NCBI GenBank assembly: GCA_017399175.1
Contig: JAFQEE010000056.1
Coordinates: 1 to 61,124, forward strand
Reading direction: 5' to 3'
Length of the DNA stretch: 61,124 nt
Source: Clostridia bacterium
GTDB lineage: Bacteria; Bacillota; Clostridia; Oscillospirales; Acutalibacteraceae
Part shown: positions 1-61,124 of the stretch, piece by piece
How the letters are laid out: every line of letters starts with the position of its first letter
Numbering within the stretch: position 1 is the first letter of the stretch
Made by a program: the position numbers and the translations under genes
Notes under the pieces: generated by a model
Told to the model about the DNA's origin: nothing
The model's database searches: none
The model's input: only the letters and a program-made list of their open reading frames with translations

Positions 1-47
1 AACCATCACTATTATACTTGGAGGTTAATCTTTTCTCTACTGCTTTT

Positions 48-80
48 CGTGGCTTGCCATTGCTCGCCACGTTTTATTTT
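48..80 (+). terminator. Probable rho-independent terminator of a gene left of the window
   Basis: A 6-bp stem (CGTGGC 48-53 with GCCACG 66-71) is followed at once by a T-rich tract (72-80). This suits termination of a + strand gene whose body lies left of the window; one + frame ends at TAA 26-28. Between this and position 184 there are two more hairpins but no supportable gene. Confidence 0.5.
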
Positions 81-145
81 TACTAAAGCTTTTTTTATCC
101 CCCGGTAGAACCGGGGGATTATATCTTTGCTAAAGACCATCCAAA

Positions 146-178
146 ATACCCACAAAGAAATTAGTTCTTTGTGGGTAT
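146..178 (-). terminator. Terminator after the nucleotidyltransferase/acetyltransferase pair
   Basis: A perfect 14-bp inverted repeat (146-159 with 165-178, 5-nt loop) starts a few bases after the stop of the gene ending at 185. On the minus strand it is followed by TTTT, so it reads as an intrinsic terminator of the two-gene unit above it. Confidence 0.75.
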
Positions 179-184
179 CATTTA

Positions 185-832
185 TTATTGGTTGCAAATC
201 CAATCAATAATATTAATAAATGTTTTGCTTCTTGATATAATATCACCAACAAATAAATCATTAAACCAATTTTCACTAGGTATATGGTTTAGGACATCAT
301 ATTTATTAAATGCTATACTTGAAGGTGGCATAGGTTTATTATTAAGAGCCCAAATTCCTTCAAGTAGTTTCCATGAATTTGTTGAAATAATATAAGACAC
401 CTTTTCCATATCATTGTATTTTATTGCTGAAATTAATTTAGTTTTTGTAGAAGAAAGCCAATATTTAATACCATTAATTTCATTAATGGGGGTTATATAA
501 CTATCATAAATTTCATTTGCTTTAAAACACAATTTATTTAATTTACCATCATCAAACAATATTTTCGAGTAAATATATTTATAAACTTCAATAGGATTTG
601 ATTTAAGTTTTTTCAACATTGTATTATATTTTTGAAAATGAATTTCAACAAAAATATTCTCAATGTATTTACTGACAAATTTATCTTCATTGCATAAAAC
701 AAGAATATCTAAATCTGAATCATCACTTGCATTCTCATAAGCAACAGAACCCATTAACATAATTCCAGTAACACTTTTATCCAAGCGTAATTCTTCAATT
801 ACATATTTTAAAATATCAAGTTGCTTTTCCAT
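185..832 (-). CDS. Nucleotidyltransferase-domain protein (MNT/Pol beta fold)
   Basis: A 215-residue soluble protein. Residues 28-43 carry the Pol beta-type nucleotidyltransferase signature: GS at 28-29, then DSDLDI at 38-43 with two metal-binding aspartates. Acidic residues in the VEIHF stretch near residue 63 may supply the third carboxylate. The C-terminal two thirds is helical with no motif I recognise, as in aminoglycoside nucleotidyltransferase-like and MNT-type proteins. The substrate cannot be read from sequence; resistance enzyme, antitoxin-like or small-molecule adenylyltransferase all remain possible. No HEPN partner lies beside it. It follows the acetyltransferase gene by 2 bp, so the two are co-transcribed. 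Confidence 0.72.
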   Translation of the reverse strand: MEKQLDILKYVIEELRLDKSVTGIMLMGSVAYENASDDSDLDILVLCNEDKFVSKYIENIFVEIHFQKYNTMLKKLKSNPIEVYKYIYSKILFDDGKLNKLCFKANEIYDSYITPINEINGIKYWLSSTKTKLISAIKYNDMEKVSYIISTNSWKLLEGIWALNNKPMPPSSIAFNKYDVLNHIPSENWFNDLFVGDIISRSKTFINIIDWICNQ

Positions 833-834
833 AC

Positions 835-1437
835 TTATAATTCAATCTTCCTGTCTTTGAAGTAATATTCTTTATCGTGGTCGTTGATTTCGCGTAATAC
901 TTTGCATGGGTTACCGACGGCAACAACATTTGCAGGGATATCTTTTGTGACAATACTTCCTGCACCGATTACTGAATTATCACCGATTGTTACACCGGGT
1001 AATACGACAACTCCTGCACCGAGCCAACAGTTTTTACCGATGTGTATCGGCATATTATACTGATATGCAAGTGGTCGGAGTTCAGGAAAAATCGGATGTC
1101 CTGCTGTTGCCAAAACAACATTAGGGCCAATCATCGTATAATCTCCAACATAAATATGTGTATCGTCAACAAGTGTCAGATTAAAATTAGCATAAACACC
1201 TTTGCCGAAATGAACATTTTTACCTGCCCAGTTTGCATGAAGCGGTGGTTCGATGTAACAATCCTCCCCTATTTCTGCAAACATTTTTTTGAGCATTTCT
1301 GTACGCTTTGGGAGTTCAGACGGTCTTGTAGCATTAAAATCATATAATTTATCAAGATATGTAAGCTGTTCATTGAACAAATCCTCGTCCATTGACAAAT
1401 ATAAATCTCCGCTGTGCATTTTTTCTCTTATATCCAT
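835..1437 (-). CDS. Sugar O-acetyltransferase (maltose/galactoside acetyltransferase family)
   Basis: A 200-residue LacA/Maa-type acetyl-CoA-dependent O-acetyltransferase. The N-terminal maltose-acetyltransferase cap (about 1-60) is followed by left-handed beta-helix hexapeptide repeats (about 70-185), such as IGKNCWLGAGVVVLPGVTIG. The ATAGHP segment near residue 115 holds the conserved catalytic histidine. Length fits the family. It should be cytoplasmic and acetylate a sugar hydroxyl; the natural substrate is unknown. AAGGTG lies just upstream of the ATG. A possible promoter (TTGATG, 17 bp, TAATAA) lies in the gap shared with the divergent asnB. Confidence 0.9.
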   Translation of the reverse strand: MDIREKMHSGDLYLSMDEDLFNEQLTYLDKLYDFNATRPSELPKRTEMLKKMFAEIGEDCYIEPPLHANWAGKNVHFGKGVYANFNLTLVDDTHIYVGDYTMIGPNVVLATAGHPIFPELRPLAYQYNMPIHIGKNCWLGAGVVVLPGVTIGDNSVIGAGSIVTKDIPANVVAVGNPCKVLREINDHDKEYYFKDRKIEL

Positions 1438-1563
1438 AATAACACCTTAACTTTATTATTTTCTATATATTACCACATCAATAAAAATAATTAAACATTT
1501 TTGAAGAATTTTTATTTTATAAAATCATATTCTATTATGAAGCATATTTTTTGAGGTGATTTT

Positions 1564-3393
1564 ATGTGTGGTATTGCAGGTGAAGTTTCTTATTCACAAT
1601 CTGTTATTAAAAATAAAGACTCATTTTTACGAATGCAAAAGGTTTTAGAACCTCGTGGACCTGACCAAAAAGGATTGTATTTAAACGATAATGCAGCATT
1701 AATACATTCAAGACTTGCCGTTATTGATATTGAAAACGGAATTCAACCGATGACAGTCAAATATGGCGAAAATAAATACACAATTGTTTATAACGGTGAA
1801 CTTTATAACACAGACGAAGTGAGAAATGAACTTTTAGAATCAGGTCACAAGTTTTATACAAATTCTGACACAGAAGTTATATTAAAAGCTTACGTTCAAT
1901 GGAACGATGAATCAGTTAATAAACTTAATGGTATTTTTGCTTTTGCAATATGGGATGAAAACAATCAAAGTCTGTTTTTTGCACGAGATAGAATAGGTGT
2001 TAAACCATTTTTTTATTCAATTGTAAATGATTCATTTATATTTGGTTCAGAAATCAAAGCATTGCTTGAACACAAATATGTTGATCCTATAATTGACGAA
2101 AATTCAATCGCTGAAATAATGTTTTTAGGTCCGGGTAGAACACCCGGTTGCGGTGTTTTTAAAAATATTAACGAACTTAAACCTGCTTGTTGCGGATATT
2201 ACAATAAAAGTGGAATTAAAATAAAAAAATATTGGACATTAAAAGATAAAGAACACACAGACAGTTTTGATGAAACAGTTGAAAAAGTCCGATTCCTTGT
2301 AAAAGATGCAATAACAAGACAGTTAGTATCCGATGTACCTGTTGGCACATTTTTATCAGGTGGTCTTGATTCAAGTATTATTTCATCAATAGCAAATTCA
2401 TATTTTAATGAAAAAGGTCAAAAATTACACACATTTTCCGTCACTTACGAAGATAATGATAAATACTTTAAGTCAAGTAAATTTCAACCAAACAATGATA
2501 ATGAATTTATCAATAAAATGGTTGATTATTTACAATGTGAACATCATTTAATAACTTTAAATAATCAAGACCTTGCAGATGCTCTTTTTGATTCTGTTGA
2601 TGCAAGAGATTTACCGGGTATGGCTGATGTTGATTCGTCGCTTTTACTTTTCTGTAAAGAAATAAAAAAGCATTGTACAGTTGCATTATCAGGTGAATGT
2701 GCCGATGAAATTTTTGGAGGATATCCTTGGTACAGAGATAAAAATATCCGAGCAATAAATGGGTTCCCGTGGTCACAGACAACTGAATACAGAAAGTCAT
2801 TTGTTAAGGACGATATTAAATTACCAGATGCTGAAGCATTTGTATATTCAAAATACAAAGATACAATTATCAATGCATCTAAAATTGATAACATATCCCC
2901 TCTTGAGTCAAGAATGAAAGAAATGATGAAACTTAATCTTGATTGGTTTATGCAAACACTTCTTGACAGAAAAGACAGAATGAGTATGTACAACGGTCTT
3001 GAGGTTCGAGTTCCTTTCTGCGATTACAGAATTGCAGAATATCTTTATTCTGTACCTTGGAAATATAAAGATTATAACTTATATGAAAAAGGATTGTTAA
3101 GAAAAGCAATGGAAGGAATACTCCCTGAAGAAATTCTCTGGAGAAAGAAAAGTCCATACCCGAAAACCCATAATCCTGTTTATTTAGAAATTGTTTCAAA
3201 AAAACTAAAAGATGTTATTGAAAATCCATCGTCACCTGTGTTAACATTTATAAAAAAGTCGGAGTTGGAAAAACTACTTAAAACAAGTAGAAATGAACCT
3301 TGGTATGGTCAGTTGATGACAACTCCACAGACAATAGCCTATTTTTTACAGATAAACTATTGGCTTGAAACGTATAAAATTATTATAAAATAA
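1564..3393 (+). CDS. asnB: Asparagine synthase (glutamine-hydrolysing)
   Basis: A 609-residue class II glutamine amidotransferase. MCGIAGE at the start supplies Cys2, the glutaminase nucleophile once Met is removed. The N-terminal glutaminase domain (to about 200) carries RGPDQKG and the YNGELYN loop. The synthetase domain follows, with the ATP pyrophosphatase P-loop SGGLDSS near 264-270 and SGECADEIFGGYPWY downstream. It converts aspartate, ATP and glutamine to asparagine. TGAGGTGA precedes the ATG. It is divergent from the acetyltransferase gene and is followed after 12 bp by ldh, presumably in one transcript. Confidence 0.95.
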   Translation: MCGIAGEVSYSQSVIKNKDSFLRMQKVLEPRGPDQKGLYLNDNAALIHSRLAVIDIENGIQPMTVKYGENKYTIVYNGELYNTDEVRNELLESGHKFYTNSDTEVILKAYVQWNDESVNKLNGIFAFAIWDENNQSLFFARDRIGVKPFFYSIVNDSFIFGSEIKALLEHKYVDPIIDENSIAEIMFLGPGRTPGCGVFKNINELKPACCGYYNKSGIKIKKYWTLKDKEHTDSFDETVEKVRFLVKDAITRQLVSDVPVGTFLSGGLDSSIISSIANSYFNEKGQKLHTFSVTYEDNDKYFKSSKFQPNNDNEFINKMVDYLQCEHHLITLNNQDLADALFDSVDARDLPGMADVDSSLLLFCKEIKKHCTVALSGECADEIFGGYPWYRDKNIRAINGFPWSQTTEYRKSFVKDDIKLPDAEAFVYSKYKDTIINASKIDNISPLESRMKEMMKLNLDWFMQTLLDRKDRMSMYNGLEVRVPFCDYRIAEYLYSVPWKYKDYNLYEKGLLRKAMEGILPEEILWRKKSPYPKTHNPVYLEIVSKKLKDVIENPSSPVLTFIKKSELEKLLKTSRNEPWYGQLMTTPQTIAYFLQINYWLETYKIIIK

Positions 3394-3405
3394 AGGATGA
3401 AACAA

Positions 3406-4359
3406 ATGAAAAGCGGAGATTTAAAAAAAGTTGCACTTGTTGGTACAGGTTTTGTTGGAATGAGTTTTGCTTATGCTCTTTTAAACAGCGGTGAATGTGA
3501 CCAACTTGTGCTTATTGATATTAATAAAGAAAAAGCAAAGGGAGAGGCTATGGACCTTAACCACGGTCTTCCCTTTGCTAAAAGAAATATGTTGATTTAC
3601 GCAGGTGAATATTCTGATTGTCACGATTCCGATATAGTTGTTATTGCTGCCGGTGTTGCACAAAAAGATGGCGAAGGCAGAATTGCACTTTTAAAAAGAA
3701 ATTATGAAGTATTCAAATCAATCATTGAACCTATTGTAAATAGTGGTTTTGATGGCATTTTCCTTGTTGCAACAAACCCTGTTGATATTATGACAAAAAT
3801 CACACTTGAATTATCACGATTTGACCCATCTCGTGTTATTGGTAGTGGTACAACGCTTGATACTGCTCGACTTCGATATTTGCTCGGTGATTATTTTTCA
3901 ATTGACCCACGAAATGTTCATGCCTATGTAATTGGTGAACACGGTGATAGTGAAATCGTACCTTGGTCACAGGCATACATCACTACAAAAAAGGTGCATG
4001 ATATCGTTGATTCTTCAAACGGAAGATTTTCTTTTGATGACTTATACAAATTAAGCAAAGATGTAACAGGTGCTGCACAAGAAATAATAAAAGCAAAGAC
4101 TGCAACATATTATGGAATTGGAATGGCTCTTGTAAGAATCGTCAGAGCAATATTTGGAGATGAAAAAAGTGCATTAACGGTTTCTGTTATGCTTAACGGT
4201 CAATATGGCGTAAAAGATGTTTATGCAGGCTTACCTGCTATAATTGGAAGAAATGGTGTTGAAGATATAATTGTTCTTGATTTAAAAGAAAGCGAAAGAA
4301 CAGCCTTTATAAATTCTTGTGAATTTCTTAAACAAACAGCAAAAGAAATTGGTTTTTAG
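3406..4359 (+). CDS. ldh: L-lactate dehydrogenase
   Basis: NAD-dependent LDH, 317 residues from the chosen start. Visible are the Rossmann glycine motif GTGFVGMSF, the substrate loop AQKDGEGR (Gln where malate dehydrogenases have Arg, so lactate specificity), DTARLRYLL with the substrate Arg, and GEHGDSE with the catalytic His. It regenerates NAD+ by reducing pyruvate at the end of fermentation. ATG 3397 sits on the AAAGGA ribosome site itself, so ATG 3406, 8 nt from AGGA, is preferred. It lies directly behind asnB, an unusual pairing, and ends at a strong bidirectional terminator. Confidence 0.93.
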   Translation: MKSGDLKKVALVGTGFVGMSFAYALLNSGECDQLVLIDINKEKAKGEAMDLNHGLPFAKRNMLIYAGEYSDCHDSDIVVIAAGVAQKDGEGRIALLKRNYEVFKSIIEPIVNSGFDGIFLVATNPVDIMTKITLELSRFDPSRVIGSGTTLDTARLRYLLGDYFSIDPRNVHAYVIGEHGDSEIVPWSQAYITTKKVHDIVDSSNGRFSFDDLYKLSKDVTGAAQEIIKAKTATYYGIGMALVRIVRAIFGDEKSALTVSVMLNGQYGVKDVYAGLPAIIGRNGVEDIIVLDLKESERTAFINSCEFLKQTAKEIGF

Positions 4360-4374
4360 TATAGTAAAAAAATT

Positions 4375-4410
4375 AAGGAACAGCTCGATTGAACTGTTCC
4401 TTGTTTTTTA
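4375..4410. terminator. Bidirectional terminator between ldh and the ceramidase-like gene
   Basis: A 9-bp perfect stem (AAGGAACAG 4375-4383 with CTGTTCCTT 4394-4402) has a 10-nt loop. A T tract follows on + and an A tract precedes it. It serves two convergent genes. Confidence 0.85.
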
Positions 4411-4413
4411 TAT

Positions 4414-6240
4414 TTATCTTACACTATCAAAAATTGTGTAGAAGTTTTTAATAAATGTTGTACCTGCGTGTTTACCATATGAAATCAAGCACCATGTATC
4501 GCTGTCAAATTCACCTGTGAGTTCGTTATACTGAAAACCAGCCATTACATAATTTGCTTCATTAGCAACATAACCTGCTGCATCATTCATAAGGTCCATA
4601 ATTATGATATCTTCACCTGTGTATTCTCTGATTGGTTTCATTGGGAATCCTTTTGCACCGTTTCCGCCAAAAAGAAGTTCACCAAATGTTTCACCCGGAC
4701 TCATATATACTTTCATATTGTCACCAATTTCAAGATATCCAACTTCAGTTACTGTATAATAATTCCAGTTGTTATCTTTAAGAACAAGGTTATCTGCAAT
4801 TGATGTTTTACCAAGTAAAGCTACGAGATTGTTTTCAATCTGAACAGTAAATTGTACCGATTTAATGTTAAGTACAGGTTTTACTTCTTCCCTTTTAACA
4901 GTTGGAAGTCCATCGTACCATACTGTATATTCTTCCTGTCCATTATACTTTGCTATTTCAAGCTTATCGCCTGTTTTTTCATTAAGAGCAATTCTTTCTG
5001 ACTTGGTCATACTCATACCAAGAAGAATATATCCGATTTCATAGCCATATCTCATACAACCATAATGTGCTGAACCATCAAGTCCATCATTTGAATTGCC
5101 TCTTGATGACGAAACTGTAGAAACATTACCCTGAATGAAAATGAAGTTATATCCAGCTGAATTTAAAAGTTTTTCTGTGTACCAAATAAAGTCAGCAGAG
5201 AATTTTCTATCAAGTTTCAATGGGTCACTTTCATCCTGATTCCAGTCAAAACTTGCTGATTCAGGATGACAACCATATGTAGCAATTATAGTTGGAGTTT
5301 TGCTCTTTGCAAATGGAACAAACTCAAGTTTGTAAAGATTTGGGTCATATGAAATTGGAGCTGTTCTGTCGAAAACATATTCGTCAACGTTCACTGAAGA
5401 ATAAAGCATCTTACCTGTTGTCATATCTGCTAAAGCATATTTAACAGCTTTCTGTGTTCCTTTAACAAGTGAATCGATGAAATCACGAGGAACACCATAT
5501 TTCACACTATCAGTGAGAGTGTTATTAAGAAGACAACCGACTGGGTCAGTCCAAACACCCTGTGAGTCAATACCTGTATGAATGTGTGTACATGAAACAT
5601 TAATGCTTACAATATTATTCTTTTCAGCAATTTCTTTTAAGCCTTCACGAACAATTCTTACATCAGAGTTTGCAAGTCCCATAGCATCAACAGCGATAAA
5701 TACAACATTACCTCTACCTGAGCCGTCATTCATTACAACAACTCTTGCCATTAAATCTTCATAGTTTCCGTCATCATCTTTGTACATTTCATTTCCGTAA
5801 ACATAAGGAATGTATGCACCTTTTGCGTAAGATTTTTCGCCAAAATTTTCAGGTAAAATTGATGCTTTACCATAACCAAGACTCCACACCTTGTCGCCTT
5901 GTGGTTCATCAATAAATTCATCCATACCAGGATAGAAATTATCATAAGAATCAACATCAAATTCTTCATAATCAAGAACAGCATATGAATCAGGTACGAT
6001 TACACCTAAAGCCTTTGCAACAACATTGTTGATTAAGAAATTACTAACCTTGTTAAGAAGTCCATACAAAAAGATGTTTCTTTCTAATTTTTCATCAACT
6101 TCAACACCTGTATCAGATGACTGAACATATTCAGCTGCTGAACTGTAACTTTCTTCTGCTGAAGATACCATTGTAAACATTGGTATCAACATACAGATAC
6201 AAAGAACAAATGAAATGATTGATTTGGTTGTTTTTTTCAT
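4414..6240 (-). CDS. Secreted neutral/alkaline ceramidase-like protein
   Basis: A 608-residue exported protein. It has a basic, hydrophobic signal peptide (residues 1-28, ending VSSA-EES). The body resembles the N-terminal catalytic domain of neutral non-lysosomal ceramidases: VFIAVDAMGL, then CTHIHTG near 219 (zinc-ligand histidines), YGCHPESASF near 320 (second zinc-histidine region) and an IQGNVS segment equivalent to the family's active-site GDxSP loop. Many members of this superfamily are annotated only as hypothetical, so true ceramide hydrolysis is an inference. ATG 6240 is chosen over an upstream frame extension because it is preceded by GGGGGAA and begins the signal peptide. It is last in the typA-mreB-like unit, 13 bp behind the MreB-like gene. 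Confidence 0.72.
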   Translation of the reverse strand: MKKTTKSIISFVLCICMLIPMFTMVSSAEESYSSAAEYVQSSDTGVEVDEKLERNIFLYGLLNKVSNFLINNVVAKALGVIVPDSYAVLDYEEFDVDSYDNFYPGMDEFIDEPQGDKVWSLGYGKASILPENFGEKSYAKGAYIPYVYGNEMYKDDDGNYEDLMARVVVMNDGSGRGNVVFIAVDAMGLANSDVRIVREGLKEIAEKNNIVSINVSCTHIHTGIDSQGVWTDPVGCLLNNTLTDSVKYGVPRDFIDSLVKGTQKAVKYALADMTTGKMLYSSVNVDEYVFDRTAPISYDPNLYKLEFVPFAKSKTPTIIATYGCHPESASFDWNQDESDPLKLDRKFSADFIWYTEKLLNSAGYNFIFIQGNVSTVSSSRGNSNDGLDGSAHYGCMRYGYEIGYILLGMSMTKSERIALNEKTGDKLEIAKYNGQEEYTVWYDGLPTVKREEVKPVLNIKSVQFTVQIENNLVALLGKTSIADNLVLKDNNWNYYTVTEVGYLEIGDNMKVYMSPGETFGELLFGGNGAKGFPMKPIREYTGEDIIIMDLMNDAAGYVANEANYVMAGFQYNELTGEFDSDTWCLISYGKHAGTTFIKNFYTIFDSVR

Positions 6241-6253
6241 AAAAATTCCCCCA

Positions 6254-7282
6254 TTATTTGTTTTTTCTATTTTTAATTTCATCCTTAAAGATGAAACGAT
6301 ATCCATTGTTTTCTAACAATTTTTCATCGGACATAAGTCTTCCTAAACCTTTGATTTTCGCTAATATTGGCTCCTCAACTACTTCACATCTAATATCAAG
6401 TTCATAAGATAATCTTTCTGCTATATCAAATACAAGTGAACCACCGCCACAAAGCAAAATGCCGTGGTCGGCAGCGTCAGCCAAAAGGTCAGGTGAAACA
6501 TTCAATATTTCGTTATGAATTTCTTTTATTATCAAATTAACTTGTTCATCGATATAAGGAAAAATTTCTGACGATGTTACTTCAAATGAAATAGGTAAAT
6601 CATCAAGACAACTTTTTCCTGATACAAATAATGCTGTTTCACACTCTCGGTCAATAGCAGATGTGATTTTATTTTTGATTTCTCTTGCAGTATGCGGACC
6701 GATAAGAATATCTCTGTCACGCTTCAGATGGTTAATAATTGCTTTATCAATTTCATAACTACCTCTTTTGATAACTCCTTTAGCAGCAACACCACCTAAA
6801 GAAACAATTGCAAATTCGGTAATATGATGTCCGATATCAATAACCATTCGTCCGCCTAATTTATCTGTATCAATTCCACAGCCGATTGCAGAAGCAAGTA
6901 TTCCGTCAACCATACAAACTCTACCGGCACCTGCTAATGTTATTATATCAAGAAAAGTATTTTTTTCAAGATTAGAAATGTTCGAAGGAAGCGAAAGAAT
7001 AATATTAGGTTTATAAATTCTGTTTCCGCATACTCTTTGAAGATAAAATCTTAACATTCTTTCAGCCATAACGAAATCAGAAACAACAGCATTCTTAATA
7101 ACTTTTGATATTTCTATATCATTTCCACAACGACCATATACATTATCAGCAGCAACTCCGAATGCAATGGGATTGCCACTTAAACTATCGAATGCGACAA
7201 CTGATGGGTCATCAGCAACAATTCCTTTACCTTCAGCAAAAATTTTAAGAGAAGATGAACCGAAGTCAATTCCTATTTTCAT
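6254..7282 (-). CDS. MreB-like actin-family protein, divergent
   Basis: A 342-residue cytoplasmic actin/Hsp70-fold ATPase related to MreB/Mbl, filaments that guide lateral wall synthesis. Phosphate-1 loop DFGSSSLKIF lies at the N terminus, phosphate-2 loop as VIDIGHHITEFAIVSLGG in the middle, and the adenosine motif LLCGGGSLVFDIAERL towards the C terminus. The usual phosphate-2 DIGGGTTE is replaced by DIGHHITE, which is atypical. No mreC or mreD accompanies it; it sits between typA and a secreted hydrolase-like gene. The reading frame extends to TTG 7309, but ATG 7282 gives the normal MreB N terminus and follows GAAAGGA. The true start is not certain. Confidence 0.82.
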   Translation of the reverse strand: MKIGIDFGSSSLKIFAEGKGIVADDPSVVAFDSLSGNPIAFGVAADNVYGRCGNDIEISKVIKNAVVSDFVMAERMLRFYLQRVCGNRIYKPNIILSLPSNISNLEKNTFLDIITLAGAGRVCMVDGILASAIGCGIDTDKLGGRMVIDIGHHITEFAIVSLGGVAAKGVIKRGSYEIDKAIINHLKRDRDILIGPHTAREIKNKITSAIDRECETALFVSGKSCLDDLPISFEVTSSEIFPYIDEQVNLIIKEIHNEILNVSPDLLADAADHGILLCGGGSLVFDIAERLSYELDIRCEVVEEPILAKIKGLGRLMSDEKLLENNGYRFIFKDEIKNRKNK

Positions 7283-7309
7283 TCCTTTCAGAATATCATC
7301 TCCATTCAA

Positions 7310-9130
7310 TCAATTTTTCTTAAATTGTTGTTTAAGTCTTAAATCCTTTGAAAGAATTGTCTTACGGAGTCTGATACTTACAGGAGTAACCTCCATTAAC
7401 TCATCATCCTTAATAAATTCCATTGATTGTTCAAGGCTTAAAATAGTATATGGAACAAGTCGAAGTGCATCATCTGAACCGGATGCTCGTGTATTTGTAA
7501 GATGCTTGGTTTTACAAATATTACAAGTCAAATCTTCATTCTTTGAACATTCGCCGACAATCATTCCTTCATAGACAGGAACACCGGGACCAATAAACAA
7601 GCGACCTCTGTCCTGAGTATTGAACAATCCATATGCTGTACTTTCACCTGTTTCGTGAGCAACAATTGAACCTCTTTCACGAGTTTCAATTTCACCTTTA
7701 AATGGTTCATAGCCAGAAAACAAGTTATTCATAATACCATTACCATTTGTATCTGTCATAAATTCAGAACGATAACCAATAAGACCACGTGCAGGAATTT
7801 TAAATTCAAGATGTGTTGTTCCACCTTCACGAGTACCCATATTTTCAAGTTCACCACGACGAGAACCAATTTTCATCATAACTGAACCAACATATTCCTC
7901 AGGAACTTCAACAATTAACAATTCAATCGGTTCATAGAGAATGCCGTCCTGCATTTTTGTAATAACTTTTGGTCGTGAAACCTGAAATTCATAGCCCTGT
8001 CTTCTCATTGTTTCAATTAAAATTGATAAATGTAATTCACCACGACCGGAAACCTTAAATGTATCAGTTGACTCAGTTTCTTCAACTCGCATACTGACAT
8101 TAGTTTCAACTTCTTTGAAAAGTCTGTCACGAAGATTTCGTGAGGTAACAAATTTGCCCTCTTTACCTGCAAAAGGACTATCATTAACAATGAAATTCAT
8201 AGAAATTGTAGGTTCGTCAATTTTTATAAACGGTAACGGCTCAATACAATCAGGCGAGCATAATGTTTCGCCGATATTCAAATCTGTAATACCTGCAATA
8301 CAAATGATATCACCAACAGATGCAGAGTCAACTTCAACTCGTTTCAAACCATCGAATTGATATAATCGTGAAATACGAACATTATCTTCACTACCATCTG
8401 TTTTACATAAAACAAGTGAATCGTTTCTTTTAATTGTACCTCTTTCAACTCTGCCGACACCGATACGACCGATATAATCGTCATAATCAAGGCTTGAAAA
8501 AAGAACTTGTAATGGTGCTTCTGAATCACCTATTGGTGGTTCAATATTTTCAATAATAGCATCAAACAAAGGACGCATATCACCTTCTCTGACAGAAGAA
8601 TCAAGTGATGCATAACCATCTCTTGCAGATGCATAAATAACCGGGAATTCAATCTGTTCATCACTTGCACCTAATTCAATAAACAAATCAAGAACTTCGT
8701 CAATAACCTCATCAGGTCTTGCACCGGGACGATCAATCTTATTTACAACAACAAGTACTTTTTTATTAAGTCCAAGTGCTTTTTTTAATACAAATCTTGT
8801 CTGTGGCATACAACCTTCAAATGCATCAACAAGTAAAAGAACACCATCAACCATCATTAAGATTCGTTCAACTTCGCCACCGAAATCAGCATGTCCGGGT
8901 GTATCAACAATATTGATTTTATAATCCTTATATTTAACAGAAGTATTTTTTGAAAGAATAGTAATTCCTCTTTCTCGTTCAAGGTCATTTGAGTCCATAA
9001 CTCTGTCCTGAACAACTTCGTTAGTTCTGAAAATACCACCTTGTTTGAGCAACTCATCAACAAGTGTTGTTTTGCCATGGTCAACATGGGCAATAATGGC
9101 AATATTTCTTACATCTTCTCTTTTTTTCAA
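7310..9130 (-). CDS. typA: Ribosome-associated translational GTPase TypA/BipA
   Basis: A 606-residue translation-factor GTPase of full length. G1 is HVDHGKTT at residues 15-22, G3 DTPGHADFGGEVER, and G4 NKIDRPGARPDEV. EF-G-like domains and the BipA C-terminal domain (GRLFIGPGVPVYEGM) follow. It binds the ribosome and helps 50S assembly and stress adaptation. The start is TTG (minus strand, 9130), supported by GAAGGTG 6-7 nt upstream and by alignment to the family start. A sigma-A-type promoter lies 33 bp upstream, so typA heads the three-gene unit. Confidence 0.95.
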   Translation of the reverse strand: MKKREDVRNIAIIAHVDHGKTTLVDELLKQGGIFRTNEVVQDRVMDSNDLERERGITILSKNTSVKYKDYKINIVDTPGHADFGGEVERILMMVDGVLLLVDAFEGCMPQTRFVLKKALGLNKKVLVVVNKIDRPGARPDEVIDEVLDLFIELGASDEQIEFPVIYASARDGYASLDSSVREGDMRPLFDAIIENIEPPIGDSEAPLQVLFSSLDYDDYIGRIGVGRVERGTIKRNDSLVLCKTDGSEDNVRISRLYQFDGLKRVEVDSASVGDIICIAGITDLNIGETLCSPDCIEPLPFIKIDEPTISMNFIVNDSPFAGKEGKFVTSRNLRDRLFKEVETNVSMRVEETESTDTFKVSGRGELHLSILIETMRRQGYEFQVSRPKVITKMQDGILYEPIELLIVEVPEEYVGSVMMKIGSRRGELENMGTREGGTTHLEFKIPARGLIGYRSEFMTDTNGNGIMNNLFSGYEPFKGEIETRERGSIVAHETGESTAYGLFNTQDRGRLFIGPGVPVYEGMIVGECSKNEDLTCNICKTKHLTNTRASGSDDALRLVPYTILSLEQSMEFIKDDELMEVTPVSIRLRKTILSKDLRLKQQFKKN

Positions 9131-9162
9131 AATTTCACCTTCAACTTATTACTTAACAATTT

Positions 9163-9191
9163 ATTTTACCACTTAAAATTTAATTAAGCAA
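9163..9191 (-). promoter_or_regulatory. Sigma-A-type promoter of typA
   Basis: On the minus strand TTGCTT (9191-9186), a 17-bp spacer and TAAAAT (9168-9163) match the vegetative consensus well and lie just upstream of typA. Confidence 0.65.
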
Positions 9192-9216
9192 GTAAAATAT
9201 ATTAAAAATACAGACC

Positions 9217-9245
9217 TTTACAAATTAATTAAAATAATATAAAAT
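9217..9245 (+). promoter_or_regulatory. Sigma-A-type promoter of the DUF4091 gene
   Basis: TTTACA (9217-9222), a 17-bp spacer and TAAAAT (9240-9245) lie 30 bp before the ATG at 9275. It is divergent from the typA promoter. Confidence 0.55.
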
Positions 9246-9274
9246 TTATATATTGTTATTTGAGGTGACTTTTT

Positions 9275-10906
9275 ATGGATAAAAACGTTGAATTAAGATT
9301 ATTATCTTCACTTGAAAAAATATATCATAATGATACTTTACCACAAAAAGACTACAAAGGTTTTTCAATCCTTAAAAACGAAAAGAAGTCATTTCAGGTT
9401 GCTGTGGTTTGTGATAAAGAATTTAATGGTGCTTTATCTGTATCATCACACATCAAAAATATTCGTAAATATTCAGTTGAATATATTAAATCTGATTATC
9501 CGATGGCAAAAGGTGCTGATGATTATTACAGATTCAGCGAAGACGAATATTATCCTGATTTATTGTTACCATTTGCAGATACTGTTACATTCAAAAAAGG
9601 TGTTAATTTATTCTGGATAGAATTAATCCCTGAAAGTACTTTTGTTGGCACTGACAATATTGAAATATCAGTTATTGAAAATGATAGTGTTATTGCAAGT
9701 AAATACTTACAAATTGAAGTTATAGACTATGACCTTGATTTTGATAATTTTATCTACACTTGTTGGTTTCACACAGACTGTCTTATGTCTTATTATAACA
9801 TTGAAGCATTTTCAGATGAATATTGGAGAATTACAAAAAACTTTTTGAAAACCGCTAACGAGTACGGTATGAATTGTGTTCTTACGCCAATTTTTACACC
9901 TCCTCTTGATACGGAAGCAGGAAAAGAAAGACCAACTGTTCAACTTATTGATGTTACAGTTGAAAATGGTATATATTCATTTAATTTTGATAAGTTAACA
10001 CAATGGATTGATATGGCACACAATTGTGGTATTGAATATTTTGAATTATCACATTTCTATACTCAATGGGGTGCAAATTATGCACCAAAAATTATGGCAA
10101 CAGTTGACGGTGAATACAAGAAGATATTTGGTTGGGAAACAAAGGCATCATCGAAAGAATACAAAAAATTTCTAACTCAATTATCAACAGAATTAAAACT
10201 ATATTTAGAAAATCGAAATTTAAAAGATAAAACTTTACTTCATGTCAGTGATGAGCCTAATTTTTCTATGCTTCGTTCATATTCAAAGGCATCAAAGCTG
10301 ATACACAAGCTCTATAAAGGATATAAAATTGTTGATGCATTATCGGACATATGGTATTATAAACTTGGTATTGTGTCTTCCCCTATTCCGTCAAATGACC
10401 ATATTAATAAATTTATAGGTAAAACAGACGAACTCTGGACTTATTACTGTAGTGCACAGAACAAAAAGTATGTTTCAAACCGATTTTTCTGTAATGATTC
10501 AATACGCACAAGAGTTATCGGTTATCAGATGTTCAAATATGATGTAAAAGGCTTTTTACATTGGGGTTATAACTTTTATTACACACAGTTGTCAAAAGCC
10601 CTTATAGACCCGTATAAAGTAAGTGATGCAGGCGGTAAATTCCCGTCAGGCGACAGTTATGTTGTTTATCCTGCAAAAGACGGAACAGCAAATCATTCAA
10701 TAAGATTAAAAGTATTCTATGATGCATTGCAAGATATGGCTGCACTTAATACTCTTAAAAATCTTACTGACAAGACCACTTGCGTTTCAATAATTGAAGA
10801 AAATAGTAAACATAATATTACTTTTTCGGATTACCCACATTCAGATGAATGGATGTTAAATACAAGAGAAAAAATTAACTCTGCAATTAAGGATAATATA
10901 AAATGA
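9275..10906 (+). CDS. DUF4091 / GH123-like glycoside hydrolase domain protein
   Basis: A 543-residue protein with no signal peptide. An N-terminal beta domain (to about 150) is followed by a TIM-barrel-like region with HVSDEPN near residue 323, the acidic pair expected at the GH123 catalytic site. The C-terminal segment, with GFLHWGYNFYY and the VYPAKDGT stretch, is typical of DUF4091. GH123 enzymes include beta-N-acetylgalactosaminidases; the substrate here is not evident, and lack of a signal implies intracellular action. GAGGTGA precedes the ATG. Its stop overlaps the rodA start by 4 bp (ATGA), so the two are translationally coupled, suggesting a link to envelope glycan metabolism. Confidence 0.78.
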   Translation: MDKNVELRLLSSLEKIYHNDTLPQKDYKGFSILKNEKKSFQVAVVCDKEFNGALSVSSHIKNIRKYSVEYIKSDYPMAKGADDYYRFSEDEYYPDLLLPFADTVTFKKGVNLFWIELIPESTFVGTDNIEISVIENDSVIASKYLQIEVIDYDLDFDNFIYTCWFHTDCLMSYYNIEAFSDEYWRITKNFLKTANEYGMNCVLTPIFTPPLDTEAGKERPTVQLIDVTVENGIYSFNFDKLTQWIDMAHNCGIEYFELSHFYTQWGANYAPKIMATVDGEYKKIFGWETKASSKEYKKFLTQLSTELKLYLENRNLKDKTLLHVSDEPNFSMLRSYSKASKLIHKLYKGYKIVDALSDIWYYKLGIVSSPIPSNDHINKFIGKTDELWTYYCSAQNKKYVSNRFFCNDSIRTRVIGYQMFKYDVKGFLHWGYNFYYTQLSKALIDPYKVSDAGGKFPSGDSYVVYPAKDGTANHSIRLKVFYDALQDMAALNTLKNLTDKTTCVSIIEENSKHNITFSDYPHSDEWMLNTREKINSAIKDNIK

Positions 10907-12084
10907 AACAAGTTTTTAAAGAAATTAAACACTTTATAAAAGAAACTGACAAAACATTGCTATTACTATGCATTTTAGCATCCGTATTTGGCTCTGTTTC
11001 TGTTTTAAGTGCAACTAAATGGACTGTTGGCGATGGTGGAATGTTTTCACGAGATTTCATAGTTATGGTTGCTGCTGTTTGTGCAGGTATTTTCATAGCA
11101 CTTGTTATATCTGTTATCGACTATGAATTTATATTAAAAATGGCACCTCTTATTGGTTTAGTCTGTATTGGTCTTATGGTTTTGCTTTTTGCTATCGGCG
11201 TTGGTCCAATTGAACGACCTGATGCAAAAACTTGGATTGACTTAGGTTTTATATATTTTCAACCGTCTGAAATTGTTAAAATAGGTTTCATAATCACCTT
11301 CGGAGTACATCTTGAAAAACTAAAAGGTAATATAAACCACCCAATTTCTATTTTACAACTTGGTGTTCACGCACTTATTCCAATCGGACTTGTTATTAAA
11401 ACAGGTGATATGGGCTCTGCACTTGTATTTATGATTATTGCAATTGCAATGTTATTTATTGCAGGACTTCATTGGGGTTATTTCTTGGCAGGTGGACTTC
11501 TTATAGTTGCTGCATTACCACTTGCGTGGATGTTCTTATTAGATAACATTCAAAAAGATAGATTTTTAGCACTTGCCTACCCTGATTTGTATCCCGATAT
11601 TATATATCAGCAAAAACGAGGACTCGCAGCCCTTGGCGGTGGCGGAATCACAGGACAAGGTTTTTTACAAGGCTCATTAACACAAACTCCTAACGCAATT
11701 CCTGAAGCTGAAAATGATATGATTTTCACTGTTATTGGTGAAGAATTAGGTCTTATTGGATGTATCGTTGCATTATTGATATTGACATTTATTGTTTTAA
11801 GAATAATAAATACAGGCAGACACGATAATGTTGGTAACATTAAAACAATGTGTTATGGTGTTGCCGCTATGATTGCAGGACAAGTAATTATCAATGTTGG
11901 TATGTGTTTGATGTTTTTACCTGTTATTGGTATTACACTCCCCTTCTTTAGTGCCGGTGGTTCGTCAAATCTTTGTATTTATTTTGCTGTTGGTCTTATT
12001 CTTAGTTTTTACAGATACAACCAGCAAAGAGAATTAATTCACGTTAGTCAGCAAAATATTTATAATCCATTCTCGGAATTTTAA
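10903..12084 (+). CDS. rodA: Rod-shape / cell-division SEDS protein (RodA/FtsW/SpoVE family)
   Basis: A 393-residue polytopic membrane protein with about ten hydrophobic helices. SEDS motifs are seen: FQPSEIVKIGFI in the first half, NDMIFTVIGEELG in the large extracellular loop region, and GITLPFFSAGGSS near the end. SEDS proteins polymerise lipid II with a class B PBP. RodA rather than FtsW is favoured because no division genes are nearby, but SpoVE is not excluded in a spore former. It has no ribosome site of its own beyond coupling to the DUF4091 gene. Confidence 0.88.
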   Translation: MKQVFKEIKHFIKETDKTLLLLCILASVFGSVSVLSATKWTVGDGGMFSRDFIVMVAAVCAGIFIALVISVIDYEFILKMAPLIGLVCIGLMVLLFAIGVGPIERPDAKTWIDLGFIYFQPSEIVKIGFIITFGVHLEKLKGNINHPISILQLGVHALIPIGLVIKTGDMGSALVFMIIAIAMLFIAGLHWGYFLAGGLLIVAALPLAWMFLLDNIQKDRFLALAYPDLYPDIIYQQKRGLAALGGGGITGQGFLQGSLTQTPNAIPEAENDMIFTVIGEELGLIGCIVALLILTFIVLRIINTGRHDNVGNIKTMCYGVAAMIAGQVIINVGMCLMFLPVIGITLPFFSAGGSSNLCIYFAVGLILSFYRYNQQRELIHVSQQNIYNPFSEF

Positions 12085-12094
12085 GGTGTTTATT

Positions 12095-12766
12095 ATGACT
12101 AAAAAATTATTTGTCGAAGCAATAACAAAATTCCTTCTTGGTGTTGTCATTATTGGATTATTAATCTTTTTACCTGCAGGCAATTTATCATTTTTTAATG
12201 GTTGGTTATTTATGGGAATAATGTTCGTGCCAATGTTTTTTGCAGGTATAGTAATGATGTTTAAAAATCCTGAACTATTAAAGAAACGACTTGATGCTAA
12301 AGAAAAAGAAAGTGAACAAAGTTTTGTTGTTAAACTCAGTGGACTTATGTTTATAGCCGGTTTTATTGTTGCAGGTCTTGGATATAGATTTGATTGGTAC
12401 ATACTTCCAAAAGTTGTTTCAATCGGTGCATCAATTGTTTTTCTTTTTGCATATGTACTCTATGCAGAGGTTCTTCGTGAAAACACATATCTATCAAGAA
12501 CAATAAAAGTTGAAGAAAACCAAAAGGTTATTAACACCGGTCTTTACGGTGTAGTAAGACATCCGATGTACAGTGTGACATTACTTCTTTTCTTATCAAT
12601 TCCAATTGTATTGGGTTCAGTTTATTCATTTATAATTTTCCATGCATATCCATTTATAATTGCAAAGAGAATAAAAAATGAAGAACAGTTGCTTGAAAAA
12701 GAACTTAACGGATATAAAGAATACAAACAGAAAGTTAAATATCGTTTAATACCATTTATTTGGTAG
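12095..12766 (+). CDS. Isoprenylcysteine carboxyl methyltransferase-family membrane protein
   Basis: A 223-residue integral membrane protein with about five hydrophobic segments. The C-terminal third carries the ICMT/PEMT signature: GLYGVVRHPMY, then a helix, then RIKNEEQLLEKELNGYKEY, which binds S-adenosylmethionine in this family. The bacterial substrate is not known. The frame opens at GTG 12086, but ATG 12095 is used because AAGGTG (12083-12088) is then 6 nt away. It follows rodA by 10 bp and closes the operon before a strong terminator. Confidence 0.82.
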   Translation: MTKKLFVEAITKFLLGVVIIGLLIFLPAGNLSFFNGWLFMGIMFVPMFFAGIVMMFKNPELLKKRLDAKEKESEQSFVVKLSGLMFIAGFIVAGLGYRFDWYILPKVVSIGASIVFLFAYVLYAEVLRENTYLSRTIKVEENQKVINTGLYGVVRHPMYSVTLLLFLSIPIVLGSVYSFIIFHAYPFIIAKRIKNEEQLLEKELNGYKEYKQKVKYRLIPFIW

Positions 12767-12771
12767 TAAAA

Positions 12772-12795
12772 AAGAGGTCGTTTTCACGACCTCTT
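12772..12795. terminator. Bidirectional terminator between the ICMT-like gene and pcrA
   Basis: A perfect 10-bp stem (AAGAGGTCGT 12772-12781 with ACGACCTCTT 12786-12795) has a 4-nt loop and is flanked by A and T tracts. It serves two convergent operons. Confidence 0.88.
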
Positions 12796-12799
12796 AATT

Positions 12800-15151
12800 T
12801 TATACTTTTTTTACGGCACCCATATTTTGCATAATCTTTTTTGTGCCAACTTTTTCAAATGCAATTTCCATAAGTACATCATTACCCATTGGTCGTAATG
12901 ATGTAATCATACCTTTACCAAATACGCGGTGAGAAACTGTTTCACCCACCATAAATGTATCGGTTGATTTTTTTGCAGTTGAATTAAATCCTACACCAAA
13001 ACCTGATGTAATCGGTTTACTCTTATTAACATTCGTAGAAGCATTATTACGGATTGGTGTTTTAGGTTTAACAAGAGTTTCAAAACAATCTTTTGGTAAT
13101 TCTTCAATAAATCGTGATGGTCTGTTATATTTTGTTGACCCGAAAACTATTCTTGAGCGTGTATTTAACAAGTATAGTTTCTCTTTTGCTCTTGTAATAC
13201 CAACATAAGCAAGACGGCGTTCTTCTTCAATTTCAGACGAATCATAAAGAGATTGAAGTCCCGGGAAAACACCTTCTTCCATTCCGGGAATGAATACAAC
13301 AGGAAACTCAAGACCTTTTGATGCGTGCAAAGTCATAAGAACAACAGTATCACTATCTGAATTGTAATTATCAATATCAGTAAGTAATGCTACTTCTTCA
13401 AGAAAATCAGATAATTCCCCTTCAGGATTTTCTTCCATATATCTTATAAGGTTCGAGTTCAACTCATCAAGGTTTTGAAGTCTTTCTTCAGCTTTTTCTT
13501 TTTCAGTAGTTTCTATGTATGTTTTATATCCTGTTTCATTAAGTAAAGAGATGAAAACAGATGACATAGATTCCTGCTCAAGTAATTTTGAAAAACTTTC
13601 AATCATCTGTGTAAATTCGATGAGTTTTTGTGAACTGCGTTTTAATTTCTCATATTCATCTGCAGTTTTAAAAACTTGAAAAAGACTTATATTAAGTGCA
13701 TCAGAGATTTCTTTTGCATTTGCGATTGTTGTAGCACCAATTCCGCGTTTAGGTACATTTATAATTCGTTCAAGACGAACGCTGTCATCGTGATTAGAAA
13801 TTACAGAAAGATATGCAATAGCATCCTTAATTTCCATACGGTCATAGAACTTATGTCCACCGATGATTCTGTATGGAATACCGCTTCTTACAAGACATCT
13901 TTCAATGGAGTTTGACATTGAGTTCATACGATAAAGAACAGCAAAATCACTGAACTTACCTGTTGAACCCATTGTTTTCATAATTTCTTCAGCGATGAAT
14001 TTACCTTCATAGTATTCATCTACAAGAGTATTTAAGATGATTTTATCGCCTTTACCATTGGCAGTCCAAAGGTTTTTGCCTTTTCGTTGTTCGTTATTCG
14101 CAATAACAGCATTTGCAGCGTCAAGAATATTTTGTGTTGAACGATAATTCTGTTCAAGTCTTATAACCTGTGCATTTTTGAAGTTCTTTTCAAAACTTAA
14201 AATATTCTCAATTGTAGCACCACGGAATTTATAAATACTCTGGTCGTCATCACCAACTACGCAAATATTGTTATAACCTTCTGAAAGAAGCTTTGTAAGC
14301 ATAAACTGTGCGTGGTTTGTGTCCTGATACTCATCAACAAGAACATACTTAAATTTATTCTGATAATATTCTCTTACATCAGGGTGGTTTTCAAGAAGTT
14401 TAACAGTATAATAGATAATATCATCAAAATCCATTGCATCAGCATTTTTTAAAAGCTTCTGATATTTTACATAACATTCCCCTATTTGTTTTTCTCGATA
14501 ATTCCCGCTACCAAGATTAAGAAATTCATCAGGAGAAACAAGCATATCCTTTGCTTTACTGATTTCGGCAAGAATGGACTTGTGTGGTAAAAACTTATCA
14601 TCAATATTAAGAAGTCGCTGACAATCTTTCATAATGCGTTTACTGTCATCAGTATCATATATGGTGAATTGTTTTGAAAAGCCTAAAATTTCGGCATTTC
14701 TGCGCAAAATACGAACGCATATGGAATGGAAAGTACCTGCCCAAATATCATTTGCCTCATCACCAATTCTTAAAGATAATCTGTCTTTAAGTTCATTTGC
14801 AGCCTTATTAGTAAATGTAAAGGCGAGTATTTCCCAAGGCTTTGGTGAATCAACTGACAGAATATTTTTTATATATGGATATACTGAGTCATTGCCATTA
14901 TAATATGACTTCATTAAATCATATGAATCGTCTTCAATTCTTCCGTATATTTCATTAGAATTGTATGCATTACCATATTTAATTAAATTAGCAATTCTGT
15001 TTACAAGAACTGTTGTTTTACCACTACCTGCACCTGCAAGAATTAAAAGCGGTCCATTTACTGACAAGACCGCTTTCAACTGCATAGGATTCATTTTATT
15101 AAATTCTTTTTCAATTATTTTATTTCTTAACTCACAAATCTGTGAATGCAT
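12800..15151 (-). CDS. pcrA: ATP-dependent DNA helicase PcrA/UvrD
   Basis: A 783-residue SF1A 3'-5' helicase. The Q-motif region MNPMQLKAV lies at 20-28 and Walker A GAGSGKT at 40-46. DEYQDTNHAQ (motif II), GDDDQSIYKFRGA (motif III), LEQNYRST (motif IV) and TLHASKGLEFPVVFI (motif V) follow. The variable tail (about 690-783) ends in a small beta domain as in PcrA. It acts in nucleotide excision repair, replication restart and RecA removal. GGAG lies 8 nt before the ATG. It is the last gene of the divIVA-fumB-like-pcrA unit. Confidence 0.95.
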   Translation of the reverse strand: MHSQICELRNKIIEKEFNKMNPMQLKAVLSVNGPLLILAGAGSGKTTVLVNRIANLIKYGNAYNSNEIYGRIEDDSYDLMKSYYNGNDSVYPYIKNILSVDSPKPWEILAFTFTNKAANELKDRLSLRIGDEANDIWAGTFHSICVRILRRNAEILGFSKQFTIYDTDDSKRIMKDCQRLLNIDDKFLPHKSILAEISKAKDMLVSPDEFLNLGSGNYREKQIGECYVKYQKLLKNADAMDFDDIIYYTVKLLENHPDVREYYQNKFKYVLVDEYQDTNHAQFMLTKLLSEGYNNICVVGDDDQSIYKFRGATIENILSFEKNFKNAQVIRLEQNYRSTQNILDAANAVIANNEQRKGKNLWTANGKGDKIILNTLVDEYYEGKFIAEEIMKTMGSTGKFSDFAVLYRMNSMSNSIERCLVRSGIPYRIIGGHKFYDRMEIKDAIAYLSVISNHDDSVRLERIINVPKRGIGATTIANAKEISDALNISLFQVFKTADEYEKLKRSSQKLIEFTQMIESFSKLLEQESMSSVFISLLNETGYKTYIETTEKEKAEERLQNLDELNSNLIRYMEENPEGELSDFLEEVALLTDIDNYNSDSDTVVLMTLHASKGLEFPVVFIPGMEEGVFPGLQSLYDSSEIEEERRLAYVGITRAKEKLYLLNTRSRIVFGSTKYNRPSRFIEELPKDCFETLVKPKTPIRNNASTNVNKSKPITSGFGVGFNSTAKKSTDTFMVGETVSHRVFGKGMITSLRPMGNDVLMEIAFEKVGTKKIMQNMGAVKKV

Positions 15152-15168
15152 CTGAATTCTCCTATATT

Positions 15169-15693
15169 TTAAAATATTGTATTACCTTCACTGTCTATCC
15201 CAACAATTAATGGAAATTCTTTAAACACAAGCTTTTTAACAGATTCACAACCTAAATCATCAAAAGCTATAACATCACAACTAACAATACATTTTGAAGC
15301 CAAAGCACCTGCACCGCCTGTTGCACAAAAATATATGGCTTTATTTCTGATTATTGCATCAATAACATCCTGATTACGCGGACCTTTGCCAATCATACCT
15401 TTCAATCCCATATCAAGAAATAACGGTGCATAAAAATCCATTCTGCTTGATGTTGTAGGACCACAACTACCAATAGCCAGCCCTTCAGGTGTTGGAGTAG
15501 GACCTGCGTAGTAAACGAATGAGTCATTTAAAGGAAATGGTGTATCTTGATTATTATCAATCATTTCTTTAATCCTTTTATGTGCAGCATCTCTTGCTGT
15601 ATAAACTACACCTGAAAGAAAAACACGGTCACCTGCATTTAATATTTGAATATTATTTAATACTTCATTTGTATCAAAGTAAAATTCAGCCAT
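15169..15693 (-). CDS. Class I fumarate hydratase / tartrate dehydratase beta subunit, without its alpha partner
   Basis: A 174-residue FumA C-terminal-type domain: GDRVFLSGVVYTARDAAH near the N terminus, GPTPTPEGLAIGSCGPTTSSRMD in pieces around 85-107, and the GKG...ATGGAGAL glycine region. In two-subunit class I fumarases this beta subunit completes the site built by an iron-sulfur alpha subunit. The alpha gene normally lies immediately upstream; here that place is taken by divIVA, and pcrA follows. The alpha subunit may be encoded elsewhere. The ribosome site GAGGAG lies in the last codons of divIVA, indicating translational coupling. Confidence 0.88.
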   Translation of the reverse strand: MAEFYFDTNEVLNNIQILNAGDRVFLSGVVYTARDAAHKRIKEMIDNNQDTPFPLNDSFVYYAGPTPTPEGLAIGSCGPTTSSRMDFYAPLFLDMGLKGMIGKGPRNQDVIDAIIRNKAIYFCATGGAGALASKCIVSCDVIAFDDLGCESVKKLVFKEFPLIVGIDSEGNTIF

Positions 15694-15695
15694 TG

Positions 15696-16418
15696 TTACT
15701 CCTCATCATAAGAAACTGAAACATAATCCTCATTTCGAACTGTATATGTCACATCACCATTAGAATTATCATCAGCAACTGTATCATATTCAAAGTTGTG
15801 TGATTCAAGTTCTGATAAATCAGTATGTAAATTCAACAAGTTTGATGCAGAAGAATTAAGCTTTGAACTAAGTGCATATACATCTTTGTGAAGCTGTTCA
15901 ATAGAAGAATTAAACTTTTTAGAAATAGCATCAACATCTTTTAAAAGTGATTCAATTTCAGTTGCTTCACGCTTGATATCTTGTGAAGCAAACGCGCCGA
16001 TATCCTTTGCTTTGCTTTTTGCGTTTTCAACCAAATCATCAGAATAACGACGAGCATCAATATATGCCGCACCAATCTGTTTTTCAGCACGACGAAGTTT
16101 TTCAGACTTTTCATCATATTCAACGGACTTTTCACTTAATTGTTTGTTTTCAAGAAGTGCAGCCTCAAGCTTTTCCTTAAGTTCATCAACTTCCTTTTCT
16201 TTTTCAGCAAGTCTGTCACCGAGATTTGTAAGTTCACCTAACTTATCCTGAAGTTCATTGAGTTTGTTCTTTAATTCAAGAACTTCTTCTCTCTTAACAT
16301 CAAGACTTTCCTTAACATCAGCAGTTTCAGTCTGTAATTGCTCAATAACATTGAGAACATCTGATTTTTTAAAACCACCAAATAATGAAGTTTTCATAAC
16401 AGTAAATTCATTAGCCAT
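15696..16418 (-). CDS. DivIVA-domain coiled-coil protein
   Basis: A 240-residue acidic, mostly coiled-coil protein. The first 30 residues (KTSLFGGFKKSDVLNVIEQL) match the DivIVA N-terminal membrane/polar-targeting module with a GFKKSDV core, followed by coiled coil (about 25-190) and a disordered acidic tail. DivIVA-type scaffolds mark cell poles or septa by sensing membrane curvature; the exact role here (DivIVA, GpsB-like or another scaffold) is not determined. AAGGAAAAT lies before the ATG and a good promoter is upstream. It is first in a unit with the fumarase beta subunit and pcrA. Confidence 0.78.
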   Translation of the reverse strand: MANEFTVMKTSLFGGFKKSDVLNVIEQLQTETADVKESLDVKREEVLELKNKLNELQDKLGELTNLGDRLAEKEKEVDELKEKLEAALLENKQLSEKSVEYDEKSEKLRRAEKQIGAAYIDARRYSDDLVENAKSKAKDIGAFASQDIKREATEIESLLKDVDAISKKFNSSIEQLHKDVYALSSKLNSSASNLLNLHTDLSELESHNFEYDTVADDNSNGDVTYTVRNEDYVSVSYDEE

Positions 16419-16451
16419 ATAAATTTTCCTTTATATTTCAATTTTCATCTT

Positions 16452-16480
16452 ATTTTAACAGATTTTTTTTAATAAAACAA
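16452..16480 (-). promoter_or_regulatory. Sigma-A-type promoter of the divIVA operon
   Basis: On the minus strand TTGTTT (16480-16475), 17 bp, TAAAAT (16457-16452). It is 33 bp upstream of the divIVA start. Confidence 0.62.
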
Positions 16481-16519
16481 CACTTAATAAAAAAAATATC
16501 ATTATATAATAAAAAAGAA

Positions 16520-16548
16520 TGGACAATGTTGATAAATAGATGTAGAAT
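16520..16548 (+). promoter_or_regulatory. Sigma-A-type promoter of the alpha/beta hydrolase
   Basis: TGGACA (16520-16525), 17 bp, TAGAAT (16543-16548), then the ribosome site AAAGGGATG and the ATG at 16571. Confidence 0.58.
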
Positions 16549-16570
16549 AAAGAAAAAGGGATGAAATTTT

Positions 16571-17542
16571 ATGAAAAAGTCAACTAAAAAAGTTTTGAAA
16601 ACAGCCGGAATAGTCGGTACATCAGCACTCGCAACCTATTATATGATTGGAAACTGTTTTTATCATTTTACACTTACTAAAAAAGGATTGGAAACTCCTT
16701 TTGTTGCAAAGATTGCAAGCGGTTCAAAAAAAGATGATGAAGAAAAAATCAGACTAAACAAGTTAATGGAAGTTGGAAAAGATTGGTTTAAAAATGCTGA
16801 CAAAGAAAAAATAGCAATAAAATCATCTAATTTTCATAAAAACCTTCACGCTGACTATATCTTTGCTGAAAATGAAACTAATATTTGTGTTATAGTCATT
16901 CATGGATATACTTCCAGTCCTTGTTCAATGGGTGTTTATGCACAGAAATATCACGAATTAGGTTATAATGTTCTTATGCCAAGTCTTAACGGACACGCTG
17001 ACAGCGAATCGAATGTTGTTACAATGGGTTGGAATGACAGACTTGATGTTATTGATTGGATTAACTATCTTGTTGAGAGTAATCCTGATATAAAAATCAT
17101 TCTTCATGGTGTTTCAATGGGTGCAGCAACAACTATGATGACAACAGGAGAAGAACTTCCAAGTAATGTTGTAGCTGCAGTTGCCGACTGTGGATATACA
17201 TCTGTATGGGATATATTTGATAATAAAATAAAGAATAATTTTAAAATGCATGCATTCCCTACTTTATACAGTGCAAATACAATCAATAAGATTTATTCAG
17301 GTTTTGATTTTAAAAAAGCATCATCAGTTGAACAACTGAAAAAATCAAAAACTCCAACTATTTTCCTTCATGGCGATAAAGATACATTTGTACCTTATGA
17401 AATGCTTGATAAAGTATATGATGCTTGTGCCAGCGAAAAGGAAAAAGTTACAATTCCAAACTCACCACACGCAAGGAACTCTTGTGCTAATCCTGAATTA
17501 TATTGGAATTCAATTTGCAACTTTATTAATAAATATTTATAA
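16571..17542 (+). CDS. Alpha/beta hydrolase, membrane-anchored or exported
   Basis: A 323-residue serine hydrolase. A basic N terminus with a hydrophobic stretch (about 11-30) suggests a membrane anchor. The fold is shown by the oxyanion-region motif IHGYTSSP near 114, the nucleophile elbow GVSMGA near 178-183, the acid in FLHGDKDTFVP near 265, and the histidine in NSPHARN near 300, in the correct order for a catalytic triad. It resembles the YqkD/BAAT-like group of cell-surface hydrolases; the substrate is unknown. It is a single-gene unit with its own promoter and terminator. Confidence 0.85.
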   Translation: MKKSTKKVLKTAGIVGTSALATYYMIGNCFYHFTLTKKGLETPFVAKIASGSKKDDEEKIRLNKLMEVGKDWFKNADKEKIAIKSSNFHKNLHADYIFAENETNICVIVIHGYTSSPCSMGVYAQKYHELGYNVLMPSLNGHADSESNVVTMGWNDRLDVIDWINYLVESNPDIKIILHGVSMGAATTMMTTGEELPSNVVAAVADCGYTSVWDIFDNKIKNNFKMHAFPTLYSANTINKIYSGFDFKKASSVEQLKKSKTPTIFLHGDKDTFVPYEMLDKVYDACASEKEKVTIPNSPHARNSCANPELYWNSICNFINKYL

Positions 17543-17556
17543 TTTGATATAATTTT

Positions 17557-17579
17557 AAGCCGACCAGAATGGTCGGCTT
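17557..17579. terminator. Bidirectional terminator between the hydrolase and the glucosaminidase gene
   Basis: A 10-bp perfect stem (AAGCCGACCA 17557-17566 with TGGTCGGCTT 17570-17579) with a GAA loop sits between T-rich and A-rich flanks of convergent genes. Confidence 0.86.
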
Positions 17580-17584
17580 ATTTA

Positions 17585-19603
17585 TTATAGAGATTCTATT
17601 TCTCCACTCTTATATTTAAAAATTCTTAATGCATCGGCTAATTCAACTTTTCCGTTTTTATCAGTATCTGCTGCTTTTAAGGCAGTTTGTGAAAGAGTAA
17701 TTTCGTTTGTTTTATACTTAAAAATCATAAGTGCGTCAGAAATAGTAACCTGTCCATCTGCATCAATATCACCAACGATAACACTGTTTGAAACAATTAC
17801 CTTACAGGTTGCTGTATATGTACCAACCTTTGCTGTAATTGTCGCTTCACCTTTTCCGACTGCAATAACTTCTCCATTGTTTACTTTAGCAACCGAGGAA
17901 TCGGAAGATGTCCATACTACAGATTTGTTATTGGTTGTATTTGACGGATTATATTTAACAGTTAAAGTTTTTGACTCACCATTAAACATTGATAATTCAT
18001 TTTTATCAAGAGAAATACCTTTTAATGGAATAATATTTTCAGTGCTTCTTATAATATCAATATAATATGTTCTTGTATTACCGTTTTCTGCTTTAACAAT
18101 TACTTTATGTGAATTGGTTCCGCTTGACAACTCAACTTTACCTATACCTGTAATTGTTGCCTTTGAATTTACTGATTTAGCAGTTATGTTAACAGAAGAA
18201 ACTGATTCAGCAACGGTAACAGAATATCCTGACGTCTTACCACCGTCAAATTCAAATGTGCAACCTTCAACGGTCAATGAACTTAACCAGTTATTAGGAC
18301 TTGCATCACTTTTCTTTGGAAGTTGACATGCTTTTGAAGGCATATTTTTATAATAAGGAATAACAAAGACATATGATAAATCAAGAATATTCAAGCTTTT
18401 GTATGATTTGAAAATATCTTCTGATTCTTGATATGGAGCCATAATATTAGTCATATATTGATGAGTCCAGACTTTTTTTACAACATTAAATTTTTGATAG
18501 TATAATGTATCCTGTCCTTTATCAATATAACCTGTGCCAATCCATTTTGCACCGCCCACAATAGCTTTATAAGGTGTATTCCAAGGAAGATTATATCTCT
18601 CATCAGTAGTTGCTGCGTATTTCAAGCCGTTTGCAACCGGGTCAGAACCGCTATTTGCACCGATATTATAATAATTATAATACCCTGAAGAACCATTAAC
18701 AGAACCACTTGTACCGCTTGTACCAACTTCCTGAATTGCTCTTGAAGCGAGATGATATGGACTTACCCCTGACGTTTTTGCTGCGTCCATAAATGCCTGT
18801 GCATATGATACTTCTTCACCATCAAAGTTCGTAATGGTTTTATCAACCATAAATGAACTTTTTAAAATAGATTCAATACCTTCAATAGTATGAGCTTTTT
18901 CATCATACTTCAAAGACTCAAACATAAAAATGCTTTCGTCAGTCATAAAGTTTCTCGGGTCCATATAGTATTCAATTGTTTGTGTATTTGCCTGATACCA
19001 ACGACCTGCATCCTGTGCAATAAACTTGTCAGTTCGCCAATTGTATGCCCCTGATTCAGTAGAACGATATGAAATAGGAAAAACATTTTCAATAAGACTT
19101 CTGCCAATATAACCTTGTGCATCTTTTGTAAAAAGATTTGACCATTCAATCCCTGTATCATAAAATACAAATTTCCAATCAGGATGTTCTTCCTTTAGAT
19201 TTTTTATATATTCCTTATATAATTCAGGAACACCATCTAAAACAACACCAGAAGTATCTGTAACTTTTTCTTTAACATAATTTGTAGGAACATAACCTTC
19301 ATATGATTTTCCACTATATGTAAACTTGATTTTATACCATGTGGTATAATTATCATCGCCAAGAGAATTTACTTTTTCAATAATTGTAACAGTATCATTT
19401 GTATGTAAATTTATTGTTGTGTCATTATGCTTTAAAATATTTTCAGTTGAAACAGTTGTAGGAGTTGTTCTTACTCTCAAACTGTCATGTGTTATGTATC
19501 CTGTTTTTGTTGCAGCAGAAGCAGAAAAAACAAAGGAGAATGAAAATAAAATTGAAATAATTAAAACAATAGAAATAAAACTTCTGAATTTTTTATTTTG
19601 CAT
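17585..19603 (-). CDS. Secreted N-acetylglucosaminidase with SH3, Ig-like and dockerin domains
   Basis: A 672-residue exported multidomain peptidoglycan hydrolase. In order: signal peptide (1-32), bacterial SH3 domain (about 35-108), a LytG/GH73-like glucosaminidase domain (about 115-420) with SRAIQEVG holding the likely catalytic Glu, a cadherin-like beta domain (about 440-520) and a BIG2 Ig-like domain (about 525-605). A type I dockerin closes the protein (about 610-672), with two Asp/Asn calcium loops (DIDADGQVTISD and DTDKNGKVELAD). The dockerin predicts binding to a cohesin-bearing scaffold. ATG 19603 is preferred to GTG 19612 because AGGA is then correctly spaced. Confidence 0.87.
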   Translation of the reverse strand: MQNKKFRSFISIVLIISILFSFSFVFSASAATKTGYITHDSLRVRTTPTTVSTENILKHNDTTINLHTNDTVTIIEKVNSLGDDNYTTWYKIKFTYSGKSYEGYVPTNYVKEKVTDTSGVVLDGVPELYKEYIKNLKEEHPDWKFVFYDTGIEWSNLFTKDAQGYIGRSLIENVFPISYRSTESGAYNWRTDKFIAQDAGRWYQANTQTIEYYMDPRNFMTDESIFMFESLKYDEKAHTIEGIESILKSSFMVDKTITNFDGEEVSYAQAFMDAAKTSGVSPYHLASRAIQEVGTSGTSGSVNGSSGYYNYYNIGANSGSDPVANGLKYAATTDERYNLPWNTPYKAIVGGAKWIGTGYIDKGQDTLYYQKFNVVKKVWTHQYMTNIMAPYQESEDIFKSYKSLNILDLSYVFVIPYYKNMPSKACQLPKKSDASPNNWLSSLTVEGCTFEFDGGKTSGYSVTVAESVSSVNITAKSVNSKATITGIGKVELSSGTNSHKVIVKAENGNTRTYYIDIIRSTENIIPLKGISLDKNELSMFNGESKTLTVKYNPSNTTNNKSVVWTSSDSSVAKVNNGEVIAVGKGEATITAKVGTYTATCKVIVSNSVIVGDIDADGQVTISDALMIFKYKTNEITLSQTALKAADTDKNGKVELADALRIFKYKSGEIESL

Positions 19604-19634
19604 TCTGCTCACATCCTTAATCTATTTTGACAAT

Positions 19635-19663
19635 ATTTTACCAAAAATCTTATTAATCGTCAA
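19635..19663 (-). promoter_or_regulatory. Promoter of the glucosaminidase gene
   Basis: On the minus strand TTGACG (19663-19658), 17 bp, TAAAAT (19640-19635), a near-consensus vegetative promoter 31 bp before the start codon. Confidence 0.68.
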
Positions 19664-19715
19664 GTTGGATAATATTTCCATTAATTTTAAATAAAAATAT
19701 TTTTTTCAAAAACTA

Positions 19716-19743
19716 TTGACAATATAAATTTTCATGTTATAAT
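19716..19743 (+). promoter_or_regulatory. Consensus sigma-A promoter of the Fur-family gene
   Basis: TTGACA (19716-19721), 16 bp, TATAAT (19738-19743): both hexamers are perfect. The Fur-like operator starts inside the -10 element. Confidence 0.82.
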
Positions 19744-19759
19744 AATGATAATCATTACT
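19741..19759 (+). promoter_or_regulatory. Fur/PerR-type operator
   Basis: The 19 bp at 19741-19759 match the classical Fur box (GATAATGATAATCATTATC) at 16 positions by eye. The site covers the -10 box and the transcription start region, so bound repressor would block initiation; autoregulation by the gene just downstream is the simple reading. Confidence 0.78.
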
Positions 19760-19777
19760 GATAGTGAGGTGAATGAA

Positions 19778-20158
19778 ATGGCAATAGAGAGAAAAAGCAA
19801 ACAGCGTGATGCTATAATTAACGAGCTATGTTCACGCTTTGACCATCCGACTGCTATGGATTTATATCTTTCAGTTCGTGAGATAATACCTAATATAAGT
19901 TTAGGAACGTTGTATAGAAATCTTACTCAACTTGAAGAAAATGGTATGGTTTTAAGAATTCCAGACGGCTCGACAGACCGTTTTGACGGAAATGTCAATC
20001 CTCATGCTCATTTCAAATGCACAACTTGCGGTAATGTTTATGATTTGATGAATTTCAATATTAACTCTCTCACCTTTTCTGATGAGATAATAAACAAAGT
20101 TACTAATTACAGTTTAATGGCCTTTGGCTTATGTAAAAATTGTAATAAAATAAATTAA
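19778..20158 (+). CDS. Fur-family metal/peroxide-responsive repressor (PerR-like)
   Basis: A 126-residue Fur-family regulator. The winged-helix domain (about 1-75) contains [14 protein letters not shown] and SLGTLYRNL, the recognition helix. The C-terminal dimer domain has [10 protein letters not shown] and a second CxxC (CKNC) for structural zinc. The HAHF metal site and association with rubrerythrin favour a PerR-like peroxide sensor over Fur, but this is inference. The upstream in-frame extension is rejected because ATG 19778 has GTGAGGTGA 6 nt before it. It has its own promoter with a Fur-like operator; the rubrerythrin follows after 25 bp. Confidence 0.88.
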
Positions 20159-20183
20159 AATTATATTTTTGGAGGAAAAAGAA

Positions 20184-20729
20184 ATGAAAAAATTTGTATG
20201 TTCAGTTTGCGGTTATGTTCACGAAGGAGATTCAGCTCCTGAAAGATGCCCACAGTGTAAAGTTCCTGCTGACAAATTCAACGAAGTTAAAGAAGACGAA
20301 AGAACTTGGGCTGCAGAACATGTTATAGGTGTTGCTAAGGGTGTTTCAGAAGACATTATTATGGACCTTCGAGCAAACTTCGAAGGTGAATGCTCAGAAG
20401 TTGGTATGTACCTTGCTATGGCAAGAGTTGCTCATCGTGAAGGTTATCCTGAAATCGGTCTTTACTGGGAAAAAGCAGCATATGAAGAAGCAGAACACGC
20501 TGCAAAATTTGCAGAGCTCCTTGGTGAAGTTGTAACAGACAGCACAAAGAAAAATCTTGAAATGAGAGTTGACGCTGAAAACGGTGCAACAATGGGTAAA
20601 TTTGACCTTGCAAAGCGCGCAAAGGAACAGGGACTTGACGCTATTCACGACACAGTTCATGAAATGGCTCGTGACGAGGCAAGACACGGTAAGGCTTTTG
20701 AAGGTCTTCTTAGGAGATATTTTGGTTAA
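20184..20729 (+). CDS. Reverse rubrerythrin (NADH peroxidase component)
   Basis: A 181-residue protein. A short N-terminal rubredoxin-like domain with two CxxC pairs (CSVCGY, CPQCK) precedes a rubrerythrin diiron four-helix bundle: E-rich segments [18 protein letters not shown] and a C-terminal DEARHG motif. The rubredoxin-first order defines reverse rubrerythrin, which reduces hydrogen peroxide in anaerobes. ATG 20184 has TTGGAGG upstream and is preferred to the TTG inside that site. Co-transcription with the PerR-like gene implies peroxide-induced expression. Codon choice looks like a highly expressed gene. Confidence 0.92.
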
Positions 20730-20755
20730 TAACCTATTTCAATATATAAATAATT

Positions 20756-20782
20756 AAGAGTGGCTTTTCAGCCACTCTTTTT
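20756..20782 (+). terminator. Terminator after rubrerythrin
   Basis: A 10-bp stem (AAGAGTGGCT 20756-20765 with AGCCACTCTT 20770-20779) is followed by TTTTTAATT. Confidence 0.85.
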
Positions 20783-20878
20783 AATTAAAATATTATATAT
20801 AATTTTTAATAGAATAACTCTGAAATTGATTTTACTTTTCGAATCCTTTTTCTTTATAGATTAAATTATTAACTTTAT

Positions 20879-23503
20879 CTACTTCAACATACCGTGATAT
20901 CTGCCCATCCAATATGGAAGAGTGTATGTTGTAGAGCCTTCCATTTCGTAAGGTGAATGGGCACCGTCGAGCCTGAAGGTCAGACTGTTGAACTTATGGA
21001 GAGAACGCTCATCCGGAGCAGCAACCTTCCATTGAAGTCTTGACACACTAAAAACAACACCTATGAGCCTGATAATTTCACTGTTACTTCTCCAGAACAA
21101 CGGTTTCACCACATTCGGGTCATAACTGAGCTCGTTTGTACCACCAACTCCACAATCCTCTTCAAGGTCAAGTTCTCTGATATCATCTCGGTTTTCATTT
21201 GTTGCAAGGTATTTTATTGTTTCAATCGGATGACGTGAAAGTGACCACGCAGCAGTATCAATAAGTCTGTTTCCATAATAGTCTGTCTTTTCTTCATCAG
21301 GATAAGCAAGCTGATAGATATAATACCAAAGAGGATTTTCGCTGAAGCTTATTGAATACCACCAATCATCAATACCCTCTCTGTAATAAGCGAGAAGTTC
21401 CTCATCGTCCTCCATCTGGAAAAGAAGGTAGTAAGCAAGCATAGCCATTTCTTCATCGGAATCGTTAAGAATCATACGATATACAGTCTTTATTGTTTTA
21501 GTTTCCATAAACGGTCTGAGCAAAAGTGGGATAACTTTTGATACACTTGCTGCGTATTCCATAATAGCCATTTTATAGCGTTCCCAGTTCTGGGTCATAA
21601 TCGTTGCATATTCATATGCAGGGTCGAGGGCCGCCATACGATATTCATCTTCCCATTTTTGATTGCCTGTCACATAAGCAGCAAGTTTGAATACTGTCAG
21701 AAGAACTGCTGACTGAAGAGGAGCACCACCTAAAGCCTGACCGTTATGGAAGTATGTTCTGTTAAACTTTCCCCAGGTTGTAGGCTGGCCTGTTCCGTCA
21801 CAAAGACAATATCCGTTATCAACAAGATGCTGAGCAAACTTTTCTATTGTATTTACAATAAGTGCTTTCAGTTCAGGGTCTTCCTCGCCAAGAATATCGT
21901 AAGCTAACTTATAAATAAATAGATGTCCGATAATTTCGTCTGCACTTGTATCGCCTTTATACACAATGTCAGTTAAATCATAACCACTACCCACAAGGTC
22001 GTTCCAAAGTCTTTCCGGCAATTCACCGGAAGCGTCAACAACAACGCCTCTTAAATTTTCACCGTGAAGAAGGTATTCATCATCAGAAGGGTCTAATGTT
22101 GAAACACCTGTTGCCGTACCGTCACCATTGTGACTCCAATAAATATTACCGTCAAGAGCAAAATTTTCTTCCCGGAGAGAATATGTTCTTGCCCAGAAGC
22201 CTTCAAGAAGTCTTGTTCTTTTTGCATACTGATTATCTGTTTCAGCAGACGGTAATGTCCATGAATCAGGATTGAGAAGCGCAAGGTGGTCATCGGACAT
22301 AATGTATGTACGACGACCGATATTCATATAAGTTTTATTCATTTTTTCAAAAGAATCTGCAGGACTGCTGTCGGGAACGTTCTGAGAATAATCTCCGCCT
22401 TCAACAAGAGCTTCACTTGTATAATATTTACCCATATTCAGGTCTGTAACATTACCGTTTCTTTGTGCTCTTACATAACCTTCTGTAGTGCCTTGACGCA
22501 TTGAAATATATGTAAGGAAGAGAACAGCCTCTGTTGAAAGAGTTGCAGTTTTTCGAGCTTTTTCAATTTCCTCGACAGTTGCATTCGGGTCGTCACGAAG
22601 AACTGCATAGCGCATAAGCTCACCTGCACCATACATAGAAGTCCACAAACCATCATTGTCGGTTTCTGACGGAACAAAGTCACCGATAGCTTCGTTGTAG
22701 TATGAATTTGCTACCATACCGCGTCTTGCAACATCTTCCTGAGTGTTTTCGCTCATAATTGCAGCTTTGTCAGTACCATTCATTTCAATCATTTCAATAT
22801 GAGTATAACCTTCAGCCATAACTGTCCAGATACCGTTTCCTCCGTCAGAGAAAATAGCAAGAACATTTCCGTTACCGGAATCAGCACTGAAAAAATATCT
22901 GTCACCCATAAATCGCTGTTCGATATCACGGGAATTAGTTGCGTTGTTATCTGTACGAAGAACACCATAATCGGTAATTTCCCACACTGCACCATCATCA
23001 GCAGTTACGGTTTTAGCGTCCTGATAAGTACTTTCGTCCTTCACATTTGCAGGAACATCTGCACTGTCACTTTTTTTGTAACGAGTAACGATTTTCTGAA
23101 GAACATCGTTTTCATCTTCAGCTTCACCGTTGTAGTCTGTCTTGCCCTTGTTTGAATCCTTAATTTTTGTAGGTGTTTTTGTTACTGTGAGAACAGCAGA
23201 AGATGTGAGTCCGTCAGAAGTTTGTGCAGTAACAGTAACTGTACCTTCTTTGAGTGCTGTTACTCTGCCCCATTCATCAACAGATGCAATTTCTTCTGGC
23301 TGTGTACTCCATGTGAGAACTCTGTTTGTAACATCGGACGAGAAAACTGCTTCAACAGTTCTTGAATCACCTATGTCCATTTCCCAATTCTGGGGAACAA
23401 CTAACCTGAGTGTGTCTTTGTCCTTGAAACTTAATGCGAAAGCAGGGACACACGCTGACAACAGCATAACGATTGAAAGAATCAATGCAATTATTTTTTT
23501 CAT
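20879..23503 (-). CDS. Large secreted protein with Ig-like (BIG2) domain, function unknown
   Basis: An 874-residue exported protein. It has a signal peptide (about 1-23, with a possible lipobox-like LLSAC but no clear mature lipid site) and a BIG2 domain (about 30-110; WSTQPEEIASVDEWGRVTAL is typical). A charged linker follows (about 112-160), then a beta-rich part, and an alpha-helical region from about 500 that looks like a helical toroid (VDNGYCLCDGTGQPTTWGKF is its most striking segment). I know similar helical regions in uncharacterised secreted proteins but no activity. Base composition looks clearly more G+C-rich than flanking genes. It has its own promoter and AAGGAG. Confidence 0.75.
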   Translation of the reverse strand: MKKIIALILSIVMLLSACVPAFALSFKDKDTLRLVVPQNWEMDIGDSRTVEAVFSSDVTNRVLTWSTQPEEIASVDEWGRVTALKEGTVTVTAQTSDGLTSSAVLTVTKTPTKIKDSNKGKTDYNGEAEDENDVLQKIVTRYKKSDSADVPANVKDESTYQDAKTVTADDGAVWEITDYGVLRTDNNATNSRDIEQRFMGDRYFFSADSGNGNVLAIFSDGGNGIWTVMAEGYTHIEMIEMNGTDKAAIMSENTQEDVARRGMVANSYYNEAIGDFVPSETDNDGLWTSMYGAGELMRYAVLRDDPNATVEEIEKARKTATLSTEAVLFLTYISMRQGTTEGYVRAQRNGNVTDLNMGKYYTSEALVEGGDYSQNVPDSSPADSFEKMNKTYMNIGRRTYIMSDDHLALLNPDSWTLPSAETDNQYAKRTRLLEGFWARTYSLREENFALDGNIYWSHNGDGTATGVSTLDPSDDEYLLHGENLRGVVVDASGELPERLWNDLVGSGYDLTDIVYKGDTSADEIIGHLFIYKLAYDILGEEDPELKALIVNTIEKFAQHLVDNGYCLCDGTGQPTTWGKFNRTYFHNGQALGGAPLQSAVLLTVFKLAAYVTGNQKWEDEYRMAALDPAYEYATIMTQNWERYKMAIMEYAASVSKVIPLLLRPFMETKTIKTVYRMILNDSDEEMAMLAYYLLFQMEDDEELLAYYREGIDDWWYSISFSENPLWYYIYQLAYPDEEKTDYYGNRLIDTAAWSLSRHPIETIKYLATNENRDDIRELDLEEDCGVGGTNELSYDPNVVKPLFWRSNSEIIRLIGVVFSVSRLQWKVAAPDERSLHKFNSLTFRLDGAHSPYEMEGSTTYTLPYWMGRYHGMLK

Positions 23504-23551
23504 ATTTATTCTCCTTAATTAACGACATATCAGGATGTTACTTATGATATA

Positions 23552-23580
23552 ATTTTAACATTGACATAAAAGAATTGCAA
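23552..23580 (-). promoter_or_regulatory. Promoter of the secreted Ig-like protein gene
   Basis: On the minus strand TTGCAA (23580-23575), 17 bp, TAAAAT (23557-23552), 48 bp upstream of the start codon. Confidence 0.65.
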
Positions 23581-23645
23581 CAGTTTTGACTCAATAACTT
23601 TGGTTTATTAAGAGACACCTATAAATAACGTGTAATTTTATTATA

Positions 23646-23675
23646 CAAAAATATCCACCCATATTGGGCGGATAT
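23646..23675 (-). terminator. Terminator at the end of the prkC-thiN-spoVM operon
   Basis: An inverted repeat 23651-23660 / 23666-23675 (ATATCCGCCC with GGGTGGATAT on the minus strand, one G-T pair) is followed by a T run. It begins 3 bp after the spoVM stop. Confidence 0.83.
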
Positions 23676-23678
23676 TTT

Positions 23679-23765
23679 TTACTGTATTTCTGTTTTTGGG
23701 ATACCGAATAATTTTCGCAATATTCCACCTAAAAATTTTGGACTTTTCATTACAACAACTTTCAT
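23679..23765 (-). CDS. spoVM: Stage V sporulation protein M (28-residue membrane peptide)
   Basis: The frame 23765 to 23679 encodes 28 residues: MKVVVMKSPKFLGGILRKLF then GIPKTEIQ. B. subtilis SpoVM is 26 residues and aligns without gaps from Met1. Lys2, Lys7, Pro9, Lys10, Phe11, Leu12, Gly13, Gly14, Ile15, Arg17 and Gly21 are identical, including Pro9, important for recognising the forespore membrane. SpoVM is an amphipathic peptide that marks the curved outer forespore membrane and recruits SpoIVA to start coat assembly; it also restrains FtsH. GGGGAGG lies 7 nt before the ATG. The position after thiN is as in B. subtilis. A terminator follows. Confidence 0.9.
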   Translation of the reverse strand: MKVVVMKSPKFLGGILRKLFGIPKTEIQ

Positions 23766-23778
23766 AAAAAGGCCTCCC

Positions 23779-23925
23779 CTAACCCCTGCAAAGAGATATT
23801 CCACACAGCACAATAGTTATTGCAAGAATGACTATTACAGCTTTTGCGGGAAGAATCAAAGATATTAATAATCCAAGTCCTAACGCAATAAAAACTATTC
23901 CTTTTGAGCCTTTTCTTCTTCCCAT
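23779..23925 (-). CDS. Small membrane protein of 48 residues
   Basis: The frame 23925 to 23779 gives a basic N terminus (MGRRKGSKG) and two hydrophobic helices (about 10-25 and 29-45) with a Pro-Ala-Lys turn between, ending CRG. AGGGAGGT stands 6 nt before the ATG, an excellent ribosome site, and the gene lies 13 bp ahead of spoVM. I do not recognise the family by name; context suggests a sporulation or envelope role. A TATAAT on the minus strand (23962-23957), without a good -35 at usual spacing, could mark an extra start for these two small genes, e.g. by a sporulation sigma factor. Confidence 0.72.
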   Translation of the reverse strand: MGRRKGSKGIVFIALGLGLLISLILPAKAVIVILAITIVLCGISLCRG

Positions 23926-23981
23926 AAAAATACCTCCCTGCATATGTATTTACTACATTATACGCAAGGAGGTTTTCTTTG

Positions 23982-24617
23982 TTACAATTGAGTTTCAATT
24001 ATAATTATTGTTCCGTTTTTTACTGATATTTCACCATAATCATCAATTATGTCGTTGCTTGTTCCTAATGCACCATTGAATGGGTCAAGTGTATAATCAT
24101 CAAGTGAATAATGAAATCCTTCTAATGTAACACCCGATGCGTTTCCACCATAAGCAAAAACCGAAATCTGTTGATTATCTTTTTTTGCAATTTTTATTGA
24201 AGAATTGGTAATGCTTCTGAAAATATGTTTATCATCAATAATTTCAAGTGATATACCTGATTTTGAGGCATTCGCCATTAAGGATATGTTAGCAAAAGTA
24301 TGTTCAAATCGTCCGCCTGTGCCACCAAAAATAACAAATGATTTAAAACCAAGTTTTACGCCCTCGTTAAAGGCTGCTAAACAGTCTGTAACATCTTTTT
24401 CAACAGGGAGTTTAATCGTATTCACATTTGCAGGGATGTGTTTAATTGAGTCAAAATCACCAATTAAAAGGTCAACGCGAATTACGGCTTCTTCTGCTAT
24501 ATCGAAACCACTATCAGCACAAATAACAAAATAATCAGATGTAATATTGGATTTTAAGATATCGACGGTACAATCTCCGCCGCCGATAATTATACATCTT
24601 TTATTTATATTTCCCAT
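23982..24617 (-). CDS. thiN: Thiamine pyrophosphokinase
   Basis: A 211-residue ThiN/TPK1-type enzyme that transfers pyrophosphate from ATP to thiamine to give thiamine diphosphate. Visible motifs: CADSGFDIAEEA and LLIGDFDSIKH in the catalytic domain, PVEKDVTDCLAAF with conserved acidic residues, and GGTGGRFEHTFANI; the C-terminal beta-sandwich holds thiamine (GTSNDI near the end). It overlaps rsgA by 13 bp. In B. subtilis rpe stands between rsgA and thiN; here it is missing. Confidence 0.93.
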   Translation of the reverse strand: MGNINKRCIIIGGGDCTVDILKSNITSDYFVICADSGFDIAEEAVIRVDLLIGDFDSIKHIPANVNTIKLPVEKDVTDCLAAFNEGVKLGFKSFVIFGGTGGRFEHTFANISLMANASKSGISLEIIDDKHIFRSITNSSIKIAKKDNQQISVFAYGGNASGVTLEGFHYSLDDYTLDPFNGALGTSNDIIDDYGEISVKNGTIIIIETQL

Positions 24618-25480
24618 TCTTTAATTTCCTTTGCCTGATTATACATCTGGATATAATTGTTATGTCGCACTTCGCTTATTTCACCGTTTTTAACCGCCTC
24701 ACAAATGGTACAGCCTTTATCATTAACATGAGCACATGATGTAAATTTACAAGTACCGAGATATTCTCTGAATTCTCTGAAACAATATGGCAAATCATCT
24801 TTCTTGATAACCTCTGTCTTTTCAAACTCAAAAGAAGAAAAACCCGGTGTATCAATAACATATCCACCACAAACATTAAAAAGTTGTGCCTGACGAGTTG
24901 TATGGCGACCTCGTCCCAATTTATCACTTATTGCAGCTGTTGATAAATTAAGTGTATTATCAAGTTTATTCAACAAGGTTGTTTTTCCAACACCCGAATT
25001 ACCGGTAAAAGCACTGATTTTACCACTCATAATTGATTTTATTTTATCAAGTGAATCATTATCATCAAGAGCAATAACAGTAATTCCTGAATTTTTATAA
25101 ACATTGAATATATCTTCATATGAAGACAAATCAGTTTTTGAAATGACAATATATGGTTCAATGTTTTTGTATTCAGCAGTTGCTATAAGCTTATCAATAA
25201 CAAAAAAGTTAGGTTTTGGTTCAACTGTTGAAACAACTATTATTAAATTGTCAATATTGGATACGGGCGGTCTGTTAAGTGAATTTTTCCTATCGCAGAT
25301 TAAATCAATGGTATTTTCTGCATTGTCATTAACAGTTATTTCTACTGTATCACCAACAAGAGGAGTAATCTTGTTTTTTCTGAAAATACCTCTTGCTTTA
25401 CATTCATATGTCGCATTGGCGACTTCAACATAATAGAAGCCGCCAATACCTTTTGTAATTATACCTTTATATTTTTCCAT
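24605..25480 (-). CDS. rsgA: Ribosome small-subunit GTPase RsgA
   Basis: A 291-residue circularly permuted GTPase that matures the 30S subunit. The N-terminal OB-fold (about 1-65) carries RNRPPVSNID-type G-domain entry, then SKTDL (G4) precedes GNSGVGKTTLLN (G1, near 160) and DTPGFSSFE (G3), the permuted order. The C-terminal zinc knuckle has CKFTSCAH...GCTICEA. It sits 8 bp behind prkC. The order prpC-prkC-rsgA is conserved across Bacillota. Confidence 0.95.
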   Translation of the reverse strand: MEKYKGIITKGIGGFYYVEVANATYECKARGIFRKNKITPLVGDTVEITVNDNAENTIDLICDRKNSLNRPPVSNIDNLIIVVSTVEPKPNFFVIDKLIATAEYKNIEPYIVISKTDLSSYEDIFNVYKNSGITVIALDDNDSLDKIKSIMSGKISAFTGNSGVGKTTLLNKLDNTLNLSTAAISDKLGRGRHTTRQAQLFNVCGGYVIDTPGFSSFEFEKTEVIKKDDLPYCFREFREYLGTCKFTSCAHVNDKGCTICEAVKNGEISEVRHNNYIQMYNQAKEIKEWEI

Positions 25481-25487
25481 AAATCAA

Positions 25488-27632
25488 TTAATATGTTGCA
25501 GGAGCACCTGAACTTACATTTAAAGTTATAGATTCATTTGTTGAATATTTAGTAATACCGTCAGCATTTGGAATCTGAGATATAACGACACCATATGGAA
25601 CTGTCACACTTGGCTGTTTTACAGTTTCAACATTTTTAAATCCTGCATTTTTAAGTTTATCAATAGCCTCTTGTTCTCTCATTCCTTCAACATTTATCAA
25701 TACAACTTTATTTTCAAAGGTGATTTCTTCAACTTCAGTAATCACAGCAGGTTCTTGTGTAAAATCAACCTTACCCTTCTGAACTGGAGAATCATCAATA
25801 GTAATTGTATAATTGTTTTCAGAACCCGAACCTGACAATGTAAACTGCTTTGTTGCACCGTCAAGATAAAGTTCTTCTGATGTGTAGAAAAGAACACTAT
25901 TAAGATATATCTTTAAAATACCTGTCTTATTAACTGATGGTAATGTAACATAAACATCAACTGATGATGCAGGTGGAATACCGTTACTTACTGAAAAATC
26001 AATTTTTGAGCCAATAGGAACTTCAGTATCTTTTTCGACACTCTGCTGAACAACAATTCCTGCTTCAAGTTCACTATTAACTTCTGTAATTGTTCCAACT
26101 TCAAGGTCAACAGCATTAAGCGCTTGTTCAGCCGCTTCTTTTGATGAGCCTTGAATATCAGGCATTTTAACAGTTTCCTGAGTATCGGTTGCAATGTATA
26201 AAACAACCTCAGAACCAATTCTTACAGTCGAACCTATTTCCGGTGATGTTCTTACAACACAACCCGGTGTAACGGTATCTGAATATTCTGTAATAACAGT
26301 TGAAATAATACTTCTTGAATTAAGATAACTTTTTGCTTTTTCTTCTGTCATTCCAATTATTGATGCATCAAGTAAAATGCTATTTTTCTGTGCAATTGTC
26401 AATGTAATTGTAGAACCTTTTTTAACTTTTGTACTTGAGTCAGGGTCTTGTGTTATAACTGTACCGTCTTCTAAAGTAGAATTTTCTTCTATTTTAATTT
26501 CAAAATTGAAGATGTCAGTATATGTTTTAACATTTTCAATCTGGGTGTAATAATTAAAACCGGTAAAATTAGGAACTTCTACTTTCTGGTTACTTGTGCC
26601 CATCAAAATAGCACCTATTATAAGTGCTAAAACTATAATACCTGCAACAGCACCCATCATAACTGCCGTTGTTTTGTTCATAGCACTTTTTTCAGCTGTA
26701 TTATTTTCATTCACAACTCGCTGCTCTCTGTTAGGTACATTATTAGTTCTTATATATTTTGTTGGTTCACTATCAACAAAGTAGTTATAATCGAATTTAA
26801 CAGAAGGATTTCTCTTAAACTCGTTTATATCCATAAGCATTTCTGCAGCAGAACCATAACGACTATTTGGACTTTTCTGCATTGCTCTCATTGTAATCTG
26901 TTCAAGGCCTAATGGAATTGTAGGTACAATTTCACGAGGCAATTTAGGATCCTGCTGAAGTTGCATTATAGCAACAGACACAGCGCTGTCAGATTGAAAT
27001 GGTAACTGTCCTGTAAGCATTTCGTACATAACAACACCAACAGAATAGATATCTGCCTTATCATCAGTTACTTCGCCTCTTGCCTGTTCAGGGCTGATGT
27101 AGTGAACTGAACCAATTGCTTTATCTGATGTTGTATTTGAATCTGTACGGCTGAATCTTGCAATACCAAAGTCAGTAACCTTGATTGTACCGTCCTGAAG
27201 AAGTAATATGTTCTGTGGTTTAATGTCCTGATGAACAATTCCTTTATCATGAGCGTGTTGAAGTGCAGCAAGAATCTGTCCCATAAAATGGACTGCTTCT
27301 TTCCAGTTAATTGCACCCTGCTGTTCAATGTATTCTTTTAATGTAATTCCGTTAACATATTCCATTACAATATATTGAATTCGGTCACCAAAACTAACAT
27401 TAAAAACTCGAACAATATTCGGATGAGAAAGGACAGCAATAGCCTTTGATTCATTTTTAAATCTTCGTTTAAATTCTTCGTTAGAAAGATACTCATCTTT
27501 AAGAATTTTAATAGCAACAATTCTGTCGTCAATGTTATCGTATGCCTTATAAACAACAGCCATTCCGCCAACACCGATTATTTCCTTGATTTCATATCTT
27601 CCGTCAATTCTTTTGCCACAAAAATTATCCAT
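25488..27632 (-). CDS. prkC: PASTA-domain Ser/Thr protein kinase
   Basis: A 714-residue transmembrane Hanks-type kinase. Cytoplasmic kinase domain (1-270): GVGGMAVVYKA P-loop, VAIKIL lysine, catalytic loop VHQDIKPQN, DFGIARF, SPEQARG. A juxtamembrane linker and one helix (about 327-350) follow. Outside are PASTA repeats at about 355-420, 421-488 and 490-557, then a roughly 80-residue beta-rich insert without PASTA features, then a final PASTA repeat (about 643-708). PASTA domains bind muropeptides/lipid II and couple wall status to growth and spore germination. The catalytic loop reads HQD in place of HRD. It is paired with prpC, 22-23 bp upstream. Confidence 0.95.
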   Translation of the reverse strand: MDNFCGKRIDGRYEIKEIIGVGGMAVVYKAYDNIDDRIVAIKILKDEYLSNEEFKRRFKNESKAIAVLSHPNIVRVFNVSFGDRIQYIVMEYVNGITLKEYIEQQGAINWKEAVHFMGQILAALQHAHDKGIVHQDIKPQNILLLQDGTIKVTDFGIARFSRTDSNTTSDKAIGSVHYISPEQARGEVTDDKADIYSVGVVMYEMLTGQLPFQSDSAVSVAIMQLQQDPKLPREIVPTIPLGLEQITMRAMQKSPNSRYGSAAEMLMDINEFKRNPSVKFDYNYFVDSEPTKYIRTNNVPNREQRVVNENNTAEKSAMNKTTAVMMGAVAGIIVLALIIGAILMGTSNQKVEVPNFTGFNYYTQIENVKTYTDIFNFEIKIEENSTLEDGTVITQDPDSSTKVKKGSTITLTIAQKNSILLDASIIGMTEEKAKSYLNSRSIISTVITEYSDTVTPGCVVRTSPEIGSTVRIGSEVVLYIATDTQETVKMPDIQGSSKEAAEQALNAVDLEVGTITEVNSELEAGIVVQQSVEKDTEVPIGSKIDFSVSNGIPPASSVDVYVTLPSVNKTGILKIYLNSVLFYTSEELYLDGATKQFTLSGSGSENNYTITIDDSPVQKGKVDFTQEPAVITEVEEITFENKVVLINVEGMREQEAIDKLKNAGFKNVETVKQPSVTVPYGVVISQIPNADGITKYSTNESITLNVSSGAPATY

Positions 27633-27654
27633 AACTTATCTCCTTCCGTCCAAA

Positions 27655-28383
27655 TTAATACGACATTGTGACAACCGTAATATTGTCACCGCCACCGTTA
27701 CTGTTTGCTCGGTTAACCAATCTTTCAGCAAATTCATAAAACTTGTTATCATCTGTTAATTCATATATTTCCTGTGGTTCAACAAAATTAGTAAGACCGT
27801 CTGTACACAATATCAAAACTTCATTTTCCGAAATGAATTCCTGACAAAAATCAACACGAATATCGTCGTTAACACCTAAAGCTCTTGTTATAAGATTTTT
27901 TCTCGGGTCGTCTTTTGCTTCATCGGCAGTTAATTTGCCGCTGTCAACCATTTCCTGTACAAAAGAATGGTCTTTAGTCAACTGTGTAAGTTTTCCGTTA
28001 GATAAAATATATGCACGCGAATCACCAACATGGGCAATATAAACACATTCATCAGCAATAATAGCAACGACAACCGTTGTACCCATTCCTGTCAAATCTG
28101 AATCCGCCTGACCCATATCATACACACTAATATTTGCTGCAACAATAGCAGATGTGAGCATATTTTTAATAGATGTACCGCTCATACCCGCTCGATATGA
28201 TGATGAAATTCTTTTTGAAATAAGATTAACTGCAGTAGAACTTGCGTAGTTGCCACCTGCAACACCGCCCATACCGTCACAAACTACCGCCCAAGCAACT
28301 GAACCCGGTAATTCACCGGCAGCATATGAGTCCTGATTTGATGAACGAACAAGACCGATATCAGTTTTTGCTACAATTTTCAA
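27655..28383 (-). CDS. prpC: PP2C-type protein phosphatase PrpC/Stp
   Basis: About 242 residues; a metal-dependent Ser/Thr phosphatase that reverses PrkC phosphorylation. Motifs: TDIGLVRSSNQD at the N terminus, VCDGMGGVAGG, AHVGDSRAYI, LTKDHSFVQEM, LCTDGLTNFV and GGGDNITVV at the end. A GTG at 28392 overlaps the rlmN stop, but GGTGGGTGAG then sits on it. TTG 28383 gives the ribosome site a normal distance and the usual family start (MKIVAKTDIG), so I prefer TTG; the GTG start remains possible. Confidence 0.93.
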   Translation of the reverse strand: MKIVAKTDIGLVRSSNQDSYAAGELPGSVAWAVVCDGMGGVAGGNYASSTAVNLISKRISSSYRAGMSGTSIKNMLTSAIVAANISVYDMGQADSDLTGMGTTVVVAIIADECVYIAHVGDSRAYILSNGKLTQLTKDHSFVQEMVDSGKLTADEAKDDPRKNLITRALGVNDDIRVDFCQEFISENEVLILCTDGLTNFVEPQEIYELTDDNKFYEFAERLVNRANSNGGGDNITVVTMSY

Positions 28384-28388
28384 TATAC

Positions 28389-29423
28389 TCACCCACCTTT
28401 CTTTTTAGATGCTCTTAATTGTCCGCAAGAAGCATTTATATCACTGCCAAGTGTTCTTCGAACTGTCGCAGTAATACCTCTTGATGACAAAATATCTATA
28501 AATCTTTTCTGTCTTTCAACAGAACTTTTTATATAATTTGTTTCACGGACATTATTGACAGGAATAAGATTGACGTGACATAAAATATTTTTTAATCTGT
28601 CAGCTAATTCATAAGCACACTCATCACTATCATTAACGCCTTTAATCATTGCATATTCAAATGATATTCTGCGACTTGTCGTATCGGCATAATACTTACA
28701 GGCTTTTAATAATTCATCTGTTTTATAAACCTTATTCACAGGCATTGATTGATTACGAATATTATCGTTCGGTGCATGTAATGAAACAGATAAAGTAAGA
28801 CCTAATTTTTCTTCAGCCAATTCATAGATTTTAGGAACAATACCACAGGTCGATAATGAAATATGTCGCATACTCATATTCTGACCTTTTTCATGGGTGA
28901 TAAGTCCAAGCATTTTCATTACATTATCATAGTTATCAAGTGGCTCACCTGTACCCATAAGCACAAGATGATTTATTTTAACATTTAAATCTTTCTGTGC
29001 AGTATAAATTTCAGAAAGCATTTCACCTGTTGAAAGCTGTCTAACAAATCCACCAATAGCAGAAGCACAAAATGTACATCCCATTTTACAGCCAACTTGT
29101 GTTGAAATACAAATCGAATAACCATATTTATATTTCATAACAACGCTTTCAACATATTCACCATCAGCAAGTGTAAAAAGATATTTAACCGTATCATCAA
29201 TTTTTGAAACAAGTTTTGTATTGATTACACAGTTATTAAAATAAAAATATTCATTTAATTTTGCTCGCATATCTTTTGAAATATTTGTCATTTCATCAAA
29301 TGATGAAACACATTTTTCATGAATCCATGAAAAAATCTGATTGACTCTGAACTTTGGAAAACCAAGTTCAATTATTTCATCTGCAAGCTCATCATAACTT
29401 AATGAACGAATATCTTTAAGCAT
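28389..29423 (-). CDS. rlmN: Dual-specificity 23S rRNA/tRNA adenine-C2 methyltransferase RlmN
   Basis: A 344-residue radical-SAM enzyme. CKMGCTFC supplies the CxxxCxxC cluster ligands, GEPLDNYDNV is the GEP motif, and the conserved cysteines of RlmN are present (one near 118, one at the end in ASCGQLR). It methylates C2 of A2503 in 23S rRNA and A37 of some tRNAs. It lies 5 bp behind rsmB and meets prpC directly. Confidence 0.95.
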   Translation of the reverse strand: MLKDIRSLSYDELADEIIELGFPKFRVNQIFSWIHEKCVSSFDEMTNISKDMRAKLNEYFYFNNCVINTKLVSKIDDTVKYLFTLADGEYVESVVMKYKYGYSICISTQVGCKMGCTFCASAIGGFVRQLSTGEMLSEIYTAQKDLNVKINHLVLMGTGEPLDNYDNVMKMLGLITHEKGQNMSMRHISLSTCGIVPKIYELAEEKLGLTLSVSLHAPNDNIRNQSMPVNKVYKTDELLKACKYYADTTSRRISFEYAMIKGVNDSDECAYELADRLKNILCHVNLIPVNNVRETNYIKSSVERQKRFIDILSSRGITATVRRTLGSDINASCGQLRASKKKGG

Positions 29424-29428
29424 CAGTT

Positions 29429-30694
29429 TTATTCCTTAATCAATTTAGCATAGAAAAATCCATCAGAATTGTGACAAGGCTCAACAGTAACCATACCACC
29501 ATTTTTAAATTCCTTATGTTCATTTAAAAATCTTTCACAAACATTCTGATTTTCTTTTTTACTTAAAGAACAAGTTGAGTACATAAGCACCCCTTTATCC
29601 TTCAAGTACAATGAAGCATTATTTAGAATATTATATTGCAATTCACATAATTTGTCAATAAATCCAAAGTCCTTGTACTTAATCTCAGGCTTTCGTCTTA
29701 TAACGCCAAGACCTGCACAAGGCACATCGCAAAGTATTTTATCAGCTTTTGGCAAATCAGGATTAAATATTGATGCATCTCCTATTTGTACATTAATGAT
29801 ATTTATACCTAATCGTTTTGCACCATCATCAATAAGCTTGATTTTGTGGTCGTACAAATCAAAAGCGTAAATTTCACCATTGTTTCCCATTAACTGTGCC
29901 ATAGTAAATGATTTTCCACCCGGTGCTGCACACATATCAAATACAATATCACCTTTTTTTGGTGCAAGGTCGCTAATACATTGTTGTGATGCTAAATCTT
30001 GTGCGTGGAAAAAGCCTTTTTCATAGCATTTTGATTTAAATACAGACATTCCATCTATAATTTCCAATGAAGAGTCATTATCATCGCTTATTTTAGCAAT
30101 AATATTCTCTTTTTTTAACTCACAAACAAGTTCTTCAGGTGAGATTTTTAAGGTATTTACTCTGATAAATAATGGAACAGCACCTACGGATTCTTCTAAT
30201 ATTTTTTCAGTATATGTAAGTCCATAATCATCAACAAATTGTGAAACAAGAGATTCAGGACATGAATATGCAATACTTAAATCATATATTTTGTTATCAG
30301 TTTGAGGTAATTTAATTTCTGTTGAAGATACTTTCCTTAAAACAGAGTTAATAAGACCTGATGCAAAGCCACACTTTGATTTTTTTGAAAGCTTGACACT
30401 TTCATTAACAGCAGCAGACACAGGAATTTTATCCATAAATTTAAGCTGATAAACACCCATTCTTAAAATAGTAAGAACTTGAGGATTTAATTTCTTGATA
30501 GGTTGAGTTAAAAACTGTGAGAGAATATAATCAAGCGTTATTTTGCGTTCAAGAACTCCATAAACCAATGCACAAACAAAAGAAGATGATGTTGCTTCAT
30601 GTTTTGTAAGAAGTGTGTCAAGAGTTATATTAGAATATGCTTTATCATGTTCAATTTTACTTAGAATTTTAAAAGCTAATAATCTGTCGTCCAT
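29429..30694 (-). CDS. rsmB: 16S rRNA m5C967 methyltransferase RsmB
   Basis: A 421-residue protein with an N-terminal NusB-like RNA-binding domain (about 1-135; GVYQLKFMDKIPVSAAVNES in pieces) and a C-terminal Rossmann methyltransferase. FDMCAAPGGKSF binds SAM, DVPCAGLG is motif IV, and MYSTCSLSKKEN carries the catalytic Cys. It methylates C967 of 16S rRNA. It is in the conserved fmt-rsmB-rlmN order, with the YugP-like protease gene inserted between fmt and rsmB. Confidence 0.94.
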   Translation of the reverse strand: MDDRLLAFKILSKIEHDKAYSNITLDTLLTKHEATSSSFVCALVYGVLERKITLDYILSQFLTQPIKKLNPQVLTILRMGVYQLKFMDKIPVSAAVNESVKLSKKSKCGFASGLINSVLRKVSSTEIKLPQTDNKIYDLSIAYSCPESLVSQFVDDYGLTYTEKILEESVGAVPLFIRVNTLKISPEELVCELKKENIIAKISDDNDSSLEIIDGMSVFKSKCYEKGFFHAQDLASQQCISDLAPKKGDIVFDMCAAPGGKSFTMAQLMGNNGEIYAFDLYDHKIKLIDDGAKRLGINIINVQIGDASIFNPDLPKADKILCDVPCAGLGVIRRKPEIKYKDFGFIDKLCELQYNILNNASLYLKDKGVLMYSTCSLSKKENQNVCERFLNEHKEFKNGGMVTVEPCHNSDGFFYAKLIKE

Positions 30695-30696
30695 AT

Positions 30697-31404
30697 TTAA
30701 TCTCTTCTTCTGTTAATAGTCAAAATAAGTCGTAACAAACTTGCAACACTTACTGCAAGAGAAGCAACATAAGTCATTGCAGCTGCAGAAAGAACACTTT
30801 TTGCACCTTTTTTCTCTTCATCACTTAAAATGTCAACATCACTAATAACATTTAGCGCTCTCTTACTTGCGTTAAATTCAACAGGTAATGTGATAAGCTG
30901 GAATATAACAGCAAATGAAAAGAAAATCACACCAGCCATAGCTAAAGGTCCAAAGTTAAGAAAATACCCGATTATGGCAAGAGGAACACCTAATTTTGAG
31001 CCTAAATTTGCCAACGGAAGAACCTTATTTCTTAATTTTATCGGAACATAACTTTGTGCATACTGTGCGGCATGACCTGCTTCATGACAAGCAACTCCGA
31101 TAGCAGCAACAGATGTTGAATTATAAACATTGTCCGATAACCTGATTACATTTGTTCTTGGGTCAAAGTGGTCAGTAAGATTACCTGATACACGCTCAAT
31201 TTGCACATTAGTAATTCCATAATAGCGAAGAACTTCAAAAGCAGCCTGTGCACCTGTGATTCTTCGACTTGACATCACTTTTGAATATCGTTTAAATGAT
31301 GAATTAACTCTTGCTGATGCAATCATAGAAAGAATTATCATTGGTAAAACTAAAATAATATAATAATAGTTCGACATATAGTAATATGAAAAATAACCGT
31401 TCAT
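30697..31404 (-). CDS. Zinc membrane metallopeptidase, YugP family
   Basis: A 235-residue integral membrane protein. A hydrophobic N-terminal helix (about 12-28) and a zinc-binding HEAGHAAQY near residue 106 (HExxH) are followed by two or three hydrophobic segments (about 135-165 and 205-228). This is the YugP / DUF2268-like neutral zinc metallopeptidase family, common in Clostridia between fmt and rsmB. Its substrate is unknown. It is tightly packed with both neighbours (2 bp gaps). Confidence 0.88.
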   Translation of the reverse strand: MNGYFSYYYMSNYYYIILVLPMIILSMIASARVNSSFKRYSKVMSSRRITGAQAAFEVLRYYGITNVQIERVSGNLTDHFDPRTNVIRLSDNVYNSTSVAAIGVACHEAGHAAQYAQSYVPIKLRNKVLPLANLGSKLGVPLAIIGYFLNFGPLAMAGVIFFSFAVIFQLITLPVEFNASKRALNVISDVDILSDEEKKGAKSVLSAAAMTYVASLAVSVASLLRLILTINRRRD

Positions 31405-31406
31405 TT

Positions 31407-32339
31407 TTATTCTCCTAATACTGTTCCTATCTCAATTTTATGACCTCTTAAGAAACTTGCTGTATCAGTTTTTCTTTTTCCTTCTGCCTGAATTTCAAGA
31501 ATTTCAACACAATTTCCGTCACCACACATAACAACAAGTCTGTTATTATTATCGACAATTTCTCCACATTTTCCATTAAATTTTTCAGAAACTTTTTGGG
31601 ATTTATGGATTTTATATGTTTTACCGTTAATTTTTGTTGTTGCAACAGGCCAAGGATAAAGTCCACGAACAAGATTATGAACATCTTTAGCAGATTTTGA
31701 AAAATCAACAGGACAAAGTTCCTTTGAAAGCATTGAAGCATATGTGGATTTTGAATCATCTTGTTTAATAGAATTCAATGTACCATTCTTTACGCTGTCA
31801 ATTGTTTTCATTAAAACATTGGCACCCATCTCTGAAAGTGCGTCAAAAAGTTCACCTGCATTCATATCATCAGGAATGCTCATTGTTTCAGTCATAAGAA
31901 CATCACCTGAATCAATTCCTATGTCCATTTGTTGAGCAGTTACACCTGTAATTTCATCACCATTGATGATGCTCCATTGAATTGGTGCAGCACCACGAAG
32001 ATGTGGTAATAAAGACGCATGAATATTAATACAACCATATTGTACACTTTCAAGAATTTCTTTAGGAAGTATTTTTCCAAAAGCAACAACAACAATCAAA
32101 TCAGCATTTAATGAGTTGATTATTTCAAGTGCTGTACCATCCCTCATTGTTACCGGCTGAAACACCTGTAAGTTATTTTCAACAGCACACACTTTTACAG
32201 GAGGAGGTGCTAATTCATAACCTCTTCCCTTTGGTTTATCAGGTTGAGTAAAAACACCAACAACTTCATTATCGCTTTCTATCAACGCCTTTAAACACGG
32301 AACAGCAAAATCAGGTGTTCCCATAAAAATAATACGCAT
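31407..32339 (-). CDS. fmt: Methionyl-tRNA formyltransferase
   Basis: A 310-residue enzyme that formylates initiator Met-tRNA from 10-formyl-THF. MRIIFMGTPDFAVPCL at the start, the SLLPHLRGAAPIQW catalytic segment (His and nearby Asn in NIHASLLP) and the IDSGDVL motif are present. A C-terminal OB-like domain (about 205-305) binds tRNA. It is followed closely by the protease gene and preceded by def, the classic def-fmt pair. Confidence 0.96.
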   Translation of the reverse strand: MRIIFMGTPDFAVPCLKALIESDNEVVGVFTQPDKPKGRGYELAPPPVKVCAVENNLQVFQPVTMRDGTALEIINSLNADLIVVVAFGKILPKEILESVQYGCINIHASLLPHLRGAAPIQWSIINGDEITGVTAQQMDIGIDSGDVLMTETMSIPDDMNAGELFDALSEMGANVLMKTIDSVKNGTLNSIKQDDSKSTYASMLSKELCPVDFSKSAKDVHNLVRGLYPWPVATTKINGKTYKIHKSQKVSEKFNGKCGEIVDNNNRLVVMCGDGNCVEILEIQAEGKRKTDTASFLRGHKIEIGTVLGE

Positions 32340-32347
32340 TGTTACAA

Positions 32348-32818
32348 TCAGTCCTTACAAAATTTTTCAATTTCATCTTTTGATGCTAGTTTATCAATAT
32401 ATAAAACACCATCAAGATGGTCAATTTCGTGACAAAATGCTTTTGCTTTTAATTCAGTACCTTTGTAAACACACCAATTACCATTTCTGTTCTGTGCTTT
32501 TACCTTAACTGTCATAGGTCTAATTGTTGTACCTTGTTTGCCCGGTAAAGATAAGCAACCCTCGGCACTACATTGAACACCTTCGGTTTCTAATATTTCA
32601 GGATTAATAAGTTCCATTAATCCGTCACCAACATTTATTACAACAACTCTTTTAAGAATGCCAACCTGAACAGCTGCAAGTCCGACACCTTCAGCCTTTT
32701 CCATTGTTTCTTTCATATCATCAAGTAATTGCCATAATTTTTCATCAAAACTTTCAACCACACGACTTTTCTTTCTTAAAATCGGGTCATTTTCTGTTCT
32801 TATATTTCTAATAGCCAT
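32348..32818 (-). CDS. def: Peptide deformylase
   Basis: A 156-residue metalloenzyme removing N-formyl groups from nascent proteins. All three signature motifs are present: [10 protein letters not shown] (motif 1; Val where GxGLAAPQ has Pro), EGCLSLPG (motif 2, metal Cys) and HEIDHLDG (motif 3, metal His pair and Glu). A longer in-frame extension is rejected because ATG 32818 has AAGGAGAAC upstream and starts the family-typical MAIRNI. Confidence 0.95.
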
Positions 32819-32828
32819 TTTGTTCTCC

Positions 32829-35282
32829 TTAAAAAATACTTTCAGGGTTAATATCAGCATATACTGTAACATTATTATGATTTTTGTCTTTTTCAAAAGT
32901 AATCATAATTTCACGAATCATTTCCCTGAATAATTTGTCATTTTTACATTTTATGATAATTCTGTTTCTGTATTTCCCGCCGATTTTAAGAATTCTCGGT
33001 GCGACAGGACCTAATACAATTATTTTATTATCCGCATATTTTTCTGAATGAATTTTCTTTAATAACATTAAAAAGTCATTTGCAGATTTATTAACTGAAT
33101 ATTCATTTTCAGAAGTAAATCCGATAACGCATAAATCACAATATGGTGGATAAATCATACTGTTTCTTATCATTATTTCACTGTCATAAAAAGAATCATA
33201 ATCCTGGTCTTTTGCCATACAGATAATTTCACTATCAGGAAAAGCAGTCTGTATAAACGCTTTACCCGGATACTCTCCTCTACCGCTTCTACCGACAACC
33301 TGAGTTATTAAATCAAAGGCTCTTTCTCCGCTTTTATAATCATCATTAAAGAGCATCTGGTCAACATTTAAAACACCAACAAGTGTTACATTGGGAAAAT
33401 TTAGTCCCTTTGCAACCATTTGTGTGCCGATTAAAATGTCGTATTCACCATTTTCAAAGCTTTTGAAGTATTTTTCATAGGAATATCGGGAAGATGTTGT
33501 ATCAGCATCCATACGCAAAATACGAGCATTCGGAACAATCAAATTGAGTTCTTCTTCAAGTTTTTGTGTTCCCATTCCTTTGAATTTAACTGTATCGTTA
33601 CTGCAATTATTGCATTTAACTGAAAAAGGCACTGAATAACCGCAATAGTGACACATTAATCTGTTATTTTTTATGTGATATGTGAGTGATATACTACAAT
33701 TAGGACAAGAATTAACCGTTCCACACTCACTGCATGAAGCATATGTATTATATCCTCTTCTATTAAGCAAAAGAATAGTTTGTTTATGGTTTTTATAGTT
33801 CTCACAAATTTCATCAGCAAGATGTTTGCTGACATTTTCAAGAACCATATCACTTTGATACGTTGTATCAATCAGCTCTACATCAGGCAAAACAGCATTA
33901 CCAAATCTTTCTGATAATTTAAATAAGGAATACATACCTGATTTAGCCTTTGTATATGTATCAATAGATGGTGTAGCAGAAGAAAGTAATAATAAACCAT
34001 TATGACAGCCTACACGATATTGAGCAACTTCTTTTGCATGATATCGTGGAGTCATTTCAGATTTATATGTATGTTCCTGTTCTTCATCAATAATTATAAG
34101 TCCAAGTTTTTCAAAGGGAGCAAAAACGGCGGAACGAGTTCCGATTGCAATCTGTGCTTCCCCTCTTTTTATTCTTTTCCACTCATCAAGTCGTTGTCCC
34201 ATAGAAAGTGAACTGTGAAAAACAGCAACTTTGTCACCATATCTTTTATAGAACAACGAAAGCATTTGTGGAGTTAAGGAAATCTCCGGAATCATTACTA
34301 TAATCCCTTTATCAGACTTTATAACTTCATCAATCAGTTTAAGATAAACCTGTGTTTTACCACTTCCTGTTACACCATATAACAATGCACCCTTTGGTGC
34401 GGAATCATTATAAAGTGATAAAAGACCATTAAAGGCATTATTCTGTTCGTCTGATAAAATTATTTCATTCGCATCACATTCAAAAGTATCATCATATGGT
34501 GTTCGTAAAACTTCGTCGTCATATAATTCGATAACACCTTTTTGTTCAAGTGCAGTTATAACGGCAACAGAAAAACCTGTAAAATAACAAAGTTCTTTAA
34601 CGGACGCAGTACCAATATCGTTAAGTATATTAACAACTTCTTTTTGCTTTTTAGTCAGTGAATTGATAATCTCATCATTATCATCAAGATTAATTTTAAG
34701 ACTAACCATTTTGACCGTTGAATCGTTAATTCTGCGTTGTGTATCAACATTACGAAGAAGAATACCCTCGTCAACCATTTTGTCAAGAAGTGATGTTTTT
34801 TTTAGTTCACATACTGCAATTATTCTGTCAGACTTTGTAAAACCTTTTTTGTCTTTTAAAAATTTATATACTTCAGTTTCTTTTTCACCTGAAACAACAC
34901 CTGAAAATTCAGGATTTACAGCATATAAAATATTAACTGATAAGGAAAGTCCCAATGGTAAAAAAAGTTTACACGCATCAAAATAAGTACAAAAGTACCT
35001 GTCATGAATAAAATGAGCAGTTTTCAGCATTTCTCTTGATAATAATGGTTCATCATCTATAATAGAAGAAATACTTTTAAGTTTTTTTGTTGGAATAACA
35101 CCTGATTCAACAGAAAAAACAATTCCAACACGTTTTTTTGAAGAATTACCAAACTGTACTAAAACTCTTTTACCGGGTGATATTTCTGTACATAAAAAAT
35201 CGGGGACAGAATAATCGAATAACATATCAAAAGAATATGCTGTGTTTTCAACAGCAACTTTTGCAACAGTTAAAAGTCCCAT
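32829..35282 (-). CDS. priA: Primosomal replication-restart helicase PriA
   Basis: An 817-residue SF2 helicase with the N-terminal 3'-DNA-binding domain (1-100), winged helix, [12 protein letters not shown] (Walker A), [11 protein letters not shown] (DEEH motif II) and [10 protein letters not shown] cysteine-rich zinc segment is inserted in the helicase (CSECG, CPNC, CHYCG, CNNC), followed by GTQMVAKG and QVVGRSGRG. It reloads replication at stalled forks. In B. subtilis coaBC lies between rpoZ and priA; here only a 38-bp gap remains. Confidence 0.96.
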
Positions 35283-35320
35283 ACATCTGCCCCTCCTTAT
35301 TTTGATTTATTAAATTGTAA

Positions 35321-35530
35321 TTAGATATTACGAATTTCTTCTGGTTCAACAACCTGGAATTTACCGCTAATAATTTCGTCTAAAGCAATGCTTACAGGCT
35401 TATCGTTAAGAATTTCTTCATTTTCCTGTGCTTCGCTTGAAATTTCTCTTGCTCTTTTAGCAACTGCAGAAACAAGTGAATAACGGCTTGTACGATTTTT
35501 AAGTACATTTCTTAAATCAGGATTAAACAT
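35321..35530 (-). CDS. rpoZ: RNA polymerase omega subunit
   Basis: A 69-residue protein with the omega core RYSLVSAVAKRAREI and DKPVSIALDEIISGKF. It assists assembly of beta prime into RNA polymerase. Length is normal. It overlaps gmk by 8 bp; gmk-rpoZ adjacency is nearly universal in Bacillota. Confidence 0.93.
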   Translation of the reverse strand: MFNPDLRNVLKNRTSRYSLVSAVAKRAREISSEAQENEEILNDKPVSIALDEIISGKFQVVEPEEIRNI

Positions 35531-36137
35531 TATCTATTACCTCGCTTATAAAATTATTCATTCTTTTATGTGAAAAATCGAGAGCTTTGATGATAGTTAA
35601 AACATCATCAGATGCACTATCGATATCTTCATTTATTACAAAATAGTCATAATCTACACTCTTATGTATTTCATCACGAGCAATTTCAAGGCGTCGTTGG
35701 ATATCTTCTTCATCCTCCGTACCTCTTGAACGAAGTCTTTGTTCTAAAACTTCCATTGATGGTGGTAATAAGAATATACCAACTGAATCAGGATACATTT
35801 CTTTAATGTTTTTTGCACCCTGTACTTCAATCTTTAATATTACAGTTTTACCTTCACTAAGCCATTTGTCAACAGGCGCTTTTGGTGTTCCATACATATT
35901 TGCACCATACTGTGCATATTCAAGAACTTCACCATTTGAAACCATTTCCTCAAATTTTGGGAATGTGATAAAATAATAATCTTTTCCGTCAGTTTCATCT
36001 TCTCTTATTTTTCTTGTTGTTAATGAAGTTGACTTCTGCAAACTTTTATCCTTATTCAGTACCACATTAAGAACTGTATCTTTACCAACTCCTGACGGAC
36101 CTGAAAAAAGAACAAGCATACCCTCTTTATTCGCCAT
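35523..36137 (-). CDS. gmk: Guanylate kinase
   Basis: A 204-residue nucleotide kinase converting GMP to GDP. FSGPSGVGKDTVLN is the P-loop (Asp-Thr rather than Ser-Thr), LTTRKIREDE and GKDYYFI the GMP-binding parts, and VQGAKNIKEMYPD the Walker B region. It overlaps remA by 11 bp and rpoZ by 8 bp, so the three are one translational block. Confidence 0.95.
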   Translation of the reverse strand: MANKEGMLVLFSGPSGVGKDTVLNVVLNKDKSLQKSTSLTTRKIREDETDGKDYYFITFPKFEEMVSNGEVLEYAQYGANMYGTPKAPVDKWLSEGKTVILKIEVQGAKNIKEMYPDSVGIFLLPPSMEVLEQRLRSRGTEDEEDIQRRLEIARDEIHKSVDYDYFVINEDIDSASDDVLTIIKALDFSHKRMNNFISEVIDNV

Positions 36138-36381
36138 ATCCGGACTCCTCTATTTCACTCCGATTCAAAATTGTATCTGCCTTTAAGTATGTTGAAACAA
36201 CATGGTCACTATCCATAATTAGAATTGCCTGTGTTTTTCTGCCCTGAGTAGCATCAATCAGCATATTTTTTTCTTTAGCCTGTGAAATAATACGCTTTGC
36301 CGGAGCAGAATCTGTTGAAATAACAGCAACAACTCTGTCAGCATTAACGGCATTACCAAAACCGATATTTATCAATTTCAT
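36127..36381 (-). CDS. remA: RemA-family DNA-binding regulator (DUF370)
   Basis: An 84-residue protein aligning along its length with B. subtilis RemA: INIGFGNAV, SAPAKRIISQA, LIDATQGRKTQA and MDSDHVV are all present. RemA forms ring oligomers that wrap DNA and activates biofilm matrix and osmoprotection genes in B. subtilis. In Clostridia its targets are unknown. Placement between yloC and gmk is conserved. Confidence 0.93.
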   Translation of the reverse strand: MKLINIGFGNAVNADRVVAVISTDSAPAKRIISQAKEKNMLIDATQGRKTQAILIMDSDHVVSTYLKADTILNRSEIEESGYGE

Positions 36382-36390
36382 AATAATACC

Positions 36391-37275
36391 TCATTCAATA
36401 TTCTGAATCTGTTCTCTGATTTTTTCAATTTCTGCCTTTATATCAATAACACAGCGAGCAATTGTCACATCCTGTGCCTTTGAACCGATTGTATTTGCTT
36501 CGCGATTCATTTCCTGTACAAGGAAATCAGTCTTTCTACCAACTGCTTCGTCACCATCAAGGAACTGTCTTAATTGGTCGATATGACTTCTAAGCCTTAC
36601 TGTTTCTTCAGCAACAGCAACTTTATCAGCAAAAATCGCACATTCAGTCAACAATCTTTGTTCATCAACCTGTACATCTGATAAAAACTCGTTAATACGA
36701 GCTAATAATTTATCATTATATTCTTTAACTGTTTCAGGTGAACGCTCTTCGATGACAGATACCTTTTCAAGTATCAACTCTGCTCTTGAAAGAACATCGT
36801 TCTTAAGCTTATTACCTTCTGTTTCTCGCATTTCAATGAACTTATCTACTGCTTTTTCAGCAACAGTCTTAACTGCGTTCCAGATTTTTTCTTCATCTGC
36901 TTCCTGCTTATGTACAGTAAAAATATCATTATATCGAGCAAGAGATGACATTGCCAAATCATCTCTTAAATTAAGTTCATTTCTTTCGGCAAGTTCTTTT
37001 AATGCTCCTAAATAAGACTGTGCAAGAGAGTGATTAACAAGAATCTGGATTTCATCGTCCTCCAAATTCTCAACAGAAACATAACATTCAACCTTACCTC
37101 TTGAAACACGCGAACCGATATAACTTTTAAGTTTTTCATCAAGAAAGCCATAATTTCTTGGTACTCTTGAATTAAATTCAAAATATCTGTGGTTTACACT
37201 TTTAAGTTCAACAGTAATATTCATTGTATCTACTACTGCTTGTGAACGACCATATCCGGTCATACTTCTAATCAT
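36391..37275 (-). CDS. yloC: YicC/YloC-family endoribonuclease
   Basis: A 294-residue protein of normal length. The N terminus MIRSMTGYGRS and the KSVNHRYFEFNSRVPR segment are diagnostic of the YicC family. The C-terminal DUF1732 part has GRKTDFLVQEMNREANT with conserved acidic residues, and a helical region lies between. The family includes RNases acting on small RNAs. It is 9 bp upstream of remA. Confidence 0.93.
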   Translation of the reverse strand: MIRSMTGYGRSQAVVDTMNITVELKSVNHRYFEFNSRVPRNYGFLDEKLKSYIGSRVSRGKVECYVSVENLEDDEIQILVNHSLAQSYLGALKELAERNELNLRDDLAMSSLARYNDIFTVHKQEADEEKIWNAVKTVAEKAVDKFIEMRETEGNKLKNDVLSRAELILEKVSVIEERSPETVKEYNDKLLARINEFLSDVQVDEQRLLTECAIFADKVAVAEETVRLRSHIDQLRQFLDGDEAVGRKTDFLVQEMNREANTIGSKAQDVTIARCVIDIKAEIEKIREQIQNIE

Positions 37276-37294
37276 AAATTCAACTCCGTGAAAA

Positions 37295-37669
37295 CTATTT
37301 ACAGCAACTTCCCTTTAAAAGTGATGGAATATCACCGCTGTAAACACCATTTCTATTTTCAAATCCTAAATGCAAAAGAACATCACTAATATCGTCAATC
37401 TCACAATAACACATATAAGCATTTCTGTTTGCACAAAAATTTAACCCTGAACGCAAAAATCCCTCAACAAGAAGTTTATCAGAAAAATCGCATTCAATTT
37501 GGAGGAAATAGCAATTGTAACCATCTATTTTTACAAGGCACTTACCTACTTCATTTGATTTTTCATCAAGTCCGATATATGCACCATATAAGATATTTTC
37601 ATCAAATGAATAGTCACAAAAAATTTCCTTGATTTTTGTTTTATCACTAATAGGCTTATAAAAAATCAT
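37295..37669 (-). CDS. Small protein, possibly a divergent GNAT acetyltransferase
   Basis: A 124-residue soluble protein I do not recognise with certainty. The pattern of predicted strands (YGAYIGL, VGKCLVKID, CYFLQIEC), a helix (LLVEGFLRSGLNFCAN) and a closing strand pair (MCYCEID, LGFENRNGVYSGDI) resembles the core of a GNAT fold, but the acetyl-CoA loop is not clear. It is cysteine-rich (8 Cys) and ends GSCCK, perhaps a metal-binding tail. It is co-transcribed between rluB (1-bp overlap) and yloC, so a link to translation or RNA metabolism is possible. Confidence 0.62.
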   Translation of the reverse strand: MIFYKPISDKTKIKEIFCDYSFDENILYGAYIGLDEKSNEVGKCLVKIDGYNCYFLQIECDFSDKLLVEGFLRSGLNFCANRNAYMCYCEIDDISDVLLHLGFENRNGVYSGDIPSLLKGSCCK

Positions 37670-38415
37670 TATTTCATATTCTTTCTGTCAATAGACGATG
37701 CAACTATAAGCTTGTGTACTTCTTCTTCAGTAAGATTTCTCCAGTCACCTTGTTTGAGCATACCAAGTTTAACAGAACCAATCTGTGTACGCTTGAGTCT
37801 TGCAACTTCAAGGCCTAAAGAATCACACATCTTTCTGATTTGTCGATTTCGTCCCTCATAAATTATAATTTCAAGAACAACTCTGCCCTCTTTTTTCTCA
37901 AGAACACGCACTTCTGATGGCATTGTCATTCTACCATCAATTTCAATACCTGTTGTAAGTGCAGTAATTTGTTCATCAGTGATTGTAGGTCTAACAGTTA
38001 CACGGTATGTTTTTGGAACATGTCGTGTTGGGTGGGTAAGAGCATTCGCAAATTCACCATCATCAGTCAATAACAAAAGTCCTTCAGAATCTCTGTCAAG
38101 TCTTCCAACAGGATAAACTCTTGTTCCAACATCTTCAACAAGCTGTGCAACACATTTTCTGCCCATTTCATCACTGAGAGTTGTAATAAACCCACGCGGT
38201 TTATGAAGCATAATATAAGTGTTTTTCTTTGTCTTCTTAATTTTTTTACCGGCAACAACAACTGTATCACACTTAGGGTCAATTTTATCACCGATAGAAG
38301 CAGGCTTACCATTAACCTTAACTTTACCTGCCATAATCAAGTCTTCAGCCTTTCGTCTTGATGCGACACCACATTCTGATAAATATTTCTGAAGTCTGAC
38401 CTTATTATCTGCCAT
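37669..38415 (-). CDS. rluB: 23S rRNA pseudouridine synthase RluB/RsuA family
   Basis: A 248-residue enzyme with an N-terminal S4 RNA-binding domain (about 5-60; LQKYLSECGVASRRKAEDLI). The catalytic core has VGRLDRDSEGLLLLTDDG with the nucleophilic Asp, plus the RNRQIRKMCDSLG motif near the C terminus. It probably modifies U2605-equivalent in 23S rRNA. The neighbours differ from the B. subtilis scpAB-spmAB-rluB cluster, but scpB is only 1.3 kb away. Confidence 0.93.
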   Translation of the reverse strand: MADNKVRLQKYLSECGVASRRKAEDLIMAGKVKVNGKPASIGDKIDPKCDTVVVAGKKIKKTKKNTYIMLHKPRGFITTLSDEMGRKCVAQLVEDVGTRVYPVGRLDRDSEGLLLLTDDGEFANALTHPTRHVPKTYRVTVRPTITDEQITALTTGIEIDGRMTMPSEVRVLEKKEGRVVLEIIIYEGRNRQIRKMCDSLGLEVARLKRTQIGSVKLGMLKQGDWRNLTEEEVHKLIVASSIDRKNMK

Positions 38416-38464
38416 ATTTACACCTAAAACCTTTAATTTTATTATCTAAATAATATAGAATCAC

Positions 38465-38489
38465 CGTTGAGAGTATAAAACCCTCAACG
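38465..38489 (-). terminator. Hairpin between ytfJ and rluB, possible weak terminator
   Basis: A 9-bp stem (38465-38473 with 38481-38489, one G-T pair) with a 7-nt A/T loop. It lies 16 bp after ytfJ. There is no T run beyond it on the minus strand, so read-through or an mRNA-processing role is possible. Confidence 0.4.
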
Positions 38490-38504
38490 TTGATTGCTTA
38501 TAAA

Positions 38505-38939
38505 TTATTCAACTGTTTCTTCTGCTGAAACGCTTTCCATTGCTGTATTGCTGAGCTTGTCCATCTTTGCTTTATTAACTGCATTAGAAACCTTATCAAA
38601 CATTTCAGGAACAAGTCCTACAATGCGTTCTGCTGCATTATCAAAAGCAGTAATATGCTTAACATCAACATTCCCGTAAGCGTCGATTACCAAAAACGCA
38701 ACTGGAAGAATTGTAACGCCGGCACCACCGCCACCGCCAAAAATATCCTTATTAGATTTTGATGGAAAATCTGAACCACCTGATGCAAAGCCATATGTAA
38801 CCTTTGATACAGGAATAATTGTAACTCCACCGTCAACCTTGATTGGTTCACCAATAATTGTGCTGACATTTACAAGGTCCTTAACCTTTTCAATTGTTGA
38901 TTCGAGAATACCTGCTGCTGATGACTTATCTTTCATCAT
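38505..38939 (-). CDS. ytfJ: Sporulation protein YtfJ/GerW
   Basis: A 144-residue GerW-family protein. DVSTIIGEPIKVDG-type N terminus (here NVSTIIGEPIKV), then a VSKVTYGFASGGSDF segment, a glycine-rich loop (FGGGGGAG) and ITILPVAF-like strand (TILPVAFLV). It is needed for normal spore germination in Bacillus. It overlaps the DUF2953 gene by 4 bp, the same pair (ytfI-ytfJ) known in Bacillus, which supports the call. Confidence 0.92.
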   Translation of the reverse strand: MMKDKSSAAGILESTIEKVKDLVNVSTIIGEPIKVDGGVTIIPVSKVTYGFASGGSDFPSKSNKDIFGGGGGAGVTILPVAFLVIDAYGNVDVKHITAFDNAAERIVGLVPEMFDKVSNAVNKAKMDKLSNTAMESVSAEETVE

Positions 38940-39646
38940 AAAGCACCACCTTCATTTATATTTTGATTTTTAGATTTATTTTTTATCCCCTTAAGGAATT
39001 TTAATACAACTTTAAATAGAAGTCTGAACACAAGAACGATTACTGCATTTATAAAGAAAATCGGTCTTATATGTATTGATAATGCAAATTGTGCTGAATT
39101 TTTAAGTCCTAAAAAATCAGGTTCAATTTCTACATCGTATTTTTTTACAGGAAGATTAGAACAGATAAATGACATGGCAGGGAAAACCTTCTGACAGATT
39201 TGTCCATAATTCATAGCAGTTTCTGCTGCGTCACAATTACCTGTTACAGTCATAAATAAATATAACTCGCGAATAACTATATGCTTTTTAAATGACCTGA
39301 ACATTTTTCCAAGTGAAAAAACAGCATTGTTTATTAATTGAATAACACCGTCAAATCCCTGATTATTATAGAATGTAACAAATATGTTTTCTTTCTTTTC
39401 TTTTGGTTGGTCATCAGGGTCAGGTTCAGGCTCCGGAGCAGGTTCTTCTTTTGGCTTTTCTTTTTTAGGCTTCTTTTCCTTTTTAGGTTTATCCTTATTT
39501 TTTGACGGAAGAATCTGAATTTTTATAAATAACCAAGACAAACTCAACTTGAATTCATCAAAAAATTCTGCGTTAATTGTAATTCTGATACTTAAAATTA
39601 AAACAAAAAACAAGATAATTCCTAAAAGAATATATAAAAAAGTCAA
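38936..39646 (-). CDS. DUF2953 membrane protein (YtfI-like)
   Basis: A 236-residue protein. An N-terminal helix (about 2-18), a lysine/proline/glutamate-rich low-complexity linker (about 48-88, rich in KKEKP and EPEP) and a C-terminal DUF2953 region with two hydrophobic stretches (about 120-150 and 185-215). FSLSW-type strand (KLSLSWLFIKIQIL) is typical. Function is unknown; linkage to ytfJ suggests a sporulation role. Confidence 0.83.
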   Translation of the reverse strand: MTFLYILLGIILFFVLILSIRITINAEFFDEFKLSLSWLFIKIQILPSKNKDKPKKEKKPKKEKPKEEPAPEPEPDPDDQPKEKKENIFVTFYNNQGFDGVIQLINNAVFSLGKMFRSFKKHIVIRELYLFMTVTGNCDAAETAMNYGQICQKVFPAMSFICSNLPVKKYDVEIEPDFLGLKNSAQFALSIHIRPIFFINAVIVLVFRLLFKVVLKFLKGIKNKSKNQNINEGGAL

Positions 39647-39679
39647 AATAACACCTCCTCGTGTAATTTAGTAATTCTT

Positions 39680-40243
39680 TTATTCTAATACTTGATTATT
39701 TTCTTCGTTCTGTTCTTCAACCGAATCAGTTTCTTTTTGTGGTAAGTCAGGCAATTCATCAAGTGATGATATTGAAAAACATCTTAAAAAATCAGGGGTT
39801 GTACCATAAATAAGTGGTCTTCCGGGCAAGTCGAGTCTTCCCTTTTCTTCAATAAGTTTTTTTTGACAAAGTGTTGCAATTACACCACTGCAATCGACAC
39901 CACGAATCTGTTCAATGAAAGATTTTGTAACTGGCTGATTATATGCTATAACAGCAAGAACTTCAAATGCAGCCGGTGACAACGGAGTATTCTTTCTCAA
40001 TTCAAGGACATCACGAATAACCTCTGCATACTCTGTTCTTGAAGAAAGTTGGTACATATTGTCAAGCTTTAAAACACATATTCCGCTATTCATTTCATCA
40101 AGTTTTGCAGACAGATTAAGAATTACCTGTTCACAAACATCAGGTTCAATTTCTAAAACCTGTGCAATTTTGTCAAGTTCAACCGGCTCACCTGAAGCAA
40201 AAAGAATTGCCTCAACCGCAGCCTGTAATTTACTTGCTTTCAT
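39680..40243 (-). CDS. scpB: Segregation and condensation protein B
   Basis: A 187-residue kleisin-associated winged-helix protein. KLQAAVEAILFASGEPVELDK in pieces at the start, LSPAAFEVLAVIAYNQPVTK and IEEKGRLDLPGRPLIYGTT are family hallmarks. It joins ScpA and SMC in the condensin complex that resolves replicated origins. ATG 40243 is chosen over an upstream extension overlapping scpA because it lies 1 bp after the scpA stop with GAGGAATGG upstream. Confidence 0.94.
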   Translation of the reverse strand: MKASKLQAAVEAILFASGEPVELDKIAQVLEIEPDVCEQVILNLSAKLDEMNSGICVLKLDNMYQLSSRTEYAEVIRDVLELRKNTPLSPAAFEVLAVIAYNQPVTKSFIEQIRGVDCSGVIATLCQKKLIEEKGRLDLPGRPLIYGTTPDFLRCFSISSLDELPDLPQKETDSVEEQNEENNQVLE

Positions 40244-40244
40244 A

Positions 40245-40982
40245 TTAATTCCATTCCTCACTAACATCCGTAAAGTCCGAATCAATCAATTCAACTTCTG
40301 CTTCTTCACCATTACCAACAACCTTAATCTTCTTTGATTTTGTCAATTCAAGAAGTGCTAAAAATGTGGCAACCATATCAGAACGGGATTCGGCATCAGA
40401 AAACATCGACTTCCAATTTGATTTTTTGCTTTTTGAAGATAATTTTTTAAAAATATTAGAAATCTTTGAACTTACAGATACAACTTTTTTAACGACAATT
40501 TCACGAAAAGCTTCAATTGGTGGCGGTAATTGTTTTAACTTTCTGCCTGCAGCAGAAATATACGCTTCAAAAAGTTCCGAAACCTCGTGAAACCTTTTAT
40601 AAGTTTGGTCAACTTCGATTTTTTCTTGTTTTCTTATAAATGTTGAAAAACCATCAGTATTTTCCGATAATTTTTCTGCCATCGCTTTCATATCGCGATA
40701 CTCAATTAACTCACCCTGAAGTTCTGTTTTTAATTCTTCAGCTTCAGTATGAACGGGTAACAAGGATACAGATTTAAGATATACAAGTCGTGCCGCCATC
40801 TCAAGAAATTCAGATGCAACATACATATCTTCCTCCTGCATCTGACGAACATAATCAATATACTGTTCGACAAGAGTTACAATCGGAATATCATATATAT
40901 TCAATTTGTGTTTTGAAATAAGATGCAGAAGCAAGTCCATAGGGCCTTCAAAAACATCTATTTTATATGATATTTTTTCCAT
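40245..40982 (-). CDS. scpA: Segregation and condensation protein A (kleisin)
   Basis: A 245-residue kleisin. The N-terminal KIDVFEGPMDLLLHLISKHKL block binds the SMC neck; the middle is helical and charged, and the C-terminal winged helix (FLALLELTKSKKIKV) binds the SMC head. It is directly before scpB (overlap-free, stop then start). Confidence 0.94.
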   Translation of the reverse strand: MEKISYKIDVFEGPMDLLLHLISKHKLNIYDIPIVTLVEQYIDYVRQMQEEDMYVASEFLEMAARLVYLKSVSLLPVHTEAEELKTELQGELIEYRDMKAMAEKLSENTDGFSTFIRKQEKIEVDQTYKRFHEVSELFEAYISAAGRKLKQLPPPIEAFREIVVKKVVSVSSKISNIFKKLSSKSKKSNWKSMFSDAESRSDMVATFLALLELTKSKKIKVVGNGEEAEVELIDSDFTDVSEEWN

Positions 40983-40998
40983 AAACGTTCCTTACAAA

Positions 40999-41667
40999 TT
41001 AAAAAATTAATCCTGCAACAGATGTAAAAAGATTAATAATTAATCCAGATACAAATGAAAGTGGTCCTGAAAGAACACCTGTCAAAATCAATACAAAAAC
41101 AACAATTACAATATATCTTTCATACTGTAAAAACTTATAATAGTATTTTGCAGGAATTAAAAGCTGTAAAATTCTTGAACCATCCAAAGGTGGAATTGGT
41201 AAAAGGTTAAAAACTGCCAAATTAACATTAACCACACCTGCAAAATAAAGGAAATAATATAATGCATAAGGCAAAACAGTTGAATTATTACTAAAAATAC
41301 TTGCGAACATATTTGCTAAAAATATGCAAATAAAACCCATTATAAGATTTGATACAGGACCTGCTATAGCAGTTAAAGCCATACCTTTTTTAGGGTCTTT
41401 AAAATTCCTTGGGTTAACATTAACAGGCTTTGCATAACCAAATCCGCAAAGGAAAATCATAACCGCACCGAGTGGTGAAATATGTGCCATTGGATTAAGT
41501 GTTAATCTGCCTGACAAACGCGGAGTCTGGTCACCAAGTTTTGTAGCAATAAGTGCGTGGGCATATTCATGAATAGGCATAGTACAAAAAATTACAAATA
41601 ATCTTGAAAAAAATGTAACAATTAGACTAAGACCATCTGAATTACCTCTGAAAATATCTAAAAGCAT
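40999..41667 (-). CDS. Site-2 protease family (M50) membrane metalloprotease
   Basis: A 222-residue polytopic protein with about five or six hydrophobic segments. Zinc motif HEYAHALIATKLGD at about 34 (HExxH) and the second ligand motif NLLPIPPLDGSRIL near 155 (NxxPxPPLDG) define an YwhC-type rhomboid-unrelated site-2 protease. No PDZ domain is present. These proteases cleave within membranes, often regulatory proteins. It lies beside scpA as in many Clostridia. Confidence 0.9.
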   Translation of the reverse strand: MLLDIFRGNSDGLSLIVTFFSRLFVIFCTMPIHEYAHALIATKLGDQTPRLSGRLTLNPMAHISPLGAVMIFLCGFGYAKPVNVNPRNFKDPKKGMALTAIAGPVSNLIMGFICIFLANMFASIFSNNSTVLPYALYYFLYFAGVVNVNLAVFNLLPIPPLDGSRILQLLIPAKYYYKFLQYERYIVIVVFVLILTGVLSGPLSFVSGLIINLFTSVAGLIF

Positions 41668-41698
41668 TTTATATTCCTTTCAGTTTTCTAAAATAATA

Positions 41699-42529
41699 TT
41701 ATATTCTAAAAGTAACAACTCTGTCAATATTATTGAAATCAAAAATAAAATTACTTTCAATATATTTGCCATTAAAAAGTTCGATAATGTATTTACTTTG
41801 GTTTTCACCGCACTCCATAGCTATATAACCGCCTTTTTTTACTTTACCTGACCATCTGTCAGCAAGACATCTGTAAAAATCATATCCATCTATACCACCA
41901 TCAAGTGCAGTTATAGGTTCAAACAATACTTCTTTTTGTAAACTGTCTATTTCTTCAGTCATAATATATGGAGGATTTGAAACAATTAAATCACATTCAG
42001 GAAAAAGTGACAAATCAACAGTAAACAAATCATCATTTATCACAAACACATTATCAAGTTTTAAATCATCTTTATTTTTCAATAAATATTTTAAAGCATT
42101 TTCTTCTTTTTCAAGAAGATACACTTTTGCATCTTTAAGATGCTTTGCAATAGTAAGACCGATACATCCTGAACCCGAACAAAGGTCATAAACAACAGGA
42201 TTTTTAACATTCTTTAATTTTTCAAGAGCAAAATCTACGAGAATTTCTGTTTCAGGTCTTGGAATAAGAACGCCCTCACCTACCGAAAAACTTAAATCAT
42301 AAAAATCCCATTTACCTAAAATATACTGTAATGGCTCACCGTTTTTTCTTCTGTCAATCACTTCATCAATTTTTTCTTGATGAAAAGATGTAACATTTTG
42401 ATTATTGAGTATAATTTGTTCCTTAGTAAAACCAAGAATATCATTGAAAATACACATTGCTTCAAAATCGCCACATTCGGTAAACGATAACTCATTAGAA
42501 CAGTATGAATATAATTCTTTTATGGTCAT
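41699..42529 (-). CDS. prmC: Release-factor glutamine methyltransferase PrmC
   Basis: A 276-residue SAM enzyme that methylates the GGQ glutamine of RF1/RF2. The helical N-terminal domain (to about 80), then FDLCSGSGCIGLTIA-type motif I (YDLCSGSGCIGLTI), GVLIPRPETEILVD, and the catalytic NPPY motif (VSNPPYIM). It overlaps the DUF1385 gene by 4 bp. prfA, its usual neighbour, is not here. Confidence 0.95.
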   Translation of the reverse strand: MTIKELYSYCSNELSFTECGDFEAMCIFNDILGFTKEQIILNNQNVTSFHQEKIDEVIDRRKNGEPLQYILGKWDFYDLSFSVGEGVLIPRPETEILVDFALEKLKNVKNPVVYDLCSGSGCIGLTIAKHLKDAKVYLLEKEENALKYLLKNKDDLKLDNVFVINDDLFTVDLSLFPECDLIVSNPPYIMTEEIDSLQKEVLFEPITALDGGIDGYDFYRCLADRWSGKVKKGGYIAMECGENQSKYIIELFNGKYIESNFIFDFNNIDRVVTFRI

Positions 42530-43500
42530 TTTATCATATCGTCCTCAGGATTATCTGTAATAACTGTTTTGATTGATTCAATAGCAACCTCAATAATATC
42601 ATCAGTTGGCTCAACTGTTGTAATTCTTTGCATTAAAAGTCCGGGATAAGACAAAATCTTAACAATAATGTTTTCGTGCTTACCTGCATATTTGATAAAC
42701 TCATATCCAATGCCCATTACAACCGGAAGAATTGCAAGTTTAATTACCATCCAAAGAATTTTATTTATATTTGCAAGTTCAGGGAATATGAGAACTAATG
42801 AAAATGATGTTATCATACTTAAAATGAGCATAACAAACATAAATGCTGTGCCACATCTCGGATGAAATCTTGACATTTTGCGAACATTTTCAACTGATAA
42901 TTCAAGTCCGTTTTCATAACAGAAAATCGTCTTATGTTCAGCTCCATGATACATAAATACTCTTTTAATCATTGACATTTTTGATACAAGATACATATAA
43001 AGAATAAAAATAATAATTCTCATAATGCCTTCAATCAATGGATGATATTTTGAAATATCAACACTTTTTAAAAGATATGTATCAAACAAATCAACTGCTT
43101 CAATAGGTAAATAGAGGAAAACAAGCATTGCGAGGACAACACCTAAAACAGATGAAATACCTGTAACAATATTCATCATATTTTCGCTCATATGCTCACT
43201 TAACCACTTGTCAAGTTTAGACATATCTTCCTCTTTTTCATCTTCAGTCAATGCCTTATCTGCTGATTTCATAAGGTATTTATAACCTGAAATCATAGAA
43301 TCAGCGAATGCATATACACCTCTGACAACAGGTATTTTCATTATAGGATTCTTCTTACCTGTATTTTCTTCTACTTCAGTATCAATAGTGCCATCAGGTA
43401 ATCTAACAGACATTGCAGTACCCTTTGGACCTTTCATCATAATTCCTTCAATAAGGGCTTGTCCGCCAATTGAAGTTTTGTGTTGTTTTTTATTGCTCAA
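42526..43500 (-). CDS. DUF1385 membrane protein
   Basis: A 324-residue protein. The N-terminal IGGQALIEGIMMKGPKG, FYHGAEHKTIFCYE-type middle (MYHGAEHKTIFCYENG) and FHPRCGTAFMF are the invariant marks of DUF1385. Hydrophobic segments lie near 110-135, 160-180, 215-245 and 250-270. It is often encoded beside prmC/prfA in Clostridia; biochemical function is unknown. It is 12 bp downstream of the histidine kinase. Confidence 0.92.
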   Translation of the reverse strand: MSNKKQHKTSIGGQALIEGIMMKGPKGTAMSVRLPDGTIDTEVEENTGKKNPIMKIPVVRGVYAFADSMISGYKYLMKSADKALTEDEKEEDMSKLDKWLSEHMSENMMNIVTGISSVLGVVLAMLVFLYLPIEAVDLFDTYLLKSVDISKYHPLIEGIMRIIIFILYMYLVSKMSMIKRVFMYHGAEHKTIFCYENGLELSVENVRKMSRFHPRCGTAFMFVMLILSMITSFSLVLIFPELANINKILWMVIKLAILPVVMGIGYEFIKYAGKHENIIVKILSYPGLLMQRITTVEPTDDIIEVAIESIKTVITDNPEDDMIK

Positions 43501-43512
43501 TTTATATTCTCC

Positions 43513-44919
43513 TTACTTGTTATTTCTCGGTAAAATAATTGATACGGTTGTACCAACGCCTATTTCACTTTCAATAATCATTTCACCCTCGTGAAGTTTA
43601 ATTATTTCATCAGTAACAGCCAATCCAATACCGCTTCCGCGTGCACTGTTATTGGCTTTATAAAATTTTTGTCTTATTTTTGGCAAATCATGCTTTGAAA
43701 TACCGCAACCATTATCTTTTATCGAAATAAACACACTTGAATTGTTAACTCTTAGTTTAACATTTACATATCCACCTTTTGAAGTGTATTTAAAACTATT
43801 GTCAATAATATTAACAAAAGATTGTTTTAATCTGTTTTTGTCACCATTTATAACTATACTCTTGAAAGGAATATCAACATTCAAATCAATTCCTTCACGA
43901 TTTGAACGACTTTCAAATACTTCTAAAACTTCAGTAATCTCTTTTACAATGTCAATTTGTGATTTTTTTAAGGATAATTTACCACTTTCCATTCTTGAGA
44001 AATCAAGTAACTCTTCAACAAGGTCAGATAATCGTTCTGTTTCATTAACAATAACATCAAGTCCTTTATTAACAAGTTCCTCATCATTCTGTGCAAGTTT
44101 AATGGTTTCTCCCCAACCCTTAATTGCAGTCAAGGGAGTTCTTAATTCATGAGAAACAGTAGAAATGAAATCGTTTTTCATCCGTTCAGTTTCGCCAATT
44201 TCGTGTGCCATATTATTAATTGTGTCACAAAGCTGACCAATTTCATCATCATATTTGTGTTTTTCAATGGAAACATTAAAGTCACCTGTTGCAATTTTTG
44301 ATGCTGTTTCATTGATTTTACGAACAGGATTAATAATTGAATTAATAAAGAACGCACCGGATGTTATAACAAAACATATTACAAGAATTAATAAAAATCC
44401 AATAAGAATCCATATTGTATAGATTTGTCTGTCAATATCCTGAAGTGAAATTATATAACGAATAGCACCATTCACACCTTGTGAATTTTCGGGAAGAATG
44501 TATGTCAGTGCCATAACTTTTTCATTGTTTTTCATTCTGCCTATCCATTCACCTTTACCATTCTCATCAGCCTTGGCATAGTTATAATCAGGATACGACT
44601 CACCCTTAACTGAAAAACCTGTTGAAGATACAACTACATGACCATTTTTGTCAATAACCCAAACTTCCATTACATTTTTATCAGAAAAATTATCGACAAA
44701 GTTCTTTGCCATTTTATTGAACAATTCATCAGAAACAGTTGTCTGTGAATTAAAATAAGACATAACCAATGATGTTGCACGGGAATTTAGAGTCATTCTT
44801 ACAGCATCATAATATTGATTTTTAATGAACAAACCCATTAAAACACCAATTACAACGATAACAAAAACAGTGCTTGCAAAGACAGTATAAGCCCATCGCT
44901 TTACTATACTTTTTTTCAC
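43513..44919 (-). CDS. HAMP-domain sensor histidine kinase (WalK/PhoR-like)
   Basis: About 468 residues. One TM helix near the N terminus (about 8-32), an extracellular sensor of about 130 residues, a second TM (about 165-190), HAMP (about 190-245), a HisKA domain with SHELRTPLTAIKGW (phosphorylated His), then HATPase with NIIDNSFKYT (N box), KDNGCGI and GSGIGLAV. The frame extends to TTG 44934 but GTG 44919 is preferred: GGCGGTGA is then at a suitable distance and the protein starts MKKSIVKRW. The start is uncertain. It is paired with the response regulator 31 bp upstream. Confidence 0.92.
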   Translation of the reverse strand: MKKSIVKRWAYTVFASTVFVIVVIGVLMGLFIKNQYYDAVRMTLNSRATSLVMSYFNSQTTVSDELFNKMAKNFVDNFSDKNVMEVWVIDKNGHVVVSSTGFSVKGESYPDYNYAKADENGKGEWIGRMKNNEKVMALTYILPENSQGVNGAIRYIISLQDIDRQIYTIWILIGFLLILVICFVITSGAFFINSIINPVRKINETASKIATGDFNVSIEKHKYDDEIGQLCDTINNMAHEIGETERMKNDFISTVSHELRTPLTAIKGWGETIKLAQNDEELVNKGLDVIVNETERLSDLVEELLDFSRMESGKLSLKKSQIDIVKEITEVLEVFESRSNREGIDLNVDIPFKSIVINGDKNRLKQSFVNIIDNSFKYTSKGGYVNVKLRVNNSSVFISIKDNGCGISKHDLPKIRQKFYKANNSARGSGIGLAVTDEIIKLHEGEMIIESEIGVGTTVSIILPRNNK

Positions 44920-44950
44920 CTTTGTCACCGCCAATCAAAAAATTTTTTTG

Positions 44951-45655
44951 CTATACTATCCACTTATATCCCATACCCCAGACCGTAGTCAGATGTTTAG
45001 GTTGTGATGGTTCATCCTCAATTTTGTTTCTTAATCTATGAATATTAACATCAACGACTTTTTCATCACCAAAATAAGAATCTCCCCATACAAACTTTAA
45101 AATTTTATTTCTTTCTAAAGCAACATTGGGATTTGAAAAAAAGTATTCGATAATCTGAAATTCAACTTGAGTTAATTCTACCGGAACTCCATTTTTAGTT
45201 AGTGTATGACTACGCAAATCAAGTACAAATTCATTTAAAGAAATTGAATTCTGATGTGAATTACTTGTTTCAGGTTCACTTGTAAGAGAAACTCTTCTGT
45301 AAATAGCATCTATACGAGCCATTAATTCGGATGGTGAAAACGGCTTTGTAACATAGTCGTCAGCACCTACCATAAGGCCGGTAACCTTATCCATTTCCTG
45401 TGTTCTTGCCGTAAGCATAACAATACCAATTCGACTGCTTTTTGTCCTTATATATTTACATACTTCAAGACCATCAATTACAGGCATAGTTATATCAAGA
45501 ATTACAACATCAATTTCATTAATATGTTCATCAAATTTTTTAATTGCATCTTCACCATTAACAGCTTCAATTACTTCATATCCACTACGACGAAGATTAA
45601 TAACAACAAAATCTCTGATTGATGATTCGTCTTCTGCGATTAATACATATTTCAT
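44951..45655 (-). CDS. OmpR-family response regulator
   Basis: A 234-residue regulator: a CheY-like receiver (1-120) with the acidic pair Glu8/Asp9, phosphorylation site Asp54 (VILDITMP), the switch Thr in MLTART and Lys in TKPFSP; then a winged-helix output domain (about 130-230) ending VWGMGYKW. It probably binds DNA as a dimer and controls envelope or stress genes, with the kinase downstream as partner. It is 4 bp after the lipoprotein gene. Confidence 0.94.
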   Translation of the reverse strand: MKYVLIAEDESSIRDFVVINLRRSGYEVIEAVNGEDAIKKFDEHINEIDVVILDITMPVIDGLEVCKYIRTKSSRIGIVMLTARTQEMDKVTGLMVGADDYVTKPFSPSELMARIDAIYRRVSLTSEPETSNSHQNSISLNEFVLDLRSHTLTKNGVPVELTQVEFQIIEYFFSNPNVALERNKILKFVWGDSYFGDEKVVDVNIHRLRNKIEDEPSQPKHLTTVWGMGYKWIV

Positions 45656-45659
45656 AAAA

Positions 45660-47039
45660 TTACTCCTGATTCATAATTTGAAAATTCTCAAGAATAAAAT
45701 CTTCATAATTTTCATTATCATCTTCATTTAAAATCAGATATCCGTACACATAAGTACTGTTTTCTGCAAACTTGACATATTGATTATGATTATCTTCCCA
45801 ATCCTGTTCATAGAACGCTTTGATTGAAAACAATTCTTTTTCAAGTTGACCATCACTATCCACAGAATAAAATGTTAATGTGCAATTATTATCATTATAT
45901 ACCGCAGACATAGTCGATAAAATATCATCAGGGAATACAAACATATAATTAAACGAACTATTCATAAGACATTTAAAATCAACGGATAATATAGAGTCAA
46001 CATACTCTGACCATACAGTCATATATAGCTCATTTTGCTGATTAGAATTTTCAGTAATGCGATAACCAAAAGGTAAAACCTCATCAGTAGGAATTTCAAT
46101 GACACCATCATTATCAACATCATTACAATATGTTCTTGATGCTCTTAATGTTAAAGGTTCCTGTGACTGATTCGTTTCATACAAAGGCAAAGAAACATCA
46201 AACGATTCATTTTCAATATCAATAATTTCTGTAATTACTCCTACTTCACTAATAGCACCGTCAACAAATATCCTTGTATGCTTTTTTTCATTTATTTCGA
46301 TATTATCGGTTGTAATGTTATTAATCTCTAACATACCGGTCATTGATAGCTTTTCATCTGATTTTATTGAAAAATCATTGTTAAACACAATAATCCTTGA
46401 TATTGTCTGCTTTTCATTATCTGCAAGAACAATTTTGAAAATAACGATTTCATCACTACCGTCATTGTTCAAATCTTTAAGAAACAGATTTGAATATGTT
46501 TCTGTTTTAAGAAGTGTAGTTGTAATGCCATCGCAAGAATATACGGAAAGTAGTCTTTCATTGCCGGTACCAAAATCTGATGAATTAACTTTATCCGATA
46601 CAACAGCACCTGTCCAACTGATAAGAATTTCTGAAATATTATCGCCGTTTATATCAGCAAAATTAACTTCATAAACTTCTTCGTTTTTGCCTTTAATCTT
46701 TGATATATTTTTCCATTCACCATTAACGTGTTTAAAAACATTAGCACAGACCATTGAATCATCCATAGGATTAGAATAGAAAACAATAGCCTCCTGTTCA
46801 CCGTCTTTTTCCAAATCAAAATATAAATACGATGAACGATACTGACCACTGACCGGTGTTTTCATAATAACACCATTAATATCAGCAACCGATTCTTCAA
46901 ATGCTTTTTGAAGAAGACTGCTTTCGCCACTAAGTTTAGGTGGTCGCATTAAACTCTCAATAGATGTAATATTATAATCACAACTTGTAAGGGACAAACA
47001 AATAATAATTAATAAAAATATAGCAATAAATTTTCTCAT
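45660..47039 (-). CDS. Lipoprotein with FG-GAP/VCBS-like acidic repeats
   Basis: A 459-residue surface lipoprotein: hydrophobic signal, lipobox LTSC with Cys20. Repeated short acidic motifs occur: FDLEKDGEQEAIVF, FADINGDNISEILI, LKDLNNDGSDEIVI and CNDVDNDGVIEIP. These DxDxDG-like loops resemble FG-GAP/VCBS calcium-binding propeller repeats. No enzyme motif is visible. It lies between cdaR and a two-component system, so it may be the external sensor of envelope state for that kinase; this is inference. Confidence 0.82.
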   Translation of the reverse strand: MRKFIAIFLLIIICLSLTSCDYNITSIESLMRPPKLSGESSLLQKAFEESVADINGVIMKTPVSGQYRSSYLYFDLEKDGEQEAIVFYSNPMDDSMVCANVFKHVNGEWKNISKIKGKNEEVYEVNFADINGDNISEILISWTGAVVSDKVNSSDFGTGNERLLSVYSCDGITTTLLKTETYSNLFLKDLNNDGSDEIVIFKIVLADNEKQTISRIIVFNNDFSIKSDEKLSMTGMLEINNITTDNIEINEKKHTRIFVDGAISEVGVITEIIDIENESFDVSLPLYETNQSQEPLTLRASRTYCNDVDNDGVIEIPTDEVLPFGYRITENSNQQNELYMTVWSEYVDSILSVDFKCLMNSSFNYMFVFPDDILSTMSAVYNDNNCTLTFYSVDSDGQLEKELFSIKAFYEQDWEDNHNQYVKFAENSTYVYGYLILNEDDNENYEDFILENFQIMNQE

Positions 47040-47061
47040 TGTTTGTCACCTCACCTTTCAT

Positions 47062-48372
47062 TTAGTTTAATGGTGTTACCTTTACTTTAACATCATATCT
47101 TCCTACGCACCAACACGGGAAATCACCTAAAACCACAACATATCCCTGTAAAATATTCGTATTTTTTGTAATTTCTTGCTCTGTTGTATCGACAACAATA
47201 GAAAGATTATCAGCAGATATATTGTCTATATAACCTTCTTTACCTACAACTTTTACCGCAATATCCTTATTATTCATTACAGAAACTGAAAAGTCATCTC
47301 TGTTGTTTAAAACAGAAATACTTTTTGCGGGTACGGTTATTGTTTTTGACACCATATCTGAAGCATCAATTTTCACAGTAAATTTTGAAATGTTACTTAA
47401 AACTTTAAAGGAATTAGCAGATGTATTAACATCAACATTAAATGTGTTAATACTTCCTGAAATATCAGCAAAATCGAGTGTATCAACAACATAGTATTCT
47501 GTAGTTTCAATCATATCAACAGGCACTGCTACTTTTACAGTTGACGGATAAACTGTATATGAAAGTGGATTGTTGATAAAATAAGAAGGAGCATTTCTGA
47601 ATTCGATTGTAGTTGGTAAAACAACTTCTTTTAATACAGGAACAGTAACTGTAATATTCGATTCATCAGTAACAAGCTTTACATATTCAAGAGATGAGCC
47701 ATCATCTGTAACGATTTTAAAAACAGGGTCAAAAACTGTTGTTTTATCTAATACTTTTTCTATAGTGACATTTGCAGTGACACTTGAAACTTTATTAACC
47801 TCTGTAGTAGGTCCTGAAACAAGTACTGTATTTTTTGAAAGAACCGTATCACCAACAACACAACCGTCAGGCACAACAGATGTCAATTCTGTTTCAATTA
47901 CTCCTGTTAACGGCAATTCAATTTCCTTGTATGTATCAAAATATACTTCAACATAATTTGATGAATATGATGAAATTACATAATCAGCATTACTTTCTTT
48001 TGGAGTAACCTTTAACTGAAGTGTTTTAACACCTGAGCCATCAACATAATTTGTGTTTGCAATAACATCAATGTCATCAGCACTTAATGATGATGTAATA
48101 TATTTCTTTCCTTTAACTGTAACATCAATTGTAAATTCTGAATTACCGAAGACACTGAGTCCTAACTGTTCAGGAACACTGTTTTCAAGATTTATCTGAA
48201 CCGGAACACCTGTAATAACACGCTGTGTTTCCGGGCTTTTTTCTATTGCAACCCACATCCATAAAACAAATGCAAGTAAGCATGAAAAAAACAACATAAA
48301 TCGTTTATCTTTTAATAAATCAGAAAAAGATATTCTATTCTTTGTTTCTGTCTGTTTATTCTTCTGATTCAT
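47062..48372 (-). CDS. cdaR: YbbR-domain protein, regulator of diadenylate cyclase
   Basis: A 436-residue, membrane-anchored, extracellular protein. One TM helix (about 24-45; KRFMLFFSCLLAFVLWMWVA) is followed by four YbbR-type beta repeats, each with conserved VEV-like strands (for example SNYVEVYFDTY). CdaR binds and modulates CdaA. It overlaps cdaA by 17 bp. glmM, which normally completes the cdaA-cdaR-glmM operon, is replaced by the lipoprotein gene. Confidence 0.9.
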   Translation of the reverse strand: MNQKNKQTETKNRISFSDLLKDKRFMLFFSCLLAFVLWMWVAIEKSPETQRVITGVPVQINLENSVPEQLGLSVFGNSEFTIDVTVKGKKYITSSLSADDIDVIANTNYVDGSGVKTLQLKVTPKESNADYVISSYSSNYVEVYFDTYKEIELPLTGVIETELTSVVPDGCVVGDTVLSKNTVLVSGPTTEVNKVSSVTANVTIEKVLDKTTVFDPVFKIVTDDGSSLEYVKLVTDESNITVTVPVLKEVVLPTTIEFRNAPSYFINNPLSYTVYPSTVKVAVPVDMIETTEYYVVDTLDFADISGSINTFNVDVNTSANSFKVLSNISKFTVKIDASDMVSKTITVPAKSISVLNNRDDFSVSVMNNKDIAVKVVGKEGYIDNISADNLSIVVDTTEQEITKNTNILQGYVVVLGDFPCWCVGRYDVKVKVTPLN

Positions 48373-49243
48373 TTTTATTACCTCTTAAAATTTTCTTAAT
48401 CTTATTACTTTCTTTATCACTTACTTTTATAAATGAGCGAGATAAAATTTCACGCAAATCACCATCAGAAATATCTCGATTAAGCTGACCTTTTTCAGCA
48501 ATTGAAATCTGACCTGTTTCTTCTGATACGACTACAACAAGAGCATCACTTGACTCGGTCATACCCACAGCAGCTCTATGTCTTGTCCCGAGCTCACTAC
48601 TGAGGTCGTTTTTACCCGTAAGTGGAAGAATACATCCTGCTGAAACAACACGACCGTCTTTAATAATAACAGCACCGTCATGCATAGGAGCTTTAGGGAA
48701 GAAAATGTTACAAATCAATTCTGTTGTAACAGTAGCATCAAGCATTGTGCCTGTTTTAGCAATTTCACCAAGCATAGTATCTTTTTCAAAAACTATAAGT
48801 GCTCCAATCTGTTTGTCGCTTAAATCACTACATGCTTTACAAACAGAGTTAATTGAAGCTTTAATAGATTCCTGAATTGCTGACTCATCACGGTTTTTAA
48901 GATTAAACAAGTTGATATTTGAAACTGAACTTCTTCCTACACTTTCAAGAGCATGACGAATTTCAGGTGAGAAAATTATTACAAGAATAATAAGCAAGTT
49001 TCCGAACAACAAACTCAAAAGATACTTACTTGCCTCCATATTGAAAATCGAAACCATAAAATAAACTGCCGCAAGTAAAACAACACCTTTAACAAGCTGA
49101 AATGCTCTCGTGTCTCTTATGAGTTTTATGGCACTATAAATAACAAAAGCAACAAGCAAAACATCGAGAATATCACTGATTGAGTTGAAAGAAACTATTG
49201 CTCTTTTAACCTGTTCAAAATATGTGCCGAAATTTTCAAGCAT
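48356..49243 (-). CDS. cdaA: Diadenylate cyclase (c-di-AMP synthase)
   Basis: A 295-residue membrane-bound DAC enzyme. Three N-terminal helices (about 20-95) and a DisA_N catalytic domain (about 110-265) with the DGAVIIKDGRV (DGA) and GTRHRAAVG (RHR) motifs needed for cyclising two ATP to c-di-AMP. c-di-AMP controls potassium, osmolyte and wall homeostasis. ATG 49243 is used because it gives the normal CdaA start MLENFG; an upstream extension has no support. The promoter and two palindromes lie just upstream. Confidence 0.95.
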   Translation of the reverse strand: MLENFGTYFEQVKRAIVSFNSISDILDVLLVAFVIYSAIKLIRDTRAFQLVKGVVLLAAVYFMVSIFNMEASKYLLSLLFGNLLIILVIIFSPEIRHALESVGRSSVSNINLFNLKNRDESAIQESIKASINSVCKACSDLSDKQIGALIVFEKDTMLGEIAKTGTMLDATVTTELICNIFFPKAPMHDGAVIIKDGRVVSAGCILPLTGKNDLSSELGTRHRAAVGMTESSDALVVVVSEETGQISIAEKGQLNRDISDGDLREILSRSFIKVSDKESNKIKKILRGNKNESEE

Positions 49244-49271
49244 AATTATCTCACTCTTTTCCTTAAAAAAA

Positions 49272-49285
49272 TACAATATATTGTA
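49272..49285. repeat. Perfect 14-bp palindrome in the cdaA leader
   Basis: TACAATATATTGTA. It lies 29 bp before the cdaA start codon, inside the transcribed leader if the promoter at 49339-49367 is used. It shares the 12-bp core ACAATATATTGT with the site at 49332-49343. Confidence 0.85.
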
Positions 49286-49331
49286 AAAATTTCGTTAATA
49301 AATAGTAAAATTCAAACGAATATACATATTC

Positions 49332-49343
49332 ACAATATATTGT
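49332..49343. repeat. Perfect 12-bp palindrome over the cdaA -10 region
   Basis: ACAATATATTGT. It overlaps the -10 hexamer of the cdaA promoter. Its centre is 59 bp from the centre of the 49272-49285 palindrome. Confidence 0.85.
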
Positions 49344-49367
49344 ATCACAACTTATTCTATTTTGCAA
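49339..49367 (-). promoter_or_regulatory. Predicted sigma-A promoter of cdaA
   Basis: On the minus strand TTGCAA (49367-49362), a 17-bp spacer and TACAAT (49344-49339). It begins within the last codons of the class V aminotransferase gene and gives cdaA an own start site, with the palindrome as a likely operator. Confidence 0.68.
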
Positions 49368-50499
49368 TTTTTCCTAAAGAATTTATTAATAAATCTATAT
49401 CACTTTTTTTAGTAAATAATGACGGAGAAATACGAACTGTACCTGTTTTATCTGTTTTATAGGTTTTATGAGCTAAAGGAGCACAATGAAGACCTGCTCT
49501 TACAGCAATATCAAACTCCGAAAGCTTATGAGCAACCTCCTCACTATGCATATTTTTTACATTAAATGAAATTATAGGAGCATATAGTTTGTTATCATTC
49601 ATTATATCAGTATAAAAAATCACATTCTTAAAATATTTCATATTTGAATAGAAGTATTTCATTAATTTAATTTCATGATTATATATACTATATCTTTGAT
49701 ATTTTTTTAAATATTCAACTGCTTTTGATAAACCGATTATACCCACCATATTTTGTGTTCCGCTTTCAAGTCTGTCAGGATAATAATTCGGTTGCGATAA
49801 ATCCCATGAATTACTTCCTGTACCACCTTCTAAAATCGTATTTAACACAATATCATTGTTTATAAGAAGTAAACCTGTACCGGTAGGGCCTAAAAGACAT
49901 TTATGACCTGAACAGCACACAATATCGATATTTGTCTTTTTTAAATCTAATGGCACAACACCTGCAATCTGAGAATAGTCCAATATAAACAACTTATTAT
50001 ATTTATGAGCCAACGATGCAAGTGATTTATAAGGTGGAATTACACCAAAAACATTAGATGCTCCTGTGCAAATAATCGCAACAGTATTATCTTTGATTTT
50101 TCTTTCAAAGTTTTTGAGTGTACAATAGAAATCTTCATCAATTTCAGCAATACTATATTCACAAATTCCTGATTTTTTTAAACTTTCTAATGGTCTTACA
50201 ACAGCATTGTGTTCAAGATTTGAAATTATAAAATGACTTCCCTTTTTGGCTAACCCTTTTATTGCAAAATTCAATGCAGTCGTACAATTATGAGTAAAAA
50301 TAACTTTTTCAGCAAAGTCCATGTGAAAATAATCAGCAATATTTTTTCTGCAATTATATATCTGTTCACTTGTATCAATTGCCATCTTGTAAGAGCTACG
50401 CCCGGGATTTGCACCATATAATTTAAATGCGTCATTAATTCCATCAAGAACACATTGTGGTTTAGGATATGATGTCGCACTGTTATCTAAATATATCAT
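49357..50499 (-). CDS. Class V aminotransferase / cysteine desulfurase-like protein
   Basis: A 380-residue PLP enzyme, fold type I. SGHKCLLGPTGTG carries the PLP lysine; MIYLDNSATSYPKP opens the protein and GLHCAPLAH near the C terminus holds the Cys of the cysteine desulfurase-like loop. The C-terminal features match the am_tr_V_EF2568 subgroup, found with selenium-dependent molybdenum hydroxylase genes in some bacteria. It overlaps DUF3343 by 4 bp, a partner typical of this subgroup. No other selenium or molybdenum gene lies here. Substrate undetermined. Confidence 0.87.
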   Translation of the reverse strand: MIYLDNSATSYPKPQCVLDGINDAFKLYGANPGRSSYKMAIDTSEQIYNCRKNIADYFHMDFAEKVIFTHNCTTALNFAIKGLAKKGSHFIISNLEHNAVVRPLESLKKSGICEYSIAEIDEDFYCTLKNFERKIKDNTVAIICTGASNVFGVIPPYKSLASLAHKYNKLFILDYSQIAGVVPLDLKKTNIDIVCCSGHKCLLGPTGTGLLLINNDIVLNTILEGGTGSNSWDLSQPNYYPDRLESGTQNMVGIIGLSKAVEYLKKYQRYSIYNHEIKLMKYFYSNMKYFKNVIFYTDIMNDNKLYAPIISFNVKNMHSEEVAHKLSEFDIAVRAGLHCAPLAHKTYKTDKTGTVRISPSLFTKKSDIDLLINSLGKIAK

Positions 50500-50714
50500 A
50501 GAAACACATATCCAATATATTTAACTTTATTAATGTTTAAAAGATTTATAGTTTTTTCTGTATTACCTGTTGCTGTAATAACATAACCGCAACCTTCATT
50601 TCTTAAAGGATTCGGATTTTTTCTTATTACTGCTTTACCTCCGTTTTGTTCAATAATTTCCTTTGCTCTTAAGGCATATGTGACGGTGGAAAACTTTATA
50701 TTTACTCTGTTCAC
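50496..50714 (-). CDS. DUF3343 small protein
   Basis: A small protein of about 72 residues from the chosen GTG 50714 (GTG 50723 is possible). GGGTGA is 6 nt from GTG 50714. The sequence has FSTVTYALRAKEIIEQNG and a PNPLRNEGCGYVI loop that is the family hallmark. It is often paired with class V aminotransferases. Function unknown; a persulfide or selenium carrier role has been suggested by context only. Confidence 0.8.
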   Translation of the reverse strand: MNRVNIKFSTVTYALRAKEIIEQNGGKAVIRKNPNPLRNEGCGYVITATGNTEKTINLLNINKVKYIGYVFL

Positions 50715-50762
50715 TTTAATCACCCATTATATTTTATGATAACAAAAAATTTTTGATAAAAA

Positions 50763-50795
50763 ATATCCGTCAAGCACTTAAAGCCTGACGGGTAT
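50763..50795 (-). terminator. Terminator after ispF
   Basis: A stem of about 13 bp (50763-50775 with 50783-50795, one mismatch, one G-T) with a 7-nt loop is followed on the minus strand by a T run. It ends the transcript of the ispD-ispF unit. Confidence 0.82.
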
Positions 50796-50798
50796 CAA

Positions 50799-51296
50799 TT
50801 ATATGAATTTAATTTTATCTTTTCGTTCTACAAGACAGACACAATGTGCGGAAATTCCTTCTTTTGCTCCTGTAAAACCAAGTTTTTCTTCAGTAGTTGC
50901 TTTAACACTGACATAATCAACATTTACACCCAATGCCAAAGCAATATTTTCACGCATATCGTCAATATACGGAGCAAGTTTAGGTGCTTGAGCAATTACT
51001 ATTGCATCGATGTTATTAACCTTATAGCCTTTGAGTTTAATCAACTCAACAACTTTTTTCAAAAGAACTAAGCTATCTGCATCCTTAAAATCATCATCTG
51101 TATCAGGAAAATGTTTTCCGATATCCCCTAATGCACACGAACCAAGTAATGAATCAGAAATAGCATGAAGCAGTACATCAGCATCAGAATGTCCCAAAAG
51201 ACCAATGCCATTATTTTCGATTTCAACCCCACCAAGGATAAGTTTTCTTCCCTGCACTAATTTATGAACATCATAACCGTGACCAATTCTAAACAT
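50799..51296 (-). CDS. ispF: 2-C-methyl-D-erythritol 2,4-cyclodiphosphate synthase
   Basis: A 165-residue enzyme of the MEP isoprenoid pathway. GYDVHKL has the metal-binding Asp-x-His, [14 protein letters not shown] the second metal His, and FPDTD the substrate loop; [12 protein letters not shown] binds CDP. Length is normal. It follows ispD by 5 bp; order ispD-ispF is widespread. Confidence 0.96.
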
Positions 51297-51301
51297 CTGT
51301 C

Positions 51302-52009
51302 TTATCCCCTTTTCCTTATATAATTCAATGCTAATTCCACATCTTCAGGTGTTGTGATTTTAATGTTTTCATAATCACCATCTACAACTTTTACAGTCTT
51401 TCCATATGCTTCAATAAGCATACAATCATCTGTAAAATTTCTACTGTTTTCAACATTATTAACTGCATCTAAATAAAGTGATTTATTAAAAATCTGTGGA
51501 GTTTGAATAAATCTTAAATAATTCCTGTCAGGTGTCGCAAAAATGTCATTGTTATCATTCACCTGTTTTACTGTGTCTTTTACTTTTACACCTGTTGCAG
51601 CCGCACCGAATTTGACAGCCATCTCAAGAGTATCAGTAATTACTTTTTCAGTTACAAGTGGTCGAGCACCATCGTGAATTGCAATATAATCAGCTTGTGA
51701 TGAGGTGTTGATAACACCATTATATACACTTATTTGGCGTGTTTCACCGCCTGCAACTACACAAGATACTTTTTTGAAATCATATTCATTAATGAGTTCT
51801 TTGACATCTTCAATATCACTCTCACGAGTCACAACAACAATTTCATCTATTGCTTCTGTTTTATCAAATACGCTGATAGTACGCACTATAACAGGAATGC
51901 TATCAATACTTAAAAATTGTTTATTAATTCCACCCATACGAGTTGAATTACCTGCCGAGACAATTACGGCAGAAACTAAAATATTATCTTTTTCCGTAAT
52001 GTCTGGCAT
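51302..52009 (-). CDS. ispD: 2-C-methyl-D-erythritol 4-phosphate cytidylyltransferase
   Basis: A 235-residue enzyme. [16 protein letters not shown] is the cytidylyl loop with key Arg, [11 protein letters not shown] the metal-binding region, and TPQIF and [11 protein letters not shown] conserved later. It joins MEP with CTP. It is 12 bp downstream of the aminotransferase gene. Confidence 0.95.
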
Positions 52010-52021
52010 AAAAACAACTCC

Positions 52022-53290
52022 TTATATCAAAGCTTCAATTGCAGCAAGTTTTGCACAAAGGCAGAAAACATCCATAGCCTTGCCCAAATTCTCAAGTGAT
52101 GGGAATGTAGGTGCAATTCTTATATTCTTATCTTCCGGGTCAATACCATATGGATATGTTGCACCTACTGTTGTGAGTACAAGACCAGCATCTTTGCAAA
52201 GTTCACCAATTCTTTTTGCACTTGAACCAATTGTGTCATAGCTAATGAAATAACCACCTTTTGCCTTAACCCATTCACCAATACCTAAAGGTGTAATCTC
52301 GCTCTCAAGTTTCTGAAGAACAAGATTGAACTTTGGTGCAATAATTTCAGCATGTTTTGCCATATGTGCTTTCAAACCATCAAGATTTTTGAAATACTTA
52401 ACATGACGAAGTTGATTAAGTTTATCATAACTGATTGTCTGGAAATTAAGTCTTTTCTTTATTTCAGCAATATTATTGTCTGATGCTGCAATAGCAGAAA
52501 CACCTGCACCAGGGAATGAAATCTTTGATGTGGATGTGAACTCAACAAAATAATCTTCTGTTCCAAATTCCTTACAAGCATCAAAAATGTTCAGAAGAAC
52601 ATCAGGTGTATCTGTTAACTCGTGAATGATATATGCATTATCCCAAATGACTCTAAAATCCTTTGCTGCAGGCTGGATAGATGCAAGTTCTTTTACAACA
52701 GCATCGCTATATGTTACACCGTTAGGATTTGAATACTTTGGAACACAGAACATACCTTTAACCATAGGGTCTTTAACAAGTTCTTTGATTTTTGCAACAT
52801 CAGGACCATCAGTTGTCATTTCAACGGAAATCATTTCAATACCAAAGAATTCTGTAATAGCAAAGTGTCGGTCATAACCGGGAACATTACAGATGAATTT
52901 AACTTTACCCTGTTTGCTCCAAGGTTCACAACCAGCAACACCAATATACATACACTGATTAATATAGTCATACATAAGGTTAAGACTTGATGAGCCACCT
53001 ATAATAATGTTTTTAGTATCAACCTCAAGTAAATCTGCAAAAAGTATTTTGCATTCAGGAATACCGTCAAGAACACCATAGTTACGACAATCAAAACCAT
53101 TTTCTGCTTTTGAATCTTCTGCTGTTTTCATTACATTAAGCATATCAAGTGATAAATCAAGCTGGTCAGCACCGGGCTTACCACGAGACATATCAAGTGA
53201 AAGTCCCTGACTTTTGATTTCTTCATATTTTGCTGTAAGTTCATTTTTAAGAGCAATAAGCTCTTCCTTATTCATTTCTTTTAAAAACAT
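52022..53290 (-). CDS. Aminotransferase class I/II, AspT-type aspartate aminotransferase
   Basis: A 422-residue PLP enzyme. MSRGKPGADQLDLSLDML is the fingerprint of the aspartate aminotransferase subgroup 1c (PF12897). STSKISFPGAG holds the PLP lysine and NYGVLDGIPECK, PKYSNPNGVTYSD and DNAYIIHEL are conserved active-site parts. It interconverts aspartate/oxaloacetate and glutamate/2-oxoglutarate. GGAGG sits before the ATG and a good promoter is upstream; it probably starts the isp unit. Confidence 0.92.
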   Translation of the reverse strand: MFLKEMNKEELIALKNELTAKYEEIKSQGLSLDMSRGKPGADQLDLSLDMLNVMKTAEDSKAENGFDCRNYGVLDGIPECKILFADLLEVDTKNIIIGGSSSLNLMYDYINQCMYIGVAGCEPWSKQGKVKFICNVPGYDRHFAITEFFGIEMISVEMTTDGPDVAKIKELVKDPMVKGMFCVPKYSNPNGVTYSDAVVKELASIQPAAKDFRVIWDNAYIIHELTDTPDVLLNIFDACKEFGTEDYFVEFTSTSKISFPGAGVSAIAASDNNIAEIKKRLNFQTISYDKLNQLRHVKYFKNLDGLKAHMAKHAEIIAPKFNLVLQKLESEITPLGIGEWVKAKGGYFISYDTIGSSAKRIGELCKDAGLVLTTVGATYPYGIDPEDKNIRIAPTFPSLENLGKAMDVFCLCAKLAAIEALI

Positions 53291-53322
53291 GGATTAACCT
53301 CCAAATACAATTTCGATTGAAT

Positions 53323-53351
53323 ATTCTATACCATTATACACATTTTTGCAA
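53323..53351 (-). promoter_or_regulatory. Sigma-A-type promoter of the aminotransferase-ispD-ispF unit
   Basis: On the minus strand TTGCAA (53351-53346), 17 bp, TAGAAT (53328-53323), about 33 bp before the ATG. Confidence 0.65.
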
Positions 53352-53435
53352 GTGATTATTGTAAAAACTGCATTTTATTCAAATATTCTTCTAAATTAAA
53401 TGTAAAATTGAATAATTTGACAATAAAATCTTCAA

Positions 53436-54734
53436 TTATTTACTTTTTACAAATAAAGCGGGTAAAATTATAGGAGTTTTTCCCTCTATTTTCTTAATTT
53501 GTTCTAAAAGCAGATTTTTAAGTTTGACTCTTTCCTCTTTATATTCCTTTGATTTAATAAGGTTATTTTTTTGTTCTTTATCTGTACGATTATCATATAA
53601 ATAATCTTCAAAATAAATCGGCGAATGAGATGATAATGGTAAAGGTGATGAAACGGAATATGTAAAATCCTTTGTTCTGATTGCTCTGCCACATTGTGTT
53701 TCACTTATCTGTACAAATGCACACTCGCAATCTTCTTTATTTAAAATTGCAGTTCCCTGATACTGTTTTGGAATTCCTATTTCTGCAAGTGATAATAACG
53801 TTGGTGGTAAGTCAACAAGACTAACGATTTTGTTTTCTCTTATACCCTTTGGATAATCTTTTGATTTAATTACAAGAGGAGTATGGATTGACGAATCGTG
53901 ACAACTGCGTTTATATTCCATATTTCTTGTCTTGAAATGACAACCGTGGTCGGATGTATAAATAATCGCAGTATTATCATATATTCCTTTTTCTTTTAAT
54001 ACGCTAATCAATCTGCCTAAATTATCATCAAGACTTTCTATTGCAGCAAGATAATCGGGATACATTTCATTATAGTTTCCCTTAAATGCTTTTAGGTCAT
54101 CAGGAATTTCATAGTTACTGTATTTACCAATTTTTTCTTTTGGTCCTTCAAATGTTTTTCTGTCATTCTGATGATGAGGTTCAAGTTGAGAAATAAACAT
54201 AAAAAACGGTTTTTCATCATTATGATTTTTAATATATTCAATAGCAAAATCATTTATTCTGTCAGCACGATAGCCCTTAAATTCAATTTTATTACCGTCT
54301 TCATCAAACACATATCCATCATATCCATGAGAAGTGAATTCAAGAACATCAGCACCGCGAAAATATTTATAACCCCACAAACGATTTTTAGGAATAGCTG
54401 TTTTTTCACATCTAATATTTTCGCCACCATTTTTTCCGGAAGCCAAATGCAGTTTTCCGAAATATGCTGTATCATAACTATTTTCATTAAAATAATCTGC
54501 AAGTGACTTTTCATCATCACGAAGTGGAATTCCGTTGATATGACAACCACATTCAGTAGGATAAACACCTGTCTGCAAACACGCTCTTGCAGGTCCACAA
54601 ACAGGCTGACAAGTATAACAATTCTCGAAAAATGTTCCTTCATCAGCAAGTTGCATAAGATTGGGCATTATATTTTCATTAACAGTATCATACCTTTGTT
54701 GGTCAGAAAAATAAAAAATAATGTTTTGTTTCAT
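53436..54734 (-). CDS. Sulfatase, cytoplasmic, type I Cys
   Basis: A 432-residue alkaline phosphatase-superfamily sulfatase. IIFYFSDQQRYDTV holds metal Asp residues; CQPVCGPARACLQTG contains the CxPxR site whose Cys becomes formylglycine. TSDHGCHF supplies more metal ligands. No signal peptide, so it acts inside the cell. A radical-SAM anSME maturase is needed but none is here. The in-frame extension upstream is rejected because GGAGATTAAAT precedes ATG 54734. Confidence 0.9.
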   Translation of the reverse strand: MKQNIIFYFSDQQRYDTVNENIMPNLMQLADEGTFFENCYTCQPVCGPARACLQTGVYPTECGCHINGIPLRDDEKSLADYFNENSYDTAYFGKLHLASGKNGGENIRCEKTAIPKNRLWGYKYFRGADVLEFTSHGYDGYVFDEDGNKIEFKGYRADRINDFAIEYIKNHNDEKPFFMFISQLEPHHQNDRKTFEGPKEKIGKYSNYEIPDDLKAFKGNYNEMYPDYLAAIESLDDNLGRLISVLKEKGIYDNTAIIYTSDHGCHFKTRNMEYKRSCHDSSIHTPLVIKSKDYPKGIRENKIVSLVDLPPTLLSLAEIGIPKQYQGTAILNKEDCECAFVQISETQCGRAIRTKDFTYSVSSPLPLSSHSPIYFEDYLYDNRTDKEQKNNLIKSKEYKEERVKLKNLLLEQIKKIEGKTPIILPALFVKSK

Positions 54735-54762
54735 ATTTAATCTCCGTAAATAATATGAAAAT

Positions 54763-54790
54763 ATTATATCATAAGTTAAGAAATTTACAA
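54763..54790 (-). promoter_or_regulatory. Sigma-A-type promoter of the sulfatase gene
   Basis: On the minus strand TTGTAA (54790-54785), 16 bp, TATAAT (54768-54763). Confidence 0.6.
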
Positions 54791-54807
54791 TCATAAATTG
54801 GAGTTTG

Positions 54808-54945
54808 CCTGGGTAAGTGCAAAATACAAAACGCAAAGTGCAAAGTAAAGGAACTGCGTTGCGATTATATCCCCCCCTTCCGTCACTCGCTATGCTCGTG
54901 CCACCTTCCCCTCCAGGGGGAAGGCAAAAGGGTCCGATATATTAT
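54808..54945. repeat. G+C-rich intergenic repeat-like element with hairpins
   Basis: The 307-bp gap between the sulfatase and manA promoters holds an A-rich stretch with repeated GCAAA units (about 54819-54848) followed by a C-rich segment (54871-54925) clearly different from its surroundings. The latter includes a perfect 8-bp stem (CCTTCCCC 54904-54911 with GGGGAAGG 54917-54924). It looks like the palindromic G+C-rich repeats scattered in gut Clostridia. No gene is seen in it. Confidence 0.6.
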
Positions 54946-54984
54946 AATTTGAATAATAACAAAGGACATTTTAATAATCAATTA

Positions 54985-55013
54985 TTGAAATGAAAATATT
55001 ATTATGTTAAAAT
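54985..55013 (+). promoter_or_regulatory. Sigma-A-type promoter of manA
   Basis: TTGAAA (54985-54990), 17 bp, TAAAAT (55008-55013), then AAGGAG and the ATG at 55042. Confidence 0.66.
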
Positions 55014-55041
55014 ATTTTGAAAATATTTAAGGAGTGGTTTT

Positions 55042-55989
55042 ATGTATATTTTAAAATTAAAACCTGTTTTTAAAGACTACATCTGGGGTGGAACAAAGCT
55101 TCGTGACGAATACGGTTTTCAGTCTGACCTTACAAAACTTGCAGAAGGTTGGATGTTATCCTGTCATAAAGATGGTGAAAATACAATTGAAAACGGTGAT
55201 TTTGAAGGCAAATCGCTTACAGAAGTCGTTAACGTTAACCCAGACTACTTAGGTGAAAATGGAAAAGCATTTGAATACTTCCCTATTCTCATAAAACTCA
55301 TTGATGCTAAAAATGACCTTTCTGTTCAGGTGCATCCTGATAATGAATATGCGATGCGTGTTGAAAAAGAGTATGGCAAAACTGAATGCTGGTACATTCT
55401 TGATTGTGACGAAGATGCGGAACTGATTTATGGTTTTAACAAATCAATCACAAGTGAAGAATTCAAAGAAAAAATTGCTGATAACACATTCCTTGAAACT
55501 GTTAACAAGGTTAAAGTGAATAAGGGTGATTTATTCTTTATCGACGCAGGAACTCTTCACGCAATCGGCAAAGGTATTCTTCTTGCTGAAATTCAGCAAA
55601 ATTCAAATACTACATACCGTGTTTACGATTATGGAAGACTTGGTGCTGACGGAAAACCAAGAGAACTCCATGTTGAAAAAGCAATTGATGTAACTAAATG
55701 CACACCACCAACTCGTTCAACAAATCCTGAAGGCGACTTAATAGTTGCTGACGGATATTCAACACAACTACTCACTAAATGTGATTTGTTCAATGTAGAA
55801 AAAGTATCTGTTGACACGACATACACAGCTGTTGCTGATGAAAAATCATTTGTTTCTGTTTTAGTTACAGATGGTAATGCAACCATTGACGGATTAGAAA
55901 TCAATAAAGGAGATAGTCTGTTTATTCCTGCTAATTATGGTGAATTCACTGTTACAGGAAAAACAGAACTTATAATTACACGAGTATAA
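55042..55989 (+). CDS. manA: Mannose-6-phosphate isomerase, class I
   Basis: A 315-residue cupin enzyme. YIWGGTKLRDEYG opens the family; QVHPDNEYA and the DAGTLHAIGKG loop supply the zinc ligands; LHVEKAIDVT follows. It interconverts mannose-6-P and fructose-6-P for mannose use and glycan precursors. It overlaps the MFS gene by one base (TAATG), so the transporter may carry a sugar or sugar derivative related to this pathway. Confidence 0.93.
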   Translation: MYILKLKPVFKDYIWGGTKLRDEYGFQSDLTKLAEGWMLSCHKDGENTIENGDFEGKSLTEVVNVNPDYLGENGKAFEYFPILIKLIDAKNDLSVQVHPDNEYAMRVEKEYGKTECWYILDCDEDAELIYGFNKSITSEEFKEKIADNTFLETVNKVKVNKGDLFFIDAGTLHAIGKGILLAEIQQNSNTTYRVYDYGRLGADGKPRELHVEKAIDVTKCTPPTRSTNPEGDLIVADGYSTQLLTKCDLFNVEKVSVDTTYTAVADEKSFVSVLVTDGNATIDGLEINKGDSLFIPANYGEFTVTGKTELIITRV

Positions 55990-57224
55990 TGAAAACAAGA
56001 ACATTTACCGGAACAAAAACAGCCTGTTATACAGGTTATGTTGTTCAAGGAATTATTAACAATATTGCTCCCCTGCTTTTTGTAATTTTCAGCGATAAGT
56101 TTAATATTACACTTGATAAACTATCACTTTTAATTACAATTAATTTTGCTACTCAACTTATTGTAGATACTTTATCAATTAAATTTGTTGATATTATTGG
56201 ATACAAACCACTCGCAATAGTTTCACAAGGAATTGCATTTTTAGGACTCATCTGTCTTGGAATTTTGCCAAACATAATGTCAAATTCATATTTAGGAATT
56301 GTAATTTCGATTGTTCTTTCTGCTATCGGCAGTGGGATTACTGAAGTTATAATTAGTCCTATTGTTGAATCAATACCTGGTGAAAAGAAAACATCTGAAA
56401 TGAGCTTATTACACTCATTTTACTGTTGGGGACAAGTGTTTGTTGTGTTATTGACAACAATAATGATAAGACTGTTGGGGAATGACTTGTGGTATATCGC
56501 ACCAATCTTATGGGCATTGATTCCGCTTGTAAATACAATTAATTTTATATCCGTTCCTATCCAACCAAACCTTACAAAAGAAGAAAAAATTCCATTTTTC
56601 AAGTTGCTTTTCTCAAAACAATTTCTACTTTGTATCGTTATAATGGTTTGTTCGGGTGCATCTGAAATTGGAATGTCACAATGGTCATCTTATTTTGCCG
56701 AAGCAGGTCTTAAAGTTACAAAAATGACCGGAGATTTATTAGGTCCTTGTCTTTTTGCAATTCTTATGGGAACAGGAAGAATGATTTTTGGCTTTGTTGG
56801 TGAAAAAATAAACCTTAAAGTTGCTCTTTATTTCTCTGCAAGTTTATGTGCTTTTTGTTATCTTGGAACTTGCTTTATAACAACTCCTATGATTTCACTT
56901 TTAACTTGTGCTTTAACAGGAATTACAGTAAGTATTATGTGGCCTGCAACACTCAGTCTTGCTGCAAGACTTTTCCCGAACGGTGGAGGTTCAATGTATA
57001 GTGCTCTCGCACTTTCAGGTGATACAGGATGCACATTAGGTCCTTGGTTTATAAGTTTTATGACCATACAAATGTCAAACGGAGTTACATCAGGCGAATC
57101 CCTTAAAACCGGTCTTGGTTTTGGAGCATTATTCCCAATTCTGATGATTCTTGCAATAACAATGTTGAATATTAAAAAAAGAGGTATTGACAATAATCGT
57201 CACAATGATATAATTAAGTCATAA
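55989..57224 (+). CDS. MFS transporter, probable sugar-type
   Basis: A 411-residue protein with 12 hydrophobic segments. TQLIVDTLSIKFVDIIGYKP in pieces near 50-68 is the MFS loop 2-3 region and FAILMGTGRMIFGFVGEKI near 255-275 its repeat in the second half. Features resemble the FucP/sugar MFS group. The substrate is not readable. It is translationally coupled to manA. The last 13 codons contain a complete promoter for the FMN riboswitch. Confidence 0.85.
   Translation: MKTRTFTGTKTACYTGYVVQGIINNIAPLLFVIFSDKFNITLDKLSLLITINFATQLIVDTLSIKFVDIIGYKPLAIVSQGIAFLGLICLGILPNIMSNSYLGIVISIVLSAIGSGITEVIISPIVESIPGEKKTSEMSLLHSFYCWGQVFVVLLTTIMIRLLGNDLWYIAPILWALIPLVNTINFISVPIQPNLTKEEKIPFFKLLFSKQFLLCIVIMVCSGASEIGMSQWSSYFAEAGLKVTKMTGDLLGPCLFAILMGTGRMIFGFVGEKINLKVALYFSASLCAFCYLGTCFITTPMISLLTCALTGITVSIMWPATLSLAARLFPNGGGSMYSALALSGDTGCTLGPWFISFMTIQMSNGVTSGESLKTGLGFGALFPILMILAITMLNIKKRGIDNNRHNDIIKS
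57187..57214 (+). promoter_or_regulatory. Consensus promoter inside the MFS gene, driving ribU
   Basis: TTGACA (57187-57192), 16 bp, TATAAT (57209-57214); both hexamers are perfect. It lies within the MFS 3' end and would start a transcript shortly before the FMN aptamer. Confidence 0.82.
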
Positions 57225-57241
57225 AATATAATATATTAGTT

Positions 57242-57349
57242 GTCTTCAGGGCGGAGTGAAATTCTCCACCGGTGGTAAAGTCCACGAGCCATATAGCTGA
57301 ATGGGTGTAATTCCCATACCGACGGTATAGTCCGGATGAAAGAAGATGC
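57242..57349 (+). promoter_or_regulatory. FMN riboswitch (RFN element)
   Basis: The conserved RFN segments are in order: CTTCAGGGCGGAGTGAAATT, CTCCACCGGTGGTAAAGTCC, ACGAGCC, ATTCCCATACCGACGGTATAG and TCCGGATGAAAGAAGATGC (each within 20 bases in one copy). The paired helices P2-P6 can be drawn and the ends form P1. It binds FMN and controls the downstream transport gene by termination. Confidence 0.95.
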
Positions 57350-57370
57350 AACATTTTTGTTACATTTAAG

Positions 57371-57400
57371 CCCTGCTGTTATCAGCAGGGTTTTCTGTTT
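57371..57400 (+). terminator. Riboswitch-controlled terminator before ribU
   Basis: An 8-bp stem (CCCTGCTG 57371-57378 with CAGCAGGG 57383-57390) with loop TTAT is followed by TTTTCTGTTT. When FMN is bound the helix forms and blocks ribU transcription. Confidence 0.9.
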
Positions 57401-57429
57401 GACAACTAAAAATGAAAGGAATGTTTTTT

Positions 57430-58020
57430 ATGTCAAACAATCGAAACAAGAAAATTTTCAATTTAACATTAGTTGGATTAATGACTGCGATTGCAACAGT
57501 TATTTATATGGTTTTTCCTGAAATAAATATTGTTCCCGGAGTCAGTCATTTAAAAGTAGATTTTTCAGATTTTCCTGCAATACTTACAGGTGTAATAGTA
57601 GGTCCTGTTCAAGGAATATTGGTTGAAGTATTCAAAAATATTATTCATTTAACAAGAACAACAACTGTCGGTATTGGTGAAATAATGAATATTATTCTTG
57701 GCAGTAGTATGATTTTATCAATGTGGGGATTTGTAAAAGTCTTTAAAAAAGTGTTTAATGAAAATAAAATCTCTGTTAAGACATATCTCTTATCATCTGC
57801 AATCACTATTGTTATTGCTATAATTGTAGGTTGGATTGCTAATATGATTTTCACACCTATTTTCTATAAAATTATGGGGTTCCCGCTTGTAAGCGAAACA
57901 TACTGGGCAGGTGTGTGGGGTTCAACAACACTAAACTCAATTAAAGCACTTTTTAATATTGTTCCATTTTTCCCAATATACAAAGTTCTTGAAAAAGCAA
58001 TAAAAAAATACACAATGTAG
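57430..58020 (+). CDS. ribU: ECF riboflavin transporter substrate-binding subunit RibU
   Basis: A 196-residue integral membrane protein with about six hydrophobic helices. FPEINIVPGVSHLKVDFSD with ASN-rich loops and VDFSDFPAIL is the flavin-binding end of RibU. It needs the shared EcfT and EcfAA' parts of the energising module, encoded elsewhere. Regulation by the FMN riboswitch confirms flavin uptake. Earlier in-frame ATGs (57412, 57421) lie in or just after the AAAGGA site, so ATG 57430 (9 nt away) is chosen. Confidence 0.92.
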   Translation: MSNNRNKKIFNLTLVGLMTAIATVIYMVFPEINIVPGVSHLKVDFSDFPAILTGVIVGPVQGILVEVFKNIIHLTRTTTVGIGEIMNIILGSSMILSMWGFVKVFKKVFNENKISVKTYLLSSAITIVIAIIVGWIANMIFTPIFYKIMGFPLVSETYWAGVWGSTTLNSIKALFNIVPFFPIYKVLEKAIKKYTM

Positions 58021-58048
58021 TTGACATTATACAATATTATGATAAAAT
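58021..58048 (+). promoter_or_regulatory. Promoter of the metK leader
   Basis: TTGACA (58021-58026), 16 bp, TAAAAT (58043-58048), beginning directly after the ribU stop. Confidence 0.72.
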
Positions 58049-58068
58049 ATATAAGAACTTAATATATC

Positions 58069-58163
58069 CCTTATGCAGAGTGGTGGAGGGTCTGGCCCTG
58101 TGAAGCCCAGCAACCTGCTTTTATGCAAGGTGCTAATTCCTGCGGATTATCCGAGATATAAGG
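58069..58163 (+). promoter_or_regulatory. SAM-I (S-box) riboswitch
   Basis: The S-box core is seen: CCTTAT (P1 left), GCAGAGTGGTGGAGGGTCTGG, CCCTGTGAAGCCCAGCAACC, then GGTGCTAATTCCTGCGG and ATAAGG (P1 right, 58158-58163). It senses S-adenosylmethionine and represses metK when SAM is high. Confidence 0.95.
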
Positions 58164-58174
58164 TTGTAATTAAA

Positions 58175-58197
58175 AAGCACCCTTATTATGGGTGCTT
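58175..58197 (+). terminator. S-box terminator/attenuator before metK
   Basis: An 8-bp stem (AAGCACCC 58175-58182 with GGGTGCTT 58190-58197), loop TTATTAT. The following U tract is short (ATCTAATTTT) and the ribosome site GGAGGAG is only about 11 bp further, so it may act on termination or on translation. Confidence 0.8.
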
Positions 58198-58220
58198 ATC
58201 TAATTTTGGAGGAGAAAAAT

Positions 58221-59411
58221 ATGGCTAAATTTTTATTTACATCAGAATCAGTAACTGAAGGTCATCCTGATAAAATTTGTGATAAAATTTCTGATTCAAT
58301 TCTTGATGCAATGCTCGCACAGGACCCAATGTCACGAGTTGCTTGTGAAACAACAGTAACAACAGGACAAGTTCTTGTTATGGGCGAAATCACATCAAAA
58401 GCTCAAGTTAATATTCCTGAAATTGTTCGTAATACAGTTCTTGAAATTGGTTATGACCATAGTGATAAAGGTTTTGACGGCAACACATGTGCTGTTCTTG
58501 TAGCACTTGATAAGCAGTCAGCAGATATTGCTCTTGGTGTTGACAATTCAATGGAAATCAAAGAAGGAAATGATGATTTCTATAATCTTAACGGTGCCGG
58601 CGACCAAGGTATGATGTTCGGCTTTGCTTGTGATGAAACACCTGAACTTATGCCTATGCCAATTTCACTTGCAAACAAGCTTGCTGTTCAACTTACAAAA
58701 GTAAGAAAAGACGGAACTCTCCCCTATCTTCGTGCTGACGGTAAAACTCAGGTTACTGTTGAATATGATGATGACAGAAATCCTGTAAGAATTGATGCGA
58801 TTGTTGTATCATCACAGCACAGTGCCGATGTTGAACTCTCTCAAATTCGTGAAGACATTAAGAAAAATGTCATTGAACCAATCGTTCCTGCAAATCTTAT
58901 TGATGAAAATACAAAGATTTTTGTTAACCCAACAGGAAGATTTGTTATCGGTGGTCCTATGGGTGACTCTGGTCTTACAGGTCGTAAGATTATCGTTGAT
59001 ACATACGGTGGATACTCTCGTCACGGTGGCGGTGCTTTCTCAGGAAAAGACCCTACAAAAGTTGACCGTTCTGCTGCATATGCTGCAAGATATGTTGCTA
59101 AAAACATTGTTGCTGCCGGTCTTGCTAAAAAATGTGAAATTCAGTTAGCATATGCAATCGGTGTTGCAAAGCCTGTTTCAGTTATGGTTGACACATTTGG
59201 TACAGGTGTTCTTAAAGATTCTGAACTCGGTGACATTGTTAACGAAGTATTTGACCTTCGTCCTGCTGCAATTATCGATAACCTTAAACTTCGTAATCCT
59301 ATTTACAAACAGCTTGCTGCATACGGTCATGTAGGCAGAACCGACTGTAATGTTATGTGGGAAAAAACTGACAAAGTTGAAATTTTAAAAGAAAAAGCAA
59401 AAATTAACTAA
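58221..59411 (+). CDS. metK: S-adenosylmethionine synthetase
   Basis: A 396-residue enzyme making SAM from ATP and methionine. [16 protein letters not shown] at the N terminus, [41 protein letters not shown] and [18 protein letters not shown] in pieces carry the metal, phosphate and methionine ligands. GGAGGAG precedes ATG 58221, so longer frames are rejected. Strong codon bias suggests high expression. Regulated by the S-box. Confidence 0.97.
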
Positions 59412-59493
59412 AATTCAAAAATTGTATAAAGCATTAAAATTTACTCATAATAATCTTGCACATAAAAAAGATGCAATTTAAGGAGTGAAAATA

Positions 59494-59709
59494 ATGCTTG
59501 ACAGAATTTCATTAATACTCGTTGTTATCGGAGCAATTAACTGGGGTGCAATCGGTCTTTTCCAATTTGACCTTGTTGCCTGGATTTTCGGTGGACAAGA
59601 TGCTATTATCAGCAGAATTGTTTATACGCTTGTTGCTCTTGCAGGTATCTGGTGCTTGTCACTTTTATTCCGTCACAACGAAATCTTGGTTTCAAATGAT
59701 GAAATGTAA
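59494..59709 (+). CDS. DUF378 small membrane protein
   Basis: A 71-residue protein with two hydrophobic helices (about 5-25 and 37-57). The GAINWGAIGLFQFDLVA signature with Asn-Trp-Gly between them defines DUF378 (YuzA). Function unknown. AAGGAG lies 8 nt before ATG 59494; a GTG at 59485 overlaps that site and is not used. Confidence 0.9.
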   Translation: MLDRISLILVVIGAINWGAIGLFQFDLVAWIFGGQDAIISRIVYTLVALAGIWCLSLLFRHNEILVSNDEM

Positions 59710-59718
59710 CTAACAGAA

Positions 59719-59750
59719 AACTCTTTCGATTAGTTTCGGAAGAGTTTTTT
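59719..59750 (+). terminator. Terminator after the DUF378 gene
   Basis: A 10-bp stem (AACTCTTTCG 59719-59728 with CGGAAGAGTT 59737-59746, one G-T pair) is followed by a T run. Confidence 0.82.
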
Positions 59751-59751
59751 C

Positions 59752-59779
59752 TTGCTTTATTTTATATTTATGTTAAAAT
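59752..59779 (+). promoter_or_regulatory. Sigma-A-type promoter of the metallophosphoesterase
   Basis: TTGCTT (59752-59757), 16 bp, TAAAAT (59774-59779), then CAAGGAG and the ATG at 59805. Confidence 0.62.
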
Positions 59780-59804
59780 ATAAAAAAATTCAAGGAGAAA
59801 CATT

Positions 59805-60839
59805 ATGTTAGCTACTATTAAATCTATTATTTCAGTTGTTAATGCAATTATATTGACAATTTTTCCCGGATTGACATTTCAGGATATTATTGATGCGAAA
59901 AAAGAGTGTTGTGAATATGCAATTGAAACAACAAAAGAGCTTACCATTTTTGAAGAAATGTATGATAATTGTCTTTTGAATGCATCTATTGTTTCAGATA
60001 TACATATTGATGTTGATTGGCCTATTGGAGAATGGGTATGGGCAAACGGACTTAACGACCTTGAACGTTCGAGAGATACTATCGATGCTTTAATTGTTTC
60101 AGGTGACCTTACAAATTATGGTGATGGTCCTTCAATTGAAAGCTTCTTCAATATTATGGCTGAAAGTGATTGTGCTGAAAATTGGGTTACAGCAATGGGT
60201 AACCACGATGTTGGTCATGTTGACGATACAACACAAGAAGGTGCAAGACAGCGATTTGTTGACTTATATAACAAATTAAATCCGTCAGGCAAAAAAATTG
60301 ACAAGGCATATTATAAGACAGATATTAACGGTTATCGATTTGTTGTGCTTTGTGACGATGGTGATGACACGTGGGACACTCCTGATATGAGTCCTGAACA
60401 GATTCAGTTCCTTGATGATTCGCTTAAAGAGGCTGCTGACAGAAACTTGCCGATGTTTGTTGTCTGTCATGTTCCTTGTAATGGTGTAAATGGTCTTGAT
60501 ACAATATGGCCTGACAACGGATTGAATGAAAATAGTGATACAGTTAAAGCAATTTTAGAAAAATATAAAAATGTATTCTTTATAAGCGGTCATGTTCACA
60601 CAGGTATAAACGGTCCTTTGGTAGAAAATGTATTTGGTTTTTCCTGTGTTGAAAAGCATAATGGTGTTACTTATGTAAATCTTCCTACATATATGATAGT
60701 AAACCGTTACGGTGTGCCTTGGGGTGGTATGGGCTTCCAGATGGAAGTTTATGAAAACGAGATTCTTTTCAGAGCAAGAAACTTCGGTTCATCAACATGG
60801 TATCCCGTATATGACCATACAGTAGAGTTGGATAAATAA
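59805..60839 (+). CDS. Calcineurin-like metallophosphoesterase
   Basis: A 344-residue dimetal phosphoesterase. The five family motifs occur in order: SDIHIDV (DxH), VSGDLTNYGD (GDxx), AMGNHDVG (GNHD), VVCHVP and FISGHVHTG (GHxH). A hydrophobic segment (residues 6-25) could be a signal anchor, so the enzyme may face the outside. Substrate unknown. Single-gene transcript with its own promoter. Confidence 0.9.
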   Translation: MLATIKSIISVVNAIILTIFPGLTFQDIIDAKKECCEYAIETTKELTIFEEMYDNCLLNASIVSDIHIDVDWPIGEWVWANGLNDLERSRDTIDALIVSGDLTNYGDGPSIESFFNIMAESDCAENWVTAMGNHDVGHVDDTTQEGARQRFVDLYNKLNPSGKKIDKAYYKTDINGYRFVVLCDDGDDTWDTPDMSPEQIQFLDDSLKEAADRNLPMFVVCHVPCNGVNGLDTIWPDNGLNENSDTVKAILEKYKNVFFISGHVHTGINGPLVENVFGFSCVEKHNGVTYVNLPTYMIVNRYGVPWGGMGFQMEVYENEILFRARNFGSSTWYPVYDHTVELDK

Positions 60840-60849
60840 ATACAAAATT

Positions 60850-60975
60850 CGCGTAGGGACAGACAAATCTCACCTGCTAGTTCGGTCGGTGCTTCTGCTT
60901 CGCAGAGGTGTCCACCGGACACCCGCACCCCACATCGTCCCGTTCCAAAGTTCATCGTTCATTTGTTGCGGGCGG
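60850..60975. repeat. G+C-rich repeat island with tandem mini-hairpins
   Basis: Stretch after the phosphoesterase with composition unlike its flanks. TCTGC-TTC-GCAGA (60894-60906) is followed directly by GGTGTCC-ACC-GGACACC (60907-60923), two adjacent short hairpins. No plausible gene is present. It resembles G+C-rich intergenic repeats; a boundary of mobile DNA is another possibility. Confidence 0.55.
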
Positions 60976-60983
60976 ATGTGGGC

Positions 60984-61124
60984 TGTATAGTCTGGTAAGA
61001 TAGTTTACAGAATGTACGGGAGGATTGTTTACACATTTATGATAAAATAAAGGCAAATAAAATGCTGAAAAGGAGTGTTTTAAATGCCGTGGGAGTGTAA
61101 AAGTGTGGAAACAATCAGGAAAGA
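60984..61124 (+). mobile_element. Left end of an IS481-like insertion sequence, cut by the window edge
   Basis: TG at 60984 starts a segment with GTTTACA at 61003-61009 and again at 61027-61033 (24 bp apart), suited to transposase binding at an IS end. The start of a transposase gene (61084) follows. Only 141 bp are inside the window, so family and boundary are tentative. Confidence 0.42.
61084..61124 (+). CDS. Transposase N terminus, partial (IS481-like)
   Basis: ATG 61084 with AAAAGGAG 9 nt upstream begins MPWECKSVETIRK and runs off the window. The MPW start followed by a short basic helix is typical of IS481/IS3-type transposases, as I remember them, but 13 residues cannot prove it. Confidence 0.45.
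   Translation, partial: MPWECKSVETIRK

Follow-up and report, generated by a model that had tools for sequence, protein, structure and literature searches.

A small hydrophobic peptide encoded directly upstream of spoVM is a widespread, selected operon partner of this gene in Clostridia, with one published member in C. difficile

In B. subtilis, the short amphipathic peptide SpoVM is located on the outer forespore membrane, where it anchors SpoIVA. The locus described here lies in a stretch of 61,124 nucleotides (contig JAFQEE010000056.1, from a Clostridia bacterium of the Acutalibacteraceae), referred to below as the window, and raises the question of what is encoded in the gap after thiN and whether its products act together. 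The original prediction placed two micro-genes there, of 48 and 28 codons, each with a strong ribosome-binding site and each followed by a terminator. Both frames were found where they had been placed, and the gene order on the minus strand is thiN, the 48-codon frame (hereafter X), spoVM and a strong hairpin. The upstream neighbour of X is thiN (23982..24617), which encodes a thiamine diphosphokinase of 211 aa (TIGR01378, 138.1 bits, cut-off 76.4). X occupies 23779..23925, with its ATG at 23925 and its stop codon at 23781-23779, and is preceded at 23939-23932 by the ribosome-binding site AGGGAGGT, a G-rich site also seen before the start in the loci of the genus. A second possible start lies at 23943 in the window; the genus alignment and the ribosome-binding site favour 23925 as the probable start. 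The spoVM gene occupies 23679..23765 (ATG at 23765, stop codon at 23681-23679), and its ribosome-binding site GGGGAGG, read in the sequence at 23779-23773, overlaps the X stop codon by one base. The two ribosome-binding sites were thus correctly called. The terminators were not: there is a single strong terminator-like hairpin, 3' of spoVM (23647..23679; -20.1 kcal/mol, z -6.0, none of 200 shuffles as good), and X runs into the spoVM ribosome-binding site. A pattern scan for terminators listed none, because the T run sits inside the stem of the spoVM hairpin, and an Rfam search of 23400-24700 returned no family at E<=1. With this layout, X and spoVM would form a two-gene sporulation operon filling the gap after thiN.

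Several other features of the window were recorded. A PASTA-domain Ser/Thr kinase gene lies upstream of rsgA and thiN (25488-27632, minus strand; NF033483, 557.1 bits, cut-off 450). On the other side of the locus, an 874-aa protein (20879-23503, minus strand) has a signal-like stretch at its N terminus and a single Big_2 domain (25.2 bits vs a cut-off of 22.8), apart from which nothing exceeded the cut-offs in Pfam or NCBIfam. An FMN riboswitch (57238-57351, 112.1 bits) and a SAM riboswitch (58068-58164, 81.0 bits), both on the plus strand, scored over their Rfam gathering scores.

The 28-residue product passes the cut-off of the NCBIfam SpoVM_broad model NF033436 (42.2 vs 31 bits, E 5.7e-11) and misses that of the Pfam SpoV model PF08183 (16.8 vs 20.6 bits), which we judge to be a narrower, Bacillus-based model. 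Its translation, MKVVVMKSPKFLGGILRKLFGIPKTEIQ, contains Pro9 and the KFLGGI core, and it resembles B. subtilis SpoVM in these features, in length (28 residues, against 26 in B. subtilis) and in its site after thiN. SpoIVA is encoded in the host genome, which has 2.1 Mb and is 96.9% complete (SpoIVA_C match, E 3.7e-36). The genome also encodes a SigK that lies over the NF004471 cut-off (283.5 vs 252) and under that of TIGR02846, and a SigE-like protein that matches the SigE models best and falls just below both cut-offs (334 vs 339 and 318.3 vs 348.6). The SigE-like gene adjoins a SpoIIGA-like frame, by reading of that frame alone. Because the NCBIfam cut-off is passed and SpoIVA, SigK and a SigE-like protein are encoded in the genome, the identification of the 28-codon frame as SpoVM, as originally proposed, is supported, and this part of the locus is ordinary: a spore former with spoVM at the usual site. 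Binding of the convex membrane and of SpoIVA is predicted for the window protein.

X was found by a single-sequence search in 33 of the 35 other genomes of the genus, the two misses being 75% and 88% complete. Among 23 genomes from the order's other families, 11 gave weak matches (E<=0.1) in the same search; since matches beyond the genus were only of this kind, profiles were required there (A1, built from 25 genus rows; A2, from 47 rows; A3, from 48 rows). A SpoVM-like frame follows X in all 30 genus loci compared, the window locus included. When X was codon-aligned across these loci, none of the 435 pairs had pN/pS>=1, and the eight closest pairs (pS<0.4) had values of 0.00-0.23. X is a real gene under purifying selection in close pairs, and its frame is conserved in relatives, as the original prediction implied. 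Of the two outcomes that would have refuted that prediction, loss of the frames in relatives and absence of SpoIVA from the genome, neither was observed.

Across 145 pooled loci, X has a median length of 50 residues (range 42-62); the N-terminal net charge is at least +2 in 86%, and 138 carry a proline in the central third and 89 a cysteine among the last eight residues. The central proline is the sole invariant residue of profile A3, and the second Gly is kept in at least 90%. The layout is a basic N terminus followed by two hydrophobic stretches that flank a Leu-Pro turn, which we read as a membrane hairpin. AlphaFold, run on the single window sequence with no alignment, gave one long helix over residues 9-47 (mean pLDDT 82, pTM 0.44). 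The X profile matched no PDB sequence at E<=1, and neither Pfam nor NCBIfam has a model for the family. The nearest Pfam candidate, DUF6249 (PF19762), reached 21.4 bits vs a cut-off of 33, covered only a hydrophobic part and was weakly matched by 4 of 48 family members; we took this likeness as chance. NCBIfam candidates for the 48 members were scattered, YtaF appearing in 4 (best E 0.0053), and were set aside.

To describe the spread of X, we compared its matches with those of SpoVM in three samples of genomes, in which counts of X presence are a lower bound, as the profile misses divergent members. In the order sample, X was found in 37 and SpoVM in 102 of 197 genomes, and the best X match adjoined SpoVM in 17 of the 17 genomes with both. 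In the class sample (Clostridia, E<=0.01), X was found in 118 and SpoVM in 105 of 293 genomes. There were 126 X matches, 46 in genomes with a SpoVM match and 80 in genomes without one; 39 of the 46 preceded SpoVM by 8-89 nt on the same strand, and the seven lying elsewhere all had E>=1.2e-3. In the phylum sample, X was found in 83 (E<=0.01) and SpoVM in 44 (E<=0.001) of 299 genomes, and at E<1e-3 26 of the 27 X matches in SpoVM-positive genomes adjoined SpoVM, a count that took in 67 X matches and excluded three weaker adjacent ones. Among the 46 strongest of the 80 class-sample matches without a SpoVM match, 40 loci were read; of the other six, four were already among the loci collected. Judged by pattern or by eye, X was immediately followed by a SpoVM-like frame in 32 of the 40. 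When all X loci were pooled without identical copies, a SpoVM-like frame (at least 8 bits, within 170 nt) followed in 129 of 145, a proportion biased upward by the inclusion of loci retrieved via SpoVM; five shuffles of the pooled loci gave 1, 0, 0, 0 and 0 such frames. The gap between X and SpoVM has a median of 15 nt in loci scoring at least 10 bits. The linkage also holds away from thiN: among the 139 loci whose upstream DNA was long enough, 67 showed neither a thiN nor an rsgA motif by a crude test.

The presence of X follows that of SpoIVA, which was found in 219 of the 293 Clostridia genomes. At E<=1e-3, X was present in 90 of the 219 SpoIVA-positive and 5 of the 74 SpoIVA-negative genomes (p=4e-9, ignoring kinship); at E<=0.01, the counts were 108 and 10. 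The five SpoIVA-negative carriers (G272, G280, G303, G313 and G502) are draft assemblies, 91-99% complete; X precedes SpoVM in four of them and lies at the thiN site in G303. At the SpoVM sites of the class sample that lacked an adjacent X match, of which 55 of 66 were read, 44 had no X-like frame. An X-like hydrophobic frame lay upstream in the other 11 by a loose criterion (0-2 of 55 in shuffles), one of which (L196) was unlike X in appearance. Seven loci with a Bacillus-like SpoVM had no X-like frame within 150 nt. From these two sets of loci, X is neither universal nor present in the Bacillus-like genomes sampled.

Gene-context analysis further connects X with other genes of the coat basement layer. 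Among the matches listed, 71 genomes had a site for both X and spoIVA; in 12 of them, which come from three families and differ in arrangement, the two lay less than 4 kb apart. For SpoVM sites without an X match, spoIVA lay within 4 kb in 0 of 47. In three loci of one family (f14; L042, L118 and L060), the gene directly after X was not spoVM; it encoded a SPOCS domain (PF12673, 56.8-64.5 bits, cut-off 23.6), in a frame that ran off the locus. X itself has no PF12673 match and is not a SPOCS protein. From the Pfam name, we take SipL to be a SPOCS carrier. SipL of C. difficile is reported to bind SpoIVA. In L060, by eye, one of the frames upstream of X resembles a PASTA protein and another RsgA.

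No SpoVM stood behind X in eight of the 40 loci read; seven belong to family f42, which includes Lutispora, and one to f83. Where the locus was read in detail, X is flanked by thiN on one side and by a reverse rpmB-like frame on the other. This thiN-rpmB site without SpoVM was seen in f42 loci L163, L171, L176, L184 and others, and also in L342, and X at G431:C1:113758-113895 is in the same place as in Lutispora saccharofermentans. No f42 genome had a SpoVM match at E<=0.01, and SpoIVA was present in 6 of the 7 f42 genomes read. Among named genomes, X was kept and SpoVM was not found in Lutispora saccharofermentans, Schnuerera sp. xch1 and Tissierella simiarum, where the best SpoVM matches at E<=10 had E-values of 0.17, 0.26 and 2.85, respectively.

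One member of the family has been published. In a search of 22 named genomes with profile A2, which was built without any row known to come from the family of C. difficile, all 3 of the C. difficile genomes searched, out of four found, gave a match (E 4.7e-6 to 5.4e-6) to a frame of 50 aa whose end lies 35 nt ahead of spoVM. At E<=0.01, A2 matched nothing in Peptacetobacter hominis, three Peptostreptococcus, Soehngenia longivitae, Firmicutes bacterium FC7, Clostridium sp. Cult3, Tissierella pigra, T. praeacuta and Caloramator fervidus, the last of which has an X-like frame by eye (E 0.04). Several of these X-negative genomes are presumably those of non-sporulators. By place and length, the C. 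difficile member is CD25622 of Ribis 2017 (PMC5607322): like X, it encodes about 50 aa and lies immediately 5' of spoVM, on the same strand, and one profile joins the two. In that paper, CD25622 has 50 aa and a function given as unknown, is cotranscribed with spoVM, which is under sigma-E, and is called unique to Peptostreptococcaceae, whereas the X profile matches far more widely. RNA-seq and a mutant exist for CD25622, and the paper reports that insertion in CD25622 or in spoVM gave the same 3-4 fold loss of heat resistance, that complementation used both genes together, and that the authors conclude that CD25622 has little impact. SpoVM is described there as largely dispensable in C. difficile, although B. 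subtilis cannot do without it. Because the CD25622 insertion is probably polar on spoVM and both genes were supplied in the complementation, these experiments are not a clean test of X in C. difficile; the probably polar mutant as published adds nothing to the spoVM phenotype. In the literature searched, the name CD25622 was found in PMC5607322 alone, and a 2026 preprint on ShfA had no bearing on X. The original description of X as lacking a known name and perhaps being new is therefore only partly right: CD25622 had already been noticed, and what is new is the breadth of the family, the ties of X to further genes of the basement layer and its persistence where SpoVM is missing.

We further examined the promoter region of X in a dereplicated set of 101 genes; since these sequences also served to define the motif, the counts are descriptive. 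GTAACA was found upstream of 27 of the 101 (2.1 expected), and a -10-like box ([ACG]ATATANT or CGTATANT) in 50 (8.1 in shuffles). An AC stood 16 nt before the -10-like box in 34 (0.44 expected) and 17 nt before it in 10, so that a bipartite motif like AC-N16/17-NATATANT was present in 44; the AC-N14 spacing was raised too (11 of 101). A -35 of the sigma-E type (ATA) at N16-18 was at background level, with 0, 0 and 2 of 101, and TTGACA showed no enrichment (1 of 101 vs 2.4 expected). In the window, the candidate boxes for X and spoVM are a -35-like TTGTAACA that overlaps the end of thiN (23980..23987, minus strand), supported by the GTAACA enrichment, and a -10-like CGTATAAT (23957..23964, minus strand), 16 nt past the AC of the upstream box and supported by the bipartite motif counts. 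By the rule of Saujet et al., the motif is mother-cell-like and of a predicted sigma-K type, which sits uneasily with the sigma-E control of spoVM in C. difficile. The window boxes may be read equally well as a sigma-A promoter (GTAACA-17-TATAAT, 10/12). Immediately before TATANT, 62 of 89 loci have A, 22 have G, 4 have C and 1 has T; the window has G. None of the -10 patterns tried was found upstream of spoIVA in the host genome. Cotranscription and sigma-E dependence of spoVM have been published for C. difficile only, and the promoter motif and the one terminator make the window pair a candidate for the same arrangement.

All these results indicate that X is a real gene under selection, that it is widely distributed as an operon partner of spoVM, and that its one published member is uncharacterised. 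Given the linkage to spoVM, the spoIVA and SPOCS neighbours, the co-occurrence with SpoIVA and the promoter motif, we infer that X is a two-helix membrane component of the spore-coat basement layer, with a probability of about 0.6. SpoVM on the outer forespore membrane would anchor SpoIVA, and X, a peptide of about 50 residues with a putative hairpin topology, would lie in the membrane beside SpoVM and act at the same site. The original suggestion of a SpoVM partner or coat component thus stands as the best reading of X, as a function deduced from these associations. Several results weigh against it: the CD25622 insertion was no worse than the spoVM insertion; many spoVM loci lack X, and X is kept where SpoVM was not found; the single-sequence AlphaFold model is a helix and not a hairpin; and the window promoter is also sigma-A-like. 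X may instead serve some other mother-cell or membrane task, its place in the operon reflecting common timing. Small hydrophobic peptides vary freely, and 129 of the 219 SpoIVA-positive genomes had no X match at E<=1e-3 (X presence being a lower bound). This alternative is possible, though the repeated ties of X to three basement-layer genes, spoVM, spoIVA and the SPOCS gene, make it doubtful.

It is somewhat less probable, and in our view unlikely, that X is a stand-in for SpoVM, that is, a second basement-layer anchor that is redundant with SpoVM and replaces it where it was lost. The family that includes Lutispora has X between thiN and rpmB where spoVM would be, with SpoIVA kept in most of its genomes that were read; Schnuerera and Tissierella simiarum show a like pattern, and the reported near-dispensability of SpoVM in C. 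difficile would fit as well. However, the sequences of X and SpoVM are not alike, these genomes may carry a very divergent SpoVM elsewhere, and the CD25622 insertion, probably also SpoVM-less, was no worse than the spoVM insertion (PMC5607322). The overlap of the X stop codon with the spoVM ribosome-binding site in the window and the short median gap would suit a leader peptide or translational coupler, in which the translation of X, and not its product, sets SpoVM output; this is improbable in view of the selection at the amino-acid level and of the loci in which X stands without SpoVM or before a SPOCS gene. The size and hydrophobicity of X are also those of a type I toxin-like peptide. Matches to such peptides were isolated and weak (for example, 1 of 48 members to YonT, E 0.086), and we rejected this very remote reading on the fixed single operon site, the tie to SpoIVA and the empty Rfam result for the region.

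A broader form of the basement-layer reading is that X is a general clostridial membrane anchor of that layer, inherited from the ancestor of Clostridia and in part interchangeable with SpoVM: mostly beside SpoVM, with spoIVA or a SPOCS gene elsewhere, and replacing SpoVM in Lutispora and its relatives. We hold this extension tentatively and consider it rather doubtful; if true, it would explain the near-dispensability of SpoVM outside Bacilli. As SpoVM-like frames lie behind X in 32 of the 40 loci without a SpoVM match, X is also a handy marker of spoVM, which is often missed in annotation. As a membrane component of the basement layer, X would provide a concrete second component for the attachment of the coat to the forespore in Clostridia that lack the full B. 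subtilis apparatus.
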